64,000 nt of DNA from contig CP007053.1 in the NCBI GenBank assembly GCA_000242935.3, forward strand, positions 5,627,001 to 5,691,000, read 5' to 3'. This stretch comes from Opitutaceae bacterium TAV5. Its GTDB lineage: Bacteria; Verrucomicrobiota; Verrucomicrobiia; Opitutales; Opitutaceae. The notes under the pieces are model-generated. The model was not told where the DNA came from, did no database searches, and worked only from the letters and a program-made list of their open reading frames with translations. Shown here piece by piece: positions 1-64,000 of this stretch; position 1 is the stretch's first letter; each line of letters starts with the position of its first letter. The translations under genes and the position numbers were made by a program.

Positions 1-6
1 AGCGAA

Positions 7-1053
7 ATGAAATCACGGTCCCAAAGTCTTCTGAAACGGATTGATTCCCATACGCATGTCGGCGTTGACCTGTTGTTCTGGTTTGGTGGCGGGCATCCGT
101 GCTCACAGGACTTGCCGGGATTGGTCACGGAAGGACGGAGGCTCGGGTTGTCGCGGTGGGTGGTGTTTCCGATGGTGACGCACTCGGCTCTGTCGATTGC
201 GGCCCTGAAGGCAGGGCGAATTGAGGCGGGTGCCGATGCGCTCGAGAAAATCCCGTACGCATGGGAGAACCGGCGGCTGTTGCAGGAGGTGAATGATCTT
301 TTCCCGGAGTTGGGGCAATGGACGATTCCCCTGGCGATGGTTGATCCCTCACGTGAACAAGCCGGTCAGGTCAAGGCACTGGAGTGCCTGAAAAACGAAT
401 ACCGGTTTTATGGCCTTAAAATACAGGCGACGATCATTCAGTCGCCGATCCTTGATTTGGCGGGAGCGGGACGCTGTTTGCTGGAATTTGCCGAAAGGGA
501 AAATCTGCCGGTGCTGATCCACACGAGCATCCATCCGGAAGATCCGTGGTCGCAGGTGGCGGACATTTTGACGGTGGTGCGGGCGTGGCCGGGTGTGAGA
601 TTTTGCCTCGCGCATTCGTGCCGGTTCGACCGTGACGGGCTGGATGAAGTCGCTCGTTTGCCGAATGCGTGGTTCGACTGTTCGGCCCATGTGATTCATT
701 GCCGGCTGGCCGCGCAGGATCATCCGGCGGTGGCGGTACGGGAACGGCGGTTTGAATCGGATTACCATGATCCGGTAAACGTGCTCGCCGAGCTGGCGAA
801 TGCGTATCCGGACAAGCTGATGTGGGGAAGCGACGCGCCGTTTTACAGCTATGTGTCTCCCGATCCCGGGGAAGGCTTGAAGCTGACGTGTTCCTACGAG
901 GAGGAGGCGCGCCCGCTGCTGGCTCTGCCGGAGGCAGTGCAGGAACGTATCTCATTTCATAATACGATGGCGTTTCTCGGCCTCGATGCGTTGCCGGATG
1001 CCGGGAACGAGGCGGAATCCGGAAGCGCGGGAGAAGGAAATGCGGTTTCATGA
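7..1053 (+). CDS. Amidohydrolase-2 family metal-dependent hydrolase
   Basis: 348-aa TIM-barrel amidohydrolase of the amidohydrolase-2 type, probably cytoplasmic. Seen: the metal-binding HxH pair early in the protein (RIDSHTHVG, His15 and His17), later histidines in VLIHTS and FCLAHSC, and a late Asp in MWGSDAPF, which is the expected order of the binuclear/mononuclear zinc ligands. No signal peptide. The stop overlaps the start of the next gene as ATGA, so the two are translationally coupled. The partner is an SMP-30-type lactonase, and such pairs occur in sugar-acid or lactone catabolism; the substrate cannot be read from sequence. The ATG lies 7 bp into the window with no stop before it, so the true start could lie upstream. 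Confidence 0.82.
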   Translation: MKSRSQSLLKRIDSHTHVGVDLLFWFGGGHPCSQDLPGLVTEGRRLGLSRWVVFPMVTHSALSIAALKAGRIEAGADALEKIPYAWENRRLLQEVNDLFPELGQWTIPLAMVDPSREQAGQVKALECLKNEYRFYGLKIQATIIQSPILDLAGAGRCLLEFAERENLPVLIHTSIHPEDPWSQVADILTVVRAWPGVRFCLAHSCRFDRDGLDEVARLPNAWFDCSAHVIHCRLAAQDHPAVAVRERRFESDYHDPVNVLAELANAYPDKLMWGSDAPFYSYVSPDPGEGLKLTCSYEEEARPLLALPEAVQERISFHNTMAFLGLDALPDAGNEAESGSAGEGNAVS

Positions 1054-1937
1054 CAAGAGTCCCGATTTCCCTGCTCCGGGGACATGCGCGTCTGGCGGAG
1101 GGGCCGTGGTGGCACGAAGAGGAAGGCTCGCTTTATTTCACCGACATCCCGGCGGGACGTTTATGGACGTTTGATCCGTCGACCGGGCAGGCGAAAATTT
1201 TCTGTGAGACGGAGTCGGATGCCGACGGTGAACGTGTGCCGATTGGCGGCTTCACCTTGCAGGAGGATGGAAGCTGGTTGCTGTTCCGGAAGGACGACGT
1301 GGCGCGCGTGGACGCGGCGGGAAGGCTGATCGCGATTTGGCCTGTCCGGCTGGACGGTGCCAGGCGCTTCAACGATGTGATCGCTGATCCTGCGGGCCGG
1401 GTTTACGCGGGAACGATCGGGGAAACGCCGGAGTCGGGAGGATTGTATCGATTCGACAGAAACGGCGCGGTTATCTGCATCTGTCGGGGAACAGGTTGCG
1501 CCAACGGACTGGCATTTTCCCCCGACGGGACCCGGCTCTACTGGACATGCACCACAACGCGAACGATCTACCGGTTCGACTATTGCCGTGAAACCGGATC
1601 GTTGACGAATCGGGTTCCGTTCTACGTATGCGCTGCGGATGAGGGCTGGCCGGATGGACTGACAATCGATGTGTCGGGGAACCTGTGGTCGGCACGATGG
1701 GGAACAGGAAAACTGTTTGTGATCTCGCCTGGAGGCAAAGAGGTGGAGCGTTTCCATTTTCCCGAGACGAACATTACATCGGCTGCATGGGGAGGCACCG
1801 GGCTGGCCGATCTCTACGTGACGGCGGCACGGGAAAACGGACAACCGGGCGAACACGATCTCTTCGTCATCCCTCAAGCCGGTTCCGGGCTTCCCGGATA
1901 TCGGTCCTCGCTCCCGCTTGATGGGGCAGCGCCTTAA
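1050..1937 (+). CDS. SMP-30/gluconolactonase family lactonase
   Basis: 295-aa six-bladed beta-propeller of the SMP-30/gluconolactonase/LRE family, which hydrolyses sugar lactones to acids using one divalent cation. The expected metal and catalytic residues are visible: Glu17 (LAEGPWWHE), Asn108 (RRFNDV), Asn152 (ANGLAFSPDG) and Asp202 (WPDGLTIDVSG). No export signal, so probably cytoplasmic. The start is supported by a purine-rich stretch (GGAGAAGGA) about 12 bp upstream and by the 4-bp ATGA overlap with the amidohydrolase. Family assignment is firm; which lactone it opens is unknown. Confidence 0.9.
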   Translation: MTRVPISLLRGHARLAEGPWWHEEEGSLYFTDIPAGRLWTFDPSTGQAKIFCETESDADGERVPIGGFTLQEDGSWLLFRKDDVARVDAAGRLIAIWPVRLDGARRFNDVIADPAGRVYAGTIGETPESGGLYRFDRNGAVICICRGTGCANGLAFSPDGTRLYWTCTTTRTIYRFDYCRETGSLTNRVPFYVCAADEGWPDGLTIDVSGNLWSARWGTGKLFVISPGGKEVERFHFPETNITSAAWGGTGLADLYVTAARENGQPGEHDLFVIPQAGSGLPGYRSSLPLDGAAP

Positions 1938-2369
1938 TTCCACAGACCATGCACGAATACGATAACGTGACCATGAGGCCGTTTCCCTCACAGGTAACTC
2001 CCGAAAACAATCCGAAAAGAACCCGATCCATATTTTGAAACGATAGCGTGCCCAGGGGCCTTGTTTCCGGATTCCTGGCGCGGGTATTACGTATCACATC
2101 GGCTGGCTTGCCGGCGTCACGGGCTCAAGGTGCTGCCGGTCTGCGTGCAGCGCTCCGAGTGGCTTTGAACCGTCGAAGGCGAGGATAGCATCCGGATACG
2201 TGGAAGGGCAGCGTGAGGAGCATGGCCGCGAACTGGTTGCGTAGGCGAGGGCAGCCCGGCCGCGGCGGGACAGGGAAGGGAGGGACGCGCAGGGTGCGGG
2301 CTGAAGTTCCGGACTACGTTTCACAACCTGACGCTACTCGGAGTCACACCCCGTATTTGTGGCTCCGGG
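1938..2369. other. Intergenic region with a weak CG-centred operator candidate
   Basis: 432 bp between the lactonase and the LacI gene, with no convincing coding sequence. The only structured element noticed is a CG-centred imperfect inverted repeat GTATTACGTATCAC at 2084-2097 (10 of 14 positions symmetric), the general shape of LacI-family operators. It is about 270 bp upstream of the regulator start. No promoter could be assigned with confidence. Confidence 0.3.
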
Positions 2370-3509
2370 ATGGACGCGGGGGGAGAGGTCTGTTCTGGTA
2401 TGCCGGGTATGGCATCCGGTTCTTCATCGGTTTCTTCCGGAAACCGGCTGCCAACGCTGCGGGACGTGGCGTTGGCGGCCGGCGTGTCGCGTTCGGCGGC
2501 GGCGCGCGTGCTGCTCGGCACGGGCGGCGAGCATGTGCGGGTGTCGGAGGAGACGCAGGCTCGTATCCGGGCGGCGGCGGCGCGGCTCGGCTATGCGCCC
2601 AACCGCCTTGCCCAGCAATTGCGCGGCGCCTCCAGCCGCACGCTCGGCGTGATTGTCGGTTCGGAAAACGTGCGGGTGATGGCGGAGCGCGTCTTTGCCC
2701 TGGAGCAGGCGGCGGCCGCGCGCGGCTACCGGTTGCTCGTCGGACGCGTGCCGGGGCCACAGATTGCGGAAACCGGCAAGATCGCCGCCGACGATCCGCT
2801 GGCGGGTTACGTGGCGGATTTTGCCGGGAGGGGAGTGGAATCGGTGCTGTGCCTGTTTGACCTCGCGCCGGGGCGCGATGCGTGGGCGAAGGCGGCGTTC
2901 GGGCGTTTCCGGAAAGTGGTTTTTCACGGGCGCGCCGCCTGGCGCGGCGGCCTGGCGGTGAAAACGGATACGGCGGCGGCCATCCGGGCGGCGGTCGATC
3001 ATGTGATCGCGCGCGGCAAAAAACGTCCGGCGCTCGCGCTCTGGAACGCGGCGCGCGACGAACTGATGGAGGTACGCCGGGCGGCATTCGCCGAGGCACT
3101 GGCGGCGCACGGTTTGCCCGCGGCGGCGGTCCGCGTATGGGACGCCGGCTCGGAAAGCGTGACGCCCGATCCGGCGACGATGGATCGCGGCGTGGAGGCG
3201 CTGGTCGGCACGGGCCGGGCGGATGCGATCCTGGCGTCGAACGACATCTGGGCGGTGCGCTTTATCCAGACCCTGAAGGCAAAGGGCCTGCGCGTGCCGG
3301 AAGATGTGGCGGTGATCGGCCACGACGATCTCGACATCGGCAGCGTGATCGAGCCGCCGCTGACAACGATCAACCCGAATCACGAGGCCTACGCGGAAGC
3401 CGCGCTGGCATTGCTGCTGCGCGTGGCGGAGAAAAACCGGCCTGTCATTCCGGCGTCGAGGAAAGTCATTATGGTTGCCCCTCGCCTTATGGTGCGGGGT
3501 TCGAGTTGA
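2370..3509 (+). CDS. LacI family transcriptional regulator
   Basis: 379-aa LacI/GalR-type repressor. The N-terminal helix-turn-helix with hinge is plain: LRDVALAAGVSRSAAARVL followed by RIRAAAARLGYAPNRLAQQLR. A periplasmic-binding-protein-like effector domain follows (ILASNDIWAVRFIQ; VAVIGHDDLDIGSVIEPPLTTI). The 30-residue extension before the HTH is unusual; an ATG at 2400 gives a more typical start and has AGAGG about 11 bp upstream. It lies downstream of the amidohydrolase/lactonase pair and convergent with the sodium symporter gene, so its regulon is not fixed by position. It is less similar to the two LacI proteins at 20584-22805 than they are to each other. Confidence 0.9.
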   Translation: MDAGGEVCSGMPGMASGSSSVSSGNRLPTLRDVALAAGVSRSAAARVLLGTGGEHVRVSEETQARIRAAAARLGYAPNRLAQQLRGASSRTLGVIVGSENVRVMAERVFALEQAAAARGYRLLVGRVPGPQIAETGKIAADDPLAGYVADFAGRGVESVLCLFDLAPGRDAWAKAAFGRFRKVVFHGRAAWRGGLAVKTDTAAAIRAAVDHVIARGKKRPALALWNAARDELMEVRRAAFAEALAAHGLPAAAVRVWDAGSESVTPDPATMDRGVEALVGTGRADAILASNDIWAVRFIQTLKAKGLRVPEDVAVIGHDDLDIGSVIEPPLTTINPNHEAYAEAALALLLRVAEKNRPVIPASRKVIMVAPRLMVRGSS

Positions 3510-3630
3510 GGCTGCATTTTTCCGGAGCGGGTATTGACCACAAAGGCGCCCTGTTTCGAATGTATCCGGTGACTAATACCTGATGAGGAAGAGGGATGGA
3601 GCATGCCCGGCGGCGTATGGAGCAGACGGT

Positions 3631-5655
3631 TTACCATGGTTTATGCCGCTCGACGGTGCCGTTGTCGGAGTTGTCGATTTTGTAGGTGGCGAGGGAACGA
3701 AAGAGGGCGCGGATGTCGTGGATGCCGCCCCAGGTGAACCAAATGCCGGTGACCACGGTAATGAGAATAGGCAGGGCGATACAGGCGACATGCCAGAAGC
3801 CGAGCCAGGTGTCGTTGCTCCAGGGCTTGATCCAGCTCACCCAACCCCACTGGCCGACCAGATTCCATGCCGAACCGAGAAGCATGATGCCAAACCAGAG
3901 AATGCTCCACGCAAAGAGGCTGCCGGTGATCCACTTGTCGCCCGTGGTAAAGTTTTCATCCACGCCGACGACGCGGGCAAACGTCCACTTTTTCCTCGGG
4001 ACGACAGGGCGTCCGTTGGCGTCGAGCGGAAGCTCCTCGCGGTGCAGCATCTTGTTGAGCGGATAATCCCGCCGGCAGGTGAGCAGTGAAAGGCTCACAT
4101 AAAGCGCGATGGCGATGAGCGTGCTGAAAAAGCCGATTTGAGCGCCGTTGAGGGTGAATACGGGAATCGGGGCGGCCCCGAGAAGATCGAGTATCCGGTT
4201 GATTGCGACAGCCAGAAAATCATCACCCCATATCTTGTAGCAAACAATGCCGCCGCCGGAGAGGATGGAGCCGGCAAGCATGGCCGCCCATGCCCCGGCG
4301 GTGGTTCCCTTTTTCCAGTAAAGTCCGCCGATGATCGCAGCACCGGCTCCACCCATGTAAACGGTCATGGTGACGGTGAACCACATGACGACGTATTCGG
4401 TGGATCGGAAAAATGCGCCAAACAAAAAGGCGAAAGCCGCCACGCCGGTGATGCACCAGCGCAACATGCGAATATGCCCCTTGGGCGAGGGCGGACGCTT
4501 GAGGCGCGGGAGAATGACGTCCTGCGCGAGGATGCCGCCCCAGGAATGCAGATGCGTGGAGTCGCCCCCAAAAATGCCCATGAGGAGGATGGCGCAGAGC
4601 GCGCCCTTGATGCCGACGGGCAGCATGTGCGAGAGGGCCACGGGGATGGTCATCTGCTTTTGAATCTGGGGCTGATCGATGCCGGCGATGGCTTCACGGG
4701 CGGCGACCGAAGAGGCGGCGAAGTCCGGATGGTTGAGCCACGTGAGCGCCCCCAGGGCGAGGAGCACCACAACTGCGCTTTTGCCGGACTCGCGCCAGCG
4801 GCCGAGGAGGCCGCCCATGCGCGCCTCGTGCGGGGTGGCTCCGGCGGCGTTGTAGGCGCTGGAGTTCTGCCAGGCCATGGTGCCGTAGGTGCCGATAAAA
4901 ACACCCATGAGCACGTACCACAGGTTAAAATCCTGCACGGCCCAGGCGTCGAACGGGTTGACCATGGAGTGATTGGGCGGGCGGGTGCCGATGAATTCGG
5001 CCATCTCGCTCCATTTGATCATGCAGAGCACGCCAATGATGATGACGATGTACATGATCTGGGAAAAAATACCCTCGATGCAGTCGGTGATCATCAGGGT
5101 GATGAGTCCGCCGGAAAGGGTGAGCGTGAGGGCGATGGCCAAAAAAATTCCCATCAAGGGAATGTAGGTGGGAAATGAATACGAGAAAACGGTCAGCTCC
5201 ACCGGCAACTGGAGAAAATAGACCATGAAGCGCGCGCCGATGGCGGGAATGATGCCGAAGTTGATCACGCCGGCGAGGAAGCCGAGGACGCCGGTGAAGA
5301 GGCGGAAGTTGCGGCTGTAGCGCATCTCAAAAAACTGGGCGAGCGTCATGGCCCTGGTTTCGCGGAAGCGATAGATGACGAAACCGAAGATGGCGACGAT
5401 GAGGCCGACCGGGATGGTGATCCAGCCCCACCAGGTCGGGACGAAACCGGACTGTGCGAAGATTTCCCAGAGGGCGACGAACACGACCGCTCCGGCCTGC
5501 ATTTCGCCCTTGGCGACGGCGAGCAGGTAGCGCCCGCCAACCCGTCCGCCCGAGACAAAGTGCGCCACGCTTTTCATGTGGCGATGCGTGACGATGCCGA
5601 TCGTGAGAATAATCAGTAGTGGTATGACAATGACGAGCCAGTCGAGCGTGTGCAT
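3631..5655 (-). CDS. Sodium:solute symporter (SSS family)
   Basis: 674-aa polytopic inner-membrane protein of the sodium:solute symporter family. Many hydrophobic helices are visible, beginning IVIPLLIILTIGIVTHRHM, with the family-typical early segment GRYLLAVAKGEMQAGAVVF and the loop RYSRNFRLFTG. A C-terminal extension with two further hydrophobic segments (ITGSLFAWSILWFGIML; IALPILITVVTGIWFTW) follows the core. It is a paralogue of the symporter at 37739-39811. It is the last gene of the long minus-strand glycan locus and is the obvious route for importing released products. No Shine-Dalgarno is present; the start is instead preceded directly by CCCTCCT on the coding strand. The substrate is inferred to be a sugar or sugar acid only from context. 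Confidence 0.9.
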   Translation of the reverse strand: MHTLDWLVIVIPLLIILTIGIVTHRHMKSVAHFVSGGRVGGRYLLAVAKGEMQAGAVVFVALWEIFAQSGFVPTWWGWITIPVGLIVAIFGFVIYRFRETRAMTLAQFFEMRYSRNFRLFTGVLGFLAGVINFGIIPAIGARFMVYFLQLPVELTVFSYSFPTYIPLMGIFLAIALTLTLSGGLITLMITDCIEGIFSQIMYIVIIIGVLCMIKWSEMAEFIGTRPPNHSMVNPFDAWAVQDFNLWYVLMGVFIGTYGTMAWQNSSAYNAAGATPHEARMGGLLGRWRESGKSAVVVLLALGALTWLNHPDFAASSVAAREAIAGIDQPQIQKQMTIPVALSHMLPVGIKGALCAILLMGIFGGDSTHLHSWGGILAQDVILPRLKRPPSPKGHIRMLRWCITGVAAFAFLFGAFFRSTEYVVMWFTVTMTVYMGGAGAAIIGGLYWKKGTTAGAWAAMLAGSILSGGGIVCYKIWGDDFLAVAINRILDLLGAAPIPVFTLNGAQIGFFSTLIAIALYVSLSLLTCRRDYPLNKMLHREELPLDANGRPVVPRKKWTFARVVGVDENFTTGDKWITGSLFAWSILWFGIMLLGSAWNLVGQWGWVSWIKPWSNDTWLGFWHVACIALPILITVVTGIWFTWGGIHDIRALFRSLATYKIDNSDNGTVERHKPW

Positions 5656-5692
5656 AGGAGGGATTAAAGGTGCTAAGGAAGTGTAATAGCCG

Positions 5693-5723
5693 CCTCCGGC
5701 TGAATCTGAATTTCAGCCGGAGG
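5693..5723 (-). other. Intercistronic hairpin between glycosidase and symporter genes
   Basis: A perfect 12-bp inverted repeat, CCTCCGGCTGAA at 5693-5704 against TTCAGCCGGAGG at 5712-5723, with a 7-nt loop. It lies between the glycosidase stop and the symporter start. No T-tract follows on either strand, so it is more likely an mRNA processing/stability element or partial attenuator than a full intrinsic terminator. Confidence 0.7.
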
Positions 5724-5770
5724 AAGTCAGAAAATTACGCACTGGTTTAGCGGCGTGAATGATAACCGAT

Positions 5771-8700
5771 TCAGGGAGTCAGCCTGACCCAGCGGTAAAG
5801 CTCGGGATTCCTTTCTCCCTCAATTCCACCGCCCCATTCCATGACTCGCAGCCGGGAACCCGAATCGTTGTCACTCAGCAGGACGGACATCCTGAACTCT
5901 TCTCCCGCCCGGGAGAGGACGCCAATCTTGTCGAAGGGAATCGTGAACGAATAGTTGATGGAGTTTGGTTCTGTCTTGATGGAGACAGGAACATCCCATC
6001 TCCCGGTTTTTCCATCGTCGGAATACACGCACCAGACGGAAGCCTTCCCCCCGGAATCGTTTGAGACGACGAACTCCACGTGCTGTTTTTGCTGCCCCAT
6101 AATGCCGATATGGATGGCATCGTTTTTCCACACGTTTGCGCCGGAGTTCGGGAAGCAGATATCGTCATCCCGTATCTTCCCGACAAAGCGAAGCCCGTTG
6201 GGCGACCACGACACGTCCAGCTTCCCTGAAAGGCTCTCCTCTCCTTCCCAACGGGGAGTATATTGATCATAGGCCAGTTCCCGGACCTGCTTGACCGATT
6301 GAAAGACAATCTGATTGCGCGATGAACTCCCTGGGGAAACAGCAAGAGCCACATCGAAAGAGAGCAACAAGTCGCCTTGATAAAGCACCCTTTTATCGGA
6401 AGCCGACTCCAGATTCAGCTTGGCCATGACGCGTTGCACTCCAATTTCAGCATCTGACCCTACCGATATTGGCAGCTGGATGATGCTGGTTCCGGAAGCC
6501 GGGATCGAAAACTCTCTTCGCTCATTACCGAGCCCTATTTTCCCGCTCACAGGAAGGTCGTAGGGGTTGCGCAGTTTGATGGAAATTTGTTTCCGCTCAC
6601 CTGGAACAAGGACGTTTCCGGAAACGACGTTCAATAAGGAAGCGGTTGTCTGGATCTCGTCTCGAGCGGACCGAATATAGAAGGGCAGCGGAAACGAGTT
6701 CAAATGCACAACACCTTCCCGGGGTTCGAGTGTCGTTTGGTTGCCCCAGATGTCTCCTGCCGTAACAGGCTTCGAAGATTTTATCGTGAAGGAAAATTCG
6801 TTCCCCCGAATCTTGGGCCAGCATACCCAAACATCTTCGCTTTCCCCTCGAAAGCCATAAGACTCCAGGCGGGAGTCCAACTGCTTATCCGGCAGGGGGC
6901 GGGTGTTGGCCAACTGGCGGATAAGCTCGTTGTAGGCAATGAAGGAGGGTTTGGGTTGGTTTTGGACAGTGACCAAGCCGAAGGAGTCGTCGGCATTGAG
7001 GTATTTGTCCGCATAGTCCTGCAACATGAACCAGATGTAGAACTCAAAATTCTTCCACTTCGAATAGGCCACCTTTTTCACCAGGACATCAGCCTGTTTG
7101 AGTGCGAGATGCATATCCCCATAGTAGGAGCGAAATCCCGACTCGGTATTGGCCATCGGCCGCGCGGCCGAATCGATCCAACTGTCCAGCAGGTCCACAA
7201 TTTTCTTGTAGTGATCGAGGTCCACATGGGCATGAAAGGCGGCAATGTCATAGTGAGGGCTGCCCTCCTGAAAAACCCTGTGCGAAAAGTCAGGTTTTTC
7301 CCGCGGATGAGTAAGCGCTCCCCCTCCGGTGGTGATCTTCACATGGGGTGCCTTAGCTCTTAGTGTTTCCCGAGCTGCTCTCAATCCCTGGATATAAAGA
7401 TCGGTTACTTCGCTGTCGTCATGGTGGTAGCTGATATCCGGCTCGTTGATAAACTCGAAATATTTTATTCCGGGGTTTCGTGCAATGAGGTCTCCTATTT
7501 TGGAGAAATGTTCTTCCAATATTGCCGTATTGATCGGCGGCCGTTTGGTGCTGAAGAAGCGACTGGCACGATCTGCATCGGAATAAATCCAGCCGGGGAA
7601 ATTGGATGCATACTCCATAAGGATATCGAGATTTGCATCGAGATAAGGCTTGAGCAGATTTTCATAGCCTTGAAAACCGATATTCCTGTTTCTGGCCTGT
7701 TCCAGCAGCACTCCAAGAATGCCGCTGCGTGTCATATCGACGCCAAGCAGCTTCATCCATTCCAAATGCAGGGCGGTCTCGGAGGGGGAATTGCGTATTT
7801 CCTGATCCTCTATGCCGAACCACATCGGGATCTTGTTGATACGCTGATTGTTTGGCTCGAAAACGGCAAACCAACCCTTATGATAAGTCCGGATTTTTTT
7901 ATCCTGCAATTCCAGTGCGATTTCCACCAGATAGGGACCTTTCTCCCAATCATTGCCCAGATTGAAAGATACCTTTTTCAGGCCGCCGGCCGGGAGCGAC
8001 AGATCCATGCTCCTGTCAGCCTTCTCGTTGCGGTGCTGGTCATAGACCTTCAGCGTGGCTTTGACCTTTGAGTCGGAAAACAGATTGTTGGCTATATTGT
8101 AATCCAGAACGACGTTTTCTTCCGGAAGGCTTTCCAGTTTTTTATAAATGGGAAATGCCTCCACTGGCGATCCGTTTTGGAAAACATCCCCAATGTAGCA
8201 GATGTCGTCGATGAGGACGGTTCCGCGTCCCCGCGCGCTTCCATGAAATGTGATGGAACGCAGGCTGACAAGATCATCGGATGGAGAAAATCTGGGGAAA
8301 TTCTGATCGTTGAACTCCAACCGATACCGCTGCCACTGGTTGCCTGACAGCTTGATCTTTTGTGATTTGAAGGTGCTCTTGGATTTGTTTTTCGAAAACT
8401 CGAATTCGAGCCAGCACTCATAACCTTGTGGATTGGCATCGAATTCAATGGCTTCCGGTCGCCGGACCTGTAGTTGATAAGCAGCGTTCTTCTCATAGAA
8501 CACCTGAGCAGGAAGGCTTTCGAAACTATAAACAAAGGCGCCGCAGTAGCCGTCCGGCCGGCCATCCTGCTTTATCGAACCGAAGGAAAACGGAAACGGG
8601 ACGCTTGCTCCGGGGGCATGTCCACTCTTCGTCCAGCCCATCCATGAAGAGATGTCGGAAAAGTCATCAATTCTGATGGTTCCTCTGCCTTCATCGGAAT

Positions 8701-8776
8701 TGGCATTGGCCAACGAGAAATTGAGGGCAAAAACAAATAAGGCGGATAGTGTGATTATTGCGATTTTCCGGAGCAT
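5771..8776 (-). CDS. Secreted clan GH-A-like glycoside hydrolase with C-terminal CBM9-like domain
   Basis: 1001-aa exported protein, start chosen at MLRKIAIITLSALFVFALN because a Sec signal peptide begins there. Order: signal peptide; a beta-rich domain beginning near RIDDFSDISSWMG; a middle TIM-barrel region entered at MWFGIEDQEIRN; and a C-terminal CBM9/DOMON-like domain (ELAYDQYTPRWEGEE through MEWGGGIEGERNPELYRWVRL). Putative catalytic glutamates are Glu445 in FEFINEPD (acid/base, NEP motif) and Glu545 in NTESGFRSY (nucleophile). It shares these motifs and the 100-residue spacing with the 1178-aa protein at 11558-15094, so they are paralogues. The closest fold is clan GH-A, possibly GH39-like; substrate unknown. 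The symporter gene follows it. Confidence 0.75.
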   Translation of the reverse strand: MLRKIAIITLSALFVFALNFSLANANSDEGRGTIRIDDFSDISSWMGWTKSGHAPGASVPFPFSFGSIKQDGRPDGYCGAFVYSFESLPAQVFYEKNAAYQLQVRRPEAIEFDANPQGYECWLEFEFSKNKSKSTFKSQKIKLSGNQWQRYRLEFNDQNFPRFSPSDDLVSLRSITFHGSARGRGTVLIDDICYIGDVFQNGSPVEAFPIYKKLESLPEENVVLDYNIANNLFSDSKVKATLKVYDQHRNEKADRSMDLSLPAGGLKKVSFNLGNDWEKGPYLVEIALELQDKKIRTYHKGWFAVFEPNNQRINKIPMWFGIEDQEIRNSPSETALHLEWMKLLGVDMTRSGILGVLLEQARNRNIGFQGYENLLKPYLDANLDILMEYASNFPGWIYSDADRASRFFSTKRPPINTAILEEHFSKIGDLIARNPGIKYFEFINEPDISYHHDDSEVTDLYIQGLRAARETLRAKAPHVKITTGGGALTHPREKPDFSHRVFQEGSPHYDIAAFHAHVDLDHYKKIVDLLDSWIDSAARPMANTESGFRSYYGDMHLALKQADVLVKKVAYSKWKNFEFYIWFMLQDYADKYLNADDSFGLVTVQNQPKPSFIAYNELIRQLANTRPLPDKQLDSRLESYGFRGESEDVWVCWPKIRGNEFSFTIKSSKPVTAGDIWGNQTTLEPREGVVHLNSFPLPFYIRSARDEIQTTASLLNVVSGNVLVPGERKQISIKLRNPYDLPVSGKIGLGNERREFSIPASGTSIIQLPISVGSDAEIGVQRVMAKLNLESASDKRVLYQGDLLLSFDVALAVSPGSSSRNQIVFQSVKQVRELAYDQYTPRWEGEESLSGKLDVSWSPNGLRFVGKIRDDDICFPNSGANVWKNDAIHIGIMGQQKQHVEFVVSNDSGGKASVWCVYSDDGKTGRWDVPVSIKTEPNSINYSFTIPFDKIGVLSRAGEEFRMSVLLSDNDSGSRLRVMEWGGGIEGERNPELYRWVRLTP

Positions 8777-8888
8777 GGTCTTTCGATGGGATTTAAACGA
8801 TTCGGTCGAGAGGTGGCTTCTCGCGTCGGTCTGGTGCTTGCTGAAGAAGATGGTATCGACCAAAATCATTGGAACAGTTAAGTCTTCC

Positions 8889-9728
8889 TCATTGCCGGAG
8901 CGCGCGCACCTTCCAGCGGCACAGCAAAATCGCAAACACAATGCCACCGATAAGAAGTGCGGATGTGGTGGGCTCAGGAACTACGGTGATCGTGAGATTG
9001 TCCATTCTGAAAGTGTTATTAGATGAGCCACCTTGATAGAAACTCCAGTATTGCGCGAGGCCGCTTCCGGCAACTGTCTGAGTCGCGCGCGCAACGGAAT
9101 CAAATGCCACTCCGCCTATATAAAGCTGCTGCGTATCAGCAGTAACCACCAGGCTTATGTCGTAATACAACGAAGTGCCCGCCCCGGTGGTATTGATAGT
9201 TCCAACTTCGGTCAGGATTCCGGTTTCATCGACATACCCCACGTAGAACGAATTCGCAGATAACGCAGTGAATTGATAAGCATTAAGGCCATTGTTAGTT
9301 GTCGTCCGTGCTCCGATTCTGAAAAAAGCACTGATGGTGGTTCCTATTGTCGGGGCTTGGAATTGGCCGATGTTGAGGATCAATTCCGTATGGCTTTCCA
9401 GGTCGTAAACCAGAGAATATGCATTTTGTCTGCCTGAGGCACCGTTCATATAACTTGAGCCAAACTGAGAAGTAAACGGAGTGGTGCCAACAGCGGTGTA
9501 TTGATCAGCTGCATTGGCAGCTGCATTGCCCTGCTGAGCACTCCAAACGGCATTGCCGTCCGAGGTGGTTTGCCCTAAAAACGTTGTTCCGGCTGTGCCT
9601 GAGATGAATGTCTCGGTTACCACGACTTGGGCCGAGGCCATCGTCGGAATCAAGCACGCCAAGGCGAGTGCCAGCAGCGGGAGTCGCGCAGTGGAGAATA
9701 TCGGAGCTTTCATATTTTTAGTTTTCAT
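8889..9728 (-). CDS. PEP-CTERM sorting domain protein
   Basis: 279-aa exported protein. Seen: an N-terminal signal peptide (LPLLALALACLIPTMASAQ), a Thr/Ser/Asn/Gly-rich beta-type body, and a C-terminal PEP-CTERM module: VPEPTTSAL, a hydrophobic helix, then the basic tail RWKVRALRQ. Such tails direct exosortase-dependent processing and surface retention. The body resembles LamG-like concanavalin folds but no catalytic motif is visible. It sits directly upstream of the glycosidase at 5771-8776 and beside a second secreted beta-rich protein (9872-10699). A second possible start is Met6. Role inferred: surface glycan binding or structural protein. Confidence 0.85.
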   Translation of the reverse strand: MKTKNMKAPIFSTARLPLLALALACLIPTMASAQVVVTETFISGTAGTTFLGQTTSDGNAVWSAQQGNAAANAADQYTAVGTTPFTSQFGSSYMNGASGRQNAYSLVYDLESHTELILNIGQFQAPTIGTTISAFFRIGARTTTNNGLNAYQFTALSANSFYVGYVDETGILTEVGTINTTGAGTSLYYDISLVVTADTQQLYIGGVAFDSVARATQTVAGSGLAQYWSFYQGGSSNNTFRMDNLTITVVPEPTTSALLIGGIVFAILLCRWKVRALRQ

Positions 9729-9871
9729 AGTCTGGGTGGATTTATGGATTGGTCGTTTTCGGAATTAAAACTGGATTGCTTCACTATAAAGTTAAGTTTC
9801 TTGGAGATTTTGGGAAAAATTACCGGAACCGGCATCGAAAGCGTGTGAGGGGATCTCTGTTAGTCATGGTG

Positions 9872-10699
9872 TCAGTCGATTCCACTGGCAAAAGCAGTAA
9901 TTCCGATTCGAAAGGCGGCGACAGTGGCGGGTTCAGGAACCTGACTCACGACAAAGTCGCCTTCGATTTTGAAATTATCGATATAACCAAACTGATCCAC
10001 GCTATTATTTGAACGTCCCCATATGCCTGCATAATTGGTGTTCGCATCGGTAAAAATACCGGCGTTGGTTTGCGTTTTCCAATTCAGCGTAATCGCAGCA
10101 CCGTTAAGATATACGGAAGTAATGCTGCCAGTGCTGGTATTGACCGTATATTTCAAATTGTAGCTGGCAGCTTTATCGAAGTCGGCGATGGTGTAGGCAT
10201 CGATTCGAGTTCCATTGATCCAGATGGAGATTCTTCCTGTGTTTGCCGGATACTCGCCTTCAAGGATCAAACCGTTGAAATGTTGCTGTGCGCTGGCCAT
10301 GGTTGTCGCAGAATAAAAACCAAGTGCAACCCCGGCACCGCTATTGTTTTGAGCAATATTGTTAACAGTCAGGTCGGCGCTAAGTGTAATCTCGGTTGGC
10401 TTGGTCAGGGTCGCAGAGTTCGATATGTCAAGGTAATGCCAAGAATTGAATCCCGTTCTGAGGCGTCCGTCTTCCAGAGAAGGGATTTGAGTGCCGCTTC
10501 CCTGCCAGCCGCTCGACCAGGTAAGATTTAGCGTATTGATTGTGTCCGGCTGGCGATTCAGCCCTTTTTCAAGTGTCCCTGTCGTGAAGGCATCATGAAT
10601 GACAACAGCAGCGAGTGCGTGGGCCTCGAATGCGCCCAACAAGGCGCATGTAGTAATTCCTCCGAGGAGGAATCTTTTGATCGGGTTGTTCGATTTCAT
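9872..10699 (-). CDS. Secreted LamG-like beta protein with degenerate PEP-CTERM tail
   Basis: 275-aa exported protein: signal peptide (FLLGGITTCALLGAFEAHALA), then a beta-rich body with the pattern TEITLSADLTVN, GVALGFYS, YNLKYTVNTSTGSITSVYLNG and GIWGRSNNSVDQFGYIDNFKI. The same pattern recurs in the proteins at 15229-15969 and 16056-16880, so the three are paralogues. The C-terminus begins like a PEP-CTERM (QVPEPATVAAF), but the helix is interrupted by Arg and the protein stops at ASGID with no basic tail. The sorting signal therefore looks broken. No alternative reading frame restores a normal tail. Function unknown; a glycan-binding role is only inferred. Confidence 0.8.
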   Translation of the reverse strand: MKSNNPIKRFLLGGITTCALLGAFEAHALAAVVIHDAFTTGTLEKGLNRQPDTINTLNLTWSSGWQGSGTQIPSLEDGRLRTGFNSWHYLDISNSATLTKPTEITLSADLTVNNIAQNNSGAGVALGFYSATTMASAQQHFNGLILEGEYPANTGRISIWINGTRIDAYTIADFDKAASYNLKYTVNTSTGSITSVYLNGAAITLNWKTQTNAGIFTDANTNYAGIWGRSNNSVDQFGYIDNFKIEGDFVVSQVPEPATVAAFRIGITAFASGID

Positions 10700-10781
10700 T
10701 GGATTATGCCTTTGTTTATGGCTGCTACTGTCCGGGCATGACAGAGTTTATTGAAATTCATTCTTGATATAAACAGCGCGA

Positions 10782-11453
10782 CTAAGGTTTCCAGAATGTA
10801 TCAAAATTATCATCACTGCTGGTTTCAGGATAGGAGGCTTGGGAGGCTGCATGCCCATCAAGGAAGGCGAAGTGATATTTGCCGTGTGCGGTCTTGCCGG
10901 GAACACGCCATGCTGGACCGTCAGGCTCCATACGCATATCCCAATCGGGGCCGGTGGAACATCCCAAAAGGCAAAAACGGGAATGCTGCTGAGCCGTATT
11001 GATGCTTATCTTGCTGGCCCGGTTGTTCATTCCATAGGTTGTTGCTGCACTGGCCCGAGGGGTGGCGACAGACCTGATGTTGGACTGGCACAAGAATACG
11101 GTTTGGACTCCGGAGCTCACATTAAAGATATTTCCCTGGCTGTTAATGTAATCGGGACCTTTTGGATTCCCGGCACCGGTAAGTTTCGCCACATAGTTGT
11201 TGGGCCAGGTATTATCGTCGGCAGGAGGAAGTGCGTCTTTATTATCCTGGGCATACAATAACATGGCCGCTGCGATCTGGCGCATGTTTGACAGGCAGGC
11301 AGCCGTCCTTGCCGATTCGCGAACCTTGCCGACGGTGGGAATGATGATGGCGGCAAGGATGCCAATGATGGCGATGACGGTGAGGAGTTCGATCAGGGTG
11401 AAGCCGCCAGGAAAGGCGACGCGGGGGCGCTTGTGGTGGGTGGTCGTTTTCAT
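10782..11453 (-). CDS. Type IV pseudopilin-like protein (H-X9-DG class)
   Basis: 223-aa protein with a class III prepilin leader: the short basic MKTTTHHKRPRVAFPGG is cleaved before FTLIELLTVIAIIGILAAI, with the conserved Glu5 after cleavage. The start at 11453 was chosen because it gives this compact leader; an upstream in-frame extension of 56 residues is not pilin-like. The C-terminal part carries KYHFAFLDGHA, a variant of the H-X9-DG signature found in many planctomycetal and verrucomicrobial pseudopilin-like proteins. It lies 104 bp downstream of the 1178-aa glycosidase gene. Such proteins are thought to be processed by prepilin peptidase and inserted in the inner membrane; their job in glycan loci is not established. 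Confidence 0.88.
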   Translation of the reverse strand: MKTTTHHKRPRVAFPGGFTLIELLTVIAIIGILAAIIIPTVGKVRESARTAACLSNMRQIAAAMLLYAQDNKDALPPADDNTWPNNYVAKLTGAGNPKGPDYINSQGNIFNVSSGVQTVFLCQSNIRSVATPRASAATTYGMNNRASKISINTAQQHSRFCLLGCSTGPDWDMRMEPDGPAWRVPGKTAHGKYHFAFLDGHAASQASYPETSSDDNFDTFWKP

Positions 11454-11557
11454 GAGGATATGGGTAGTTTCAGGGGGTTGCGATGGTGCATTGATCAGTC
11501 TGAAGAAGTGCTTGAGTGAACATATCGGAGCGCGATTGGTTGAGACGATGGAGGTAT

Positions 11558-14500
11558 TCAGTCCAGGCGCAGCCAGTTGAATAAAGTCGGGTTCTTGCCG
11601 CCTTCGATACCGCCGCCCCATTCCATGATGCGAAGACGTTTGCCGCCGTCGTTGTCGGCAACAAGGAACGACATTTTTACGAGTTCGTCACGCGTGCCGG
11701 CGACACCGAGTTTCTCAAAGGGAAGGGTGAATCGGTAAACAATCTTGCCCTCGGCCGTGTCGATGGACGCGGGAACATCCCATTCGCCAGTGTGGTTTTT
11801 GGGGGAGGAGATGTGGCACCAGATTTCGGGTGTTCGGGTGGAGGCGTCCCGGGAAACGGTAATTTCGGTCTGGTCGCCCCGGGCGCTGAGGAAGGCGAGT
11901 TGCAGACAGTCATTTTGCCAGATGTCCGGACCGCTGGCAGGGAAGGAGATGTCCTGATCGCGGATTTCGAATACAAAGTGGAGACCTCGATTGTCCCAGG
12001 CAACGCGGGCGCGAACGGAGAGGTCCTCGGCACCGCTCCAGCGGGGAGTGCCTGGGTCAAAGGCAAGCTCGCGAACATGTTCGATGGTGGCGAGAGTGAT
12101 TTGAGGCGTGTCGCCGGGAGTGCCGGCAGGAGCCTTGACCGGGAGGCAGACAAAGTAGGGCAGGACGATCTCGCCGGAGTAAACGGGTTGACCGTCGGAG
12201 GTTTCGACCTTGGCAACCAGATGCAGGCTGTGCGGGGCGACGGCGGCGGTGGCGGGAACGGTAACTGGAATCTGGATGCGGGTGGTTTCGGCGCTGTTCA
12301 GGGCAAAGGATTTCGTGATGTCACCGGAGACGAGCGTCCCTTTGACGGGTTGGGGATAAGGGTTGCTCACTTCGAGGGAAAGGGAGCGCGTCTCGCCGGC
12401 GGCAATGATGTTATCGGCACCGATGGAGACAAGGGGGCTGGTCCGGGCGATGGAATTGGTGCTACTTCGGATGTAAAAGGGTAACTCGTGTGCATTGATG
12501 TAAACCATGCCGTGGACCGGGGTGAGTTTTTGCTGATTGCCCCAGAGGTCGATGACCGTGACGGGGGAGGTGGCTTTGATGGAAAAATTGAAGGCATTGC
12601 CGGTGATGCGCGGCCAGCAGACGAGGATGTCTTCCCATTCGCCGCTGAAGTGATGGATTTCGAGGCGAGGGTCCAGTTGGACGGGATTGGCGGCGGGGCG
12701 GGTGTTGGCAAGCTGGCGGATGAGTTCGTTGTAGGCGAGGAAGGAGGGCTTGGGCTGGTTGTCCACGGTGACCAGGCCGAAGGAGTCGTCGGCATCGATG
12801 TATTTGTCCCAGTAGTCCTGGAGCATGAACCAGACGTAGAATTCAGAGGCGGCGGCTTTGGCGATGGTGATTTTCTGAACGAGGACTTCGGCTTGTTTGA
12901 TGAAGAGCGAGTGATTGCCCTGGTAGGAGCGGAAGCCTGCCTCGGTGTTGCCGACAGGGACGTTTTTTCCGACCTCGGTGAGCCAGGTTTTCACGGTGTC
13001 CTGATAGCGTTTGTAGTCGTCGGGAGGGCCATGGCTGTGGAAGGCGGCGATATCGTAATAGTCCTTGCCCTGCTGATACATCCCCTTGGAGAAACCGGGC
13101 GTGGCGCGGGGGTGGCCCACGGTTACGCCGCCAGTGGTGATCTTGACTGCGGGGGCTTCGGCCTTGATCGCCTGGTAAAGTGTGCGGAGGCTGGCGAGGT
13201 AGTCGTCAAGCGCGAGGGTGGAAAAGTGCGGAAGATCGGGTTCGTTGAGAAACTCAAAGTATTTGATGCGGGGATGGCGCGCGATGAAATGGCCGATACG
13301 CGTCATGTGTTCGCCGAAGAGATTGATGTCCCACGTATGGAGAGAGCGTCCGGATTCCGGTTTGGGGTAAGTCCAGGGGGGGATGCCGCCTGCGTAGTCG
13401 ATGAGGATGTCGATGTCGGCGTCGAAAAAGGGCTGCAGGAGCTTTGCGTATCCATCGAAACCGACCCGGGTGCCGGGGATGGATTCGAGCATGCCGCCAA
13501 TCATGCCACTGCGGGCGAGATCGACACCGAGAGCACGCATCCAGTCAACATGGAGGGCGGTTTCGGCGGGGGCATTGCGGATTTCCTGGTCTTCGATGCC
13601 AAACCACATGGGAGAGCGGTTGAGACGGTGTCCGTTGGGAGTGAATACGCCAAACCAGCCGAAGTGTGCGAGGTCGTCGGGTGCGTCGCTGGCGATGAGT
13701 TCGGCGCGATAGGGGCCGTTGGGGAGGGTGTTGTCGGGAAGGCGGAACGAGAGGGTCGAGAGGGCGTTTCCGGGGTGGGTGGCGCGAGCGGTGAGGGTGC
13801 GGATTTTCCGGTTGGCGGCGTTGAAGATGTTCAGGGTCCAGTCGGTGGTGCGAGAAAGGGCCTGGCGGTTGCGGACGCGGTAGGTGAGTTCGATGGGGGC
13901 GCCGGGAACGCGAGCGATGCCTGTGTAGTTGGGTCGGGCATGGAGAGGGCCGCCGTGGCGGGTGATGTCGGTTTCGTAGGCGAGATCGTCGATGAGGATT
14001 TTGCCGGCGGCAGGTTCTTTCACCTCGATGTAAAGGTTGCGGAGGGCGATGGGGTAGAGAATTGAGTCGTGATTGAGGAGCGTGTCGGAGTTGATGGGGA
14101 GACGATACGGTTGCCAGGTGTTGCCGGTGAGTCTGACGGGGGTGGTTTTGAAGGTTTGCTGGTTTCGTTTGTCCACGAATTCGAAAGTGACGAGGGCCTC
14201 GTGGCCGAGGGGGTTGGCGGAGAAGGCGATGGCGGCGGGGACGACTTGAAGGAGTTTCGCCGCGTTTTTTTCGAAGCGGGCAATGCCATCGGGTTCGGTG
14301 AAGTGAAACACGAATTCACCGGTGAATCCGTCGTCGCGGTCGGGATTGGGGCTGGAGCCGAAGCTGAAGGGGAAGGGGTTGTTGCTGCCGGGGAGCTGAC
14401 CGCGTCGGGGGCCGCCCATCCAGGAGGAGGTGTCGGAGAAGTCGTCAATGGTGAGGAGACCGAGGTTGGCAGGGGGTATCGGTGTGCGTGCGTTGGAGGT

Positions 14501-15094
14501 GATGCCGTCGTCCTTGTAGAGGGCGGGGGTGATGAGGGAACGCCAGGGGCCGGCGTCGGGAGCACAGAGGGCGCGGGCGGGAAGCCAGCGGGAGTCGTCG
14601 TAGGCGGCGGTGAGCCAGGAGTCGCCGGCGGCGGGCGGGAGTGTGTCGGTCGTTTTCCAGGTGGAGTCGGTCGCGATTTTCAGGATACGTCCGTCCCGGA
14701 GGATGATTTCCCCGTAGGCGAGGAGGCCGGCGTCACCGCGAGAGTTGTCCACCTTGAAGGCGAGGAGATTGGCGCCTTGGGTGAGTTGGCGGCTGAGGTC
14801 GTATTTTTTGTTGCCGAGTCCGAAACCGGCTGGTGAGGCCGGTTTGCCGTTGATGTAAAAAAAGGCGAAGTCGTCGGCGGCAAAGTGGAAGATGGCGGTG
14901 TCGACGGGCGCATCGAGATGGATGGTCTTGCGAAAGTAGCGGGAGGTCTTGTCGGCAGGTTTTTCCGGATACCAGATCCAGAACGCAGTGCCCGCACCTT
15001 GTGTCTCGGCAACGCCGTGATGAGGCGCAGCGAACACAGCCATGAGGGACATGACAAACAGGAGCGTGCGCGGGAATGGGAACGGATGGGTCAT
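11558..15094 (-). CDS. Large secreted glycoside-hydrolase-like protein (lectin-like N-domain, GH-A barrel, CBM9-like C-domain)
   Basis: 1178-aa exported protein with an N-terminal signal peptide (TLLFVMSLMAVFAAPHHGVAE). Residues about 35-190 form an extra beta domain of the kind seen at the N-terminus of alpha-L-rhamnosidases (FRKTIHLDAPVDTAIFHFAA, FFYINGKP). The rest parallels the 1001-aa protein at 5771-8776: a beta domain, then a barrel entered at MWFGIEDQEIRN. Putative catalytic residues are Glu618 in FEFLNEPD and Glu718 in GNTEAGFRSY, and the protein ends in a CBM9-like domain closing with MEWGGGIEGGKNPTLFNWLRLD. Likely an outer-membrane-associated or periplasmic glycosidase. The upstream leader contains CCCCCTCTCC rather than a Shine-Dalgarno. 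Family number and substrate cannot be fixed by reading alone. Confidence 0.78.
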   Translation of the reverse strand: MTHPFPFPRTLLFVMSLMAVFAAPHHGVAETQGAGTAFWIWYPEKPADKTSRYFRKTIHLDAPVDTAIFHFAADDFAFFYINGKPASPAGFGLGNKKYDLSRQLTQGANLLAFKVDNSRGDAGLLAYGEIILRDGRILKIATDSTWKTTDTLPPAAGDSWLTAAYDDSRWLPARALCAPDAGPWRSLITPALYKDDGITSNARTPIPPANLGLLTIDDFSDTSSWMGGPRRGQLPGSNNPFPFSFGSSPNPDRDDGFTGEFVFHFTEPDGIARFEKNAAKLLQVVPAAIAFSANPLGHEALVTFEFVDKRNQQTFKTTPVRLTGNTWQPYRLPINSDTLLNHDSILYPIALRNLYIEVKEPAAGKILIDDLAYETDITRHGGPLHARPNYTGIARVPGAPIELTYRVRNRQALSRTTDWTLNIFNAANRKIRTLTARATHPGNALSTLSFRLPDNTLPNGPYRAELIASDAPDDLAHFGWFGVFTPNGHRLNRSPMWFGIEDQEIRNAPAETALHVDWMRALGVDLARSGMIGGMLESIPGTRVGFDGYAKLLQPFFDADIDILIDYAGGIPPWTYPKPESGRSLHTWDINLFGEHMTRIGHFIARHPRIKYFEFLNEPDLPHFSTLALDDYLASLRTLYQAIKAEAPAVKITTGGVTVGHPRATPGFSKGMYQQGKDYYDIAAFHSHGPPDDYKRYQDTVKTWLTEVGKNVPVGNTEAGFRSYQGNHSLFIKQAEVLVQKITIAKAAASEFYVWFMLQDYWDKYIDADDSFGLVTVDNQPKPSFLAYNELIRQLANTRPAANPVQLDPRLEIHHFSGEWEDILVCWPRITGNAFNFSIKATSPVTVIDLWGNQQKLTPVHGMVYINAHELPFYIRSSTNSIARTSPLVSIGADNIIAAGETRSLSLEVSNPYPQPVKGTLVSGDITKSFALNSAETTRIQIPVTVPATAAVAPHSLHLVAKVETSDGQPVYSGEIVLPYFVCLPVKAPAGTPGDTPQITLATIEHVRELAFDPGTPRWSGAEDLSVRARVAWDNRGLHFVFEIRDQDISFPASGPDIWQNDCLQLAFLSARGDQTEITVSRDASTRTPEIWCHISSPKNHTGEWDVPASIDTAEGKIVYRFTLPFEKLGVAGTRDELVKMSFLVADNDGGKRLRIMEWGGGIEGGKNPTLFNWLRLD

Positions 15095-15194
15095 CGAATG
15101 GAAATCTTATGGAGAGGGGGCCGGGAAACAGCGCATGTCGGGGCTCCCGGAGCACTCGCATGCGCTGCGATTGACATGGACACTACAACACGGA

Positions 15195-15210
15195 CACAGC
15201 CCGGGCTGTG
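15195..15210. other. Perfect 16-bp palindrome between operon genes
   Basis: CACAGCCCGGGCTGTG is fully self-complementary and lies in the 134-bp gap between the secreted protein at 15229-15969 and the 1178-aa glycosidase. No T-tract follows. Likely an mRNA structure rather than a terminator, since co-oriented genes continue downstream. Confidence 0.5.
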
Positions 15211-15228
15211 CTGCTAGAGAGAACGAAG

Positions 15229-15969
15229 TCAGTCCGCAGTGGTGACGCGGAAATTGTCCACGTTGGCGGAAGCGGAGGGTTTGGAATTGGCGCGTCCAAG
15301 GAAGGCGGCGTAATGGGTGGCCGAGTCGGTGAAAAGGCCAGTGACGTTTTGGAAGGCAGCGGTGTAATCCGCGCCGTCGCAGGTGACGTTGGTAATGCCG
15401 CCGGTGGTGGTGTTGATGGTGTAGCGGAGAGTGACGGGCCTGGTGGCGTCGAAGTCGGGAAGGGCAACGCTGGCGTGGATTTTTTTCGCGTTGGTCACCG
15501 AGCTGTCGATGAGGCTGAGCTTGCCGGCCTGGTCGATGATCAGGCCCAGGAAATTGACCGTGGTTTCGTTGCCACGGGGGAGGGGCGTGGCTTTGTAGAA
15601 GCCGAGAGCGATGCCGGCTCCGGCGGCGGCAGGACCGTCGAGGGTGTTGAGCGTAAGGTCGGCCTGAAGGGTGAGAGTGGCGGGTTTGGTGTAGGCGTCC
15701 GTGGAGGCAAGGCTGACATAGCCGGCTCCGTTGAAGCGGGTGCGCACCGTGCCGTCCTGATGGATGTAGGGTTCGGTGTTGGGTTTGTCGCTGGCGGAGG
15801 TGAATTGCCAGCCGGTGCCGTTGATGGAGGTGGCCGGGCGGTGAGTGTTGAGGAGGGCGGCTTTGCCGTTGGCGGTGGTGAAGTCGTCCTGGAAGATGAT
15901 GGTCTCGGCGTGGGTCGCTACGGACGCGAGGAGGGTGGTGGCAATGCAGAGGGTGAGGAGTGGTTTCAT
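15229..15969 (-). CDS. Secreted LamG-like beta protein without sorting signal
   Basis: 246-aa exported protein. The start at 15969 (MKPLLTLCIATTLLASVATHAE) was chosen because it begins the signal peptide; an in-frame extension of 21 residues precedes it. The body matches the paralogues at 9872-10699 and 16056-16880: FQDDFTTANG, TLTLQADLTLN, GIALGFYKA, LRYTINTTTGGITNVTCDG and AAFLGRANS...VDNFRV. It ends at VTTAD with no PEP motif, hydrophobic helix or basic tail, so it should be released rather than anchored. The coding-strand leader contains CCTCCTC and no Shine-Dalgarno. Probable carbohydrate-binding or scaffold function, not demonstrated. Confidence 0.82.
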   Translation of the reverse strand: MKPLLTLCIATTLLASVATHAETIIFQDDFTTANGKAALLNTHRPATSINGTGWQFTSASDKPNTEPYIHQDGTVRTRFNGAGYVSLASTDAYTKPATLTLQADLTLNTLDGPAAAGAGIALGFYKATPLPRGNETTVNFLGLIIDQAGKLSLIDSSVTNAKKIHASVALPDFDATRPVTLRYTINTTTGGITNVTCDGADYTAAFQNVTGLFTDSATHYAAFLGRANSKPSASANVDNFRVTTAD

Positions 15970-16003
15970 CGGTTTTGTGTGAGGAGGTGGCGCGTTGTGG
16001 GAA

Positions 16004-16039
16004 ACGGTCCGCAACACCGAATGCGGTGACACGGACCGT
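16004..16039 (-). other. Symmetric two-stem intercistronic hairpin
   Basis: The outer stem ACGGTCCG (16004-16011) pairs with CGGACCGT (16032-16039). Inside it CACCG (16015-16019) pairs with CGGTG (16024-16028) around a 4-nt loop, with a 3x3 internal loop. It lies in the gap between the PEP-CTERM gene (ending 16056) and the gene starting at 15969. No T-run follows. Confidence 0.6.
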
Positions 16040-16055
16040 GTGATGCGAGGATGTG

Positions 16056-16880
16056 TTACTTGCGGCGGCGTTTCAGCATCAATGCGAAGGCGAAGGCGGG
16101 GGCAATCAGCCAGATCGCACTGGCTTCAGGGATGACGGTGGTGAGCTTGAAATTGTCGATGATGCCAGTGGAGCCATATGCGTTGGAACGACCAAAAAAA
16201 CCGGCATACACGGTGGCGGAGTCGGTGAAGATGCCTGTGACACTGCTGAAGATACTGCCGAGATCAGAGCCGTTCAGGCTGACGCTGGTGATGCCGCCTG
16301 TCGTGGTATCGATGGAATAGGAGAGATTGTAAGTTGTCGTCGTGGCGAATCCGGGGATGGGAGCCGTGTAAGCGGTGACGCCGACTCCATTGCTCATGAG
16401 ATTGAGGGTTCCGTCGGGGCTTAAAACAAGGCCCGTGAAGCCGACAATGGACTGGCCGCCGGCCTGGGCGGGGGATGAGGAGAAGAATCCCAGTCCAATG
16501 CCGTTGGTGCTCCCGCCTGTCAGTCCGTTGATCGTCAGATCCGCACTAATGGTCATAGTGGTCGGCTTTGCATAGCTGCCTGTGCTGGAAATGTCGATAT
16601 ATCCGGCTCCATTGAATAGGGTGCGGACAACGTTACTGTTATGGACAAATGGCTGGCTGTTGGTGTTGGAGCTTTCAAGCCAGACGCAGGTCCACGTAGT
16701 GCCAGGAAGAGAAGTATCGGGAGTGCGTCCAGTAAGGTAGCCGCCCCATGAATAGGGTGCGGTAAAGGTGTCTTCAAGAATCACCAGCGTTGTGGCGGCC
16801 TGCGCCGAAGCGCCAAGCAAGGCGGTTGCCAGGCAAAGGGACAACGAGCGAGCAATTATCTTTTGGATACGAGTTTTCAT
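16056..16880 (-). CDS. PEP-CTERM-type LamG-like surface protein
   Basis: 274-aa exported protein: signal peptide (SLSLCLATALLGASAQA), LamG-like beta body (MTISADLTINGL, GIGLGFFSS, YNLSYSIDTTTGGITSVSLNGS, GFFGRSN...IIDNFKL) and an intact C-terminal sorting tail, IPEASAIW followed by a hydrophobic helix and LKRRRK. The PEA variant of the PEP motif is common in Verrucomicrobia. It is the anchored counterpart of the tail-less paralogue immediately downstream (15229-15969) and follows the pseudopilin gene at 16994-17659. Inferred to be retained at the cell surface by exosortase processing; ligand unknown. Confidence 0.86.
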   Translation of the reverse strand: MKTRIQKIIARSLSLCLATALLGASAQAATTLVILEDTFTAPYSWGGYLTGRTPDTSLPGTTWTCVWLESSNTNSQPFVHNSNVVRTLFNGAGYIDISSTGSYAKPTTMTISADLTINGLTGGSTNGIGLGFFSSSPAQAGGQSIVGFTGLVLSPDGTLNLMSNGVGVTAYTAPIPGFATTTTYNLSYSIDTTTGGITSVSLNGSDLGSIFSSVTGIFTDSATVYAGFFGRSNAYGSTGIIDNFKLTTVIPEASAIWLIAPAFAFALMLKRRRK

Positions 16881-16993
16881 GCGTTTTGGATGAGTTGATG
16901 ATGTTGTTGGAATCGGACGGTTTTCAGTGCCGGATAAACTGGCTGGCTTTTCGGGAAGTAAGTCATGATCGCCCCTGCGTGTGGGGAGAGAGG

Positions 16994-17659
16994 TCAGGGG
17001 ACCCAGAAAACATCGTTGGCGTCGGTGGGATAATCGGCTTGGGCAGCCGCATGCCCGTCGAGGAACACGAAGTGATATTTGTTGTTGTGAACTTTTCCCG
17101 GCAGACGATTCACGGCATCGGGCTGCATGCGGAGTTCCCAGTTGTTGTTATAGAGCGCCATGTCTCCGGCGAGAACGAGACGGGATGTTTGCAGGCTCCG
17201 GTTGAGGCTGAGCTTGGAGAGGTTGTGATTCATGCCGTAGGTGCTTGCGGCTCCCGAAGGAGGGGCGCCCACACTGCGGATATTGGTTTCGCAAAGGAAA
17301 ATGCTTTTCTGCCCGGAACCGGCAGTGGGCAGACTGGCCAATTGCTGGCCAATGTAGCTCGTGCGCCGGGGGATGTAATAACCCGTCAGATCGAATATCC
17401 AGTTTTCGGAGCCTGCGGCGGAGGTTGGCAGCACCTGACGGTTATCTTCCGCGTAAAGAAGCATCGCCGTTGCGACTTGGCGGAGATTGGAAATGCAGGT
17501 GGCATTTTTCGCGGTTTCGCGGACCTTGCCGACAGTCGGAATGATAATGGCGGCGAGGATACCAATGATGGCGATGACCGTGAGCAGCTCGATCAGCGTA
17601 AAGGCTGCGCGAACGGTGGTGCGCGTGGAGGGGCGGTTTTGTCCTGGGTGGCTTTTCAT
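16994..17659 (-). CDS. Type IV pseudopilin-like protein (H-X9-DG class)
   Basis: 221-aa protein with a prepilin leader MKSHPGQNRPSTRTTVRAA followed by FTLIELLTVIAIIGILAAI; the residue before the cleavage site is Ala rather than the usual Gly. The C-terminal HNNKYHFVFLDGHA has exactly nine residues between His and Asp-Gly, matching the H-X9-DG signature. It is clearly paralogous to the protein at 10782-11453 (shared IPTVGKVRE, ATAMLLYAEDN, FLCETNIRSVG). It starts 20 bp after the stop of the 825-aa glycosidase and so belongs to the same transcript. Its leader shows CCTCCCC in place of a Shine-Dalgarno. Confidence 0.9.
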   Translation of the reverse strand: MKSHPGQNRPSTRTTVRAAFTLIELLTVIAIIGILAAIIIPTVGKVRETAKNATCISNLRQVATAMLLYAEDNRQVLPTSAAGSENWIFDLTGYYIPRRTSYIGQQLASLPTAGSGQKSIFLCETNIRSVGAPPSGAASTYGMNHNLSKLSLNRSLQTSRLVLAGDMALYNNNWELRMQPDAVNRLPGKVHNNKYHFVFLDGHAAAQADYPTDANDVFWVP

Positions 17660-17679
17660 GGCGGGGAGGTTTTGCAGGG

Positions 17680-20157
17680 TTAGTTACGAAGGAGGGCTTT
17701 GTTGGCGCGTTCGACGGCGGTGAAATAGTCCGTGTAGGGGTTGCCGGCGTCGTCAACGATCCCCCAGGACTGACGTTCGGTGTCGGAGAGGTTTTGCCAG
17801 CCAAAGAGAATGAAGCCGACAACGAAGGGAAGCTGGTCGTAAACCTGGCGGAGAAGGTTGGCGTATTCTTCACCACGCTGCTTCTGCGTGTAGAGGGTGG
17901 CGGTGGGATTGGGAAGGCGGGCATCGAGGGCTTGTAGTCCTGTTTCGGATATGATGACGGGGCGGCCTGTGATGCGGTGGACGCGGCGAAGGATGTCGAG
18001 CTGGGCGGGGCTGTAGGTGGCGGCCTGCCATTTGCTGAAGGGATAGGCGTTCCAGGCGATGAGGTCGTAGTTTTTCCAGGCGGCGAGCATCTCGTCGGTG
18101 GCGTTCCCCATGAAACGGTTGGAGGCGATGAGTTTCCCGGGGAGTTCAGCCCGGAGGGTTTCGAGCATGAAGCCGGCGTAGATGCCCATGGCATAGACGG
18201 CGAAGTCGTAGAGATCGGTTTCCACGATGCCCCGGACACGGGCCGCCTGGCGGGGGGCGGCGTGGCCGTCCTCGGCGGCCACAACTTTGGGAGAAGGCGT
18301 CTTGCGGGCGGAGGCGGGGTCGAGATCGGGAGCGGCGGTGAAGTCGGAAAGGCTGGCAGAGGCCGGGAGCTCGGGAGCCCAGGCTGCGCGGAGCTTTTCG
18401 AGGTCGTTGCCATAGCGATCGGCAAGCCAGCGGACGAAGGCGGCGCGGCAGGCGGGGGAATAGATGTAGCCGATGACGCTGCCTCCGTTGACAGAACCAT
18501 CCAGGGGGATCTCGTTGTTGACGAAAAGGCCGATGAGCGCGGGGTTGTTGCCCCACTCGGCGGCGAAGCGGCGGGCTTCGGCGCGATAACGGGCGCGCCA
18601 GCCTTCGTCGAACGGATCGGCAAGATGGCGCTCCTCACGACCGGCGCGATTTTTGAGCCAGGGGCCGCCGGCTTCGGGGCCGAGGTACTGGAAGTGATAA
18701 AGCCCGGCCTGGCGGGCGGCGCGGTGAAAGGGAGCAGTGGTGGCGGCGGGAGAGATGCCGTTGAATCCGAGCCGGCTGACCGTCGCGAGGGTGTCGTCGA
18801 TATAATGGCTCTCGTCAGGATAGCGTTCCATCATGGAACGGTAATGGCGGTAGTTGATGTTGGGGAGGAGGCCGAGGGTCTGGATGCCCAGGAAATACAG
18901 GGAATGACCGGCAGGCGTGACAAGTTGCCAGCGGGTGGTCGGGTTTTGGCCGGTGCCGGGTGCGGCGGTACGCCAGGGAGTGGAGGATGCGGAGACGGGG
19001 GCCCGGGATGGAGAGGCCAACGTGTTCCGGATCGGGGATGGTGTGGAGCGTGTGCTCCAGGCTTGTGGCTCGCGGAGGGGATAGATGTCGGGGATGCGTC
19101 CCCAGCGGGCAGGCTCGTTGCCCTTGTAGGTCCGTGCGATGAGGGGCGTGGGCGGGAGCGTGCCGGCGGAGTTGTTCAGGGCGGGCGCGGGAAGGGTTGT
19201 CCAGTTGGAATCGGAGACGATGATACAACGGGTATCGGGAGTATCGTAGCCGAGAGCGCAGAGAATCTGGAGGGTCGAAGCGGGTGTTGTCGCGGAGAGG
19301 GTGGAGGCGGGGCGAATGACAACAGTATTTTCATTATCGGTACGCAGGAGGCCGTCGATGGAGAATTCCCTGGCGACGGGAAGGGGGACGGACGGCCACT
19401 TCGAGGCATCCTGGTTTTTGAGCGCAGCCTGGCCGAGGTTATGGCCATTGACGATGACCTCAACCGGGGTGGAAGCGATGATCTGGAGCCAGGATTGGCG
19501 GGGCGTGGCAGTGATCGAAAAGGTGCGTTGCGCACCGGAGGCAGGAAGGCTGATAAGTTGGGGAATGGGTAACGATCCCCATGGAGAAATATGGCGCGTG
19601 AGTGTGATGGAGCGGAACTGGATTGCGGCAGGGCCTTGGCTGGGAACAAGCGCGAGCTCAATGGAAGAGGCCGTGCGAAGCGCGCTCAGGCGCCAGAGAT
19701 CGCCGCCGACAATGCTGGCAAGCGGGAGTGTTTCGCGCTGCCATTGGCCGACAGGAGCGGGAGGAAGGCGGAGGCCGTAGAGCTTGCTGTTGTCGGTGGT
19801 GCGGAGGTTGATGTTGATTTCGCGGGCGCTGATGCTGTCGGGGATGCGGTATTCAAATTCAAGTGTGGTATCGGCAACGGGACTGCGAGTGCCGAGGATG
19901 GCCACAACAGGACCCCTGGATACCCGCAATTCGGCACAGGCATCGGCAGTGCCCTGGTATTTGAGTTCACGAGCGACCGGACTGGGGGACCAGGAGCGAA
20001 GGGCGGCACAATCCTTTTGAGTGGGAGCCCAGGAAGTGGTCGTTTGCGATGAGAGAAGCAAAGGCGCCTGGTAAATGCCGGCATCGATTTCCGTGGCATG
20101 AGCAATACGGGGAATCGCAGCAGAAAGAAAGAGGAGGATTGCGAGGCGAAAACGCAT
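17680..20157 (-). CDS. Secreted clan GH-A glycoside hydrolase (GH42/agarase-like)
   Basis: 825-aa exported enzyme. The start at 20157 (MRFRLAILLFLSAAIPRIAHA) begins a clean signal peptide. The first ~350 residues are beta-rich ancillary domains. The catalytic half begins near WQLVTPAGHSLYFLGIQTLGL, a stretch resembling GH42 and beta-agarase-type barrels. Putative catalytic glutamates: Glu549 in LFVNNEIPLD (acid/base) and Glu738 in VIISETGLQA (nucleophile), 189 residues apart, as usual for beta-galactosidase-like clan GH-A enzymes. It is the first gene of the minus-strand glycan locus, next to the LacI pair, with a perfect palindromic operator candidate about 200 bp upstream. Exact GH family is uncertain. 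Confidence 0.75.
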   Translation of the reverse strand: MRFRLAILLFLSAAIPRIAHATEIDAGIYQAPLLLSSQTTTSWAPTQKDCAALRSWSPSPVARELKYQGTADACAELRVSRGPVVAILGTRSPVADTTLEFEYRIPDSISAREININLRTTDNSKLYGLRLPPAPVGQWQRETLPLASIVGGDLWRLSALRTASSIELALVPSQGPAAIQFRSITLTRHISPWGSLPIPQLISLPASGAQRTFSITATPRQSWLQIIASTPVEVIVNGHNLGQAALKNQDASKWPSVPLPVAREFSIDGLLRTDNENTVVIRPASTLSATTPASTLQILCALGYDTPDTRCIIVSDSNWTTLPAPALNNSAGTLPPTPLIARTYKGNEPARWGRIPDIYPLREPQAWSTRSTPSPIRNTLASPSRAPVSASSTPWRTAAPGTGQNPTTRWQLVTPAGHSLYFLGIQTLGLLPNINYRHYRSMMERYPDESHYIDDTLATVSRLGFNGISPAATTAPFHRAARQAGLYHFQYLGPEAGGPWLKNRAGREERHLADPFDEGWRARYRAEARRFAAEWGNNPALIGLFVNNEIPLDGSVNGGSVIGYIYSPACRAAFVRWLADRYGNDLEKLRAAWAPELPASASLSDFTAAPDLDPASARKTPSPKVVAAEDGHAAPRQAARVRGIVETDLYDFAVYAMGIYAGFMLETLRAELPGKLIASNRFMGNATDEMLAAWKNYDLIAWNAYPFSKWQAATYSPAQLDILRRVHRITGRPVIISETGLQALDARLPNPTATLYTQKQRGEEYANLLRQVYDQLPFVVGFILFGWQNLSDTERQSWGIVDDAGNPYTDYFTAVERANKALLRN

Positions 20158-20583
20158 GGGGCCTTGAAAGGAGGGTAAACGCATCTATCGACGGGTGAGG
20201 GAGTCGGCGGGTTGCAGGTTAAGTGTTTAAGCTATTGAATAAAAATTTTCATTATTGGGCGGAACCGAAGGGGCCGAGTCGGTGAGAATCCGGGCGACAG
20301 GGAAGAGGCAAAGGATGGCGACGAGGTATGGCATGGATGGTCAAGATAACTGCGGCAGGAAAGACTGAATGCATTCAGTCTTTGGAAGTCAATGCCCGAT
20401 TTTCCGGAATCTGGAGGAGGTATTTTTTCACGGAGCGACGGCTTTTAGCCGTTGCAGACGAAGCGCGGCGAGCGATTCGCCATCATCCAGAGGCAATCGC
20501 TCCCGTTACCGGCGGCACTGCGCGCCGTCGCAACGGCCGGGGGTCGTCACTTCTTGCTTCGGCGCCTGCTCTTTCATCGCGCT
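20158..20583. other. Control region between glycosidase operon and LacI gene
   Basis: 426 bp with no credible gene. It carries the 24-bp operator-like palindrome listed separately, an AT-rich tract around 20230-20262 that may hold the minus-strand promoter, and a stem-loop GCGACGGCT/AGCCGTTGC (20435-20443 with 20447-20455, one G-T pair). The stem-loop may belong to a GC-rich dispersed repeat. Confidence 0.5.
20360..20383. promoter_or_regulatory. 24-bp perfect palindrome, candidate LacI operator
   Basis: Left half AAAGACTGAATG is followed directly by its exact complement CATTCAGTCTTT written in mirror order, giving 24 self-complementary bases. The core TGAATGCATTCA matches the TGAATCCATTCA element at 21756-21767 just before the LacI gene at 21780. 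A CG/GC-centred palindrome with conserved flanks is the usual operator form of LacI-family repressors. It is about 200 bp upstream of the 825-aa glycosidase start, so one or both LacI paralogues probably control that operon here. Confidence 0.65.
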
Positions 20584-21603
20584 TTACGGAGCGGTTTTCC
20601 GGCGGGTGAGGGTGTTGCCGGGGATGAGCAGATGGAGGGGTTTGGTATTCGGTTTTCGGATAAGCGTGAGCGCGGCGCCGGCCAGGGCCTCGCCGAGCTC
20701 CTCGCAGGGTTCGTGCATGCTCGTCAGCCCGATCGCTTCGTGGCCGCTGGCGAGCAGGTCGCCCATCGAGACGACCGCAATCTGGTCGGGAATTTTGACG
20801 CCGACCTTCGTCAGCGTCTCCAGCAGGGGAAGGGCAAGACCGTCGTTGACGACAAAGAGGGCGTCGGGCCGGGAGGCGGGTTGCGACACGAGGCGGACGA
20901 CGGCGTCGCGGGGAATCTCGCCGGACCTGGCCCACACGACCCGGTCCTCGCGCAGCGGGAGGCCGGCCTCGGCGAGGCAATCGAGGTAGGCCTGGTAGCG
21001 CGCCTTCGTCATCGTCATGCGCGGGTCGGGTCCGACAAAAGCGATGCGCTTGCGTCCGGAGGCCAGCAGGTGGCGGATGGCGACCCTGGCGGCCTCGCCG
21101 GAATCCCAGGCGGCGTAGCTGGCCTCGGGGAGGTCGGGCAGGGTGTCTCCGAGGAGAATGAGCTTCTGTTTCTGGCGAATGAGGGTGCGATAGAGGTCGA
21201 GGTTCTCGGGCTGCGGGAAACAGATGAGGGCGTCGACGCGACGCTGGAGGAAGGAGTGGATTTCGCGTTCTTCGCGCGCCTGATCCCAGAAGTGCACACC
21301 GAGGAGAGGAGTGAGGCCGGCGCGGTCAAAAACGCGGGTCATGCCCCAGAGGACGCGGTGCGCCCAGTTCTCGTCGAGAGCGGCGAAGATGACGCCCACG
21401 GTGTCGGTGTGCTTGCGGCGGAGATTGTGGGCGAAGAAGTTGGGCCGGTAATCCATCTGCCTGGCGGCGGCGCACACGCGCTCGATGGTGGCCTCCGGGA
21501 GCTTCATTTCGCGTCCGCGCCCGTTGAGCGCGTAACTGACGGTGGCGATGGAGAGATCGAGGTGACGGGCGAGGGCGGTGATGGTGACGGGTTTGGCGGT
21601 CAT
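20584..21603 (-). CDS. LacI family transcriptional regulator (paralogue A)
   Basis: 339-aa LacI/GalR protein: HTH VTITALARHLDLSIATVSYALNG, hinge RVCAAARQMDYRPNFFAHNLRR, and an effector domain with DALFVVNDGLALPLLETL and a C-terminal PGNTLTRRKTAP. It is strongly similar along its whole length to the divergently transcribed LacI at 21780-22805 (same SYALNGRG, EEREIHSFLQRRVDALICFP and LPDLPEASYAAWDSG patterns), so the pair arose by duplication. The two starts are 176 bp apart. Probably controls the glycosidase operon that begins at 20157 on the same strand. Confidence 0.93.
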   Translation of the reverse strand: MTAKPVTITALARHLDLSIATVSYALNGRGREMKLPEATIERVCAAARQMDYRPNFFAHNLRRKHTDTVGVIFAALDENWAHRVLWGMTRVFDRAGLTPLLGVHFWDQAREEREIHSFLQRRVDALICFPQPENLDLYRTLIRQKQKLILLGDTLPDLPEASYAAWDSGEAARVAIRHLLASGRKRIAFVGPDPRMTMTKARYQAYLDCLAEAGLPLREDRVVWARSGEIPRDAVVRLVSQPASRPDALFVVNDGLALPLLETLTKVGVKIPDQIAVVSMGDLLASGHEAIGLTSMHEPCEELGEALAGAALTLIRKPNTKPLHLLIPGNTLTRRKTAP

Positions 21604-21755
21604 CCGGTTTTACGGGTTCGGAGGGCGAGACTTGTTGCCGGGTTTTCAGAGGATGCAATGTTTCTTCGTCCGGATTTTTCATGCTGCGTATTTTTTCCTG
21701 GATACGCATCGAATGTCTCGCATCCGGGCCGCGGGGGTTTAGGGTGGGCAAAAAC

Positions 21756-21767
21756 TGAATCCATTCA
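21756..21767. promoter_or_regulatory. Candidate LacI operator TGAATCCATTCA
   Basis: 5-bp arms TGAAT/ATTCA with a CC centre and the wider context ACTGAATCCATTCACT, which matches the core of the 24-bp palindrome at 20360-20383 except for the centre and one outer base. It ends 12 bp before the ATG of the LacI gene at 21780, a position suited to autorepression. Confidence 0.6.
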
Positions 21768-21779
21768 CTTGATCCACGC

Positions 21780-22805
21780 ATGAGTTCCAAAACAGTCACC
21801 ATTGCCGCGCTTGCCCGTCATCTTGGCCTGGGGGCGGCGACTGTCAGCTACGCCCTCAACGGGCGCGGGCCGGAGATGAAAATTTCCGAAAGCACGGTCG
21901 AGCGCATCCGGGCGGCAGCGGACGAGTTGGGCTACCAGCCCAATTTTTTCGCCTCCACGCTGCGCCGCCAGCGGACGGACAGCATCGGGGTGGTGTTCGC
22001 GGACTTGTCAGACAACTGGGCGGACCGGGTGCTCAAGGGGATGCTGCGGGTGCTGGACGGGCACGGCTACATGCCGCTGATCAGCGTGCATCTCTGGGAC
22101 AAGGCGCGGGAGGAGCGCGAGGTGCAGTCGCTCCTGAAGCGCAAGGTGGATGCGCTGATCTGCCTGCCGCTGCCGGAAAGCCGGGATTTTTATAAAAAAC
22201 TCATGGCGCAGAAACAAAAGCTGCTGCTCCTGAGCGACACGCTGCCCGACTTGCCGGAGGCGAGCTACGTGGCGTGGGATTCGGGCAAGGCGGCGCGCGA
22301 AGTGATGGAGCACCTGCTGGCGTCCGGGCGGCGGCGGATCGCCTTTGTCGGACCGACTCACCCCACCACCATGACGCTGGCGCGCTACCAGGCTTACTGC
22401 GATTGTCTGGGCGAGGCGGGTATCGCCTTGCGGGAGGACTGGATCATCTGGGAGAAGTCGGGCGTGGTGCCGACGGAGGCGGTGGCACGGTTGCTGGGGT
22501 CTTCGAATGCGAGGAATCGTCCCGACGCGCTGTTCGTCCTGAACGATGCACTGGCGCTGCGTCTTCTCGAAAAAATCCGCGAGATGGGGGTGCGCATCCC
22601 GGAGGAGGTGGCGCTCGCGTCGATGGGAGATTTTCTCACGAGCAGCCATCAGTCGATCAGCCTGACGAGCGCGCCCGAACCGTGCGAGGAAATCGGGGCG
22701 GAGATTGCGAAGGCGGCGTTGAAGATGATCAGGAGCAAACGGGCGCAACGTATCCAGCTTCGCATTCCGGGCCAGCCGTTCGTGCCGCGCAACACGGCGC
22801 CGTGA
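21780..22805 (+). CDS. LacI family transcriptional regulator (paralogue B)
   Basis: 341-aa LacI/GalR protein: HTH VTIAALARHLGLGAATVSYALNG, hinge RIRAAADELGYQPNFFASTLRR, effector domain with LLLLSDTLPDLPEASYVAWDSG and DALFVLNDALALRLLEKI. It is a divergent paralogue of the regulator at 20584-21603. An operator-like element overlaps its presumed 5' leader, suggesting autoregulation. No Shine-Dalgarno precedes the ATG. Two related repressors recognising one motif could sense two different products of the same glycan; this is inference. Confidence 0.93.
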   Translation: MSSKTVTIAALARHLGLGAATVSYALNGRGPEMKISESTVERIRAAADELGYQPNFFASTLRRQRTDSIGVVFADLSDNWADRVLKGMLRVLDGHGYMPLISVHLWDKAREEREVQSLLKRKVDALICLPLPESRDFYKKLMAQKQKLLLLSDTLPDLPEASYVAWDSGKAAREVMEHLLASGRRRIAFVGPTHPTTMTLARYQAYCDCLGEAGIALREDWIIWEKSGVVPTEAVARLLGSSNARNRPDALFVLNDALALRLLEKIREMGVRIPEEVALASMGDFLTSSHQSISLTSAPEPCEEIGAEIAKAALKMIRSKRAQRIQLRIPGQPFVPRNTAP

Positions 22806-22839
22806 GGCGCGGAAGGGAACTCCTGAAAATTGAAAAACA

Positions 22840-23060
22840 AACCAACCGCGTACCGAGCGAAGCGACAGCCTGCCATGGACGCGAATGGACGTGAATAAAA
22901 ACACAACAAAATCACATTTGGAGCGGTTCGGATAAAGCTGTAGTCGTTTTTTAACCACGGATTTCGCGGATTATCACGGATTCAAACCATGCCTTGCCAC
23001 TTCCTTCGCGTCTATTCGCGTTCATGGCAGGCTGTCGCTTCGCCCGGTACGCGGTTGGTT
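22840..23060. repeat. 56-bp inverted repeat pair (22840-22895 / 23005-23060)
   Basis: The left arm begins AACCAACCGCGTACCGAGCG and the right arm ends with its mirror complement CGGTACGCGGTTGGTT. Over 56 bp there are 4 mismatches and no gaps, with a 109-bp spacer. The spacer has no gene. Confidence 0.85.
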
Positions 23061-23088
23061 CGTCCAGGCCTGGTTTTGGCGCAGCCCA

Positions 23089-23423
23089 TCCGTGAAACTA
23101 CCCTGAGAAACCGTGCATGGAAAAGCATGATTCCCCTATGGGGCGGGCTTGTTTTGGATGGCCGCAAAAAGATGCGAAAACCAGACCACGGATGACCTGG
23201 GGCGGCTGTGCCGCAACCGAAGAGAGAAGGATGGCCACGAAAAACACGAAAAAACACGCCGCGCATGAAATCCTCCATCGCGCTTATAAGCGCGCGGGAG
23301 GTTCCCGCCGGACAGAAGGGAATTTTGTGTTTTTTGTGGCTATCCCGGTTTGAATCCGGAACGCATCCGTACCGAGCGAAATCATGCGCTTCCGCGCACG
23401 ATTTTTCAGGGCAGTTTCACGGA
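23089..23423. repeat. 44-bp inverted repeat pair (23089-23132 / 23380-23423)
   Basis: The left arm starts TCCGTGAAACTACCCTGAGA; the right arm ends TTTCACGGA. About 7 mismatches in 44 bp without gaps. The spacer contains the phrase GCCGCAACCGAAG, also found near 53380, indicating shared dispersed repeat material. Confidence 0.7.
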
Positions 23424-23633
23424 TTTTTTTACCGGGTTTGCATTTTCGCCAGCCCATGTTCACGCGGTTTTCTGTGAGCACACTGAATCATTGCACTACG
23501 GAGGATGGGAGCGGGGGGAGAAAGCCTGAGATTTCCACCCTCCACTCGCGGCGAAGCCGCCTCTGCGCCCGCTCCCTTCCTCTGTGGTGCAAGTTGCTTT
23601 TCCGGAATCCGCGAAACGATCTCCATGAATCCG

Positions 23634-23718
23634 GCCCACGAAACACACGAAATGACACGAAAAACGAACCATCGGTTTTCTGTCTTTCTTTTCGTGTCCT
23701 TTCGTGTGTTTCGTGGGC
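23634..23718. repeat. 30-bp inverted repeat pair of the CACGAAACACACGAAA type
   Basis: GCCCACGAAACACACGAAAT... (23634-23663) is mirrored by ...TTTCGTGTGTTTCGTGGGC (23689-23718) with one mismatch in 30 bp and a 25-bp loop. Short repeats of this wording are widespread as dispersed palindromes in several bacterial phyla. Confidence 0.8.
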
Positions 23719-23806
23719 TATCCTTTGGTTCGGGCGCAGCCAACCTGTGTCTATTCGCGGTCAAAAAGCATTTTTTCAGGGGTTCCCGGAAACCCTGTCG
23801 AATCGA

Positions 23807-25285
23807 TCAGCCCCGTCCGGCGCGGGCGAGGCGGGCGTGGAGGTGGCGGAGGCGGGCGGAGCGGTAGCGGGCCTCTTCCACGATTTCTTCGGGGTACAGG
23901 AAACCGCGATTGAGCCGGGCGAAACGGCGGTCGAGCGCATCGGATTCCTTCAGCAGCCCCGCCAGCAGGCGGGCGGCCGCGGGGCGACGCGCGGCGGTGA
24001 ACCACGCGGACTGGAGCCGCGACTCGGCAATCTTGAACCGGAGATGGAATTCGCGGAGATCGGCCATCAGGCGCAGGTGGGCGAATTCCGTGGCATGGCG
24101 GCGGGGGCGCAGGCCGGCGAGCAGGCGTGAAGCCGTACGGGCGGAGCGGTGAAGCGCAGCCAGATTGACCCCCGGGCTGACGGGGGTCGCATCGGCGTTG
24201 AGCGCGCGCCAGAGAGCACGGCCGCCGCGGTCGTCGAGGCCGAAGCGGGTGCGGGCGTAGTCGATGACAAACGCTTCGGGGGAAAAAGACTGGCCGGCGG
24301 CGGTGGTGTCGAGCGCGGCGCGGAAGGCTTGCTGCAGGATTCCGAATCCGGAAGCAGGATACACGCGACGTATGGGAAGGATGTCGATGAATTCTCCCGG
24401 CTTGTCGCGCAGATAACCGTAAACACCCGATGTGGACCACGAGGTCAGGATCATGCCGCGATAGCCGGCGTCGCGGGCGAAGGGCAGGAAGTCGCGGAGG
24501 TTGTCGAAATGCGTGCGCCAGCAGGTGAGGGCGTGGTTGTCGGGCGAGGACCGGAGGGCGGGGGCGCCCCAGAATTCGAAGCCGGCCTTTCCGGCGGTGC
24601 TCCGGAGTTTTTCGAGGTCGCCGAAATGGTTCACGGGCCAGCCGTAATTCCAGTCCACGAACACGCTGCCGCGCGGCATGTCGGCGGCGGCCTCCGGATT
24701 TTTCAGGAGCATGTCGGCCCAGAGAACAGGACGCTTGCCGAGGCTGACGACGAGGTCGGCGACCCGTTTGAAATAATCGACGTAGAGGCGCGACTTGCCG
24801 TGTTTTTCGGCCTTGGCCCGGCAGGCCGGGCAGTGGCCGAGCAGGTAGGTCTCGTCGCCGCCGATGTGGATGAAGGGCGAGGGATGGGTGGCGGCGATGT
24901 CGCGGAAAATGTCGGTGAAGACGGCGAGCGCCTCGTCGATCTTGCAGGGGCAGAGTTGGCAGATGTCGGCGTCGCTCTCGCGCAAATGGGCGTAGCGGTC
25001 GTGTTGCAGGATGTATTCGATGTGGCCGAAACACTGCTGGAGGGGAATCACATCGAGGCCGAGCCGGGTGCATTCGGCGATGAAGCCGGTCAGTTCCTCG
25101 CGGGTGTACGCGTAGCGATTGGAAATGAGGGCGTGTTTGTCGAACGGGTACGCGCCTTCCCATTCGATCATGAGCGTGTTGTGTCCGAGGGAGGCCGCCT
25201 CCCGGGCGAGCGCGCGGAGCGCGGGCATGGGCATGACCTGGATGCGGAAGTCGATATGGAGGCCGGTGCGGGCGAAGGTGGTCAT
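23807..25285 (-). CDS. GH20 family beta-N-acetylhexosaminidase-like enzyme
   Basis: 492-aa protein with the GH20 barrel. The diagnostic HIGGDETYLLGHC carries the catalytic Asp144-Glu145 pair used for substrate-assisted cleavage of terminal beta-linked N-acetylhexosamines. Other typical pieces are PLQQCFGHIEYIL early in the barrel and VFVDWNYGW later. There is no signal peptide, so it probably acts in the cytoplasm on imported oligosaccharides. It lacks the separate N-terminal GH20b domain of classical hexosaminidases. It lies upstream in map order of an operon with a second GH20-like gene, a ROK regulator and a solute-binding protein, but is separated from them by a repeat-containing gap and is not obviously in the same transcript. 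Confidence 0.85.
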   Translation of the reverse strand: MTTFARTGLHIDFRIQVMPMPALRALAREAASLGHNTLMIEWEGAYPFDKHALISNRYAYTREELTGFIAECTRLGLDVIPLQQCFGHIEYILQHDRYAHLRESDADICQLCPCKIDEALAVFTDIFRDIAATHPSPFIHIGGDETYLLGHCPACRAKAEKHGKSRLYVDYFKRVADLVVSLGKRPVLWADMLLKNPEAAADMPRGSVFVDWNYGWPVNHFGDLEKLRSTAGKAGFEFWGAPALRSSPDNHALTCWRTHFDNLRDFLPFARDAGYRGMILTSWSTSGVYGYLRDKPGEFIDILPIRRVYPASGFGILQQAFRAALDTTAAGQSFSPEAFVIDYARTRFGLDDRGGRALWRALNADATPVSPGVNLAALHRSARTASRLLAGLRPRRHATEFAHLRLMADLREFHLRFKIAESRLQSAWFTAARRPAAARLLAGLLKESDALDRRFARLNRGFLYPEEIVEEARYRSARLRHLHARLARAGRG

Positions 25286-25434
25286 GGAATGGGTGGGTGC
25301 TTTGATTCAATTACGCGGATGACACAGGGAGGGCACTTTTCCCGTCGCGGGAAAAGTCGAGGGCAGGGAGGCCACAACGATCATGACACACCCTTCCCGG
25401 ATGAATGATACCAACGTCCTGAAATCTCCGGATT

Positions 25435-25508
25435 TTTACACAAAGATCGCAAAGAGCGCAAAGGATCAGTATTCATACACTTCGCGGTCTTCGCGATCTT
25501 TGTGTAAA
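25435..25508. repeat. 29-bp inverted repeat pair of the ACAAAGATCGCAAAG type
   Basis: TTTACACAAAGATCGCAAAG... (25435-25463) is mirrored by ...CTTCGCGATCTTTGTGTAAA (25480-25508), 3 mismatches in 29 bp, 16-bp loop. It sits in the 294-bp gap after the solute-binding gene. A further phrase CTCCGTGTCCTCTGTGTAAC follows at about 25551-25570. The same type of repeat occurs at 55069-55182. Confidence 0.8.
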
Positions 25509-25579
25509 GTAATTCAGCGGGGTGGTCCTCCCCGGGCTCTGCGCCTTCTCCGTGTCCTCTGTGTAACCGGATCGTGGAT

Positions 25580-27208
25580 TCAGGGATCATTGCTCGGGTT
25601 GCGGTCGAGTTCATGGTCGATCCAGGCGCGGAGGGACTCCTGCTGGTTCTGGGCTTCCTCGAGTTCGCTGATCTTGCGGGCGGCGTCGGGTCCGGCGGGG
25701 TCGCGCTGGCCGAGGGCAAGCTGGCCGGCGAGGAGGACATCCTGCCGGGTGAGGTTGCGGAGGGTGTTGCGCGAGACGCGGCGCAGGTCTTCGCGAATGG
25801 CGGGAGTGAGCGCGGACCGGAGCGCGGCCTGGAACGCGGCGACGGAGCCGGAGGGCTGGACAAGGAGCGTCATGCGGTTGGACATGACGAGGGTGGTGGA
25901 GGCGCCGAGCGTTCCGAGCGAGAAATCGAAGCCGGCGACATAGCCGTCGACGACGGGGAGAAAGGGAGCGACGCTTTCCGGCACCTGGATGTCGATAACC
26001 GAGGGCAGCCAGCCGCTGGCACGACAGAAGGCGGCGTTGCCGGAGAAGGAGGTGAGAAAACGGAGAAAATCGAGCGCCTCGTCCGGGTGGGGCGACTGGC
26101 GGGTGATGCCGAAGGCCATGCCGGTGCTGTTGCCGGCTTCGGAGGGCGGACCGAGGATGTTGCGGCCGTAGTGCGGGTGGTCGCGGGCGGGGAGCGGCAC
26201 GTCGAAGACGCCGATCGTGAACGGGCAGATGGTGCGATAGACCGGGAGGTCCCAACTGCCGGTGGCGATCATGAGCGCGCGGTTCTGGGCGAAGTAAAAG
26301 GTGGCGTCTTCGTGCCGGAGCTGTTCGTAGCCGGCCTGCATGGTGAGGCTGGTCTCGCGGGCGATGGCGAGAGCGTCGGCGAAAGCGGGCGTGTCGGCGT
26401 TCCACGCGCCGCGCAGCCAGGCGAGGCCGATTTCGGCGCCGGCAGGCATGAGCGTGCGCGTCTGGTCGATCTGGCGGGAGAGGCGCTGGGTCTGGCCGGA
26501 AACCATCTTGTTGATGAGGATGGGGCCGTTGTCGTACGAGCCGGCGATCGGGATCACGTTGCAGCCGGTGTCGGCGGCGATCTTGCGGATGCGTTCGCAG
26601 AGGGCGATGAACCCGTCGTACGTGGCCGGCGGCGGCGTGTCGCCGAGCAACTGGCGCCAGAGGTCGCGGTTGTAGTAGAGCCGCACGGTGAACATCGAGA
26701 GAGGGACGCCGTAGTAGTCGAGGAGGTTGGGGCGGTAACTGAAATTGCCCGACATGCCGTCGATGAACGTATCGCGCCAGGGGATACCGGCGAGCGGCGT
26801 ATCGTGGTTGTAGGGATTGGGCAGGGCGACGTCGGCGGTGACGGGCCGGTAGAAGCGGGAGAGCGTCTCGTCGTCGAGATTGCGGTCGATCTGGATGATG
26901 TCGGTGGCGGTGCCGCCGACGAGCTGGGTTTTGGTCCACTGGGCGTAGGTGCGCTTGGGGATGGGCACCTGTTCGATGCGGACGCCCGGATGAAGGCTTT
27001 CGTACTCGCGGGCGAGCGCGTCGAGCGCGTCGCGCAGGCCGGATTCGAGTTGCCAGTGGGCGAAGCGGACAACGATGCGGCCGTCGGCGGGTTGCCCGGA
27101 CCGGCCGTGCTGCCAGACGCGCAGCGTGGCGAACGCAAAGCAGCCAAGCAGGAGGGCGAGGCCGACCAGGGGCGCGAGGCGAAGGCGCGAGGCGGAGCGG
27201 GTCGTCAT
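25580..27208 (-). CDS. Extracellular solute-binding lipoprotein (family 1, sugar ABC type)
   Basis: 542-aa exported protein. The N-terminal hydrophobic helix ends in a lipobox (LALLLGC, Cys23), so it is probably a lipoprotein. The body has the family-1 solute-binding layout: IVVRFAHWQLESGLRDALDALA, the long TATDIIQIDRN hinge region, and a late TGMAFGITRQSPHPDEALDFLRFL segment. No ABC permease or ATPase genes occur in the window, so it is an orphan binding protein here. Its start overlaps the stop of the TPR gene (27205-28056) by 4 bp (ATGA), which suggests a functional pair. Ligand inferred to be an amino-sugar oligosaccharide from neighbouring GH20-like genes. Confidence 0.82.
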   Translation of the reverse strand: MTTRSASRLRLAPLVGLALLLGCFAFATLRVWQHGRSGQPADGRIVVRFAHWQLESGLRDALDALAREYESLHPGVRIEQVPIPKRTYAQWTKTQLVGGTATDIIQIDRNLDDETLSRFYRPVTADVALPNPYNHDTPLAGIPWRDTFIDGMSGNFSYRPNLLDYYGVPLSMFTVRLYYNRDLWRQLLGDTPPPATYDGFIALCERIRKIAADTGCNVIPIAGSYDNGPILINKMVSGQTQRLSRQIDQTRTLMPAGAEIGLAWLRGAWNADTPAFADALAIARETSLTMQAGYEQLRHEDATFYFAQNRALMIATGSWDLPVYRTICPFTIGVFDVPLPARDHPHYGRNILGPPSEAGNSTGMAFGITRQSPHPDEALDFLRFLTSFSGNAAFCRASGWLPSVIDIQVPESVAPFLPVVDGYVAGFDFSLGTLGASTTLVMSNRMTLLVQPSGSVAAFQAALRSALTPAIREDLRRVSRNTLRNLTRQDVLLAGQLALGQRDPAGPDAARKISELEEAQNQQESLRAWIDHELDRNPSNDP

Positions 27209-28056
27209 GGCGCGGCGGCGAGGGCCGCGGGAGAGGAGAGCGCGGCGAGGGTTTCGGTGATCGTGCGGCGACGGACATCGCGCCGGAAGTCGGCGAGAAA
27301 GGTTTCGTAATAGCGCCGGGCCTCGTCGGCATGGCCGAGCTCGCGGGCCAACTCGCCGCAGCGCACGAGGGCGTCGGCGCGCAGGGTGGCGCGGAGGATG
27401 CCGGCGTCGAGCGCGGCGCGGAAGTGGTCGAGCGCGAGTTGCGAGCCGAGCCCGAAACGGAGGGCGGCTTCGCCGAGCACGAGATGGAGATCGCGACGCG
27501 AGGCGGCATCCGGCTGGCGGTCGGCGAGCGGAGTGAGGCGAGCGACGGTCTGCGCACGATCTTCGGGGCGGCCGCCGGAGCGGTACAGCTCGATGAGCGC
27601 GAGTTTCACGCGGGCCTGGCCGGCGAGGGGATGATCGGGGCGGGTGGAAATCAGCTCGCGATAATAGCGCGCCGCGGCTTCCGGATCGGCGGGCGTGCGG
27701 TGAAGGTGCTCGATGCGGCCGAGGTAATAGAGGGCGGCGAGGCCGGTCTCGTCGCCGGGGTTTTCCTCGTGGAGGCGGGTGAGGAGTGTCGCGGCGCGGC
27801 GGATGTTGGCGTCGGTTTTCGGCTGGAGCTGGAGCAGCGTGAGAGCCGTGCCGAGCCGGGTCTCGCGGTCCGTGTCACCGGTGTCGCCGGCGGCGGCGAA
27901 GGCCTGGTGGGCTTCGTGAAAAAGGCCGCGGGCGACGTCGTCCCATGCCACGGCAGCAGCGGGCGCGGGTGCGGATGCGGCGGAGAGGAAGGCGACGCCG
28001 GGGAGGAGCGCGGCGAGCAGGCGAAGGCGGGCGGAGATCTGGAGACGGCCGGGCAT
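27205..28056 (-). CDS. Secreted TPR-repeat protein
   Basis: 283-aa protein. The start at 28056 (MPGRLQISARLRLLAALLPG) was chosen because a signal peptide follows; a longer in-frame extension upstream is antisense-like low-complexity translation and overlaps the preceding gene. The mature part is helical with tetratricopeptide-type repeats (WDDVARGLFHEAHQAFAAAGD, ALYYLGRIEHLHRTPADPEAA, LRCGELARELGHADEARRYY). Such proteins provide protein-protein contact surfaces in the periplasm. It lies 2 bp after the GH20-like gene stop and overlaps the solute-binding gene, so it is inside the operon; possibly it organises the binding protein. Confidence 0.8.
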   Translation of the reverse strand: MPGRLQISARLRLLAALLPGVAFLSAASAPAPAAAVAWDDVARGLFHEAHQAFAAAGDTGDTDRETRLGTALTLLQLQPKTDANIRRAATLLTRLHEENPGDETGLAALYYLGRIEHLHRTPADPEAAARYYRELISTRPDHPLAGQARVKLALIELYRSGGRPEDRAQTVARLTPLADRQPDAASRRDLHLVLGEAALRFGLGSQLALDHFRAALDAGILRATLRADALVRCGELARELGHADEARRYYETFLADFRRDVRRRTITETLAALSSPAALAAAP

Positions 28057-28058
28057 GC

Positions 28059-30074
28059 TCACTGGATGCGGCTGGGCGTGGCGGCCTGGTGATGGGTGAG
28101 CGTGAGGTTGTGGGCGGTGTGGGCCGGGTAAACCGTTTCGCTCGGGCAGGCGAGTTCCTCGATCGGGTGGGCGCCGGGCGCGGCGAGCCACGCGTCGAGC
28201 CGGGTTTGCAGGGTTTCGAGCCGGAGGAGGAGGCCACCGTAGCGGCGTTCGATGACTTCCCAGCCGAACGGCCTGTAGAGCTCGTGCCAGAGCGCGTGGT
28301 GGGCTTGCCAGAGCGCGCGGATTTCGTCGCGGAGAGCGGGAACGGTCTTGACGGCGGCGCGGCGCAGGGCCGCGGCGTCGCCGGCCATGTAGTCGTGACG
28401 CAAGGACAGGTGAAGCGCGGCCTTGTGCGAGAGCACGGCGGCGAGCCGGGAGACGTAGCCGAGGCGGGCGTCGCCGGGCGAGCGGCCGGCCCGCTCCGCA
28501 CAGCGTTGCGAGAGCTGCGCGTAGTGGGCCGGCCATGCTTCGGGGATGTGTTTGTCGAGGAAGTTGAGCAGCGGATCGTGCCAGAGCAGCCACTTGGCCG
28601 GGTTGGCGTTGACCTCGCCGGGATCTCCGGAGCCGGGCGTGCAGTCGAGGTCGCTCGCGGCCATCCAGGCCTCGCTGCTGGCGGCGCAACTGCCGAGGAA
28701 ATGCGCGGAGACCTGCGCTTCGGCGCGAGCGGAGGTGGCGGCGAAACCGAGCTCCGCAAAAAACTGGATGGCGGGCAGCGCGGAAAGCACGTCGCACTCC
28801 ATGCCGTCGTCGCCCCAGAGTGTGACAAAGGCCTCGCGCAGGCCGTTGGCGCGGGCGGACTGCATGCCGGCGCGGAGGGTGGCGAACGAATGGGGGAGCG
28901 CGGCCCAGGGGCGGTTCCATGTCCAGACACCGCCGGCAAAGACGGGCTCCTTGCCCATGGCACGGTGGCGGGCGATCCAGTCGTCGTAGAACTCCGGGTC
29001 GGTGTGGTAATAATCCCAGTACACGAGCTGCACGTCGGCGGGCACGCGGGCGGCGGCCTCGGGAGGGACGACGGAGGCGCGGTCGTAGTATCCGTTGGTG
29101 CGCGAGCCGAGGCGGAAATACATGTCGCTCCAGATCATCGGGGCGAGGCCGAGGCGGCGGCAGATGGCGGCGGTGCGTTCGAGGTGGGTGGCGAGGATCT
29201 CGAAGGGGGGTTGCAGGCCGTTGCGGAAGCGGTACTGGCCGGAACCGATGCCGTGGGCCTCGTCCATGCCGATATGGATGCGGCGCGAGCGGAACGGGGA
29301 GGAGGCGGCGGCGATCATTTTTTCCACCAGCGCCTCGCTGCCGGCGTCGCCGGCGAGGAGGACGCCGCCGGTGTCCTGGAGAGGACGATACGGGGGCCAC
29401 TGGAGCACCTGTTCGAGGTGGCCGAGCGTCTGGATGCAGGGGACGGCCTCGATGCCGAGGGCGGCGGCGTAGTCGTCGATATGGCGCAGGTCTTCCTGCG
29501 TGTAGCGGCCGCGGAAGTAGCCGAAGAGCGGTTCGCCGGGGATCTCGTAGGTGTCCTCGGTGTAGAGCATGAGCTGGTTGATGCCCATGAGCGCGAGGTG
29601 GCGGATGATCCGCTCGATGACGGGAACGCGCAGGACGCCGTTGCGCGACACGTCGAGCATGACGCCGAGTGTGTCAAAGGCGGCGCTCTCCGTGGTGTCG
29701 GCCAGCGGCTGGCCGCTTTCGATGCGGCCCATGAGGATGCCGAGCGCGCGGAAGGCATCGGTGGAGCGCGCATAGTCGATGGTGATGTGACCGGGCGAGG
29801 TGACTTTTATCGACAGGGATCCGGCGCGGGCGGCAGGGCGGGCGGGGACCGTTGGCCGGAAGCGGACGGAAAGGACGGAGCTGCCGGCGGCGTGGCCGGG
29901 AGGGAGGACGAAGCGTTCGGGAAACATCCCGGTGATGGCGGCGAGGCCGCGGGTCAGTTCGGCGGGCACGCCGCCGGGGAAGGCCAGCCGGGAGGGAGCG
30001 GCGGGAGCCGGAGCAGGGGCGGTGGCCGGAGCGGCGGTGGAGTGGATTTCTTCGTCGAGAAGGGCTGGTTTCAT
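28059..30074 (-). CDS. GH20-like glycoside hydrolase
   Basis: 671-aa protein, start at MKPALLDEEIHS because upstream in-frame sequence is Arg/Pro-rich shadow translation. It contains the GH20 Asp-Glu pair in RRIHIGMDEAHGIGSG (Asp271-Glu272), preceded by barrel strands LALMGINQLMLYTEDTYEI and GIEAVPCIQTLGHLEQVL. An N-terminal alpha/beta domain (about residues 30-115) plausibly corresponds to the GH20b domain. The Met in place of the usual second Gly of HxGGDE is a visible variation. No signal peptide. It follows the dehydrogenase gene by 11 bp and precedes the TPR gene by 2 bp. Likely releases N-acetylhexosamine from imported glycans, but specificity is uncertain. Confidence 0.78.
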   Translation of the reverse strand: MKPALLDEEIHSTAAPATAPAPAPAAPSRLAFPGGVPAELTRGLAAITGMFPERFVLPPGHAAGSSVLSVRFRPTVPARPAARAGSLSIKVTSPGHITIDYARSTDAFRALGILMGRIESGQPLADTTESAAFDTLGVMLDVSRNGVLRVPVIERIIRHLALMGINQLMLYTEDTYEIPGEPLFGYFRGRYTQEDLRHIDDYAAALGIEAVPCIQTLGHLEQVLQWPPYRPLQDTGGVLLAGDAGSEALVEKMIAAASSPFRSRRIHIGMDEAHGIGSGQYRFRNGLQPPFEILATHLERTAAICRRLGLAPMIWSDMYFRLGSRTNGYYDRASVVPPEAAARVPADVQLVYWDYYHTDPEFYDDWIARHRAMGKEPVFAGGVWTWNRPWAALPHSFATLRAGMQSARANGLREAFVTLWGDDGMECDVLSALPAIQFFAELGFAATSARAEAQVSAHFLGSCAASSEAWMAASDLDCTPGSGDPGEVNANPAKWLLWHDPLLNFLDKHIPEAWPAHYAQLSQRCAERAGRSPGDARLGYVSRLAAVLSHKAALHLSLRHDYMAGDAAALRRAAVKTVPALRDEIRALWQAHHALWHELYRPFGWEVIERRYGGLLLRLETLQTRLDAWLAAPGAHPIEELACPSETVYPAHTAHNLTLTHHQAATPSRIQ

Positions 30075-30085
30075 GATTGGCAAGG

Positions 30086-31366
30086 TCAGGGCAAGGCGGG
30101 TGTGGCCGTGAGGAGGGCGTCGATAGCCCCGGAAAGGTTGCCGGAATCGGCCGGCGTGGCGGTGCGGGGTGCGGCGGATACAGTGTGAAGGCGGGGCCAG
30201 GCGCCGGTTTCGAGGAATGCGCGCATGGCGTCGTCGAGTCCGTCGATATGGAAAAATTCCTGGCCGGCGTCGTCGTGGCGAGGGTGGCGGAGGGCGGCGG
30301 GAAAGTCCGCGATCGTGCCGGCCGAAAGATAGCAGAGGGCGTTGAGGCGGACGAAGGGGCGGCAGTCTTCGAGGCGGGTCGAGGGGCGGGAGGTCTCGCC
30401 CCGAAGATAGCGGTGGTAATCGAGATGATTGGCCGCGAGGAGATCGAAGGAGGGGAGGGGACGGCGTTCGGGGGGCATGCGGTGGTCGTGCCAGGTGATC
30501 GCGTAATGCGACCTGGCGACCCAGTCGATGCGGGCCTCGTCGGTGACGAGCGTCTCGCAAAGCGTGTCGATACCGTGCAGGGCGTGGGTGAGGGCGAGGC
30601 GAAGGGTGACGCCGTCCGGAGTGGATACACGGGCGAAGACGGTGTCGGCGCCCTCGATGTCGTGCGCGCGCCAGAGCGAGGCTTGCACGCCGGCCGGCGG
30701 AGCCCAGTCGAGGACGGCGCGGGGGCCGGCCCAGAAGAGGGCGTTGTGGACGTAGTGCGCCATGGCGTTGGCCAGGCAGGAGTCGAGGAGCAGGCGGCCG
30801 TCGGGGGAGCGGAGGCGGCCGGCCCAGGCGTTGCGCCGGAAGTAGGCGGAGGGGCGGGGGCGTTGCCCGAGCAGGCGCACTTCGCGAAGGCGGCCGAATT
30901 CACCGGCGAGGAGGCGGGATTTCAGGGCGAGGTGCGCGGGCTCGATGATGAAGTTGAAACCGACAAGGGTGGTTTTGGCGGCGCGGCGGTCGCAGGCGAT
31001 CATCGCCTCCAGCTCACCGGGATCGAGGGTGGGCGGTTTTTCCAGGTAGACGGCGACGCCGCGTTCGACGGCGTCGCGGTGCATGGGCGCGTGCAGGGCG
31101 ATGGGGGTGGGGATGACGACAAGATCGAGACCGCCGGGAGAGGCGAGGCTGGCGTCGAGCATCGCGCGGTGGTCGGCAAACACACGGATGCCGCGTTCGC
31201 GAAACCGCCAGCGTTGGCATTCGTCCGGAAATGCGTCGGGACGCGGATCGCAGGTGGCGACCAGGCGGGCCGCGCCGTTCTCCTCCAGCCGCAGCAGCGC
31301 TTCGTGATGCGAACCGGCAAAGCCGCCGAGGCCGATGATGGCGGTGCGGAGAGGCGCGGCGTTCAT
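30086..31366 (-). CDS. Gfo/Idh/MocA family NAD(P)-dependent oxidoreductase
   Basis: 426-aa cytoplasmic oxidoreductase. The Rossmann start is clear (LRTAIIGLGGFAGSHHEALL, GxGxxG), followed by ATCDPRP and the family signature YLEKPPTLDPGEL, whose Lys is the catalytic/cofactor-positioning residue. The C-terminal alpha/beta domain follows (TTLVGFNFIIEPAHLALKS, AMAHYVHNALFWAG). These enzymes oxidise or reduce sugars, inositols or sugar derivatives. It is the second gene of the operon led by the TIM-barrel protein and is followed 11 bp later by the GH20-like gene. Its leader shows a CCACCTCCTCTCC pyrimidine tract instead of a Shine-Dalgarno. Confidence 0.88.
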   Translation of the reverse strand: MNAAPLRTAIIGLGGFAGSHHEALLRLEENGAARLVATCDPRPDAFPDECQRWRFRERGIRVFADHRAMLDASLASPGGLDLVVIPTPIALHAPMHRDAVERGVAVYLEKPPTLDPGELEAMIACDRRAAKTTLVGFNFIIEPAHLALKSRLLAGEFGRLREVRLLGQRPRPSAYFRRNAWAGRLRSPDGRLLLDSCLANAMAHYVHNALFWAGPRAVLDWAPPAGVQASLWRAHDIEGADTVFARVSTPDGVTLRLALTHALHGIDTLCETLVTDEARIDWVARSHYAITWHDHRMPPERRPLPSFDLLAANHLDYHRYLRGETSRPSTRLEDCRPFVRLNALCYLSAGTIADFPAALRHPRHDDAGQEFFHIDGLDDAMRAFLETGAWPRLHTVSAAPRTATPADSGNLSGAIDALLTATPALP

Positions 31367-31411
31367 ATGGCGGGAGCGGAGAGGAGGTGGGTGCAGCCAG
31401 CGGGTTAGCGG

Positions 31412-32395
31412 TTAGCGGGCGGGAGCCTTGTCCTGCGCGGCCGGTATGGCGGACGGCTTGCCCTTGCCGCCCTCGAGGAGGAGGCGGAGGGTGCGATACT
31501 GGTGGAGCAGGACGCCGCCGAAAGCGGAGTCGCTGCGGAGGGTGGAGCGGACCTCGTCGAGCGTGCGGAGAAAATCGGCGGCGGGCTGGCCGTAGAAGGT
31601 GATCTGCGGCTCGTCCTTGAGTTCGACGGTTTCGAGAGACGGATAAACGGGTTTGCCGATCTTGCGGCCATAGGCGAGTTCCGCAGTGCAGAGGTACGTC
31701 ACGGAGTTGGGGCCGACGGCCTTGCGGCGATAGGACATCACGCCGATGTAGTCGGAAAGATCCTGGATGTGTTGATGGAAGTTTTTCTTTGCGCCGTTGT
31801 AGGCGACGACGAGCCGCTCGTGGCTGTCGTACCAGGAGGGAATGTCGTAGGCGACGGTGAGCGCGGGGTCGGCGGCTTTGACGAGCGGGTAGATCGCCGC
31901 CATCGTGTCGAGCGTTTCGCGGATGACGCCGGGTTCGTCGCCGTTTTTCCAGCGCGGCGTCAGGTAGGGCTCGATGTCGTAGTGGATGCCGGCGAACCCG
32001 GCACCGGGGGGCTGGGCCTTGTGAAAGGCGAGGAGGGAGCGGAGCGCCTGCAACGTTTCCGGGCGGTTCGCCTCGAAGGCCATTTCGGCGGAGCCGTCGA
32101 GCGCCTCCACCCGGATGCCGGCGGCGCGAGCCTCGCGGAGGAGGGCGCTCATGGCGGCGGTGTCGGTCATCGCGCGGGCTTCGCCGCGGCCGGTGTAGCG
32201 GATCTGCACGAGGAGCAGGTCGATGCCGTGCCGCTGGCTGAAGGCGAGCAACTCCGCGCGGCGGGCGGGCTCGACGACCTCCTCCCGATGCCAGACCCAC
32301 ATGCCGAGACCGCCCGGTGAGGCAGCGGAAAGCGGAGCCGCGAAAGAAGTGAAGAGGAAAATTGGAAGGAGGTGCCTGTAAATATTGCGGCGCAT
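31412..32395 (-). CDS. Secreted TIM-barrel glycosidase-like protein, unknown family
   Basis: 327-aa exported protein, start at MRRNIYRHLLPIFLFTSFAAPLSAA, a clean signal peptide (an in-frame ATG 12 codons earlier precedes it). The mature chain has alternating strands and helices of a TIM barrel: GMWVWHREEVVEP, GIDLLLVQIRYTG, GFAGIHYDIEPYLTPRW, LTVAYDIPSWYD, YIGVMSYRRKA and VYPSLETVELKDEPQITFYG. The Asp-Ile-Glu at the end of one strand is a plausible catalytic site, as in several hydrolase barrels. I do not recognise a named family with certainty. First gene of the GH20 operon. Confidence 0.72.
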   Translation of the reverse strand: MRRNIYRHLLPIFLFTSFAAPLSAASPGGLGMWVWHREEVVEPARRAELLAFSQRHGIDLLLVQIRYTGRGEARAMTDTAAMSALLREARAAGIRVEALDGSAEMAFEANRPETLQALRSLLAFHKAQPPGAGFAGIHYDIEPYLTPRWKNGDEPGVIRETLDTMAAIYPLVKAADPALTVAYDIPSWYDSHERLVVAYNGAKKNFHQHIQDLSDYIGVMSYRRKAVGPNSVTYLCTAELAYGRKIGKPVYPSLETVELKDEPQITFYGQPAADFLRTLDEVRSTLRSDSAFGGVLLHQYRTLRLLLEGGKGKPSAIPAAQDKAPAR

Positions 32396-32561
32396 GAAAT
32401 AATTACTGCCGGTGTACTGTAATTGTGTCAATCTGTATTCAGGTTTGAATTTTTATGATCATTTAATCATTTGAAGTAAAGTAACTTATATTTTCTGGTC
32501 GACTTTCGGAGTCTGTGGCCCGGCGTTTGAACCAATCGGCCGGCCGGGAGGGACGGGCGGG
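32396..32561 (-). promoter_or_regulatory. AT-rich promoter/operator region of the GH20 operon
   Basis: A 166-bp AT-rich island in an otherwise GC-rich window, between the ROK gene and the operon it probably controls. On the minus strand it has a TTGACA hexamer (32431-32426) with only a weak -10 match about 17 bp on, and several T/A-rich arms such as TTCAAACCTGAA and AAATGATTAAATGATC. AT-rich half-sites are typical of NagC/Mlc-type ROK operators. Exact sites cannot be fixed. Confidence 0.45.
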
Positions 32562-33764
32562 TTATTTCCGTTTTCTGTCCGGATTGCGGGGCGTGCGCGG
32601 TTTGTTGTTGTCGCCCGCGGCTGTCTGCGAGCCGGACTTGCGCTGACCGAGCCGGGAGGCCAGGCCGCGATGGAGGGCGAGGAGGGCGCCTCCGAGGACG
32701 GTGCCCTCGAGGCCCATGCCGGAGCGCAACAGGTCGAAGCGGCGGCCGGGGACCGGGATGAGGTTCCGGTCAACCGTGTCGCGCACGATGCCGAAGCGGT
32801 CGCGGGTGAAGCGTTCGTCGTTGGTGCTGAGGATGAGGCAGCTCACGTCGAGCAGGTTGACGATGCCGGCGAGGCCCTCGGCCCAGGCGCGATAAAAGGC
32901 GTCGAGAGAGGCTTCGTCGGAGAGAGGGTCCGCTGCGCCGGCCTGGCCGGAGGCGAGAGTGAAGCAGGCCGAGAGGAGGTTGCGGTCGACTTCGCCGGCG
33001 GCGGAGTTGCTGCCATGGAAGATTTTTTCGCCAATGACGAGGGCGAGACCGAAGACCCGGGGCTGGCCAGGATCGTTCCTGAGCAGGAAGTAGATGAAGG
33101 AATCGCGGTCGCGGGCGGCTCCGATGTGGTGCTCGGCGTAAGCGCCGCAGGCGACATTGCGTTCCACCCAGACAGGGTGGCCGAGTTTTTCCGCGATTGT
33201 CTGGCGCAGCGGAAAGCGGGTGACGCCCAGGGAGCGGGACATGAGAATGGTGCCGCTGGCGGAATCGACGACACCGGGGACGCTGATGCCGGCCCCGGCA
33301 AACTGCTCCATGGCGAGGCCGGAGCGGTCGGCCAGCTCCGCGAGGCGGGCTGGCAGGAGGGCAGCCAGTTCGTCCACGGACATCCCGGGAGGGAGGGTTT
33401 CCTGGGTGAGCACGTGCCCGGCTGCATTGGCGAGGGTGAGGCGGTGGCCGAGCGGCTCCAGGCCGACGCCGAGGCTCCAGGCGGCGTCCGCCACGAGCTC
33501 CAGTTCGGTCTCCTTGGGGCCGACGCGCTCGGCCTCGATGGGGGCGCCCTCGCGCACGAGGCCGGATTCCTTGAGGTCGCGCACGATGTTGGAGACGGTG
33601 GAAGCCTGGAGCCGGGTGGCACGGGTGATCTGCCGCTGCGAGAGGCACTGGCGGCGGGCGATCAGGCCGAGCACGCGCAGGCGGTTGCGCTCGGCTCCGG
33701 CTTTCTGGGTGAAGGCTCCTTCGCCGCTTTCAGCCAGCGGCCATGCTTTCTCGAAAAATTCCAT
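32562..33764 (-). CDS. ROK family transcriptional regulator (NagC/XylR-like)
   Basis: 400-aa protein with an N-terminal winged HTH (NRLRVLGLIARRQCLSQRQI, STVSNIVRDLKESGLVREG) and a ROK sugar-kinase-like C-terminal domain (LGVGLEPLGHRLTLANAAG, AGISVPGVVDSASGTILMS, VWVERNVACGAYAEHHIGAA). It lacks a clear Cys-rich zinc motif typical of active ROK kinases, in keeping with a regulator. Orientation and position, just upstream of the TIM-barrel/dehydrogenase/GH20/TPR/binding-protein operon, suggest it senses an amino sugar or its phosphate and controls that operon. Confidence 0.9.
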   Translation of the reverse strand: MEFFEKAWPLAESGEGAFTQKAGAERNRLRVLGLIARRQCLSQRQITRATRLQASTVSNIVRDLKESGLVREGAPIEAERVGPKETELELVADAAWSLGVGLEPLGHRLTLANAAGHVLTQETLPPGMSVDELAALLPARLAELADRSGLAMEQFAGAGISVPGVVDSASGTILMSRSLGVTRFPLRQTIAEKLGHPVWVERNVACGAYAEHHIGAARDRDSFIYFLLRNDPGQPRVFGLALVIGEKIFHGSNSAAGEVDRNLLSACFTLASGQAGAADPLSDEASLDAFYRAWAEGLAGIVNLLDVSCLILSTNDERFTRDRFGIVRDTVDRNLIPVPGRRFDLLRSGMGLEGTVLGGALLALHRGLASRLGQRKSGSQTAAGDNNKPRTPRNPDRKRK

Positions 33765-33867
33765 TGCCGGAATCTATCGAAAAAAAGACGCGAAAAACAA
33801 CGGGGAAATCATGGACGGGCGCGAAATCTGCTTGATGTGATCTCGAAAATTCAAAATATTTCGACAC

Positions 33868-34599
33868 ATGAAACATTCAAAATGTCTTCTGTTACCCTTG
33901 GTAATTATGGCGGGAGTTTCTCCCTTCTTTGGTCGGGCACAGGTCGTCGTGATTGATAATTTCGACGAATACAACAATGCGACCTACATTCAGGCGCAGA
34001 ACACCGCCTGGAGCCGGTCCGGGGCTGCCACCGCGGATGGCATCTACAGCATCGCCGGCGGACAGACCGGTCGCGGGGCCAGTTATTCCGCCAACTGGGG
34101 TGGAGGCAATCTGGGGCGGGTGCGTTACACGTTTGCTTCGGCGCAGTCGTACGAATCCGGCACGGTTTTCACGGTGGACCTTGCGGTGACGGTTTCCTCC
34201 GGGGGGACGGCTCCGGCGGCCGATACGCTGGTGTCGGCGCAGATTGCCAACGGCGATCCGAATGATGCAGCCACCTCGATCTGGGTGACGGCCGGGCAGG
34301 CGCTGACTTCCGGCAGCTATACGACCTTCTCGTTCCTGTTTGACGGGGCGACGACCTCCTCCGTGCAGGGGACGGCTTCGCTGGCGGATGTCCTCAGCAG
34401 TGTGACGAGTATCACGCTCCAGTTTGCCAACAATTCAGGGGCGGGCCGGCAGACGATCACCTTCGACAACCTTGCGGTCACGCCTGGCAGCGGGCCGACC
34501 ATCCCCGAGGCTTCGACGACGGCGTTGCTGCTGGCCGGTATCGCAGGTACGATGACGGCGTGCCGCATGGGCGGGCGTTTCCGGCGCAAGACCTGCTGA
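33868..34599 (+). CDS. PEP-CTERM-type surface protein
   Basis: 243-aa exported protein: signal peptide (KCLLLPLVIMAGVSPFFGRAQ), a beta-rich Ser/Thr/Gly body, and a C-terminal sorting module IPEASTTALLLAGIAG with a basic tail ending GGRFRRKTC. The PEA form matches the tail of the protein at 16056-16880. The body resembles the 8889-9728 protein (VVVIDNF, ITFDNLAVTPG) in overall style rather than in detail. It is followed 38 bp later by a pseudopilin gene on the same strand, again pairing a surface protein with a pseudopilin. Function unknown. Confidence 0.85.
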   Translation: MKHSKCLLLPLVIMAGVSPFFGRAQVVVIDNFDEYNNATYIQAQNTAWSRSGAATADGIYSIAGGQTGRGASYSANWGGGNLGRVRYTFASAQSYESGTVFTVDLAVTVSSGGTAPAADTLVSAQIANGDPNDAATSIWVTAGQALTSGSYTTFSFLFDGATTSSVQGTASLADVLSSVTSITLQFANNSGAGRQTITFDNLAVTPGSGPTIPEASTTALLLAGIAGTMTACRMGGRFRRKTC

Positions 34600-34637
34600 A
34601 GCTTATCCCGATCGATCAGAACAAAGACAAAGGATTC

Positions 34638-35375
34638 ATGAAAACTACCAACATCCATCGCGGCGGCGATTCACGCGCGTTCACGCTGATCGAGCTTCTC
34701 ACGGTCATCGCGATCATCGGTATCCTGGCGGCCATCATCCTCCCGACGGTGGGCGCGGTGCGAAAGGCGGCCCGCGAGGTCAAGTCGGTCTCGAATCTCA
34801 GGCAGATCGCGCTGGCGATGAACACCTATGCCGATGACAACAAGGACAAATTCCCTCCAGGCTACTATTACAAGCAGGGCGAAGGTGAGCTGTACTGGAC
34901 ATCGGAACTGGTCTCATACATCGGCCTGCCCAAAAAAGTTCTTTCTGCGCGGGAGAGTCTCTATGTGTCTCCGCTGGCCTTGCTGCCTGTCAATGACAGC
35001 TCAGAGGGGAGTGCCACCATGCCTTTTACCTATTCGGCGCACGGTCTGCTTTGTGCGGATACATCCGGCGGTGATACCCGGCTGCCCCGTTCGCAGGTGG
35101 CAAGACCCTCGCAGGTAATACTCGTCGGGGAAGCCGCACAGCGGACGAATACGTGGGCGTTCGCGACATTTTCGGAGCCGGCCGAATTCAAAAACAGGGA
35201 TAGCACGAAAGAACTTACCGAGCTTATCCCGACCGATTCCGATGTAGATGAACAGAACCGGCGCGGCCTTCGCTACCGAGGTCGCAGCGGTGCCCCGGTG
35301 GCGATGGTGGACGGTCACGCGGTTGTGCTGAAAAAGGGTACAGTGACTTACGGCAATCTGGTCGCCGACCGGTAA
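34638..35375 (+). CDS. Type IV pseudopilin-like protein
   Basis: 245-aa protein, start at MKTTNIHRGGDSRA immediately before FTLIELLTVIAIIGILAAI (Ala before the cleavage site, Glu at +5). AAAGG lies about 6 bp upstream. The C-terminal MVDGHAVVL keeps the DG-H element, but the conserved His nine residues earlier is missing (RGRSGAPVAMVDG), so the H-X9-DG signature is incomplete. The chain also has IALAMNTYADDNKDKFPPG, the typical region after the pilin helix. Transcribed with the upstream PEP-CTERM gene and ended by an intrinsic terminator. Confidence 0.88.
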   Translation: MKTTNIHRGGDSRAFTLIELLTVIAIIGILAAIILPTVGAVRKAAREVKSVSNLRQIALAMNTYADDNKDKFPPGYYYKQGEGELYWTSELVSYIGLPKKVLSARESLYVSPLALLPVNDSSEGSATMPFTYSAHGLLCADTSGGDTRLPRSQVARPSQVILVGEAAQRTNTWAFATFSEPAEFKNRDSTKELTELIPTDSDVDEQNRRGLRYRGRSGAPVAMVDGHAVVLKKGTVTYGNLVADR

Positions 35376-35430
35376 GACGCGACAATTGACCCGCTTCCCC
35401 CGGTAACGGCGTAAGGTAAGATATGGTTCG

Positions 35431-35471
35431 CGAGGCAGGTGGTACAGGAGATCACCTGCCTCGTTTGTTTT
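35431..35471 (+). terminator. Rho-independent terminator
   Basis: Perfect 11-bp stem CGAGGCAGGTG (35431-35441) with CACCTGCCTCG (35453-35463), 11-nt loop, followed by TTTGTTTT. It closes the PEP-CTERM/pseudopilin transcript and separates it from the convergent CBM9-like gene. Confidence 0.9.
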
Positions 35472-35477
35472 CCGGGC

Positions 35478-36164
35478 TTATGATTCCGGAACAGCCTGCG
35501 TCCAGCCGGGGATGTGATGAAAATCGGGCCGGGCGAGGCGCGAGGATTCGTTGCACGACAGGACCGGCCTGGCGGCGCCCGGCTGGTAGTCGTAGCGGCT
35601 GATCAGAAAACGGAGGCCGGACGGAATGCCGGCGGGGTCCGGGAAAAGAGGGCGCAGATCGAAGCGTGCGTAGACCTGCCATGCGTCGCGTCCGCGGGAG
35701 ATCTCCGTGCGGCTTTCGAAAAGGCTGTCGGCGATCATGAACGAATCGAGGGTTGCCCGCTTTTCCCGGATATCGCGGAGGGCGGCGGTCGCCGGGAAAC
35801 GCAACTGGAGCCGCCGGTTTTCCGGGGTGATGTGAAATTCATAGTAGGCGCTGGAGCCGGTTCCGGTGTCACTCGCCTCGGCCTTGAGAAACAGTTCGAG
35901 CACGTCGCCGAGTTCCCAGGTGCGCTCGTTCGGGACGGTAGCGCGGTTGGCCGGTTCACGGTCGGCGAGTTCGGCGTGGATGAGAAGAGTGGACTCGTGA
36001 AGGCCGAGCCACACGCATCCGGGAGCGAACGCGGTTTCGGGCTGATCCCGCCAGGGCTGCCCGAGCCTCTGGACCAGGCCGGACGCGAGCGCCTGGCGGA
36101 TGTCGCCCCAGCCGGAGCCGGAAGGCGGTTGCACACGAGGGATCTGGAGGATCGGTGAAGGCAT
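35478..36164 (-). CDS. CBM9/DOMON-like protein
   Basis: 228-aa protein resembling the carbohydrate-binding family 9-like fold: CVWLGLHESTLLIHAELADRE, WELGDVLELFLKAEA, YYEFHITPENRRLQLRFP and WQVYARFDLRPLFPDP. The same pattern is present in the lipoprotein at 36981-37742. No signal peptide is evident, unlike that neighbour, so it may be cytoplasmic or its true N-terminus may be lost. The first 29 codons occur twice: here and in the broken copy at 36751-36897. The intervening DNA is a toxin-antitoxin module, so the present 5' end was probably rearranged by that insertion. Confidence 0.75.
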   Translation of the reverse strand: MPSPILQIPRVQPPSGSGWGDIRQALASGLVQRLGQPWRDQPETAFAPGCVWLGLHESTLLIHAELADREPANRATVPNERTWELGDVLELFLKAEASDTGTGSSAYYEFHITPENRRLQLRFPATAALRDIREKRATLDSFMIADSLFESRTEISRGRDAWQVYARFDLRPLFPDPAGIPSGLRFLISRYDYQPGAARPVLSCNESSRLARPDFHHIPGWTQAVPES

Positions 36165-36553
36165 GGTGATCGTGGAAAAATTGCAAGGCAGGGCGTTGGC
36201 CGGGCAGGGGAGAGGTTGCGCGGTTGTCCGTATAGCAAAATTCCGGCCTGGGAATTATCCTGCAAATCAATCGGTCCGCGGGCCGAGTGCCAGATCGAAA
36301 GGACGACGATAACGCTATCCGGACGGACTTCGTATGCGATGCGATAGGGAGGAAAAACCAATTCACGCAGCTTTTCCTGATTCCGTTCCGGAATGATCCG
36401 GCCCTTAAGGGGAAACGCTTCCAATGTTTCAACATGAACGATCAAACGGAGGCAGAAGCGTTCCGCCCGAATCGGGCTGGATTTGCCAATATAGGTGGCA
36501 ATTCGCCGTAAATCCTCCAGCGCTCGTGGAGCCCATATTATTTTTGAAACCAC
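35735..36553 (-). CDS. RelE/ParE-family toxin with lost stop codon
   Basis: The first ~95 residues (GTG start) are a ParE/RelE toxin: KIIWAPRALEDLRRIATYIG, GRIIPERNQEKLRELVFPPY and RIAYEVRPDSVIVVLSIWHSARG. ParE-like toxins normally end close to this last motif. Here the frame stays open for about 170 more residues and overlaps the CBM9-like gene in another frame, so total length is 272 aa. A stop TGA lies in another frame just after the WHSARG codons, so a 1-nt indel could explain the read-through. It overlaps the antitoxin stop by 16 bp. Possibly an inactivated toxin. Confidence 0.7.
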   Translation of the reverse strand: MVSKIIWAPRALEDLRRIATYIGKSSPIRAERFCLRLIVHVETLEAFPLKGRIIPERNQEKLRELVFPPYRIAYEVRPDSVIVVLSIWHSARGPIDLQDNSQAGILLYGQPRNLSPARPTPCLAIFPRSPCLHRSSRSLVCNRLPAPAGATSARRSRPAWSRGSGSPGGISPKPRSLPDACGSAFTSPLFSSTPNSPTVNRPTALPSRTSAPGNSATCSNCFSRPRRVTPEPAPAPTMNFTSPRKTGGSSCVSRRPPPSAISGKSGQPSIRS

Positions 36554-36723
36554 GAGAGCATCCCGGCTTTCACCTCTGCGTGAGGGATTCCCTCTCCACG
36601 ATCGATCTGGGCTTCAGCCTCAGCAATTGCAGCGAGGAAACGCAACCGTTCCTCCGCCTCTTCCCAGGAAACATTGTCCGGAAGGGACTGGAACGACTCC
36701 AGCAACTGCTCTTTCACACTCAT
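36538..36723 (-). CDS. Antitoxin of a ParE/RelE-type toxin-antitoxin pair
   Basis: 61-aa acidic helical protein (MSVKEQLLESFQSLPDNVSW, EEAEERLRFLAAIAEAEAQI, DRGEGIPHAEVKAGMLSWFQK). Size, Glu richness, the GIPHAEV turn and position immediately upstream of and overlapping a ParE/RelE toxin by 16 bp mark it as the antitoxin. Antitoxins of this kind bind the toxin through the C-terminal tail and repress the operon through the N-terminal part. Confidence 0.82.
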   Translation of the reverse strand: MSVKEQLLESFQSLPDNVSWEEAEERLRFLAAIAEAEAQIDRGEGIPHAEVKAGMLSWFQK

Positions 36724-36750
36724 GGGCGGAAAGCTAATCGCGATGCGTGG

Positions 36751-36897
36751 TCACGCAAGTCGCATTTCGGCGTCGCGCATTTCGGCGTCGCGACGAATTC
36801 CGCCATTTCTCGCGGACGCGAGCGCCTGACGGATGTCGCCCCAGCCGGAGCCGGAAGGCGGTTGCACGCGGAGGATCCGAAGGATCGGTGAAGGCAT
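36751..36897 (-). pseudogene. Truncated 5' fragment of a CBM9-like gene
   Basis: 48-codon open frame whose first 29 residues (MPSPILRILRVQPPSGSGWG, DIRQALASA) nearly equal the start of the protein at 35478-36164. After that it diverges into unrelated sequence with a small tandem repeat (IRRDAEMRDAEMRLA) and stops. It lies just upstream of the antitoxin gene and is best explained as the original gene start left behind by the duplication/insertion. Confidence 0.75.
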
Positions 36898-36980
36898 GAC
36901 AGCAGTTCGGAAAGACGAAAGACAGACCGTGGACCGGGACAGAAGCAAGTTGGCAAGGGAGGACCCGGTCACGTAATCGT

Positions 36981-37742
36981 TCACTCTGGCGGGACCAGCT
37001 CCAGGCACGCCCATTCTTCGTAACGGTGAAAATTTGCACGGGAGAGTGCCGGATGGGAGGAAAGTTCCCTGTCAGACAGGTGGCGGCCGTAGTTGTAACG
37101 ACCAACCAGAATTGTCCATGCGTTTTCGGCATCGAGTGGGACGCCTTGCGCGGCGAGTTCATCGAGAGGGATGGCTATTTCGGCCGTCCATCCCTGATCG
37201 TTGTCACGCCAGTTGTTGAGCGTGCCGTTAATTTGCGCCGCCACCCGCAGGCCGCTGCGATAGTTGAGTGGACCGGGCAGATTTTTGTAGCTGCGGCTGG
37301 GATAAAAAAACGCGGTTTTCAGGCCGTTGGGCGTGACATGAAATTCCCAATACCATGAGCGGGACGCCGGTTTGATGAACAACTCCAGCACATCGCCGGT
37401 TTGGTAATGGTGCTGCTGATCCTCCGTCGCCGTCTGCACCACGTCACGATCTGTGACCGTGAACGCTCCATAGAGGTAGCGATCATCCCACGACAACTGC
37501 ACGCTCCCGGATTCTGCCGGGGAGTTAGCCGAACCGTCCGGCAGCAACAGAGGCCAGGATGGCGCCGACTGCCACACGGTCTCGTCGAGTTTCCCGTCAA
37601 TGGTGACGGGAGTGTCTGTCCGCAGCGCACGGACAACGGGGGGGGCGTCAGAATGAGCAGGCATGGTTGATTGCAAGGATGCGCAGCCGGGAAAAGGCAG
37701 TATGCCAGCCAAGGCGACCGTTATGGACCGACTGTGGTTCAT
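36981..37742 (-). CDS. CBM9-like exported lipoprotein
   Basis: 253-aa protein, start at MNHSRSITVALAGILPFPGC chosen because the ATG overlaps the symporter stop as ATGA and begins a signal sequence ending in a plausible lipobox (Cys20). The body is a CBM9/DOMON-like fold: TPVTIDGKLDETVWQSAPSW, DDRYLYGAFTVTDRD, YQTGDVLELFIKPASRSWYW and GWTAEIAIPLDEL. CBM9-type modules bind glycan reducing ends, so this may be a surface capture protein working with the coupled symporter. Last gene of the nine-gene operon. Confidence 0.82.
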   Translation of the reverse strand: MNHSRSITVALAGILPFPGCASLQSTMPAHSDAPPVVRALRTDTPVTIDGKLDETVWQSAPSWPLLLPDGSANSPAESGSVQLSWDDRYLYGAFTVTDRDVVQTATEDQQHHYQTGDVLELFIKPASRSWYWEFHVTPNGLKTAFFYPSRSYKNLPGPLNYRSGLRVAAQINGTLNNWRDNDQGWTAEIAIPLDELAAQGVPLDAENAWTILVGRYNYGRHLSDRELSSHPALSRANFHRYEEWACLELVPPE

Positions 37743-39811
37743 GGTGCGTTTTTCTCTTCTTTGATTTGCACACGCTCTGACGCGCGCACCGTGCCATCGT
37801 CGGCGGCATCGCGTTTTGTGTCCCGTAATTGTCGAGCCATGACGAAAAGATCGTGGAAACCGCCCCAGAGAAACCAGACCACGGTGATGAATCCGACCAC
37901 AATCGTAATGCCCACCTTGAATCCCCACCACTTTTCCCAGATAGAATCAGGGATTGGCCAAAACCAATTGATTGTTGTGCCAATCAGAAATACGAAAACG
38001 AAGAACATCGCCCAACTGATTTTGAGCACATAGATCACCTTGTCGCCGCGTGTGAACTCTGCCCCCACGCCGAGTCGCTGCCACCACGTCCGGCGGATGG
38101 TAGGGACGACAGATGCGCTCGCCACCGGCGCAACCTGGTCAATGGAAGCTTGGACCACATGCTCGCCAGCCACCGCGTATTGGCCCCGGTGCAACAGCTT
38201 GTCCATGTCGGCCGGTGGAGTTTTCGACAACAGCGACGCCAGAACGTAAGCCGCCACCGCCGCCCCGGCCGCGCCGAAAGACATCTGCATGCCATTAAGT
38301 GGAAACATCTCGGGCAACGACGCCCACAACCAGTAGTCCGGTGCGGTCTCGCGCCAGCGTGGGAGCAGCGAGGGCCACACGACGTTGCGCAGCATAATTC
38401 CGGATACCGCAAGCACCGATCCCGTGATCATTGCCGCCCACGCACCGCCCGCCGTGCCGCGTTTCCAATACAGTCCGCCGATGATCACCGCCCCCGCTCC
38501 GCCCAGATAAATCGCCCCGGTAATCTGGAAATACATGTAGATGTAGTCGTGCAGCGGAAATACCAGGCTCCAGGTGAAAGCGAACGCGGCCACACTCAGG
38601 ATCGACAACCGCAACACCCACATGTGCACGCGCGGAGTGAGCGGTTTCCTGCGCAATGGCAGCAGCACATCCTGGATAAAAATGCTTCCCCAGGAATGCA
38701 GGTAGGTGTTGTCCGTGGAGACCGCCGCAATGATGACAACGGCGGCGAAGATGCCCATCACGCCCACCGGCAGGATGTCACCCAGCGCCATCGGCACGAG
38801 CATCTGCTTTCTGATTTGCACATCACCAATCTGCGACAACTGCTCCTGCACCAACGCAGCGTTCTCCGAAAACTGCGGCAGATGCAGGTAGGCGAAGACA
38901 AAAATCGGCACCATGAGGATGACGAGTCCGGTGATCATGCCTCGAAACTCTCCCAGAATGCCGGCCATGCGCGCTTCGTGGGGGGTGCGCGCGGCAGCGT
39001 TGTAGCCCTGGGATCCCTGCCAGGCCCGGGTTCCATAAACCTGCAGCACGCCCATCATGAGAAAAAACCACACGTTAAAATCCGCCACATTCTGCTGTTT
39101 GAATGGATTGATGCGCGATTGCCCTTCCGGCGCGTGACGCAGCCCCTCCAATACATCACTCCACGACATGTGCCAGAACAGGATACCAAGAATCAGCAAC
39201 ATCGCGAGCGTCACGAACTGTCCCTGGATCATGTCGGTGATCATGATTGAAATCTGCCCGCCCAGCATGGTCATCGTTATGGCCACGGTCAGCAGGATGA
39301 TCATGACCGGAGCGATGGTCGGAATCGACCAGCCGAGCCACTCCACATGCTGCGGCAATCCGGTAAAATAAACCAGAAACCGGGCGCTCACCGCCGGAAA
39401 GATGCCGTAGTTGAGAATCCCGGACAACCAGGCAAGAATGCCGGAAAAGATGCGAAAATTGTGGCTGTAGCGCATCTCGAAAAATTGCGCCATGGTGAGC
39501 GCACGCGTCTCGCGATAGCGGTAGATCACAAAACCGGAGAGTGCCAGAACCAGCCCGACGGGAACGACCATTTGCATCCACCAGTAGGCGGCAAAACCGG
39601 CCTGGTAATATTTTTCGAAATTGGCTGCGATACTGATCGCACCCAACCCGGTCAGACCCTGACCGATGGCCAGCAGGTAGCGCCCCGCCATGCGATTGGC
39701 AGCGAGAAAATCCGCCACACTGCTCGTCAGGCGAGATGCTCCCCAGCAAATCATGAGGAGGAAAACGATGATTCCGGCCGGGATCATCCAGTCGATCGCA
39801 TGCATGTTCAT
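37739..39811 (-). CDS. Sodium:solute symporter (SSS family), paralogue
   Basis: 690-aa polytopic membrane protein, first helix WMIPAGIIVFLLMICWGAS. Conserved stretches shared with the symporter at 3631-5655 include GRYLLAIGQGLTGLG, FVIYRYRETRALTMAQFFEM, RYSHNFRIFSGILAWLSG, HSWGSIFIQDVLLP and GAVIIGGLYWKRGT, plus a similar C-terminal extension (FTRGDKVIYVLKISWAMFFV). Imports a solute with Na+, presumably the product of the upstream glycan enzymes. Its stop overlaps the lipoprotein start, and it follows the six-hairpin hydrolase by 19 bp. The start could also be Met3. Confidence 0.92.
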   Translation of the reverse strand: MNMHAIDWMIPAGIIVFLLMICWGASRLTSSVADFLAANRMAGRYLLAIGQGLTGLGAISIAANFEKYYQAGFAAYWWMQMVVPVGLVLALSGFVIYRYRETRALTMAQFFEMRYSHNFRIFSGILAWLSGILNYGIFPAVSARFLVYFTGLPQHVEWLGWSIPTIAPVMIILLTVAITMTMLGGQISIMITDMIQGQFVTLAMLLILGILFWHMSWSDVLEGLRHAPEGQSRINPFKQQNVADFNVWFFLMMGVLQVYGTRAWQGSQGYNAAARTPHEARMAGILGEFRGMITGLVILMVPIFVFAYLHLPQFSENAALVQEQLSQIGDVQIRKQMLVPMALGDILPVGVMGIFAAVVIIAAVSTDNTYLHSWGSIFIQDVLLPLRRKPLTPRVHMWVLRLSILSVAAFAFTWSLVFPLHDYIYMYFQITGAIYLGGAGAVIIGGLYWKRGTAGGAWAAMITGSVLAVSGIMLRNVVWPSLLPRWRETAPDYWLWASLPEMFPLNGMQMSFGAAGAAVAAYVLASLLSKTPPADMDKLLHRGQYAVAGEHVVQASIDQVAPVASASVVPTIRRTWWQRLGVGAEFTRGDKVIYVLKISWAMFFVFVFLIGTTINWFWPIPDSIWEKWWGFKVGITIVVGFITVVWFLWGGFHDLFVMARQLRDTKRDAADDGTVRASERVQIKEEKNAP

Positions 39812-39830
39812 GGAACTGCAGATGTCTGGA

Positions 39831-41132
39831 TCAGACGTGTTCTTCCAGGATGGGGGAAACAGGATTCTGTTTCGTGGCTAAAACTGTTTTGAGCAACTTC
39901 TGTGAAGCGAAGATATGGTGCGTTATGTTCCAGACACCGCAACGGCCGATGACTGTGGGATCGTAATGCACATATTGGCGATTGGTCGGAACACCGGCAG
40001 GCGTCTCGCGGACGTCGGGTCTCGGACTTCCTCCCATCAGGGCGCCAGCCCATCCGGGTTCGCGGTCTTGCGGCAACTGGTGCAGCCACGACCCAAACCA
40101 GAGGTTTTTCGCGATGTCACGATAAACGGCCACGCCGGTTTTTTGCGCGAGCCAGAACAGACCGGGGGCCGAATCGGTCACGGGCTTTTCCGCTTCCATC
40201 TGGTCCGTGGGGTCAGTGACGTTGCCGACGCAATACGGGACAATATGACGGTAGTAAAAAACGCTGGCCAGATGATCGGCGATTTTGCGTCCGCATTCCA
40301 GCAACCTGCCATCGCTTGTGGCTGCATGGGCATGCTCGATCATGTCGAGTACATAGGCGGTGAAGTGGAGTTTGACGTAGGAGTGGAGCGGTTGTGCGGT
40401 GCGCGGATCGTAGCAGTGGAAGAGGGAGCCATCGGGGTTTTGCATGGAGAGGGTGGCGGCGAGCGCTTTTTCCCACGCGCGGCGATAGGCATCGTCCCCG
40501 GTAAGGCGCCACAGCACGGCAAAGGTGGCGGCAGCGCAGACGTAACGGCTGCCTACGCGTGCTTCGTGCATCCAGCCCGAATTCGGATCCCAGGCGGCGG
40601 ACACCAGCCCGCTGTCAAGCTGGCGTGCGAGCAGGGTACGCCCGATGATGTCGCAAATGTCGAGATAACGGTTGTATCCAGTTTTTAGATACATACGGAG
40701 AAAATGGATTGGCATGCGCATGGCGTAGTGACCGGCATAGGTGCCGCCGTCCGTCCAATACCAAGGGATGCCGCGCGCTTCGGGATGAGCGGGGTCGTTG
40801 AGGAGGCCTTTAACGGGGTCATTCAGCAGCCCGTCCGCATAGGCGATGGCCTGGTCGAGATATTCGGAGGCATTGAAGATTTCGGCAAGGTCGAGCCATG
40901 CGGAAAGCAGTTCGGCGGTGTTGCTGTTGGGGTAAAACCAGGTGATGCGTCCGTCGTTATGGTAAAGCGCATCACGGCAGCATTTGTCGGGACGACCGGT
41001 CGCGGCGACAGCGGCGCGCAGCCATTGGGCGGCGCCTTGCAGCGACTGACGCACGATTTCCGGTTCAAGCAGAGTCGCGATTTTGTCAGCCGTGCCGAGG
41101 GCGTCGTAATGATGAGGGAGAGATCTGCTCAT
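39831..41132 (-). CDS. Six-hairpin (alpha/alpha)6-barrel glycosidase-like protein
   Basis: 433-aa protein without signal peptide. It has the repeated helix-hairpin pattern and aromatic-rich inner face of (alpha/alpha)6-barrel enzymes: SNTAELLSAWLDLAEIFNAS, YLDQAIAYADGLLND, GIPWYWTDGGTYAGHYAMRM, FAVLWRLTGDDAYRRAWEKA and APGLFWLAQKTGVAVYRDIA. Candidate families include GH88/GH105-type unsaturated uronyl hydrolases and epimerase-like barrels; a definitive catalytic residue was not assigned. It sits between the pseudopilin gene and the symporter gene, so a cytoplasmic step on the imported product is likely. Confidence 0.7.
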   Translation of the reverse strand: MSRSLPHHYDALGTADKIATLLEPEIVRQSLQGAAQWLRAAVAATGRPDKCCRDALYHNDGRITWFYPNSNTAELLSAWLDLAEIFNASEYLDQAIAYADGLLNDPVKGLLNDPAHPEARGIPWYWTDGGTYAGHYAMRMPIHFLRMYLKTGYNRYLDICDIIGRTLLARQLDSGLVSAAWDPNSGWMHEARVGSRYVCAAATFAVLWRLTGDDAYRRAWEKALAATLSMQNPDGSLFHCYDPRTAQPLHSYVKLHFTAYVLDMIEHAHAATSDGRLLECGRKIADHLASVFYYRHIVPYCVGNVTDPTDQMEAEKPVTDSAPGLFWLAQKTGVAVYRDIAKNLWFGSWLHQLPQDREPGWAGALMGGSPRPDVRETPAGVPTNRQYVHYDPTVIGRCGVWNITHHIFASQKLLKTVLATKQNPVSPILEEHV

Positions 41133-41189
41133 GTGTAATGAAAGACGGGTGACGTGCGCTGGGAGCGTGTTCGCGCTTGGGAAGGGGGG

Positions 41190-42002
41190 CTATTTCGTTT
41201 TTTTGAAGAGGTCGATCACCTCGCGCGTGCTCATGCGTTCAGCAGCAATACGCTGGACGTGACCGTCCAGAAACACGTAGTTGCCTCCTCCGTTGTGCCG
41301 TTTGGGATAGGGATATCGGGTTTCATGGTCGTAGTCGTAGATGTAACGGTCGAAGGCGTATTGGTCCGGCATGAAGTCGGGATCTTTGGAGTCGCCGGCG
41401 ATGATGGTGCGTGAAGGGGTCTCAACCTGATCGAGGCGGATAGCATAGCCGAAGGACGTGGCTTTGGAGCCATCCCACCCGAAATTGCATGCGTTCCAAC
41501 CGTAACCGACGTTCGCACGCATGAGAGGCGTGTAGGTTTTGGAGGGGCATTGCTGCCAGGGGAAGGGAAGGCCGGAACCGGTGTCGGTGGGCTCCGGGAA
41601 ATTTGTCGCACGGTCCGCCGCCCATGCGGGATGGCCCATGTAGGGATTGAGAGCGTCGAACCAGAAAGTTTTTTGCCGGAAAAGCGGGCCAGTGTAGTTG
41701 ACCGCCGGGACAGGGCTGTTGGGGAGGTTGGCGGCGGGCGGGAGCATGTTTTTGTTGTCCGTCGCATAAGTCAGTAGTGCGGTGCCGATACTTTTGAGAT
41801 TGGCCATACAGCGCGCGGATTGCGCGGCGGAACGCACTTTCCCCACCGTGACCAGTGTGATCGCCGCGAGCACCCCGATGATGGCAATGACCGCGAGGAG
41901 TTCGATCAACGTGAAGCCGTCCCAACACTGCCCGCGCAGGCGATGTCCGGATGTCCGGCAACCGGGAATCTGGCGGGAAGAAGGGGATATCTCCGGTTTC
42001 AT
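41190..42002 (-). CDS. Type IV pseudopilin-like protein (H-X9-DG class)
   Basis: 270-aa protein whose ATG overlaps the stop of the preceding gene (ATGA). The leader is 30 residues (MKPEISPSSRQIPGC through CWDG), longer than in the other three, followed by FTLIELLAVIAIIGVLAAI. The C-terminal HNGGGNYVFLDGHVQRI fits H-X9-DG exactly. The middle region MANLKSIGTALLTYATDNKN is typical. The body is larger and less like the other pseudopilins in this window, indicating an independent lineage attached to this operon. Confidence 0.9.
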   Translation of the reverse strand: MKPEISPSSRQIPGCRTSGHRLRGQCWDGFTLIELLAVIAIIGVLAAITLVTVGKVRSAAQSARCMANLKSIGTALLTYATDNKNMLPPAANLPNSPVPAVNYTGPLFRQKTFWFDALNPYMGHPAWAADRATNFPEPTDTGSGLPFPWQQCPSKTYTPLMRANVGYGWNACNFGWDGSKATSFGYAIRLDQVETPSRTIIAGDSKDPDFMPDQYAFDRYIYDYDHETRYPYPKRHNGGGNYVFLDGHVQRIAAERMSTREVIDLFKKTK

Positions 42003-42745
42003 GAGACGATCGATAAACGTTTCCGGACGATAGCAAGGGCGGCGGCAAAGATTCCGAACAGAAGCGCCCATGTTGCAGGTTCGGGAACCGCAACCGCATG
42101 GACGTAGAGAACCAGGCCATTGGAGGTCGAGCCAGTGTAGGTTCCGTCGTCACCGAGCCAGCGGCGACCACCGGTAGTATTTGAGTTACCGCTACCGATT
42201 GTCGCGAAACCGATGGAGTTGGCTGTGCTGCCAGAAGATGTGAGTTCGGCAAAGGAATACACGACAGAATAATATTTGTCGGGACTGAGCGTGACCGGCG
42301 TCCCCAGATCGAAGGTGATGTAATTGCCTGTCACAAGCGTTTCGGGTAGTGTTCCGGTCTGGCGGGAAAGCAGCGTGGCACTTGCTGGAGAAGCAGCGGT
42401 GATGCTCGTTCCCTCGTAGAGACTGATGGTGAAATCCAGCCCTTCAACCGCGTCAGAAAAATTGTAAATTTTGAATGTCACCGCAGTCATCAGGAGATCG
42501 CCTGTCTCGCTTTCCGTAGAAAACCCTTGGCCGACAGTCCGTTCCAATATGGTGCTACTGACCCTCTTGTAGGCGGTAACATTGGAGGCGGTACCTCCAG
42601 ATGGGATCTCCTGAAATTTATAAACATCCTCGGTTGGAGCAGTGGCGCTGAGGCTGACACTGACGGCAGCCTTGGCGGAGCTGGCGAGGGCACAGCCTGC
42701 CAAGGCAATCGAGAACAGGAAATGCAGTCGGATTTTTGTCTTCAT
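41999..42745 (-). CDS. PEP-CTERM surface protein
   Basis: 248-aa exported protein, start at MKTKIRLHFLFSIALAGCAL with signal peptide to SAKA. Beta-rich body (MTAVTFKIYNFSDAVEGLDF, TISLYEGTS, YYSVVYSFAELTSSG) and an intact C-terminal module VPEPATWALLFGIFAAAL with basic residues (VRKRL). It is homologous to the tail-less protein encoded just upstream (42798-43427). Its stop overlaps the pseudopilin start by 4 bp. Probably a cell-surface-retained binding or structural protein. Confidence 0.88.
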   Translation of the reverse strand: MKTKIRLHFLFSIALAGCALASSAKAAVSVSLSATAPTEDVYKFQEIPSGGTASNVTAYKRVSSTILERTVGQGFSTESETGDLLMTAVTFKIYNFSDAVEGLDFTISLYEGTSITAASPASATLLSRQTGTLPETLVTGNYITFDLGTPVTLSPDKYYSVVYSFAELTSSGSTANSIGFATIGSGNSNTTGGRRWLGDDGTYTGSTSNGLVLYVHAVAVPEPATWALLFGIFAAALAIVRKRLSIVS

Positions 42746-42797
42746 GATATCGTGTATGTTTGGATTGGTGGTGGATGAGGAAAGGAATGGGGACCGA

Positions 42798-43427
42798 TCA
42801 TTGCCCATGTGCGAAGAAGGTCATCGCCTTGTTGTCCGCGACAAAAGCGGTTCCGTTGTAGATCCAGAGACGCCCGTCGAAATTTGCCCTGCCTTCCGAA
42901 CGCTCGAACCCCAGCACTTTGGCACTGGCATCCTTGGATGTGGCCTCCTCAAAGCCGAAGAGCACGAGGTAGGCACCGGCAGGAGCCAGCTTCACACTAC
43001 TGGAAAACGTGAATGTGAGATAGTATCCCTCTTCCAGAATGTCAGGCAGGAGACCCTCCTCGGAGTGAAGCAGATCTTTTTCAGGGTCGGGGGCCTTGTT
43101 GGGAGCCGTGAGTCGGTAGAGTTTGATGCTGAATTTTTTCCCTTCGACCGAGGAATCAAGATTCCAGATTTTCCAGGAAACGCCTGACAGCCGGACGGAC
43201 TCCTCTTTCGTCGCAATGCCAAAGGACTGTCCGATATGGCGGAAGGGACCGGTGCCTCTCCAAAAAGCGGTTGTATTGCCCGCGCTACCGGGGAGCGCTT
43301 CATAACTCGCAATGACGGATTGAGTGGGTTTTGCGGTCGCCATTGTCACCTGCACGCTGGCCCGTAGCAACGCGCAGGGGGCGAAGAACAGGGCCAGGAG
43401 CAGGAGAGTGTTGTGTGAAGATTTCAC
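42798..43427 (-). CDS. Secreted paralogue lacking a sorting tail
   Basis: 209-aa exported protein: signal peptide (TLLLLALFFAPCALLRAS), then a body matching the PEP-CTERM protein at 41999-42745 (VSWKIWNLDSSVEGKKFSIK corresponds to VTFKIYNFSDAVEGLDFTIS; YYLTFTFSSSVKLAPAGAYL; RANFDGRLWIYNG). It stops at MTFFAHGQ before any PEP motif, helix or basic tail. Overlaps the DUF4838-like gene by 4 bp. Presumably released or periplasmic while its partner is anchored. Confidence 0.85.
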   Translation of the reverse strand: MKSSHNTLLLLALFFAPCALLRASVQVTMATAKPTQSVIASYEALPGSAGNTTAFWRGTGPFRHIGQSFGIATKEESVRLSGVSWKIWNLDSSVEGKKFSIKLYRLTAPNKAPDPEKDLLHSEEGLLPDILEEGYYLTFTFSSSVKLAPAGAYLVLFGFEEATSKDASAKVLGFERSEGRANFDGRLWIYNGTAFVADNKAMTFFAHGQ

Positions 43428-45973
43428 CGAGAGACGGTCGAGGAGGTTGTCGTGGCAGTGGCGACGGCGGTTTTTCCCTGCTGGGCAGGAAGCGAATCGG
43501 GTGACAGTGCGATCAAGTCCGGTTGGCCTCCGGAAAACCTGACAAAGGCATCCTCGAAATGGCCCGTCTCCGGTTTCCTGATGCGGATTCGATGGATGCC
43601 AGGAGAGGAAGCGCCGCGGAGATCGGTCACCAACGGTTGGTTGCCGCTGACGCTTTTGGCCGAAGCGATTATCTGGCCGTCGCCGGAAAAGATCACCACG
43701 CCAACCTTCTCACCATCGCCCTGCCCCCCAACGATGACCTGACTGTTTTGCCCTTCGGGCAGGCTGAAGTAGAGCGAACCAGTGTAGCGGACGACGTCCA
43801 GGCTGGCGGTATCAGACGGCGGTTTCAGGTAAAAACCACGGGGAGCCTCACATCTCACCAAGTTGGGAGTGTATTCGACGATGAGAGCATAGTAGCCGGG
43901 GCTGGCGCCTTCGATGATCACCTGACTCCTGTCTCCCTGTAGCTGGCCCCGGTTGAGGATGCGGCCATCCGGCCCTTCGATTATGTAACGAGGCTGTTCC
44001 GAGAAGCCGAAGCGACGCATGGAGAGCGTGGCTTCGACACGATCATCGGCGGCGAGAGGAAAAACAAAGCAGGCGGCGTTGCGCATCCATGGACTGGATA
44101 CAATCTTGTTTTCCATCGGGGAGGACGGGAGAGCCAGGGATGACGTGATGGCATCCGGGCGCCCGACCACCGGGCGCGCCAATGCAACCAGCTCTTCCCG
44201 AGACACAGGACGGGCTGCGGCATTTTGTTGCATGGCGGCGATGTCCCGATCGGAGAGATCCAGATAGCGAACGTAGAGTCCGCGCAGCGCCTGACGTTTC
44301 CGCAGCACAAGTGCTTTTGTCGGCAGCATTTTCATCGAGTCGATGCGGAATACCCAATCATAAATTTCGCGCAGCAAATCGGGTTTATCCTCTTCCCGTG
44401 CCCGATCCATTTTTCCAATCAACTCGACGTAGCGGACATAGGCGAGGAGTTCGGTGATGCGTCGCTGCACGTCCTCGCGCCCGCTGGAAGCATCAAGGGC
44501 TTCGAGTAGCGGACTGTAGAGTCGGGTGGGTTTCAGGTGGCGAAGCATGATGGAGTCCTCGCCATTGAGCAGGCTATAGAAACGAGCCATCGGCCCGGCC
44601 GCGGGACCAAAGCTTTTTTCCAAAAAATCGGCCACGATTGCCTCCGGGTCCTCGCCCGGGTTCCAAAGCAAACGGGTGGTTACGTAATAACCAAGGCCGT
44701 AGGCGCCCCACGCGCTTTGCGACTCGGTGGTGTAGAAACGAGCGCCATGATCGTGAAATTTGGGGATGGCTCGACCAAGATAATGAAGGTTTCCGCCGAG
44801 AGCGCGGCCAGGCAGGGCGAGATCCCATCCGGTGACGGAATGGTAGTCGCGGATACCCACAATCCGCACACCTTTCTCCTGCCAAGCTCTGATGGACTCA
44901 TAAAGGTCTCGACCAGGTTTGAGAAAGCGCGTGGCAAAACTGACGATGATGTTGGGTTCGACAGCGATATCGGGTGGGTATTGGTGGTCGTAGTAGACAT
45001 ACATGCCGACGTATTTGCCCAACGGAGCAGCAACTTCGCGGGCGACAACGTTGGCCATCGTAACAGCCTGATTGGAGGGACCCCCGATTATCCTGGAGGC
45101 CTCACCGGTATTGTCCCAGCCGCTGAAATCACTGGGTTCCATGCTAACCGAATCGGCGGTGGGGTTGGCGGTGAAGAAATTTTGGGCATCGTTGACGAGG
45201 AGTTGCAGCAGAGCAGGGCTGGCGGCGTTGAATTTGAAATGTTGCGTGCTGGTCTGGTCAGGCCTCTTGCCGTCAACGGATGCGAAATAATCGGGTTTTT
45301 CTGCAAACTCCGCGGCGTTGCGCTTGTAAATGTCGCCATACGCGTGGCGCGTGTTCAGGGTGAAGCCGGCCCCGAGGCGGTTTAGCCAGCGCCACCGCTT
45401 GAACGCGTCTTCTTCTCCGGGGAGGTAATTTACCGTGAAAATATCCCGGAAATGATATGCGGGACGCTGCACTTCGTTGACGACCAGGCTCAAGGTCTCC
45501 GTCCGGGAGACAACCTCCCAGGATTTCCCGGCAAAAAACTGCCGATATCCCCAACGGTGAAGCAGGTCGGCGATGGCACGGTGGGTGCCGAGAGCCGTCG
45601 CTCCCATAAGTAACAAGCGATTTCCGGAAGAACGCATAAGATAATCCTCTCGCCCCAATGGATTGTCGGGGTCGAGGGAAACCTCCTTTGCCAGCGTGGG
45701 GAAATCCGCGGCCACGGCCAGGACAATGCCATGGGAAGCGCCATGTTCTGTCCTGGGTGTCTTTCCGGTGATTTCTCCAAGAATAACGGCGAGATCCGCG
45801 GCTACGTTTTGGTTATTTTCGTCGGATTGAAACCCGGAGGAAAGAGCGACCACGTTGCGTTCTTCACCCGCCAGTATAAATTCATTGCCTGCCGTGATGT
45901 CGGGGATTCCGACAAAAAATACCACAAGAACAGCGAGAATGATGGACTGCGTTGTGTGACGATAAAAGCGCAT
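43424..45973 (-). CDS. DUF4838-type secreted glycosidase-like protein
   Basis: 849-aa exported protein: signal peptide (SIILAVLVVFFVGIPDITA); an N-terminal alpha/beta domain (VAADLAVILGEITGKTP, NRLLLMGATALGTHRAIADL) like the GH20b-type domain found before many barrel glycosidases; then a large region (YFASVDGKRPDQ, YVYYDHQYPPDIAVEPNIIV) fitting the DUF4838 family; and C-terminal beta domains (YRIRIRKPETGHFEDAFV-type ends). DUF4838 proteins are GH20-related in architecture but lack an assigned reaction. It is co-transcribed with amino-sugar deacetylase/deaminase-like genes, supporting action on N-acetylated glycans. Confidence 0.8.
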   Translation of the reverse strand: MRFYRHTTQSIILAVLVVFFVGIPDITAGNEFILAGEERNVVALSSGFQSDENNQNVAADLAVILGEITGKTPRTEHGASHGIVLAVAADFPTLAKEVSLDPDNPLGREDYLMRSSGNRLLLMGATALGTHRAIADLLHRWGYRQFFAGKSWEVVSRTETLSLVVNEVQRPAYHFRDIFTVNYLPGEEDAFKRWRWLNRLGAGFTLNTRHAYGDIYKRNAAEFAEKPDYFASVDGKRPDQTSTQHFKFNAASPALLQLLVNDAQNFFTANPTADSVSMEPSDFSGWDNTGEASRIIGGPSNQAVTMANVVAREVAAPLGKYVGMYVYYDHQYPPDIAVEPNIIVSFATRFLKPGRDLYESIRAWQEKGVRIVGIRDYHSVTGWDLALPGRALGGNLHYLGRAIPKFHDHGARFYTTESQSAWGAYGLGYYVTTRLLWNPGEDPEAIVADFLEKSFGPAAGPMARFYSLLNGEDSIMLRHLKPTRLYSPLLEALDASSGREDVQRRITELLAYVRYVELIGKMDRAREEDKPDLLREIYDWVFRIDSMKMLPTKALVLRKRQALRGLYVRYLDLSDRDIAAMQQNAAARPVSREELVALARPVVGRPDAITSSLALPSSPMENKIVSSPWMRNAACFVFPLAADDRVEATLSMRRFGFSEQPRYIIEGPDGRILNRGQLQGDRSQVIIEGASPGYYALIVEYTPNLVRCEAPRGFYLKPPSDTASLDVVRYTGSLYFSLPEGQNSQVIVGGQGDGEKVGVVIFSGDGQIIASAKSVSGNQPLVTDLRGASSPGIHRIRIRKPETGHFEDAFVRFSGGQPDLIALSPDSLPAQQGKTAVATATTTSSTVSR

Positions 45974-46019
45974 GAGAAGAAATGTAATTTAGGAAACGAA
46001 AGCGAAATATGATGGGAAT

Positions 46020-46958
46020 TCAGTGCATCTCTACGGCCACGCTGCCGATGCCGGGGCGGAGGTAGTTGAATCTTACGTCGGGATGGTCGGCGAGGAGCGA
46101 CATCGGTACGGCGCTATCGCGGATTTTTTTCGAGATCATCAGCGCGGTCAGGCGGATGCCGAAGGGGTTGTCGTGGTGGCCGGGGTGCCAGATGCTCACG
46201 GTCTCCGCCTTCCACGTTTCCCGCGGACCGACGGAGCAGGCGCGTAGCGGAACCATCGTTACATTGCCGCCGCCCGATGTCCGGGCGTTTTGCATGATCG
46301 TGACCGGGTGCAGGCGAACCACACGGGTGGCGAGCTCCCGGTACTGCCCGGGGGAGGGGGGGGCGTCGCGGAACTCGCCTTCGCGTGGCAGGGGGTCATT
46401 GAAGGCCCAGTGCTTGATCTCGCCCTGGCCGCCCTGCATGACGACGCAGCGGGCGGCATCGTACGTGGCGGAGTAGGCGGCGAGGTCACCGTTGGGAAAA
46501 TGCTGGTTGGCGGCGGGCAGCGCGAGGTCAGGGCGAATGCGGTCGAAACACAGTTCGTTGTCGCAGCGCGCGAATGAGAGGGGATGGGAAGAATCGACCG
46601 GGTTTCCGTCGTCGCCGATCCACTCGTCCATGCCCCAGAAATGGGCGTCGTGCTTTTTCAGGTCGAGGCCGAGAGCATTGACCATCTGCGCGACGATCGG
46701 GAGTTGTTCGGTCGGGCCGACGGGGCCGCAGATGCCGGCGGGGTTGTCGGGTGTGGACTGCTGCCAGGCGGCGATGTATTCGAGCGCCTGCGCGGCGTAA
46801 AATTCCTGCGGCGTGTCATGGATTCTGACGGTGAAGCCGGGTCGCGAAAGCTGTTCGAGGTCGCGGGCCGTGAGGCGGGCGGCGTCGGTGAGGATTTCGG
46901 GATCGAGGGTGGTGTAGTCCCACCATCCTTCGGCAAGTTTGCTGATCGGGCGACTCAT
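46020..46958 (-). CDS. NagB-like sugar-phosphate isomerase/deaminase family protein
   Basis: 312-aa protein of the glucosamine-6-phosphate deaminase/6-phosphogluconolactonase fold. Recognisable: [16 protein letters not shown] (phosphate loop position), [17 protein letters not shown] (the FxMDEW element with the catalytic Asp-Glu), and [20 protein letters not shown]. The latter replaces the canonical GGIGxDGHIAFNEP; the His is kept but the DG is changed, so the substrate may differ from glucosamine-6-phosphate. Coupled by ATGA to the PIG-L deacetylase gene, giving a deacetylation/deamination pair for amino-sugar catabolism. Confidence 0.8.
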
Positions 46959-47782
46959 GGGAGCGAGACAGGCTGGGAGAGCTGGTTATCGAGCGAAGTG
47001 AGGGAATGAATGTTTTCGGCGAGCAGTGCGCTCAGCGGATTGTAATCGGGCGGGCAGAAACCGAGATGCGCATGACGTCTCCAGCCTTCGGCATAAATCG
47101 GGCCAAAGGTGTGTTTCCCGGCCATCTCGCGGGCCATCGAAACCATTTCCTCGATGTAGGCTTCCATGCCCTGGGTGGTTTCGAGCCAGTTTTGCTGGCT
47201 CTGGTGGCAGGCGAGCATGCGGCGCTTGGCCGGCAGCACGGATTCGATGTCGACGAGCAGGTCGGGCTGGAATGGCACACCCAGTCCGTCGTGGAGGCCG
47301 TGCGGGGCGGCATGGTAGATGCGGACAGGATCGGAGCAAGTCGCCCGGGGCGGATGGGAGATGTGGTTGGGCATTCCCCGGCTGAACGCCGCGGTGACGA
47401 CCAGGCGGCAGGTGTTCTGGTGATCCTCCATGTAGTCCTGCGGCGAATGCGTGAGAATGATGTGCGGACGGATTTCCCGAACGACCGCGCTGACGGCAGC
47501 GAGCGACTCCCGGTCATAAAACACCGCGAGATCATCGAACAGCGGGGCATGCATGGTCGCCCCGGCGACGGCGGCGGAGGCCTGGCTTTCGGCCCAGCGG
47601 ATACGGGCGGTTTCCTCGCGGCTTCGTGTCATGTCGCCGCAACAGCCGTTGGCGAGCGTCCACATGTGGATTTTACAGCCCGCCGCCTTCAACAGGAGCA
47701 GGGTGCCGGAAAAACAGAATTCGATGTCGTCGGGGTGGGTGGCGGCGGCCAGAACAACAGGATGGGCGGGAAGCGTTACCAT
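46955..47782 (-). CDS. PIG-L family deacetylase
   Basis: 275-aa protein of the PIG-L/LmbE zinc deacetylase family. The start [20 protein letters not shown] carries the metal-binding HPDD motif at residues 16-19 (His16, Asp19). The later [18 protein letters not shown] supplies the second histidine cluster. No signal peptide. Family members remove N-acetyl groups from GlcNAc-containing substrates. First gene of the nine-gene operon and overlapping the NagB-like gene by 4 bp, with a divergent AraC regulator on the other side. Confidence 0.9.
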
Positions 47783-47831
47783 GCGACACCAGCATAAACC
47801 GGACGGCGGCGTGCGTCTTCCTCTGGCTTGC

Positions 47832-47837
47832 ATTATA
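47832..47837 (-). promoter_or_regulatory. Putative -10 box of the PIG-L operon
   Basis: On the minus strand a perfect TATAAT lies about 50 bp upstream of the PIG-L start, within the 187-bp gap to the divergent AraC gene. No good -35 is found at 16-18 bp, which fits an activator-dependent promoter such as one served by the neighbouring AraC protein. Confidence 0.45.
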
Positions 47838-47969
47838 CCGGTACGCAATTAACCCTGCGCGTTTCACCCTGCCTCGTCCCGGCATGGGAAATGCAATCCC
47901 GGATCGCATTTCCTGCCGGAAACCGCCTTCCGCCTCGTCCGCATTCTCCTGCCTCCAATCTGTCTCCCG

Positions 47970-48842
47970 ATGCTTCCCGAACGTCCCAGAATCGAGCCTT
48001 TGCCGGCCGGCCAGCATGGCGTCAAGGTGACGTCATTCGAAAAATCCTGCGTGGATTCGCACTGGCATTTTCATCCTGAAGTGGAGCTGGTCTGGATCGA
48101 GAAAGGGCAGGGCGTGCTGCATGCGGGGCGGGCGCTGTTTCCCTATCAGGCGGGACAGATGGTGCTGGCCGGAGCCAATCTTCCTCACGCTTACGGGTCT
48201 CATCCCGGGCAGAGAACGGGGGCCAGATGGAGGGTGCTGCATTTTCGTCCGTCCGTCTGGGGAGAGGCGTTCTGGCAGTTGCCCGAAAACCATCGTATCC
48301 AGAAACTGATCACGAGTGCGGGGAGAGGTTTTGTCTTCACGGGCGAGGTGGTGTCGGTTTGCGCCGACCTGCTGCGAAGAATGGAAACGCGCCGGCCCGG
48401 CAACATGCCCCTGGCGCTCGTTCTGGAATTGCTGGAGCGGCTTGCGCTGGAAAAGGGTCGCTATTGTCTCAATCCCGAGCCGGTGAGCGGAGGCGAGGCG
48501 CCGGACGGAGATCCGCGGTTGGGCCGCATCCTCGCCTGGCTGGACGAGCGGGCGGGAGACGCGGAGCTGACCCAGGCGGAGGTGGCGCGGTGGATAAAAA
48601 TGTCGCCGCAGTCATTCTGCCGCTTTTTCCGGCGGGTGGCCGGGCGCACGTTTCATCATCATCTCAACGAACTGCGGGTGGCGCGCGCCTGCGCCAGTCT
48701 GCTGGGCACGGAGAAGCCGGTGGGCGAGATCGCCTTCGAAGCGGGTTTCAACAACCTCTCGAATTTCAATCGTCGTTTCCGCGAGATCACCGGCCGCGCG
48801 CCGCGCGAATACCGCGAAGCGGGCGGCGGAGTGAGGGAGTAA
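47970..48842 (+). CDS. AraC family transcriptional regulator
   Basis: 290-aa regulator: N-terminal cupin-type sensing domain (HWHFHPEVELVWIEKGQGVL, AGQMVLAGANLPHAY) and a C-terminal double HTH (LTQAEVARWIKMSPQSFCRF, FRRVAGRTFHHHLNELRVAR, VGEIAFEAGFNNLSNFNRRF) ending in the conserved GRAPREYRE. Divergent from the PIG-L/NagB operon and probably its activator, responding to a sugar. Confidence 0.93.
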   Translation: MLPERPRIEPLPAGQHGVKVTSFEKSCVDSHWHFHPEVELVWIEKGQGVLHAGRALFPYQAGQMVLAGANLPHAYGSHPGQRTGARWRVLHFRPSVWGEAFWQLPENHRIQKLITSAGRGFVFTGEVVSVCADLLRRMETRRPGNMPLALVLELLERLALEKGRYCLNPEPVSGGEAPDGDPRLGRILAWLDERAGDAELTQAEVARWIKMSPQSFCRFFRRVAGRTFHHHLNELRVARACASLLGTEKPVGEIAFEAGFNNLSNFNRRFREITGRAPREYREAGGGVRE

Positions 48843-48930
48843 GCCAGGTGCCTTCCGGAGGCGGGCGAGACGCCCGCGCCACGCGGAAACGGGCAGAGGC
48901 AGTTACCCGCTGATGTTACGCGGGCCGAGG

Positions 48931-49088
48931 TGGCACGGGCATCCTTGCCCGTGTTCCGGGTGGTGTGAAACGCTCCCGACATGGGCCGGATGCTCATGCC
49001 ACTTCAGATCATGGCCAGGATGGCCATGCCACCCGTATTCCGGAAGGCAGCGCGTTGCGCCGTCCACGGGCAGGGATGCCCGTGCCAC
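48931..49088. repeat. Cluster of GC-rich palindromic repeats
   Basis: Contains CACGGGC-ATCCTT-GCCCGTG (48934-48953), CATGGCCA-GGA-TGGCCATG (49010-49028) and CACGGGC-AGGGAT-GCCCGTG (49065-49084), linked by phrases such as GCGCCGTCCACGGGCAGGGA that recur at 50260-50293. A related GCGGGCG/CGCCCGC hairpin lies at about 48860. REP-like dispersed elements downstream of two converging genes. Confidence 0.8.
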
Positions 49089-49108
49089 GTTGCCATCGCC
49101 AACTTCAG

Positions 49109-50122
49109 TTACCAGCGGTGCGGATGCGGGCCGAAGTCGGCTTCGTAGAACGGCGCGACGTGTGTGCCGGGCGGGATGATCTCGTCGATCTTGCGCAGCT
49201 CGTCTTCGGTAAAGGTGACGGCGAGGGCGCCGAGATTGTCTTCGAGTTGTTCGAGCGTGCGCGGGCCGATGATCGGGCTGGTAATGCCGGGCTGGTGGAC
49301 GGTCCAGGCGAGCGCGAGCTGGGCGAGCGTCACACCCTTGCTGGCAGCGAGCGCGGACAGTGGCTCGACGACATCGTAAACGCGTTCGGTGAATCGTCTG
49401 GCCTGGATCGGGTTCGGGTTGGCGTAGCGCGAGTCGACCGGCACGGGTTGGCCGCGCCGGTATTTGCCGGAGAGGATGCCGCCGCCGATCGGGCTCCACG
49501 GGATGAGCGCGAGGCCAAAGGTGCGGGCCGCAGGGATCAGTTCGCGCTCGATGCGGCGGTCGAGAAGGTTGTAGGGCGGCTGCTCGGAGACGAAGCGGTT
49601 GAGGCCGAGTTCCTTGCTGGCCCAGAGCGATTCGACGACCTGCCAGGCGGCAAAGGTCGTCGTCCCGGTGTAGCGGACCTTGCCGGCGCGGACGAGGTCG
49701 TCGAGCGCGCGGAGCGTTTCGTCGATGGCCGTGTCGGGACGCGGGCGGTGAATCTGGTAAAGGTCGATGTAGTCGGTTTGCAACCGGCGCAGGCTGGCCT
49801 CGCATTGCTGGATGATGTGGCGGCGGGAATTGCCCTGGCAGTTGGGATCGGTGTCGTCCATCGCTCCGTGGACCTTGGTGGCGAGGAAGATCTGCCCGCG
49901 CTTGCCGTTGCGCTTGAGCGCCTCGCCGGTGAATTCCTCGCTGCGGCCGCGCGAATAGACGTTGGCCGTATCGAGGATATTGATACCCGCATCGATGGCG
50001 CGGTCGATGATCCGGATGGAATCGTCGAGTTCGGTGCGGCCGCCAAACATCATGCAGCCGAGAGTGAGCGGCGACACCCTGATTCCGGTGCGGCCGAAGA
50101 GGCGATAGTCGGTGAGTTTCAT
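49109..50122 (-). CDS. Aldo/keto reductase
   Basis: 337-aa NADPH-dependent oxidoreductase of the aldo/keto reductase superfamily. Start at MKLTDYRLFGRTGIRVSPLT, the usual N-terminus; a longer frame upstream runs through repeat DNA. Seen: GINILDTANVYSRGRSEEFT (catalytic Asp and Tyr), GQIFLATKVHG (Lys), DYIDLYQIHRP (His), and the cofactor-binding ITSPIIGPRTLEQLEDNL. It resembles the YajO/YhdN-type subgroup. Monocistronic, flanked on both sides by palindromic repeats. Physiological substrate unknown. Confidence 0.92.
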   Translation of the reverse strand: MKLTDYRLFGRTGIRVSPLTLGCMMFGGRTELDDSIRIIDRAIDAGINILDTANVYSRGRSEEFTGEALKRNGKRGQIFLATKVHGAMDDTDPNCQGNSRRHIIQQCEASLRRLQTDYIDLYQIHRPRPDTAIDETLRALDDLVRAGKVRYTGTTTFAAWQVVESLWASKELGLNRFVSEQPPYNLLDRRIERELIPAARTFGLALIPWSPIGGGILSGKYRRGQPVPVDSRYANPNPIQARRFTERVYDVVEPLSALAASKGVTLAQLALAWTVHQPGITSPIIGPRTLEQLEDNLGALAVTFTEDELRKIDEIIPPGTHVAPFYEADFGPHPHRW

Positions 50123-50210
50123 GGGAGAAGCGCTGACCGTAATCCGGATGGGAGCGGTTGGCCAGCGAATGTTCGAGGAAGGAGCAGAGGGGGTGTAATC
50201 GGAAGTGGTG

Positions 50211-50293
50211 GTGGCACGGGCTTCCAGCCCGTGTTCCGGCACCGGGGGGGGCGGCGCTTCGCGCCGTCCACGGGCAGGGATGCCCGTGCCACT
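50211..50293. repeat. GC-rich palindromic repeats upstream of the aldo/keto reductase
   Basis: Two palindromes, CACGGGC-TTCCA-GCCCGTG (50215-50233) and CACGGGC-AGGGAT-GCCCGTG (50269-50288), the latter with the same 6-nt loop as the copy at 49065-49084. Same family and same pairing as the cluster on the other side of the gene. Confidence 0.82.
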
Positions 50294-50334
50294 TTTATGC
50301 CGGTTAACCGGTTTCGCCCTGCTGGCGAAATCCC

Positions 50335-51534
50335 TCAGCGGTTTTTCCCGTCGAGTTGATGGCCGTGCTGCACGCGGGGAACTCCTTTGGCGGCGTTGAG
50401 TTGATCGAGAACGGTCGCGAGTTTGCGCCGCTTTTCGTCGGTGCGGGCAAACATCTCCAGTTGCACCGCGCCGTCTTCGACGCCGGAAAGTTTCACGCTC
50501 ACGAGGCGCAGGGGGCGGCGCTGCATCCAGGCCTGGCGGAGCAGGGGAGCGACGAGCGGATAAAAGGTCGTTTCAAGATCGTCGGGGGTGGGCAGGGTGC
50601 GAGCGACGGAGCGTTGGGTGAAATCGCCGTAGCGCACCTTGACCGTGAGCGTGCGCACCCGTTTGCCGTCGGCGCGAATGGCCGGCATGAGCTCGTCGAT
50701 CATCCCCTTGGCCACGCGTTCGATGGTGGCAAAATCGCCCACATCGCTCGGAAAAGTTTCCTGTTTCGAATAACTCTTTGCATCGTCGTGTTCCGTTTCC
50801 ACGGGGCGGTCGTCCTCGCCGCGGGCGGCGGCCAGCAGGTCGGGCCAGCCGTGGCCGAGGATGGTCTGGAGCTCGCGTTCACCGGATTCGCCGCGCGCGA
50901 GGCATCGCCGGGCGAGATCGGTGATGTCGCTGACCAGGCGCAGGCCGCGCGCGTGCAGCGCTTCTTCGGTCTTGTCGCCGACGCCGGGCAACTTGCCGAC
51001 CGGCAACGGGGCGAGGAACGCCGTCTCTTCGCCCGGCGGTACCACGACGAAGCCGCGGGGTTTGCGGAGCTTCGAGGCGATTTGCGAGACGAGCCGGTTG
51101 GTGGCGATGCCCATCGAAACGGGAATCTGCAATTCGTGCCAGATGCGTTGCTGCAAGGCGCGGATGGCCTCCTCGATTTGTGGCACGGTCTTGAAGCCGC
51201 ACATGGTCACGTCGAGATAACCTTCGTCGATGGAGTTGCGCTGCACGATCGGGGTGAGTTGTTCGCAAAGATCGAACATCCGGCGGGACACGCCGCCGTA
51301 GCTGCCCTTGTGCGGCAGCAGGATGAGATCGGGGCAGATTTTCAGCGCGCGGGCGGTGGGCATCGGCGTGTAGACGCCACAGGCGCGCGCCTCGTAGCTG
51401 GCGGAGGCGATGATGCCGCGTTCACGTCCGCCGACAGCTACCTTCTTGCCGCGATATTCCGGCTGCAGCGCCAGCTCGACCGACACGAAAAACGCGTCGG
51501 CGTCGAGGTGGACGATGGTCGGGAGCGGTCGCAT
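50335..51534 (-). CDS. dinB: DNA polymerase IV (Y-family)
   Basis: 399-aa translesion DNA polymerase. Catalytic carboxylates are in place: IVHLDADAFFVSVE (Asp11) and SIDEGYLDVT (Asp103-Glu104). Gly replaces the usual Ala after SIDE, a small deviation. The thumb HhH region is visible (KLPGVGDKTEEALHARGLRL), and the C-terminus has QLEMF, a good beta-clamp-binding motif. The C-terminal ~35 residues continue with a basic tail. Located between the aldo/keto reductase and the MFS gene on the same strand. No LexA-type box was recognised upstream. Confidence 0.95.
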   Translation of the reverse strand: MRPLPTIVHLDADAFFVSVELALQPEYRGKKVAVGGRERGIIASASYEARACGVYTPMPTARALKICPDLILLPHKGSYGGVSRRMFDLCEQLTPIVQRNSIDEGYLDVTMCGFKTVPQIEEAIRALQQRIWHELQIPVSMGIATNRLVSQIASKLRKPRGFVVVPPGEETAFLAPLPVGKLPGVGDKTEEALHARGLRLVSDITDLARRCLARGESGERELQTILGHGWPDLLAAARGEDDRPVETEHDDAKSYSKQETFPSDVGDFATIERVAKGMIDELMPAIRADGKRVRTLTVKVRYGDFTQRSVARTLPTPDDLETTFYPLVAPLLRQAWMQRRPLRLVSVKLSGVEDGAVQLEMFARTDEKRRKLATVLDQLNAAKGVPRVQHGHQLDGKNR

Positions 51535-51643
51535 GGCAGAGGCAATGTAACGACCTCGCCCGCCCGCGCCACTCCGAACCGGAGGGGCCGACGCTGCGCG
51601 CCGTCACCCCGCGTACGGAGACCTGCGGGAAGGAAACGCCCTT

Positions 51644-52873
51644 TCAGCGCCGGGCGCGGATGCCTTTTTCCACGTCGGGCAGGAAACCCGTGACGAGGCC
51701 GATCAGCGGCAGCCACGCGCAGACGTGGAAAACGGCATCGATGCCCTTGTAATCGGCGAGCGTCCCCAGCGCGGCCGAGCCGATGCCGGCGATGCCGAAC
51801 GCGAAACCGAAAAACACGCCGGCGATCATGCCGACGCGGCCCGGGATCAGTTCCTGCGCGTACACGAGGATGGCCGAGAATGCCGACGCGAGGATGAACC
51901 CGATGATGACCGTGAACACGACCACCCAGGCCAGCCCGAGATGCGGCAGCGCCAGCGTGAACGGCGCCACGCCGAGGATCGAGACCCAGATGACGCCCTT
52001 GCGTCCGAAGCGGTCACCGATCGGCCCGCCCACGATCGTCCCCGCCGCGACCGCGAACAGGAAGACGAACAGGCACACCTGCGAAGCCTGCAGCGACACG
52101 CCGAACTTGTGGATCAGGTAAAACGTGTAGTAGTTGGTCAGGCTGACGAGGTAGATGTATTTCGAAAAAATCAGCCCGCCCAGAATGGCCAGCGCCAGCA
52201 CCACCTGGTTTTTCGGCAGGCGCAGCGCGGTGGCGGCGGCATCCGTCACGCCGACGGCGGTGGATGAGGTGCGCAGCGTGATCAGCAGACGCTCCCGGTA
52301 CCAGCCACCGACGCGGGCCAGCACGATGATCGCAGCCAGTGCGAGCACGGTGAACCAGAGCGTGTGCGGCAACCCTCGCGGGATGATCACTGCGGCCGCC
52401 AGCAGCGGCCCGAGCGAGGAACCGAAGTTGCCGCCGACCTGGAAAATCGACTGCGCCAGCCCGTGTTTGCCGCCCGAGGCCAGCCGGGCGACCCGCGAGG
52501 CTTCCGGATGAAACACCGACGAGCCCATGCCGACCAGCGCGGCCGCCATGATGAGCATCCCGAATCCGTGCGCCAGGCCGAGCAACACCAGCCCGACGAG
52601 CGTCAGGCTCATGCCGACGGCGAGCGAGTACGGCATCGGATGCCGGTCGGTGAAGCTGCCGACAAACGGCTGCAGGATCGAGGCCGTGAGCTGGTTGGTC
52701 AGCGTGATGAGGCCGATCTGGCGGAAGCTGAGGTCGAAGTTGGCCTTCAGCAACGGATAGATCGCCGGCACGATGGCCTGCAGGGTGTCGTTGAGCATGT
52801 GGGAGACGCTGAGCGCGACGAGCACGCCCATGACCGTGCTGTTTGCGCGGTGAGTCGTCCGGGATGTAGTCAT
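51644..52873 (-). CDS. MFS transporter, fosmidomycin-resistance (Fsr) family
   Basis: 409-aa 12-helix exporter. The early signature VSHMLNDTLQAIVPAIYPLL followed by LSFRQIGLITLTNQLTASIL and QPFVGSFTDRHPMPYSLAVG is characteristic of Fsr-like MFS proteins. The MFS loop motif appears as GGPIGDRFGRKGVIW between the halves. The start at 52873 (MTTSRTTHRANSTVMG) was chosen; the longer frame upstream runs through the leader attenuator. The gene sits behind a Val-rich leader peptide and terminator/antiterminator, so its expression seems tied to charged tRNA-Val, hinting at export of a branched-chain amino acid or a related compound rather than only drug efflux. Confidence 0.9.
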   Translation of the reverse strand: MTTSRTTHRANSTVMGVLVALSVSHMLNDTLQAIVPAIYPLLKANFDLSFRQIGLITLTNQLTASILQPFVGSFTDRHPMPYSLAVGMSLTLVGLVLLGLAHGFGMLIMAAALVGMGSSVFHPEASRVARLASGGKHGLAQSIFQVGGNFGSSLGPLLAAAVIIPRGLPHTLWFTVLALAAIIVLARVGGWYRERLLITLRTSSTAVGVTDAAATALRLPKNQVVLALAILGGLIFSKYIYLVSLTNYYTFYLIHKFGVSLQASQVCLFVFLFAVAAGTIVGGPIGDRFGRKGVIWVSILGVAPFTLALPHLGLAWVVVFTVIIGFILASAFSAILVYAQELIPGRVGMIAGVFFGFAFGIAGIGSAALGTLADYKGIDAVFHVCAWLPLIGLVTGFLPDVEKGIRARR

Positions 52874-52942
52874 GATGTTGATACGGATTTGCGGTCTTGC
52901 GGTTTTTCGACAAAACCCGCTTCGGCCCGTTTGCCGCCGGGG

Positions 52943-52984
52943 CCACAAAAAGAAGCCCTCTCCGGCAAGGAACCGGAGAGGGCG
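52943..52984 (-). terminator. Attenuator terminator upstream of the MFS gene
   Basis: On the minus strand the 11-bp stem GCCCTCTCCGG (52983-52973) pairs with CCGGAGAGGGC (52965-52955), 7-nt loop TTCCTTG, followed by TTCTTTTTGTGG. It lies about 70 bp before the MFS start. The 5' arm can alternatively pair with CCGGAGGCG (53015-53007) just after the leader-peptide stop, with a 2-nt bulge, forming an antiterminator. Confidence 0.85.
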
Positions 52985-53015
52985 AAAATCGGATTCTTGT
53001 TCAATGCGCCTCCGG

Positions 53016-53099
53016 TCAGTTCGAAACGACAGCAACAACAACTACGTCCACGAGGCAGACGGAGAGATTGGCGTGAATCGGAAGACCGGCGAAATGCAT
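53016..53099 (-). CDS. Valine-rich leader peptide
   Basis: 27-codon ORF beginning MHFAGLPIHANLSVCL and ending VDVVVVAVVSN. Seven of nine consecutive codons near the end are Val (GTG GAC GTA GTT GTT GTT GCT GTC GTT). The stop TGA abuts the antiterminator arm CCGGAGGCG, and a Rho-independent terminator follows 30 nt later. This is the classic geometry of amino-acid leader peptides such as those of ilv operons: stalling at Val codons leaves the antiterminator arm free, while reaching the stop masks it and lets the terminator form. The controlled gene is the Fsr-like MFS transporter. Confidence 0.75.
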   Translation of the reverse strand: MHFAGLPIHANLSVCLVDVVVVAVVSN

Positions 53100-53427
53100 G
53101 GAACGGAAAAAGGAGGCGGAATGGGTGGCCCAAACCTTTTCGGCTGTCAAGCGGGCAGCTTTTGGCGGCACGCCACGAGGAGCGGTTTCACGGTTCTGAC
53201 TTGCAGAGGTTATTTTTGAACAGAAGGAAACAGAGAGAATAGAGATTTTTCGACCTTTCCAGTGGTGATCGTTCCGCCTCGCGCGCTCGTGCCCCCTGAC
53301 AAGACAGAAAAGATTATGCGGCGGCGCAGAGCAGCGGAACTTTCAGACCTTTTTTACACGAAGGACACAGAGCGGCGCAGCCGCAACCGAAGTGGAGGGA
53401 CGCCGCGCTTTGTGGCAGGGTCCGGGT
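53100..53427. other. Intergenic region before the hypothetical gene
   Basis: Contains the probable promoter region of the leader/MFS transcript (minus-strand TTGACA at 53150-53145 without a good -10) and the left arm of the outer inverted repeat (53214-53232). Near 53350-53391 it also has the phrase TTTACACGAAGGACACAGAG followed by GCCGCAACCGAAG, dispersed-repeat material. No gene. Confidence 0.5.
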
Positions 53428-55017
53428 GTGAAAACAAATAACCAGACATCCACCAGCGGGCACGGCGTCCCGGAGGCCTTTGTTAACAAATTTGGCGGGC
53501 AGATCACAGGGATACTTTGCGGATTTGACCGTGTGAGGTTCCGGGCGACGCTGAGGCTGCTGTTTCAGCCGTCGGCGATGGAAGCGTACCTGCAGGCGTG
53601 CGGGGTGCTGATCAAGCACTTCAAGCCCTTTGCCGAGAAGATCACGCAGCGCATCCGGCAGGCGGCGTGGGCGGCGGCGGAGGCGGCCGGGCGGCCGGTG
53701 CGCTACCTGGGTTGCGCGCAGCAATCGAAGGAGGAGCTTGCCCGGCAGATTGCGCGGGAGGAGGGGATTGCCAGCGGGCTGATCGCGGTGTTCAGCGCGG
53801 TCGAGCCGTGCCTGTCCTACGCGGTGCGCGGCGAGCGCGAGAGCAGGGAGATCCACCTGGTGCTGGAGAACCGCAAATGCACGCACCTGTATCACTATTA
53901 CCAGCACCCCGGTTTCGGCCTGATCCACGTGCGGGTGCAGACCTGGTTTCCGTTCAACGTGGAGGTGTGCCTGAACGGGCGCGAGTGGCTGGCCCGGCAG
54001 ATGGACCGCGCGGGACTGGACTACGAGCAGCGCGACAACTGTTTTGCCCGGGTGAGCGATCCGGTGCGCGCGCAGGCGCTGCTCGACGAACAGTTGAAGA
54101 CCGACTGGCCCCGGGTGCTCGACGGGTTGCTCGAGCAGGCCCATCCCCTGCACGCCGAACTGGGCCGCCCGCTCGGGCAGCGCTATTACTGGAGCGCCAG
54201 CCAGACCGAGTTTGCCACCGATGTGATGTTCCGCGACGCGGCCAGCCTGGCCGGGTGGTATCCGCAGTTCCTGCACCACGGCATCCGCAGCTTTGGCAGT
54301 GCCGACGTGCTGCGCTTCCTCGGGGCGGCCTGCCCCGACAAGTTCCGCGGAGAAGTCACCTCCACGCTCAGGCGCCGGCCCGAAGGGGTGCGGCTCAAGC
54401 ATGTGGTCAACGGCAACTCGCTGAAGGTTTACGACAAGCAGGGCAGCGTGCTGCGGGTGGAGACGACCATCGTCAATCCGCACCCTTTCCGGGTCTACCG
54501 GCCCAGCGAAACAGATCCGCAGCAGCAACCGGCATGGAGGTACCTGCGGCGGGGCGTGGCCGACCTGTGGCGGCGGGCCGAGGTCAGCCGCGCGGCCAAC
54601 GGCCGCTATCTGGGCGCCCTGGCCAGCGTCACCGGCAAAACCCCGCTCGCCCAGGAAGCCCGGCCGGTGTGCCGGGCACGCACCGTGGACCGGCAGCGTT
54701 ACCGGGCTCTCAACCCGTGGGCTCCCGCCGATGGCGCCTTGCTGGAAGCCATCAGCCGCGGCGAGTTTGCCCTCAACGGCCTGCGCAACCGCGATCTGCG
54801 CGCCTTGCTGTATCCGCCCGCCTCCACGGCCGCCGACACAAAACGCCAGGCCGCCGCAGTCACCCGCCAGCTCGCCCTGCTCCGCGCCCATGGCCTGCTC
54901 AAAAAAGTCTCCGGCACCCACCGCTGGCTGCTCACCGACCACGGCCGCAGGATCGTCACCGCTCTCCTCGCCGCCCATCAGGCCGATGTCGATCAACTCA
55001 CAAAACTCGCCGCATAA
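53428..55017 (+). CDS. Conserved hypothetical protein with C-terminal winged-helix-like domain, mobile-element-like setting
   Basis: About 529 aa from the GTG at 53428; an alternative GTG at 53392 adds 12 residues. I recognise the style of a widespread uncharacterised family (VNKFGGQITGILCGFDRVRF, HLYHYYQHPGFGLIHVRVQT, WFPFNVEVCLNGREWLARQM) but no assigned function. A segment LKHVVNGNSLKVYDKQGSVL, RVETTIVNP recalls replication-initiator-like proteins, which is only a resemblance. The last ~65 residues (QAAAVTRQLALLRAHGLLKK, VSGTHRWLLTDHGRRIVTAL) look like a winged helix. No transposase DDE motif was identified. Nested inverted repeats flank it and its direction opposes all neighbours. Confidence 0.8.
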   Translation: MKTNNQTSTSGHGVPEAFVNKFGGQITGILCGFDRVRFRATLRLLFQPSAMEAYLQACGVLIKHFKPFAEKITQRIRQAAWAAAEAAGRPVRYLGCAQQSKEELARQIAREEGIASGLIAVFSAVEPCLSYAVRGERESREIHLVLENRKCTHLYHYYQHPGFGLIHVRVQTWFPFNVEVCLNGREWLARQMDRAGLDYEQRDNCFARVSDPVRAQALLDEQLKTDWPRVLDGLLEQAHPLHAELGRPLGQRYYWSASQTEFATDVMFRDAASLAGWYPQFLHHGIRSFGSADVLRFLGAACPDKFRGEVTSTLRRRPEGVRLKHVVNGNSLKVYDKQGSVLRVETTIVNPHPFRVYRPSETDPQQQPAWRYLRRGVADLWRRAEVSRAANGRYLGALASVTGKTPLAQEARPVCRARTVDRQRYRALNPWAPADGALLEAISRGEFALNGLRNRDLRALLYPPASTAADTKRQAAAVTRQLALLRAHGLLKKVSGTHRWLLTDHGRRIVTALLAAHQADVDQLTKLAA

Positions 55018-55068
55018 AAGGCACATATAAAATCCTCTCAAAAATGTGCGAATCCCCAGGATAGCAGT

Positions 55069-55182
55069 ACAAAGGACGCGAAGGGCGCGAAGGAGGAATG
55101 GGAGGAATGGGAGGAAGGGGCGGGGAGGCGGGCTGGTTTCTTCATGGATTTTCTGCTTCTTCGCGCCCTTTGCGAGCTTTGT
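55069..55182. repeat. 24-bp inverted repeat pair downstream of the hypothetical gene
   Basis: ACAAAGGACGCGAAGGGCGC... (55069-55092) is mirrored by ...GCGCCCTTTGCGAGCTTTGT (55159-55182), 3 mismatches in 24 bp, 66-bp spacer. Same wording as the repeat at 25435-25508. Confidence 0.78.
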
Positions 55183-55364
55183 GTAAATATCCGCAATCGA
55201 GAGAGGGAGGGGAGTTGCCACTGAAAACGGCGAGGAACCGGAATAGAGAGAAGGCAGAAAGGACCTTTTCAGCCTCTCTGCCTTTCCTTCGTTGCCTTCT
55301 GTTCAAAAAAACATCCCCAAAAATGTTTTTCCTGATCGGGCATGATTGTCCGGGGAAAAGGCGC

Positions 55365-55877
55365 CTACTCCGCAAACACAAACCGCACCCGCGCCCCCGT
55401 CGACAGGCAGCCATGGGTGTCGGCCGGCCATTGGGCGAGGCACTGGTACTCGGCTTCGTCGGGGCGAGCACAATCGAGCGGCAATTCATGTCGCACCCAC
55501 GGCACATTGCGCCCGGGCGAGCTTTCCATCGCCAGCAATCGTTTCATCCAGCGGCGAATCCGGTAAAACGCCAGATAATGTTTCCCGTCGAGCTGCGCCC
55601 GGAGACGGCAGAGCTGGGCGAAACAGGCGCGCGCATCCTGCCGGGCCTGGATCAGGCAGCGCAGATCGAGCGCGCAGTCCATGAGGGCGGCGTCCTCGAG
55701 GCCGATTTCCGCGAGCAGCCCGTCCAGCGTTTCCGGCCCATCGTGAAAGGGACATCGTCCCTGGCGCGCCCCGGCCGGCGTCGATGCCGGCTGCGTCGCG
55801 GTGTCTTCCGGTGCGACGAGAAGCCGCGGTGCATCCGTCGCGGCGGTGGATTGAAATTGAAACTCGATCTCAGTCAT
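55365..55877 (-). CDS. Hypothetical protein
   Basis: 170-aa protein of unknown family. It has no signal peptide or membrane segment. An N-terminal low-complexity part (QSTAATDAPRLLVAPEDTAT) is followed by a helical Leu/Ala/Arg-rich region (LDGLLAEIGLEDAALMDCAL, DLRCLIQARQDARACFAQLC, RLRAQLDGKHYLAFYRIRRW) and a C-terminal stretch with Trp/Tyr/Cys. Codon use and continuity fit a real gene, but nothing assigns a function. It is preceded by the Dps terminator and so has its own transcript. Confidence 0.55.
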   Translation of the reverse strand: MTEIEFQFQSTAATDAPRLLVAPEDTATQPASTPAGARQGRCPFHDGPETLDGLLAEIGLEDAALMDCALDLRCLIQARQDARACFAQLCRLRAQLDGKHYLAFYRIRRWMKRLLAMESSPGRNVPWVRHELPLDCARPDEAEYQCLAQWPADTHGCLSTGARVRFVFAE

Positions 55878-55884
55878 GGGCTTG

Positions 55885-55917
55885 AAAAAAGCGCCTTTTG
55901 CAGAGAGCGAAAGGCGC
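55885..55917 (-). terminator. Rho-independent terminator of the Dps gene
   Basis: On the minus strand GCGCCTTT (55917-55910) pairs with AAAGGCGC (55898-55891), 11-nt loop, followed by TTTTTT. It lies 36 bp after the Dps stop. Confidence 0.85.
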
Positions 55918-55953
55918 CGGCTGATGGCAGTTGCTCGAAGGGAGCAGCTAACC

Positions 55954-56427
55954 TCACTTGAGGACGCTTTTCAACATCCAGACGGTTTTTTGGTGCCACT
56001 GGATGCGGCCGATCGCCAGGTCCTGGGTTTCGAGGTCCTTGGCGGCTTCGGAGGTGTCGCGGAGGGTGATCAGGTCGGCGATGACCTTTTCGTGGCCGAC
56101 GATGAGGGCGGCGATGAAGTCCTTGGCGGCGACGGGATGGGAAAATTCTTCGATCCCGGCCTTGTCGGCGAGATTGCGCAGGCCGCCGATGGCGTAGTGG
56201 TCGAGGGCGCGGATGCGCTCGGCGATTTCGTCAACGGCTTCGAAAAGGGCTTCGTACTGCGACTGGAAGGCAGCGTGAAGGGAGAAAAACCCGGAGCCCT
56301 CGACGTTCCAGTGGGCATAATGGGTATTGGCCATCAGGGCATAAGAGCTGGCGAGGGCGGTGTTGAGGGAGGCGACGACGGGCGAGGCCTTCGTGGCGGA
56401 GGCGGCGGATTTGGTGATAGTCGGCAT
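55954..56427 (-). CDS. dps: Dps-family DNA-protecting ferritin-like protein
   Basis: 157-aa Dps/ferritin-like protein. Start at MPTITKSAASATKASPVVAS; upstream in-frame extension is not Dps-like. The Dps ferroxidase pattern is clear in NTHYAHWNVEGSGFFSLHAA followed by FEAVDEIAERIRALDHYAIG (His, Asp, Glu at inter-subunit sites). It oxidises and stores iron with peroxide and binds or protects DNA in stress. Length is typical. The Ala/Ser/Lys-rich N-terminus may serve DNA contact. Monocistronic, ended by the terminator at 55885-55917. Confidence 0.93.
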   Translation of the reverse strand: MPTITKSAASATKASPVVASLNTALASSYALMANTHYAHWNVEGSGFFSLHAAFQSQYEALFEAVDEIAERIRALDHYAIGGLRNLADKAGIEEFSHPVAAKDFIAALIVGHEKVIADLITLRDTSEAAKDLETQDLAIGRIQWHQKTVWMLKSVLK

Positions 56428-56805
56428 AACGGACACAAATATGACGCGAAAACCGCCATCGTCAATGAAGTGACGGGAGTTTAAGGATTGGTAACGATGG
56501 CAATTATGCGCAATGCAAGCGGTTGCGGGATCAGCCGGTTGCCGGATGATTTTCGGAAACCTCATCCGGAACCTCCGCTGACTCGCTGAAAGAAGATGCC
56601 GGGTGGGTCGCCACAAGCAGCCGTTCAAGTTGCACCGGAGCGGGAGGAGGCTGGACTGCCAGATCGGGGCGGAACCGTTTCGCGGCCGTGGCGGAGGTCG
56701 GATACGGAAGGCTGTGTCCCGGCGAGAAATTGCCTTGCCTCTCGCGTCCGCCTCCCGGCAGATGGACGGCTCCCGCGCTTCATCGAGCGCGATTCCCCTG
56801 TGCAC
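56428..56805. other. Intergenic region, Dps promoter and polysaccharide cluster 5' side
   Basis: 378 bp between divergent genes with no credible CDS. On the minus strand TTGACG (56465-56460) and CATATT (56443-56438) with a 16-bp spacer form a possible Dps promoter that would give a nearly leaderless mRNA. Nothing definite was seen for the plus-strand operon. Confidence 0.35.
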
Positions 56806-57495
56806 ATGAAACTGTCGATTGTTATTCCTTGCTACAACGAGGCCAAAACCCTGCGTACGATCCTCGATCGTGTGCGCGCCGCTCCGGTGGCGGACAAGGA
56901 GATCATCGTGGTCGATGACTGTTCGACCGACGGCAGCCGTGAACTGCTGAAGGGAGAGTTGGCCGGCCTCGCCGATCGGGTGATCTTTCACACCGTGAAC
57001 CAGGGCAAGGGAGCCGCCCTGCGGAGTGGTTTTGCCGCTGCGACCGGCGATGTGGTCGTGGTTCAGGATGCCGACCTTGAATACGATCCTGACGAATACC
57101 CCAAGCTGCTGAAGCCGATCGTAACTGGCGATGCGGATGTGGTTTTTGGATCCCGGTTTATGGGTGGTGACGCCCATCGCGTGCTCTATTTCTGGCACAT
57201 GGTCGGCAACCGGTTTTTGACGCTGCTTTCCAACATGTTCACCAATCTTAATCTCACCGACATGGAAACCTGCTACAAAATGTTCCGGCGTGAGATTATC
57301 CAGAAGATCACGATCGAGGAAAACCGCTTCGGTTTCGAGCCGGAGATCACGGCGAAGGTGGCAAAGCTGGATTGCGTGGTCTACGAGGTGGGCATCGCCT
57401 ATCACGGACGCACTTATAAGGATGGAAAGAAGATCGGATGGCGGGATGGAGTGCGAGCGGTATGGGCAATTCTGAAGTATAATATTGCGAGGTGA
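56806..57495 (+). CDS. GT2 family glycosyltransferase (DPM1-like)
   Basis: 229-aa glycosyltransferase. Start at [20 protein letters not shown], the usual GT2 opening; the earlier frame is not conserved. Donor-binding and metal motifs: [12 protein letters not shown] and [12 protein letters not shown] (DxD equivalent), then GSRFMGG and the acceptor-side [13 protein letters not shown]. No transmembrane segment, as in soluble dolichyl/polyprenyl-phosphate mannosyltransferase-like enzymes. Overlaps the next GT2 gene. Probably loads a sugar onto an undecaprenyl carrier for surface polysaccharide. Confidence 0.9.
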
Positions 57496-57497
57496 TT

Positions 57498-58427
57498 ATG
57501 AGGAAAGTCTCCGTTGTTAGTGGCTGCTATAATGAAGAGGGGAATCTTGGCGAACTGGTCGAGCGAGTCTTTGCCGTGGCAGGGAGGTTTCCTCAGTATG
57601 AGTGGGAGTATATAATTATCGACAATTGTTCCACGGATGGCTCGGAGGCTGTCTTGCGTAAATTGGCAGCTGCAGAACAGCGGTTGAAAATAATATTTAA
57701 TGTGCGCAATTTCGGGCATGTGCGTTCACCTTACCACGCCATGATGCAAGCGACAGGGGATGCGGTGATTTACCTGGCGTCGGACTTACAGGACCCGCCG
57801 GAGATGATCGCGGAGTTTTTACCCAAATGGGAGACCGGGGCAAAGATCGTGGCGGCTATCAAAAATGAGAGCGAGGAGTCACCGGTTTTTTTCTTCCTGC
57901 GCCGGTGTTATTACGCGGTGATTTCGCGGCTGTCGGACGTCGATTTGCTGCGGAACTTCACCGGATTCGGGCTCTACGACCGACAGGTGAACGATGCACT
58001 GCGGGCAATGGAGGATCCCTATCCCTATCACCGGGGGCAAATTGCGGAGTTGGGGTTTCCGGTGGAGCGGGTTAATTTCACGCAACAGAGACGGAAACGG
58101 GGAATCACGAAGAATAATTTTTATACACTCTACGATTTCGCGATGCTCGGGTTTACCAGCCACACGAAGGTGCCGCTGCGGCTGGCGGCGATGACGGGAT
58201 TCGTGTTGGCGTTGCTGTCATTTGTTGCGGGCATGATTTACCTGGTGAGGAAATTGCTCTTTTGGGACGAGTTTCCTTTGGGTCAGGCGCCGCTGGTGGT
58301 CGGATTGTTTTTCCTCGGGTCGGTGCAACTATTTTTTATCGGCATCATCGGCGAGTATATCGGTGCGATTCACACGAAGGTGAGCAAGCGTCCGCTGGTA
58401 GTGGAGCGGGAGCGGATCAACTTCTGA
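57498..58427 (+). CDS. Membrane GT2 glycosyltransferase (GtrB/ArnC-like)
   Basis: 309 aa from the ATG at 57498 (a GTG 6 bp earlier is also possible); GAGGTGA lies just upstream. GT2 domain with VVSGCYNEEGNLGELVERVF, IIIDNCSTDGSEAVL and YLASDLQDPPEMI (DxQDPP), then two C-terminal transmembrane helices (LAAMTGFVLALLSFVAGMIY; LVVGLFFLGSVQLFFIGIIG) ending IGAIHTKVSKRPLV. This is the layout of polyprenyl-phosphate sugar transferases such as GtrB. Part of the polysaccharide operon. Confidence 0.92.
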   Translation: MRKVSVVSGCYNEEGNLGELVERVFAVAGRFPQYEWEYIIIDNCSTDGSEAVLRKLAAAEQRLKIIFNVRNFGHVRSPYHAMMQATGDAVIYLASDLQDPPEMIAEFLPKWETGAKIVAAIKNESEESPVFFFLRRCYYAVISRLSDVDLLRNFTGFGLYDRQVNDALRAMEDPYPYHRGQIAELGFPVERVNFTQQRRKRGITKNNFYTLYDFAMLGFTSHTKVPLRLAAMTGFVLALLSFVAGMIYLVRKLLFWDEFPLGQAPLVVGLFFLGSVQLFFIGIIGEYIGAIHTKVSKRPLVVERERINF

Positions 58428-58443
58428 GCCTGAATACCTATCA

Positions 58444-59514
58444 ATGGCAAAAAACGGAGTCGACGAGAGGAAAGGGCGCGCGAAGCGCGGTCTTGCGCTG
58501 CGGATGGCTGTGACGGGAGGACTTCTGGTGGTTTTGCTGGCGGGGATGGAGTGGCGGAATCTGGGACGATTGCTGCTCGGGGCGGATGGCCGGTTGCTGG
58601 CCGGGGTGTTGTTCCTGGCACCACTTGCCGTCGCGGGGTTAGCCTTGCGGTTGCAGCGATTGTTGCGGGTGGCGGGTGAACATGAGGCGGAAGACGGCTT
58701 GCCGTTGCGGTTTCGGGAGGTGTTGCGCGTGACGTGGGGCGGACAGTTTTTCAACTCGTACCTGCCGGGGTCCACGGGCGGGGATATATACAAAATCTGC
58801 GAGTTGTGCAGGCTTTTCCCGCGCTCGTGTGCGGAAGCGGTGGCGGCGGTGGTCTCGGACCGCCTTTTCGCCTTGCTGGCGCTGATCGGGTTGGCCGGCG
58901 TATCAATGGCTGCAGTGCCGTTGCCTTGGGCACGACTGGCGGATGACGATGGCCTGGCTGTTCCCGGATGGATAATTTGCGCGATCGTTGTCATTGTCCT
59001 TCTGGCAGTGATCGCGGGCGGAGCAGCGGCAGCAGGGGCGGCGTCGGTCCGGACCTGGATCCTTCGGCTGCTGGTGCGAGTAACCGGTGTTCTGAAGCAG
59101 GCCTTGCGTTATTTCCGGGGAGGTGCCGTTACATGGACCGCGCTGGGGCTGGCCATGATGGTGCATGTGTTCAACTTCGGTCTGGTGTTCCTGCTGGCGC
59201 GGGCACTGGGCATCGGCCTGACATTTTCCGATGTGGCGGCGCTTATGCCGGTGCTGATGCTGGCGATGCTGCTGCCGGTGACGATCAACGGGCATGGCTT
59301 GCGGGAGGTGCTGATGGCAGGCGCGTTTGCGTGGTTACAGGTTAGCGCGGACGGCGGCGCCATCGGGCCGAGAGAGTGTGCGGTCGCGTTGTCGCTGGTA
59401 ATGGTCGCCTGCGATCTGCTGTGTGCGACTCCGGGAGGGATATGGTTTTTGTTGCACCGGCGAAATCGCGAAGCCGGGGCGGGATGCACCGGGAGCGGGC
59501 CAGGCGATTTTTGA
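58444..59514 (+). CDS. Flippase-like membrane protein (LPG synthase TM / UPF0104 family)
   Basis: 356-aa integral membrane protein with about eight hydrophobic helices ([19 protein letters not shown] onward). The family motif [20 protein letters not shown] and the [17 protein letters not shown] helix place it in the lysylphosphatidylglycerol-synthetase transmembrane-domain-like group, which often occurs beside GT2 genes and is suspected to move or support lipid-linked glycans. It follows the GtrB-like gene by 16 bp. No synthetase domain is attached. Confidence 0.85.
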
Positions 59515-59600
59515 CCTCGCCCGGCTGCGCTTTCCTCTCTGTCTTTTTCTTTCTCTTGAAAATCTTCGATCCGCTGCCCCCGACATCCGCTGCTTCATCG

Positions 59601-60371
59601 ATGAAGGCCGTCATTCTTGCCGGCGGGCTTGGCACGCGCATCAGCGAGGAAACTCATCTGAAGCCCAAGCCTATGGTCGAGATTGGCGGGCGTCCGATCC
59701 TGTGGCATATCCTGAAGCTCTACTCGGCGCACGGGATCAACGACTTTGTCGTCTGCGCGGGCTACAAGGGTTATGTCATTAAAGAGTATTTCGCCAATTA
59801 CTTCCTGCACATGTCGGACATCACGTTTGACATGGCGAACAATCGCATGGAGGTACTCGCGCGGCATGCCGAGCCGTGGCGGGTCACCGTGGTGGACACG
59901 GGAGAGGCGACACAGACCGGCGGCCGACTGCGCCGGGTGCGCGAGTACCTTGGTGCCGGAGATTTTTGTATGACGTATGGTGATGGTGTCGCAGATGTGG
60001 ATGTGCGGGCGTTGGTGGCATTTCACAAGCGCCATGGTCGGCTCGCCACCATGACGGCCGTGCAACCACCGGGGCGGTTTGGTGCGCTGTCCATGGATGA
60101 AGACGGTTATGTCAGCGAGTTTCAGGAAAAGCCCCAAGGCGACGGCTCGTGGATAAATGGCGGGTTTTTTGTGCTCAACACTGCCGTCATCGACCGGATC
60201 GCCGGAGACGACATGCTATGGGAGCGGGAGCCGGTCGAGTCGCTGGCGGCGGAGCGACAACTGATCGCCCGCAAGCATCACGGTTTCTGGCAACCGATGG
60301 ACACCGTACGCGACAAGAATCACCTTGAGGCGCTTTGGGCGTCGGGGAAGGCTCCGTGGAAGATCTGGTAA
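59601..60371 (+). CDS. rfbF: Glucose-1-phosphate cytidylyltransferase
   Basis: 256-aa nucleotidyltransferase, start at [20 protein letters not shown] (upstream in-frame sequence is not conserved). Signature GGLGTRI for CTP binding, [34 protein letters not shown] (metal Asp) and [10 protein letters not shown]. Length matches RfbF/DdhA (about 257 aa). It makes CDP-glucose, the first step toward CDP-linked 6-deoxy and 3,6-dideoxyhexoses of surface glycans. CDP-glucose 4,6-dehydratase is encoded two genes downstream. Confidence 0.95.
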
Positions 60372-60408
60372 GATTTCCGGCCGCACAGGTTTTTCGATTA
60401 TCATCCGC

Positions 60409-62721
60409 ATGAAGATCTCCAGAAGTTTGTTTTTCCTGCTCGCCGGATTGCTGGCCCTGATTGTCACTGCCGGTGGCTGGATGCTGATGTTTTCGACCTT
60501 TCGACCTTACGATGACGAAGGGTGCCTGCTGTATCCGTTGCGCAATTTCGTGGAACACGGAGGGCTATATGGCGATATCTTCAGTTTCTACGGACCGGTG
60601 TATTCACTGTTTTATTACGCGTTGAATATTCTGGGCGTGCCATTGACCAATACGGCCGGACGCTGGGTCACCTGGATTTTGTGGCTCGGGGCGAGCGGCT
60701 GCACAGCCGGTCTGGCATGGCGGATGACGCGGGGGCGCTGGTGGGGACTCGTCGCGATGGTGGTGACCCCGCTTCTTCTGCAATCGGTGATTACGGAGCC
60801 AATTCACATGGTGAGCCTGATGGCGCTGATCATGGCGTGCATGGCGTGGGCGGGATGGGAAGCGCTGGAGCAGGGCAGGGGAGTGACATGGGCTGTCGTA
60901 TGCGGGGCCGGGGCGGCGATGCTGCTCCTGGTCAAGATCAATATCGGTATTTTTGCCGTGTTCTCGATGGGGGCGGTCTGGTGGCAGTACCATGCGGATA
61001 CACGGGTGCGGCGGGTGGCGCCGTGGTTGCTATCTGTGCTGGTGGCTGGTTTGATATGGGGACTTATGGGGGTGGCTATTGAGCGGCCTTGGGTCGCCAT
61101 GTATGGAGCAGCGTTTGTGCTTGCGGCGCTGCCGCTGACGTGGGCGCCAAGGTTGGCGGAAGGGAATGCGATAGCGGGAACCGCCGGGGAGAGGACGGAA
61201 TTGGCGTGTACCGCTGTGCTGACCGGACCATCGAGAGTGTTGATGTGGGCGGCGGTTGCGGCTGCTACGGTGATCGTCTCGACTACGGCGATAGTGATGG
61301 CAAAAGGGACGCCTCTGTCCGGCATGATGGACTGCCTGGTGTTCGAGGCCCGGAAATTTTCCAGTATCATGAGCCTGCCGTTTTCCTGGCCGCCACAGCT
61401 GGTGGTTTCGGGAGTTTGTTCGGGCGGATTGCTGGTTTTTGGTGCCTTGTTGAATCGGGCCGGGCGTCGGCAGGCGGCGGATGTGGTCGTCGTCGCATTA
61501 CGCCTGATGACAGCAATGGCGTTGATGGGGGCAGCGGTGCTGATTCCGGCCGGAGAACTGCCGGCCGCATTGATGCCGTTTGCGGTGACATGGGTGTGGA
61601 TTTTTGTGTGGCCTCTGGGAGTGGAGGCGGGGGGACGGGCAGTGGCAGGCGCGTGGCTATGCTGGTTTGCCTTGGGGCAGTGGCTGCATTCGTTTGCCGT
61701 GGCAGGTAGTTCGCAGATGGCGCTTTCGTCGTTTCTGATGATTCCGGTAGTGTTGGCCGGAGTGTCCGAATCGGTGCTCTGGCTTCGTACTCGTGGAATC
61801 CTGGCGGGGATATTTTCCCGGACAGTCAGGGGAGGGGCGTTCCTGACCTTGGTCGCCGGACTTTTCTGGATGGCCGGGCGTTTCGAAATGACAGGTACCC
61901 AGTATCTCGACGACCGCCATCCGCTCAACTTGCCGGGTGCGGAAAACCTGAGACTCTCCGACGAAGACACGCTGCGTTACCGGGTCTTCGCGACGAATGT
62001 GGCGGCCCATGCGGATATACTTTATTCGCTGCCGCAATTGATGAGTTACAATCTTTGGTCGGGTGTGCCCGGAGCCACGTGGAACAGCGGGGTATTGTGG
62101 TACACTGATAATGACCACCCGCTGAAGACACAGACGTTAAAAGCTCTGAAGGAGCATCCGCGATCCATGCTGATCGTGGAGGATAACGTGCTTGAAAGCG
62201 GCTACCGCTCGCAAGCGATCAGGCATGATGATCCGCTTTATTTGTATCTTAAAGATAACTACGTGCCGGTGATAACGATGGGGCGCTATAGCCTGCGCGT
62301 GCGCAAGGGTCGAATTGTCACCCCGTTGCTTGTCGCCCAGCTCGGGCATGCCATGCCCGGTGACAAGCGAAGCCTGGCAGGGGAAGCGCATCCTCTGATT
62401 CTGCGCATGATGATCCCGATGTATGCGGACCGGCGCTTGGCGAGTGTCGACATCGTCCGCATCGATCAGAGCAGGGCTCCGTTACGATCGCTTGGTGCGG
62501 AGGTGGGTCGCATTACCGTGACACCGATGGGGCTTGAAGGAGATCCGCTTGGACCGGCGCAGGAGGTGAAGTTGCCGCTCTCTGCCCAGGGAGCGATGCT
62601 GATCGAAATGGTGCTCGAAGATGATCCGGGACGATTCACAGGCGAACCGCTCATGGTTGTTTTGCGCGATCCCGACGGAATCGAAATCGGATTGGCATTC
62701 CTCAATTGTGAACAATTGTAA
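60409..62721 (+). CDS. Large polytopic membrane protein, possible glycan-transfer protein
   Basis: 770-aa protein, start at MKISRSLFFLLAGLLALIVT after the cytidylyltransferase stop. The first ~500 residues contain roughly a dozen hydrophobic helices; an early periplasmic-facing loop has FRPYDDEGCLLYPLRNFVEH, with the acidic cluster typical of lipid-linked-sugar GT-C transferases (PMT/GT39-like). The last ~220 residues form a soluble domain (YLDDRHPLNLPGAENLRLSD onward). No firm family could be named. Position between rfbF and rfbG suggests a role in the same surface glycan. Confidence 0.7.
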   Translation: MKISRSLFFLLAGLLALIVTAGGWMLMFSTFRPYDDEGCLLYPLRNFVEHGGLYGDIFSFYGPVYSLFYYALNILGVPLTNTAGRWVTWILWLGASGCTAGLAWRMTRGRWWGLVAMVVTPLLLQSVITEPIHMVSLMALIMACMAWAGWEALEQGRGVTWAVVCGAGAAMLLLVKINIGIFAVFSMGAVWWQYHADTRVRRVAPWLLSVLVAGLIWGLMGVAIERPWVAMYGAAFVLAALPLTWAPRLAEGNAIAGTAGERTELACTAVLTGPSRVLMWAAVAAATVIVSTTAIVMAKGTPLSGMMDCLVFEARKFSSIMSLPFSWPPQLVVSGVCSGGLLVFGALLNRAGRRQAADVVVVALRLMTAMALMGAAVLIPAGELPAALMPFAVTWVWIFVWPLGVEAGGRAVAGAWLCWFALGQWLHSFAVAGSSQMALSSFLMIPVVLAGVSESVLWLRTRGILAGIFSRTVRGGAFLTLVAGLFWMAGRFEMTGTQYLDDRHPLNLPGAENLRLSDEDTLRYRVFATNVAAHADILYSLPQLMSYNLWSGVPGATWNSGVLWYTDNDHPLKTQTLKALKEHPRSMLIVEDNVLESGYRSQAIRHDDPLYLYLKDNYVPVITMGRYSLRVRKGRIVTPLLVAQLGHAMPGDKRSLAGEAHPLILRMMIPMYADRRLASVDIVRIDQSRAPLRSLGAEVGRITVTPMGLEGDPLGPAQEVKLPLSAQGAMLIEMVLEDDPGRFTGEPLMVVLRDPDGIEIGLAFLNCEQL

Positions 62722-62744
62722 TCTGCGACGAAATTTTCGTACGA

Positions 62745-64000
62745 ATGACGGCTGACAATTCCATGGTCAATCTCGCTGGCGAAGGCCTGTTCGGTGGCCG
62801 CTTTCTCGGTCGCCGTGTACTCGTCACCGGTCACACCGGTTTCAAGGGCACATGGCTGGCCGAATGGTTGCTGTGCATGGGTGCCGATGTGATCGGTTTC
62901 TCGGCGAAGGAACCGGTGTCGGAACCGGCGCTGTTTGACGTGCAGTTTCCCTCATCGTTCCCGCGTCTGGGAGTTGCTGACGTGCGTGGTGATATCTGCG
63001 ACCGCGAACAAATCGTGCAACTTCTGAAAAAGTGGCAACCCGACCTGGTGTTTCATCTCGCCGCGCAATCGCTCGTCCGTTCCTCCTACCGGCAGCCCTT
63101 CGAGACGTTTGCGACTAACGTCATGGGCACCGCCAGCCTGCTCGACGCGCTGCGAAATACCGGACGTTCCTGCGCTGTCGTCGTGGTGTCGTCGGATAAA
63201 TGCTACGAAAATCATAACACTGCGCACCCCTGCCGCGAAGGCGATCCTCTGGGGGGGCATGATCCCTACAGCTCCAGCAAGGCCTGTGCGGAACTCGTGG
63301 TGGATGCGTATCGCCATTCGTTTTTCGCCGAGCGCGCCGGTTCTGCGTCACCCCGCGAACCGCGTCTGCTGCTCGCCTCTGCACGGTCGGGTAACGTAAT
63401 CGGCGGCGGTGACTGGGCGCTAGACCGCATCATCCCCGATTGCGTCCGCAGCCTCGCACACGGCGAGCCGGTGACCGTTCGCAATCCGCACGCCACCCGC
63501 CCTTGGCAGCATGTGCTGGAACCGCTTGGCGGTTACCTTACGCTTGGAGCACGACTGCTCGAACGGCTGGATGCACGAAATATCGATGCATGCCCTCCCG
63601 GTCATTCGCGGATTCCGACCGCGTCTCCACTGGAGAGCGGATTCAACTTTGGCCCCGATTCGGCCTCGAATCACACCGTACGAGAACTCGTCGAAGAATT
63701 CCTTAAAAGTTGGCCCGAAGCCAACGCCACAGTCGAAGCCGACAACGTTGGTCTCTGGAAAGAGTTTTCGGGTAACAACGAACCTCTTGAGGCCACGCAT
63801 CTCCGGCTTGCCATCGACAAGGCTCGCCACCTGCTCGACTGGCGCCCTGTGTGGAACTTTTCGACTGCGGTCCGTCACACGGGGGAGTGGTATCATCGCT
63901 ATATCGCTGTTATGACTGCGACCAAGGGGACTGCCGAACTCGACAAGTTCACGCGCATGCAGATCCGCGATTATTGTAAAGATGCCGCCCGCCAACGGCT
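62745..64000 (+). CDS. rfbG: CDP-glucose 4,6-dehydratase (partial, runs off window)
   Basis: 418 codons visible with no stop before the window end. Short-chain dehydrogenase fold: VLVTGHTGFKGTWLAEWLLC (GxxGxxG), FHLAAQSLVRSSYRQPFETF, VVVSSDKCYEN and the catalytic YSSSKACAELVVDAYR (YxxxK). The later LLLASARSGNVIGGGDWALD and RNPHATRPWQHVLEPLGGYL are typical of RfbG/DdhB. It converts CDP-glucose to CDP-4-keto-6-deoxyglucose, following RfbF. A second possible start is ATG at 62763. The 3' end lies outside the window. Confidence 0.95.
   Translation, partial: MTADNSMVNLAGEGLFGGRFLGRRVLVTGHTGFKGTWLAEWLLCMGADVIGFSAKEPVSEPALFDVQFPSSFPRLGVADVRGDICDREQIVQLLKKWQPDLVFHLAAQSLVRSSYRQPFETFATNVMGTASLLDALRNTGRSCAVVVVSSDKCYENHNTAHPCREGDPLGGHDPYSSSKACAELVVDAYRHSFFAERAGSASPREPRLLLASARSGNVIGGGDWALDRIIPDCVRSLAHGEPVTVRNPHATRPWQHVLEPLGGYLTLGARLLERLDARNIDACPPGHSRIPTASPLESGFNFGPDSASNHTVRELVEEFLKSWPEANATVEADNVGLWKEFSGNNEPLEATHLRLAIDKARHLLDWRPVWNFSTAVRHTGEWYHRYIAVMTATKGTAELDKFTRMQIRDYCKDAARQR

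Follow-up and report, generated by a model that had tools for sequence, protein, structure and literature searches.

A predicted valine attenuator of an Opitutaceae leader family in front of an fsr-type transporter gene

A short open reading frame with codons for branched-chain amino acids, followed by a terminator, is the arrangement of the ilvB leaders of Escherichia coli (ivbL) and of Actinobacteria. The same arrangement is present on the minus strand of the DNA analysed here (64,000 nucleotides of Opitutaceae bacterium TAV5, hereafter the window), but here the target is an fsr-type transporter gene and the phylum is Verrucomicrobiota; the likeness is one of arrangement. The locus raises the question of whether the element is an attenuator, where it came from, and what valine control of such a transporter would mean.

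The leader peptide ORF (MHFAGLPIHANLSVCLVDVVVVAVVSN, 27 codons plus a stop, 53016..53099, minus strand, as are all parts of the unit) was recognised as an open reading frame and by its in-frame alignment with the leaders of relatives. It contains at 53051-53025 the run VDVVVVAVV, that is, seven Val in nine codons, and lies exactly where the initial annotation had placed it. Segment 2 (CCGGAGGCG, 53007..53015) abuts the TGA of the leader and aligns with CCGCGAGGG of the relatives, and a second TGA, at the site of the family's usual leader stop, follows in frame behind the earlier one (53001..53003). Segment 3 (GCCCTCTCCGGT, 52972..52983) and segment 4 (GCCGGAGAGGGC, 52955..52966) are the 5' and 3' arms of a terminator hairpin, GCCCTCTCCGGT-TCCTT-GCCGGAGAGGGC (52983-52955), with 12 pairs and a helix of -25.7 kcal/mol; the T-rich tract TTCTTTTTGT (52945..52954) lies directly 3' of the hairpin, and the ATG of the MFS gene, at 52873, is 71 nt beyond it. 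The succession described earlier (a stop adjoining one arm, then a hairpin, a T-rich tract and an MFS gene about 70 bp on) is thus present in full. A segment 1 (CCGGTC, 53084..53089) belongs to the predicted ribosome-free fold only, in which it pairs with segment 2. The Val-codon run pattern of the leader occurs three times in the 7.4-Mb genome, versus 12 times for a reversed control pattern.

Upstream of the leader, a possible -35 element, TTGACA (53145..53150, minus strand), can be read in the sequence; no good -10 was seen there, a consensus scan gave no sigma-70-type promoter, and no clear Shine-Dalgarno sequence was seen on reading the region before the ORF. In 13 of the 17 ilvB leaders covered by this count (the hairpin rule used misses that of G055), TTGAC precedes the hairpin by 145-169 nt, as it does in the fsr leaders of the window's genome (G000) and of G232, but not in that of G235. 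The nearest long upstream ORF, of 541 codons (53392-55017, plus strand) and with no Pfam or NCBIfam match, is divergent from the leader unit, so that there is no evident upstream gene for the hairpin to end. Between them, at 53300-53212 (minus strand), are pieces repeated elsewhere in the genome, one with 91% identity over 55 bases at G000:C1:4731300 and another, of 26-28 bases, at several sites.

The gene that follows the unit (51644..52873, minus strand, 409 codons) was correctly described as that of an Fsr-like MFS transporter, given its Pfam MFS_1 domain and its similarity to E. coli fsr. Its DNA has matches in 5372 of 5426 E. coli genomes, and the five matches listed are all to fsr, with 65.7-65.8% identity over 87% of the query; the gene after the attenuator is therefore an fsr homologue and not a branched-chain biosynthesis gene. 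Downstream of it, at 50335-51534 (minus strand), lies a DNA polymerase IV-type gene (Pfam IMS, IMS_HHH and IMS_C). Among 126 fsr loci tested, with a reach of 1.5-3 kb, this polymerase gene and the upstream ORF were each found in the window alone. In the only genome of the same genus compared, G001, glyS is 186 nt from fsr, versus 4.49 Mb in G000.

The affiliation of the unit emerged from R1, a covariance model made from 13 leaders of the second-type acetolactate synthase gene (ilvB) of this and other genomes of the family, and from no fsr leader; the five ilvB leaders out of 18 that were left out of it (those of G019, G008, G012, G039 and G055) score 18.6-36.1 bits. R1 matched the window element at full length (52945..53057, minus strand) with 64.1 bits and an E value of 1.1e-14, the other hits in the window being the same hairpin on the opposite strand (19.0 bits) and, as the next unrelated one, a hit of 10.9 bits. 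Among the candidates scored across the genome, the window element was outranked only by the ilvB leader of the same genome (94.4 bits), and the third reached 25.4 bits. Genome-wide counts obtained with R1 are lower bounds, since only the best first-look candidates were scored, namely 66 per genome in the ranking run and 15 per genome in the run over 252 genomes. Recruitment of an ilv-type leader by another gene is thus supported, the element having been found by an fsr-free model and its target being an fsr homologue.

Other comparisons point the same way. A DNA search with the leader rendered, besides dispersed repeats, hairpin matches in G010 (E 1.9e-5) and G013 (E 5e-5), located 64 and 76 nt, respectively, before matches to acetolactate synthase. 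A Val-rich leader ORF, such as MNLSRGNSIDALARSIVAIVVVVVVVHGTPRGV, was found upstream of all 18 second-type acetolactate synthase (ilvB) genes (L170-L187), and was absent from both first-type upstream regions read. Recent duplication of the ilvB leader of this genome was discarded as the source, the letters being too different. A search for close relatives of the peptide gave five weak hits (E 0.03-2.8), judged on reading to be due to chance; among such matches, one in G012 (L055:1501-1572, plus strand) ends in VFHFVV and is followed, after some hundreds of bases, by an ORF of panB-like appearance by eye.

An alignment of 49 matches in 48 chosen loci (A3) showed how the window unit differs from its relatives. 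The terminator helix is 98.3% paired in A3, with a covariation score above those of all 500 shuffles, figures that are favoured by the alignment having been fitted to the same helix; in the window it carries a compensated U-A pair in place of the C-G found in 47 of the 49 rows. Typical leaders, read in frame, end in SVTRAPRGA and a stop, and the window sequence reads VDVVVVAVVSN-stop-PEAH-stop, so that its stop is five codons before the usual one. Because of the homology, we regard the window leader as a variant of the ilvB-type family despite this earlier stop. Segment 2 is at the same distance as in the ilvB leaders, and in the window it pairs in a shifted register. Early in-frame stops are present in three of the 49 rows, which are the fsr-linked ones of G000, G232 and G235. 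Two further rows are out of frame by indels (L174, an ilvB leader, and L353, the fsr leader of G239), and the G239 leader, when translated by eye starting at GTG, also comes to an early stop (CCG TGA); that of G232 has lost the usual stop (AGA). Early stops being confined to fsr-linked rows, together with G239 by eye, the fsr-linked leaders are shortened. The window unit therefore shares with the second-type ilvB leaders of Opitutaceae the R1 match, the in-frame alignment, the terminator and the distance of segment 2, and departs from them in its earlier stop, its register and its control of fsr.

In the folding of the leader, the computational check proposed at the outset, the 181-nt leader has a more stable predicted fold than 200 out of 200 dinucleotide shuffles (z -4.4). 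Segment 3 can pair either with segment 2 (9 pairs, -15.8 kcal/mol) or with segment 4 (-25.7 kcal/mol). In the computed ribosome-free state, segment 2 pairs with leader codons 4-6 (leader fold of -30.0 kcal/mol) instead of with segment 3, which is left for the terminator (-25.7 kcal/mol). With the decoding site on the Val codons at 53051-53030, and with the RNA behind the ribosome removed as in all the stall folds, segments 2 and 3 form 9 pairs (-13.2 to -15.8 kcal/mol), and with the ribosome at the last Val codon or beyond, segment 2 is partly covered. As modelled, these folds correspond to the three conformations of a classical attenuator. The two stems are candidates for mutually exclusive pairing: both were computed, but by itself the 2:3 pairing exceeds chance only to a moderate degree, since 29 of 1000 shuffles do as well; in the same test 12 of 17 ilvB leaders had 50 or fewer such shuffles, and the fsr leaders of G232 and G235 had 66 and 201. 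Because the RNA behind the ribosome was removed, the same 9 pairs are obtained with the ribosome stalled anywhere between the start codon and 53030, on Val codons or not, so the dependence on valine rests on the codons and not on the fold.

From the sequence, the window unit is likely to function as an attenuator, and we favour with fair confidence the reading that it attenuates transcription by way of the translating ribosome, belongs to the Opitutaceae valine family (ilvB and related leaders) and has been recruited by an fsr-type MFS gene. Points that speak against this reading are the lack of the unit at most fsr genes (see below), the shuffles that equal the 2:3 pairing, the same pairing on stalls away from Val codons, the want of a good -10 or Shine-Dalgarno sequence and the early stop. 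Transcription would start upstream of the leader. When charged Val-tRNA is short, a ribosome would pause at 53051-53030 and leave segment 2 free to pair with segment 3, no terminator would form and fsr would be read; when valine is plentiful, the ribosome would reach the stop, cover segment 2 and allow the terminator; and in the case of no translation, segments 1 and 2 would pair, again leaving the terminator to form. The RNA switch would thus probably sense valine shortage and turn the transporter on when valine is short, a mechanism and a direction that we infer. A warning for inference from sequence comes from Streptomyces coelicolor, one of the Actinobacteria for which ilvB leaders have been described, where, in the portion of PMC1262725 consulted, mutation of the candidate codons of the ilvB leader had no effect.

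The arrangement is rare at fsr. Among 252 genomes of the family, 117 have an fsr match (E <= 1e-90). R1 was run on 118 fsr upstream regions, three of which hold less than 300 nt, corresponding to 116 of those 117 genomes plus G014 and G051; the 117th, G263, with a partial match, was left out of the count. The unit was found in four of the 116, those of G000 (64.1 bits), G232 (67.0 bits), G235 (60.5 bits) and G239 (43.4 bits), at 72, 98, 95 and 86 nt, respectively, from the fsr match, and there was no R1 match in the other 112, the genome of the same genus included. Of these four, a simple hairpin scan of the 118 regions picked up only G000 and G232. Judged by the condition for refutation set at the outset, the leader is therefore not conserved at fsr, and an ancestral fsr attenuator is unsupported; conservation of the leader in relatives is found instead at other genes, ilvB and those of the second class described below. 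In 80 named fsr loci, reaching outside the phylum, R1 matched only those of G232, G235 and G239 (L138, L140 and L141), which belong to one genus, separate from that of the window. A tree of 45 fsr proteins, of which four have the unit, requires a minimum of two changes on account of its well-supported branches.

Such rarity would also be expected of a relic, that is, of an attenuator from an ilvB or class-2 operon that came to lie before fsr by rearrangement, with a constitutive or leaky start and no useful valine control. The surroundings of fsr, which differ from those in the relative, the shortened leader and the dispersed repeats that flank the unit upstream agree with this view as well. 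Nevertheless, neither the Val run, nor the stem with its compensated pair, nor the alternative pairing has decayed, and in two lineages fsr has come to stand behind such a unit, so that we consider a relic unlikely.

Over the family, R1 gave at least 146 matches in at least 139 of the 252 genomes (E <= 1e-6). Thirteen strong matches of the ranking run are at neither second-type ilvB nor fsr, and define a second class in which the unit precedes, in most of those read, a short ORF of about 62-82 codons with an HDFLxLNPRPDL- or HDMLxLNxHPDL-like motif (L346:357-563, plus strand, and L320, L325, L339, L340, L343, L345, L348, L351 and L356); the one short ORF tested matched no Pfam family at E 0.1. 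In five genomes (G035, G007, G028, G235 and G232) the next feature is a class I/II PLP aminotransferase, whose scores fall short of the cut-offs in the NCBIfam rows shown, and in G005, an exception, the next ORF starts, by eye only, like an ACT-domain protein. Leaders of this class mix Val and Ser, as in MNLRNTTLSSKALAHASVVAISIVSVTNAPRGA of G235, a genome in which the units before the aminotransferase (81.8 bits) and before fsr (60.5 bits) are on one strand, about 7.3 kb apart. Of the 75 genomes with both an fsr and an R1 match, five (G017, G028, G080, G085 and G235) have a class-2 unit upstream of fsr, on its strand and at a distance of 5.0-7.5 kb. Only G028 and G235 among them have the aminotransferase close by, and G000 and G001 are without it too, so that an origin by deletion next to the aminotransferase is unproven for the window.

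In a scan of an 8-kb part of the window and seven loci, no Rfam family reached its gathering score, and rows such as HepC_CRE and anti-hemB, being far below theirs, were rejected. A leader of this kind in Opitutaceae was not found in the literature searched, which has few subscription journals, and the attenuator family was thus found in neither that literature nor, for the loci scanned, Rfam. The consulted part of PMC2965389 places leader-peptide systems in Proteobacteria and Actinobacteria, to which its own result adds Firmicutes; the word Verrucomicrobia is absent from that text.

It could also be that the leader senses a drug acting on the ribosome, and not valine, as at mef(E)/mel, where, in the part of PMC4335068 consulted, efflux is controlled by a leader through transcription attenuation. 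Fsr belongs to an efflux family, the mef(E)/mel leader likewise precedes an MFS-type efflux gene, and a further precedent, a ribosome-controlled ABC transporter, is reported in the available part of PMC4191407. However, mef(E)/mel senses macrolide-stalled ribosomes by means of an 8-codon arrest peptide, MTASMRLR (PMC4335068, same part), unlike the window leader, which has a run of amino-acid codons and belongs with its Val codons to the ilvB family, and we regard drug sensing as very unlikely. Fsr of Sinorhizobium meliloti is, according to the abstract of PMC12095868, a proton-dependent efflux pump induced by fosfomycin; that abstract has no mention of leader control, and the likeness to the window gene is one of Fsr-type name. 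A plain 5' terminator or a chance hairpin beside a low-complexity GTT run can be practically dismissed, for even if the run is trinucleotide-like and terminator-like sites are not rare in the region (two found by a simple scan, versus 1.1 expected from shuffles), the full-length R1 match and the in-frame alignment to ilvB leaders remove chance as an explanation.

If the recruited attenuator works as proposed, the rise of fsr with uncharged Val-tRNA would fit a role in taking up valine or a precursor, or in expelling an agent that starves the cell of valine. Valine export would fit poorly, because the attenuator turns the gene on when Val-tRNA is uncharged; the proposal of Val-controlled export of a metabolite is accordingly the weaker half of the initial interpretation, the logic of the attenuator being opposite to the need of a valine exporter. 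A rather improbable, more specific version is that the pump naturally exports a compound that inhibits valine synthesis, which would be the reason for it to be under a valine-starvation sensor, the poison being detected by its metabolic effect, in an arrangement that arose in two lineages. The inhibitor could be, for instance, a hydroxamate or a phosphonate directed at ketol-acid reductoisomerase, which is similar in its chemistry to the target of fosmidomycin. The joining of a valine attenuator to a gene of the drug-efflux type in two lineages would tie valine supply to a transporter, and the natural role of Fsr may thus be approached through its regulation.
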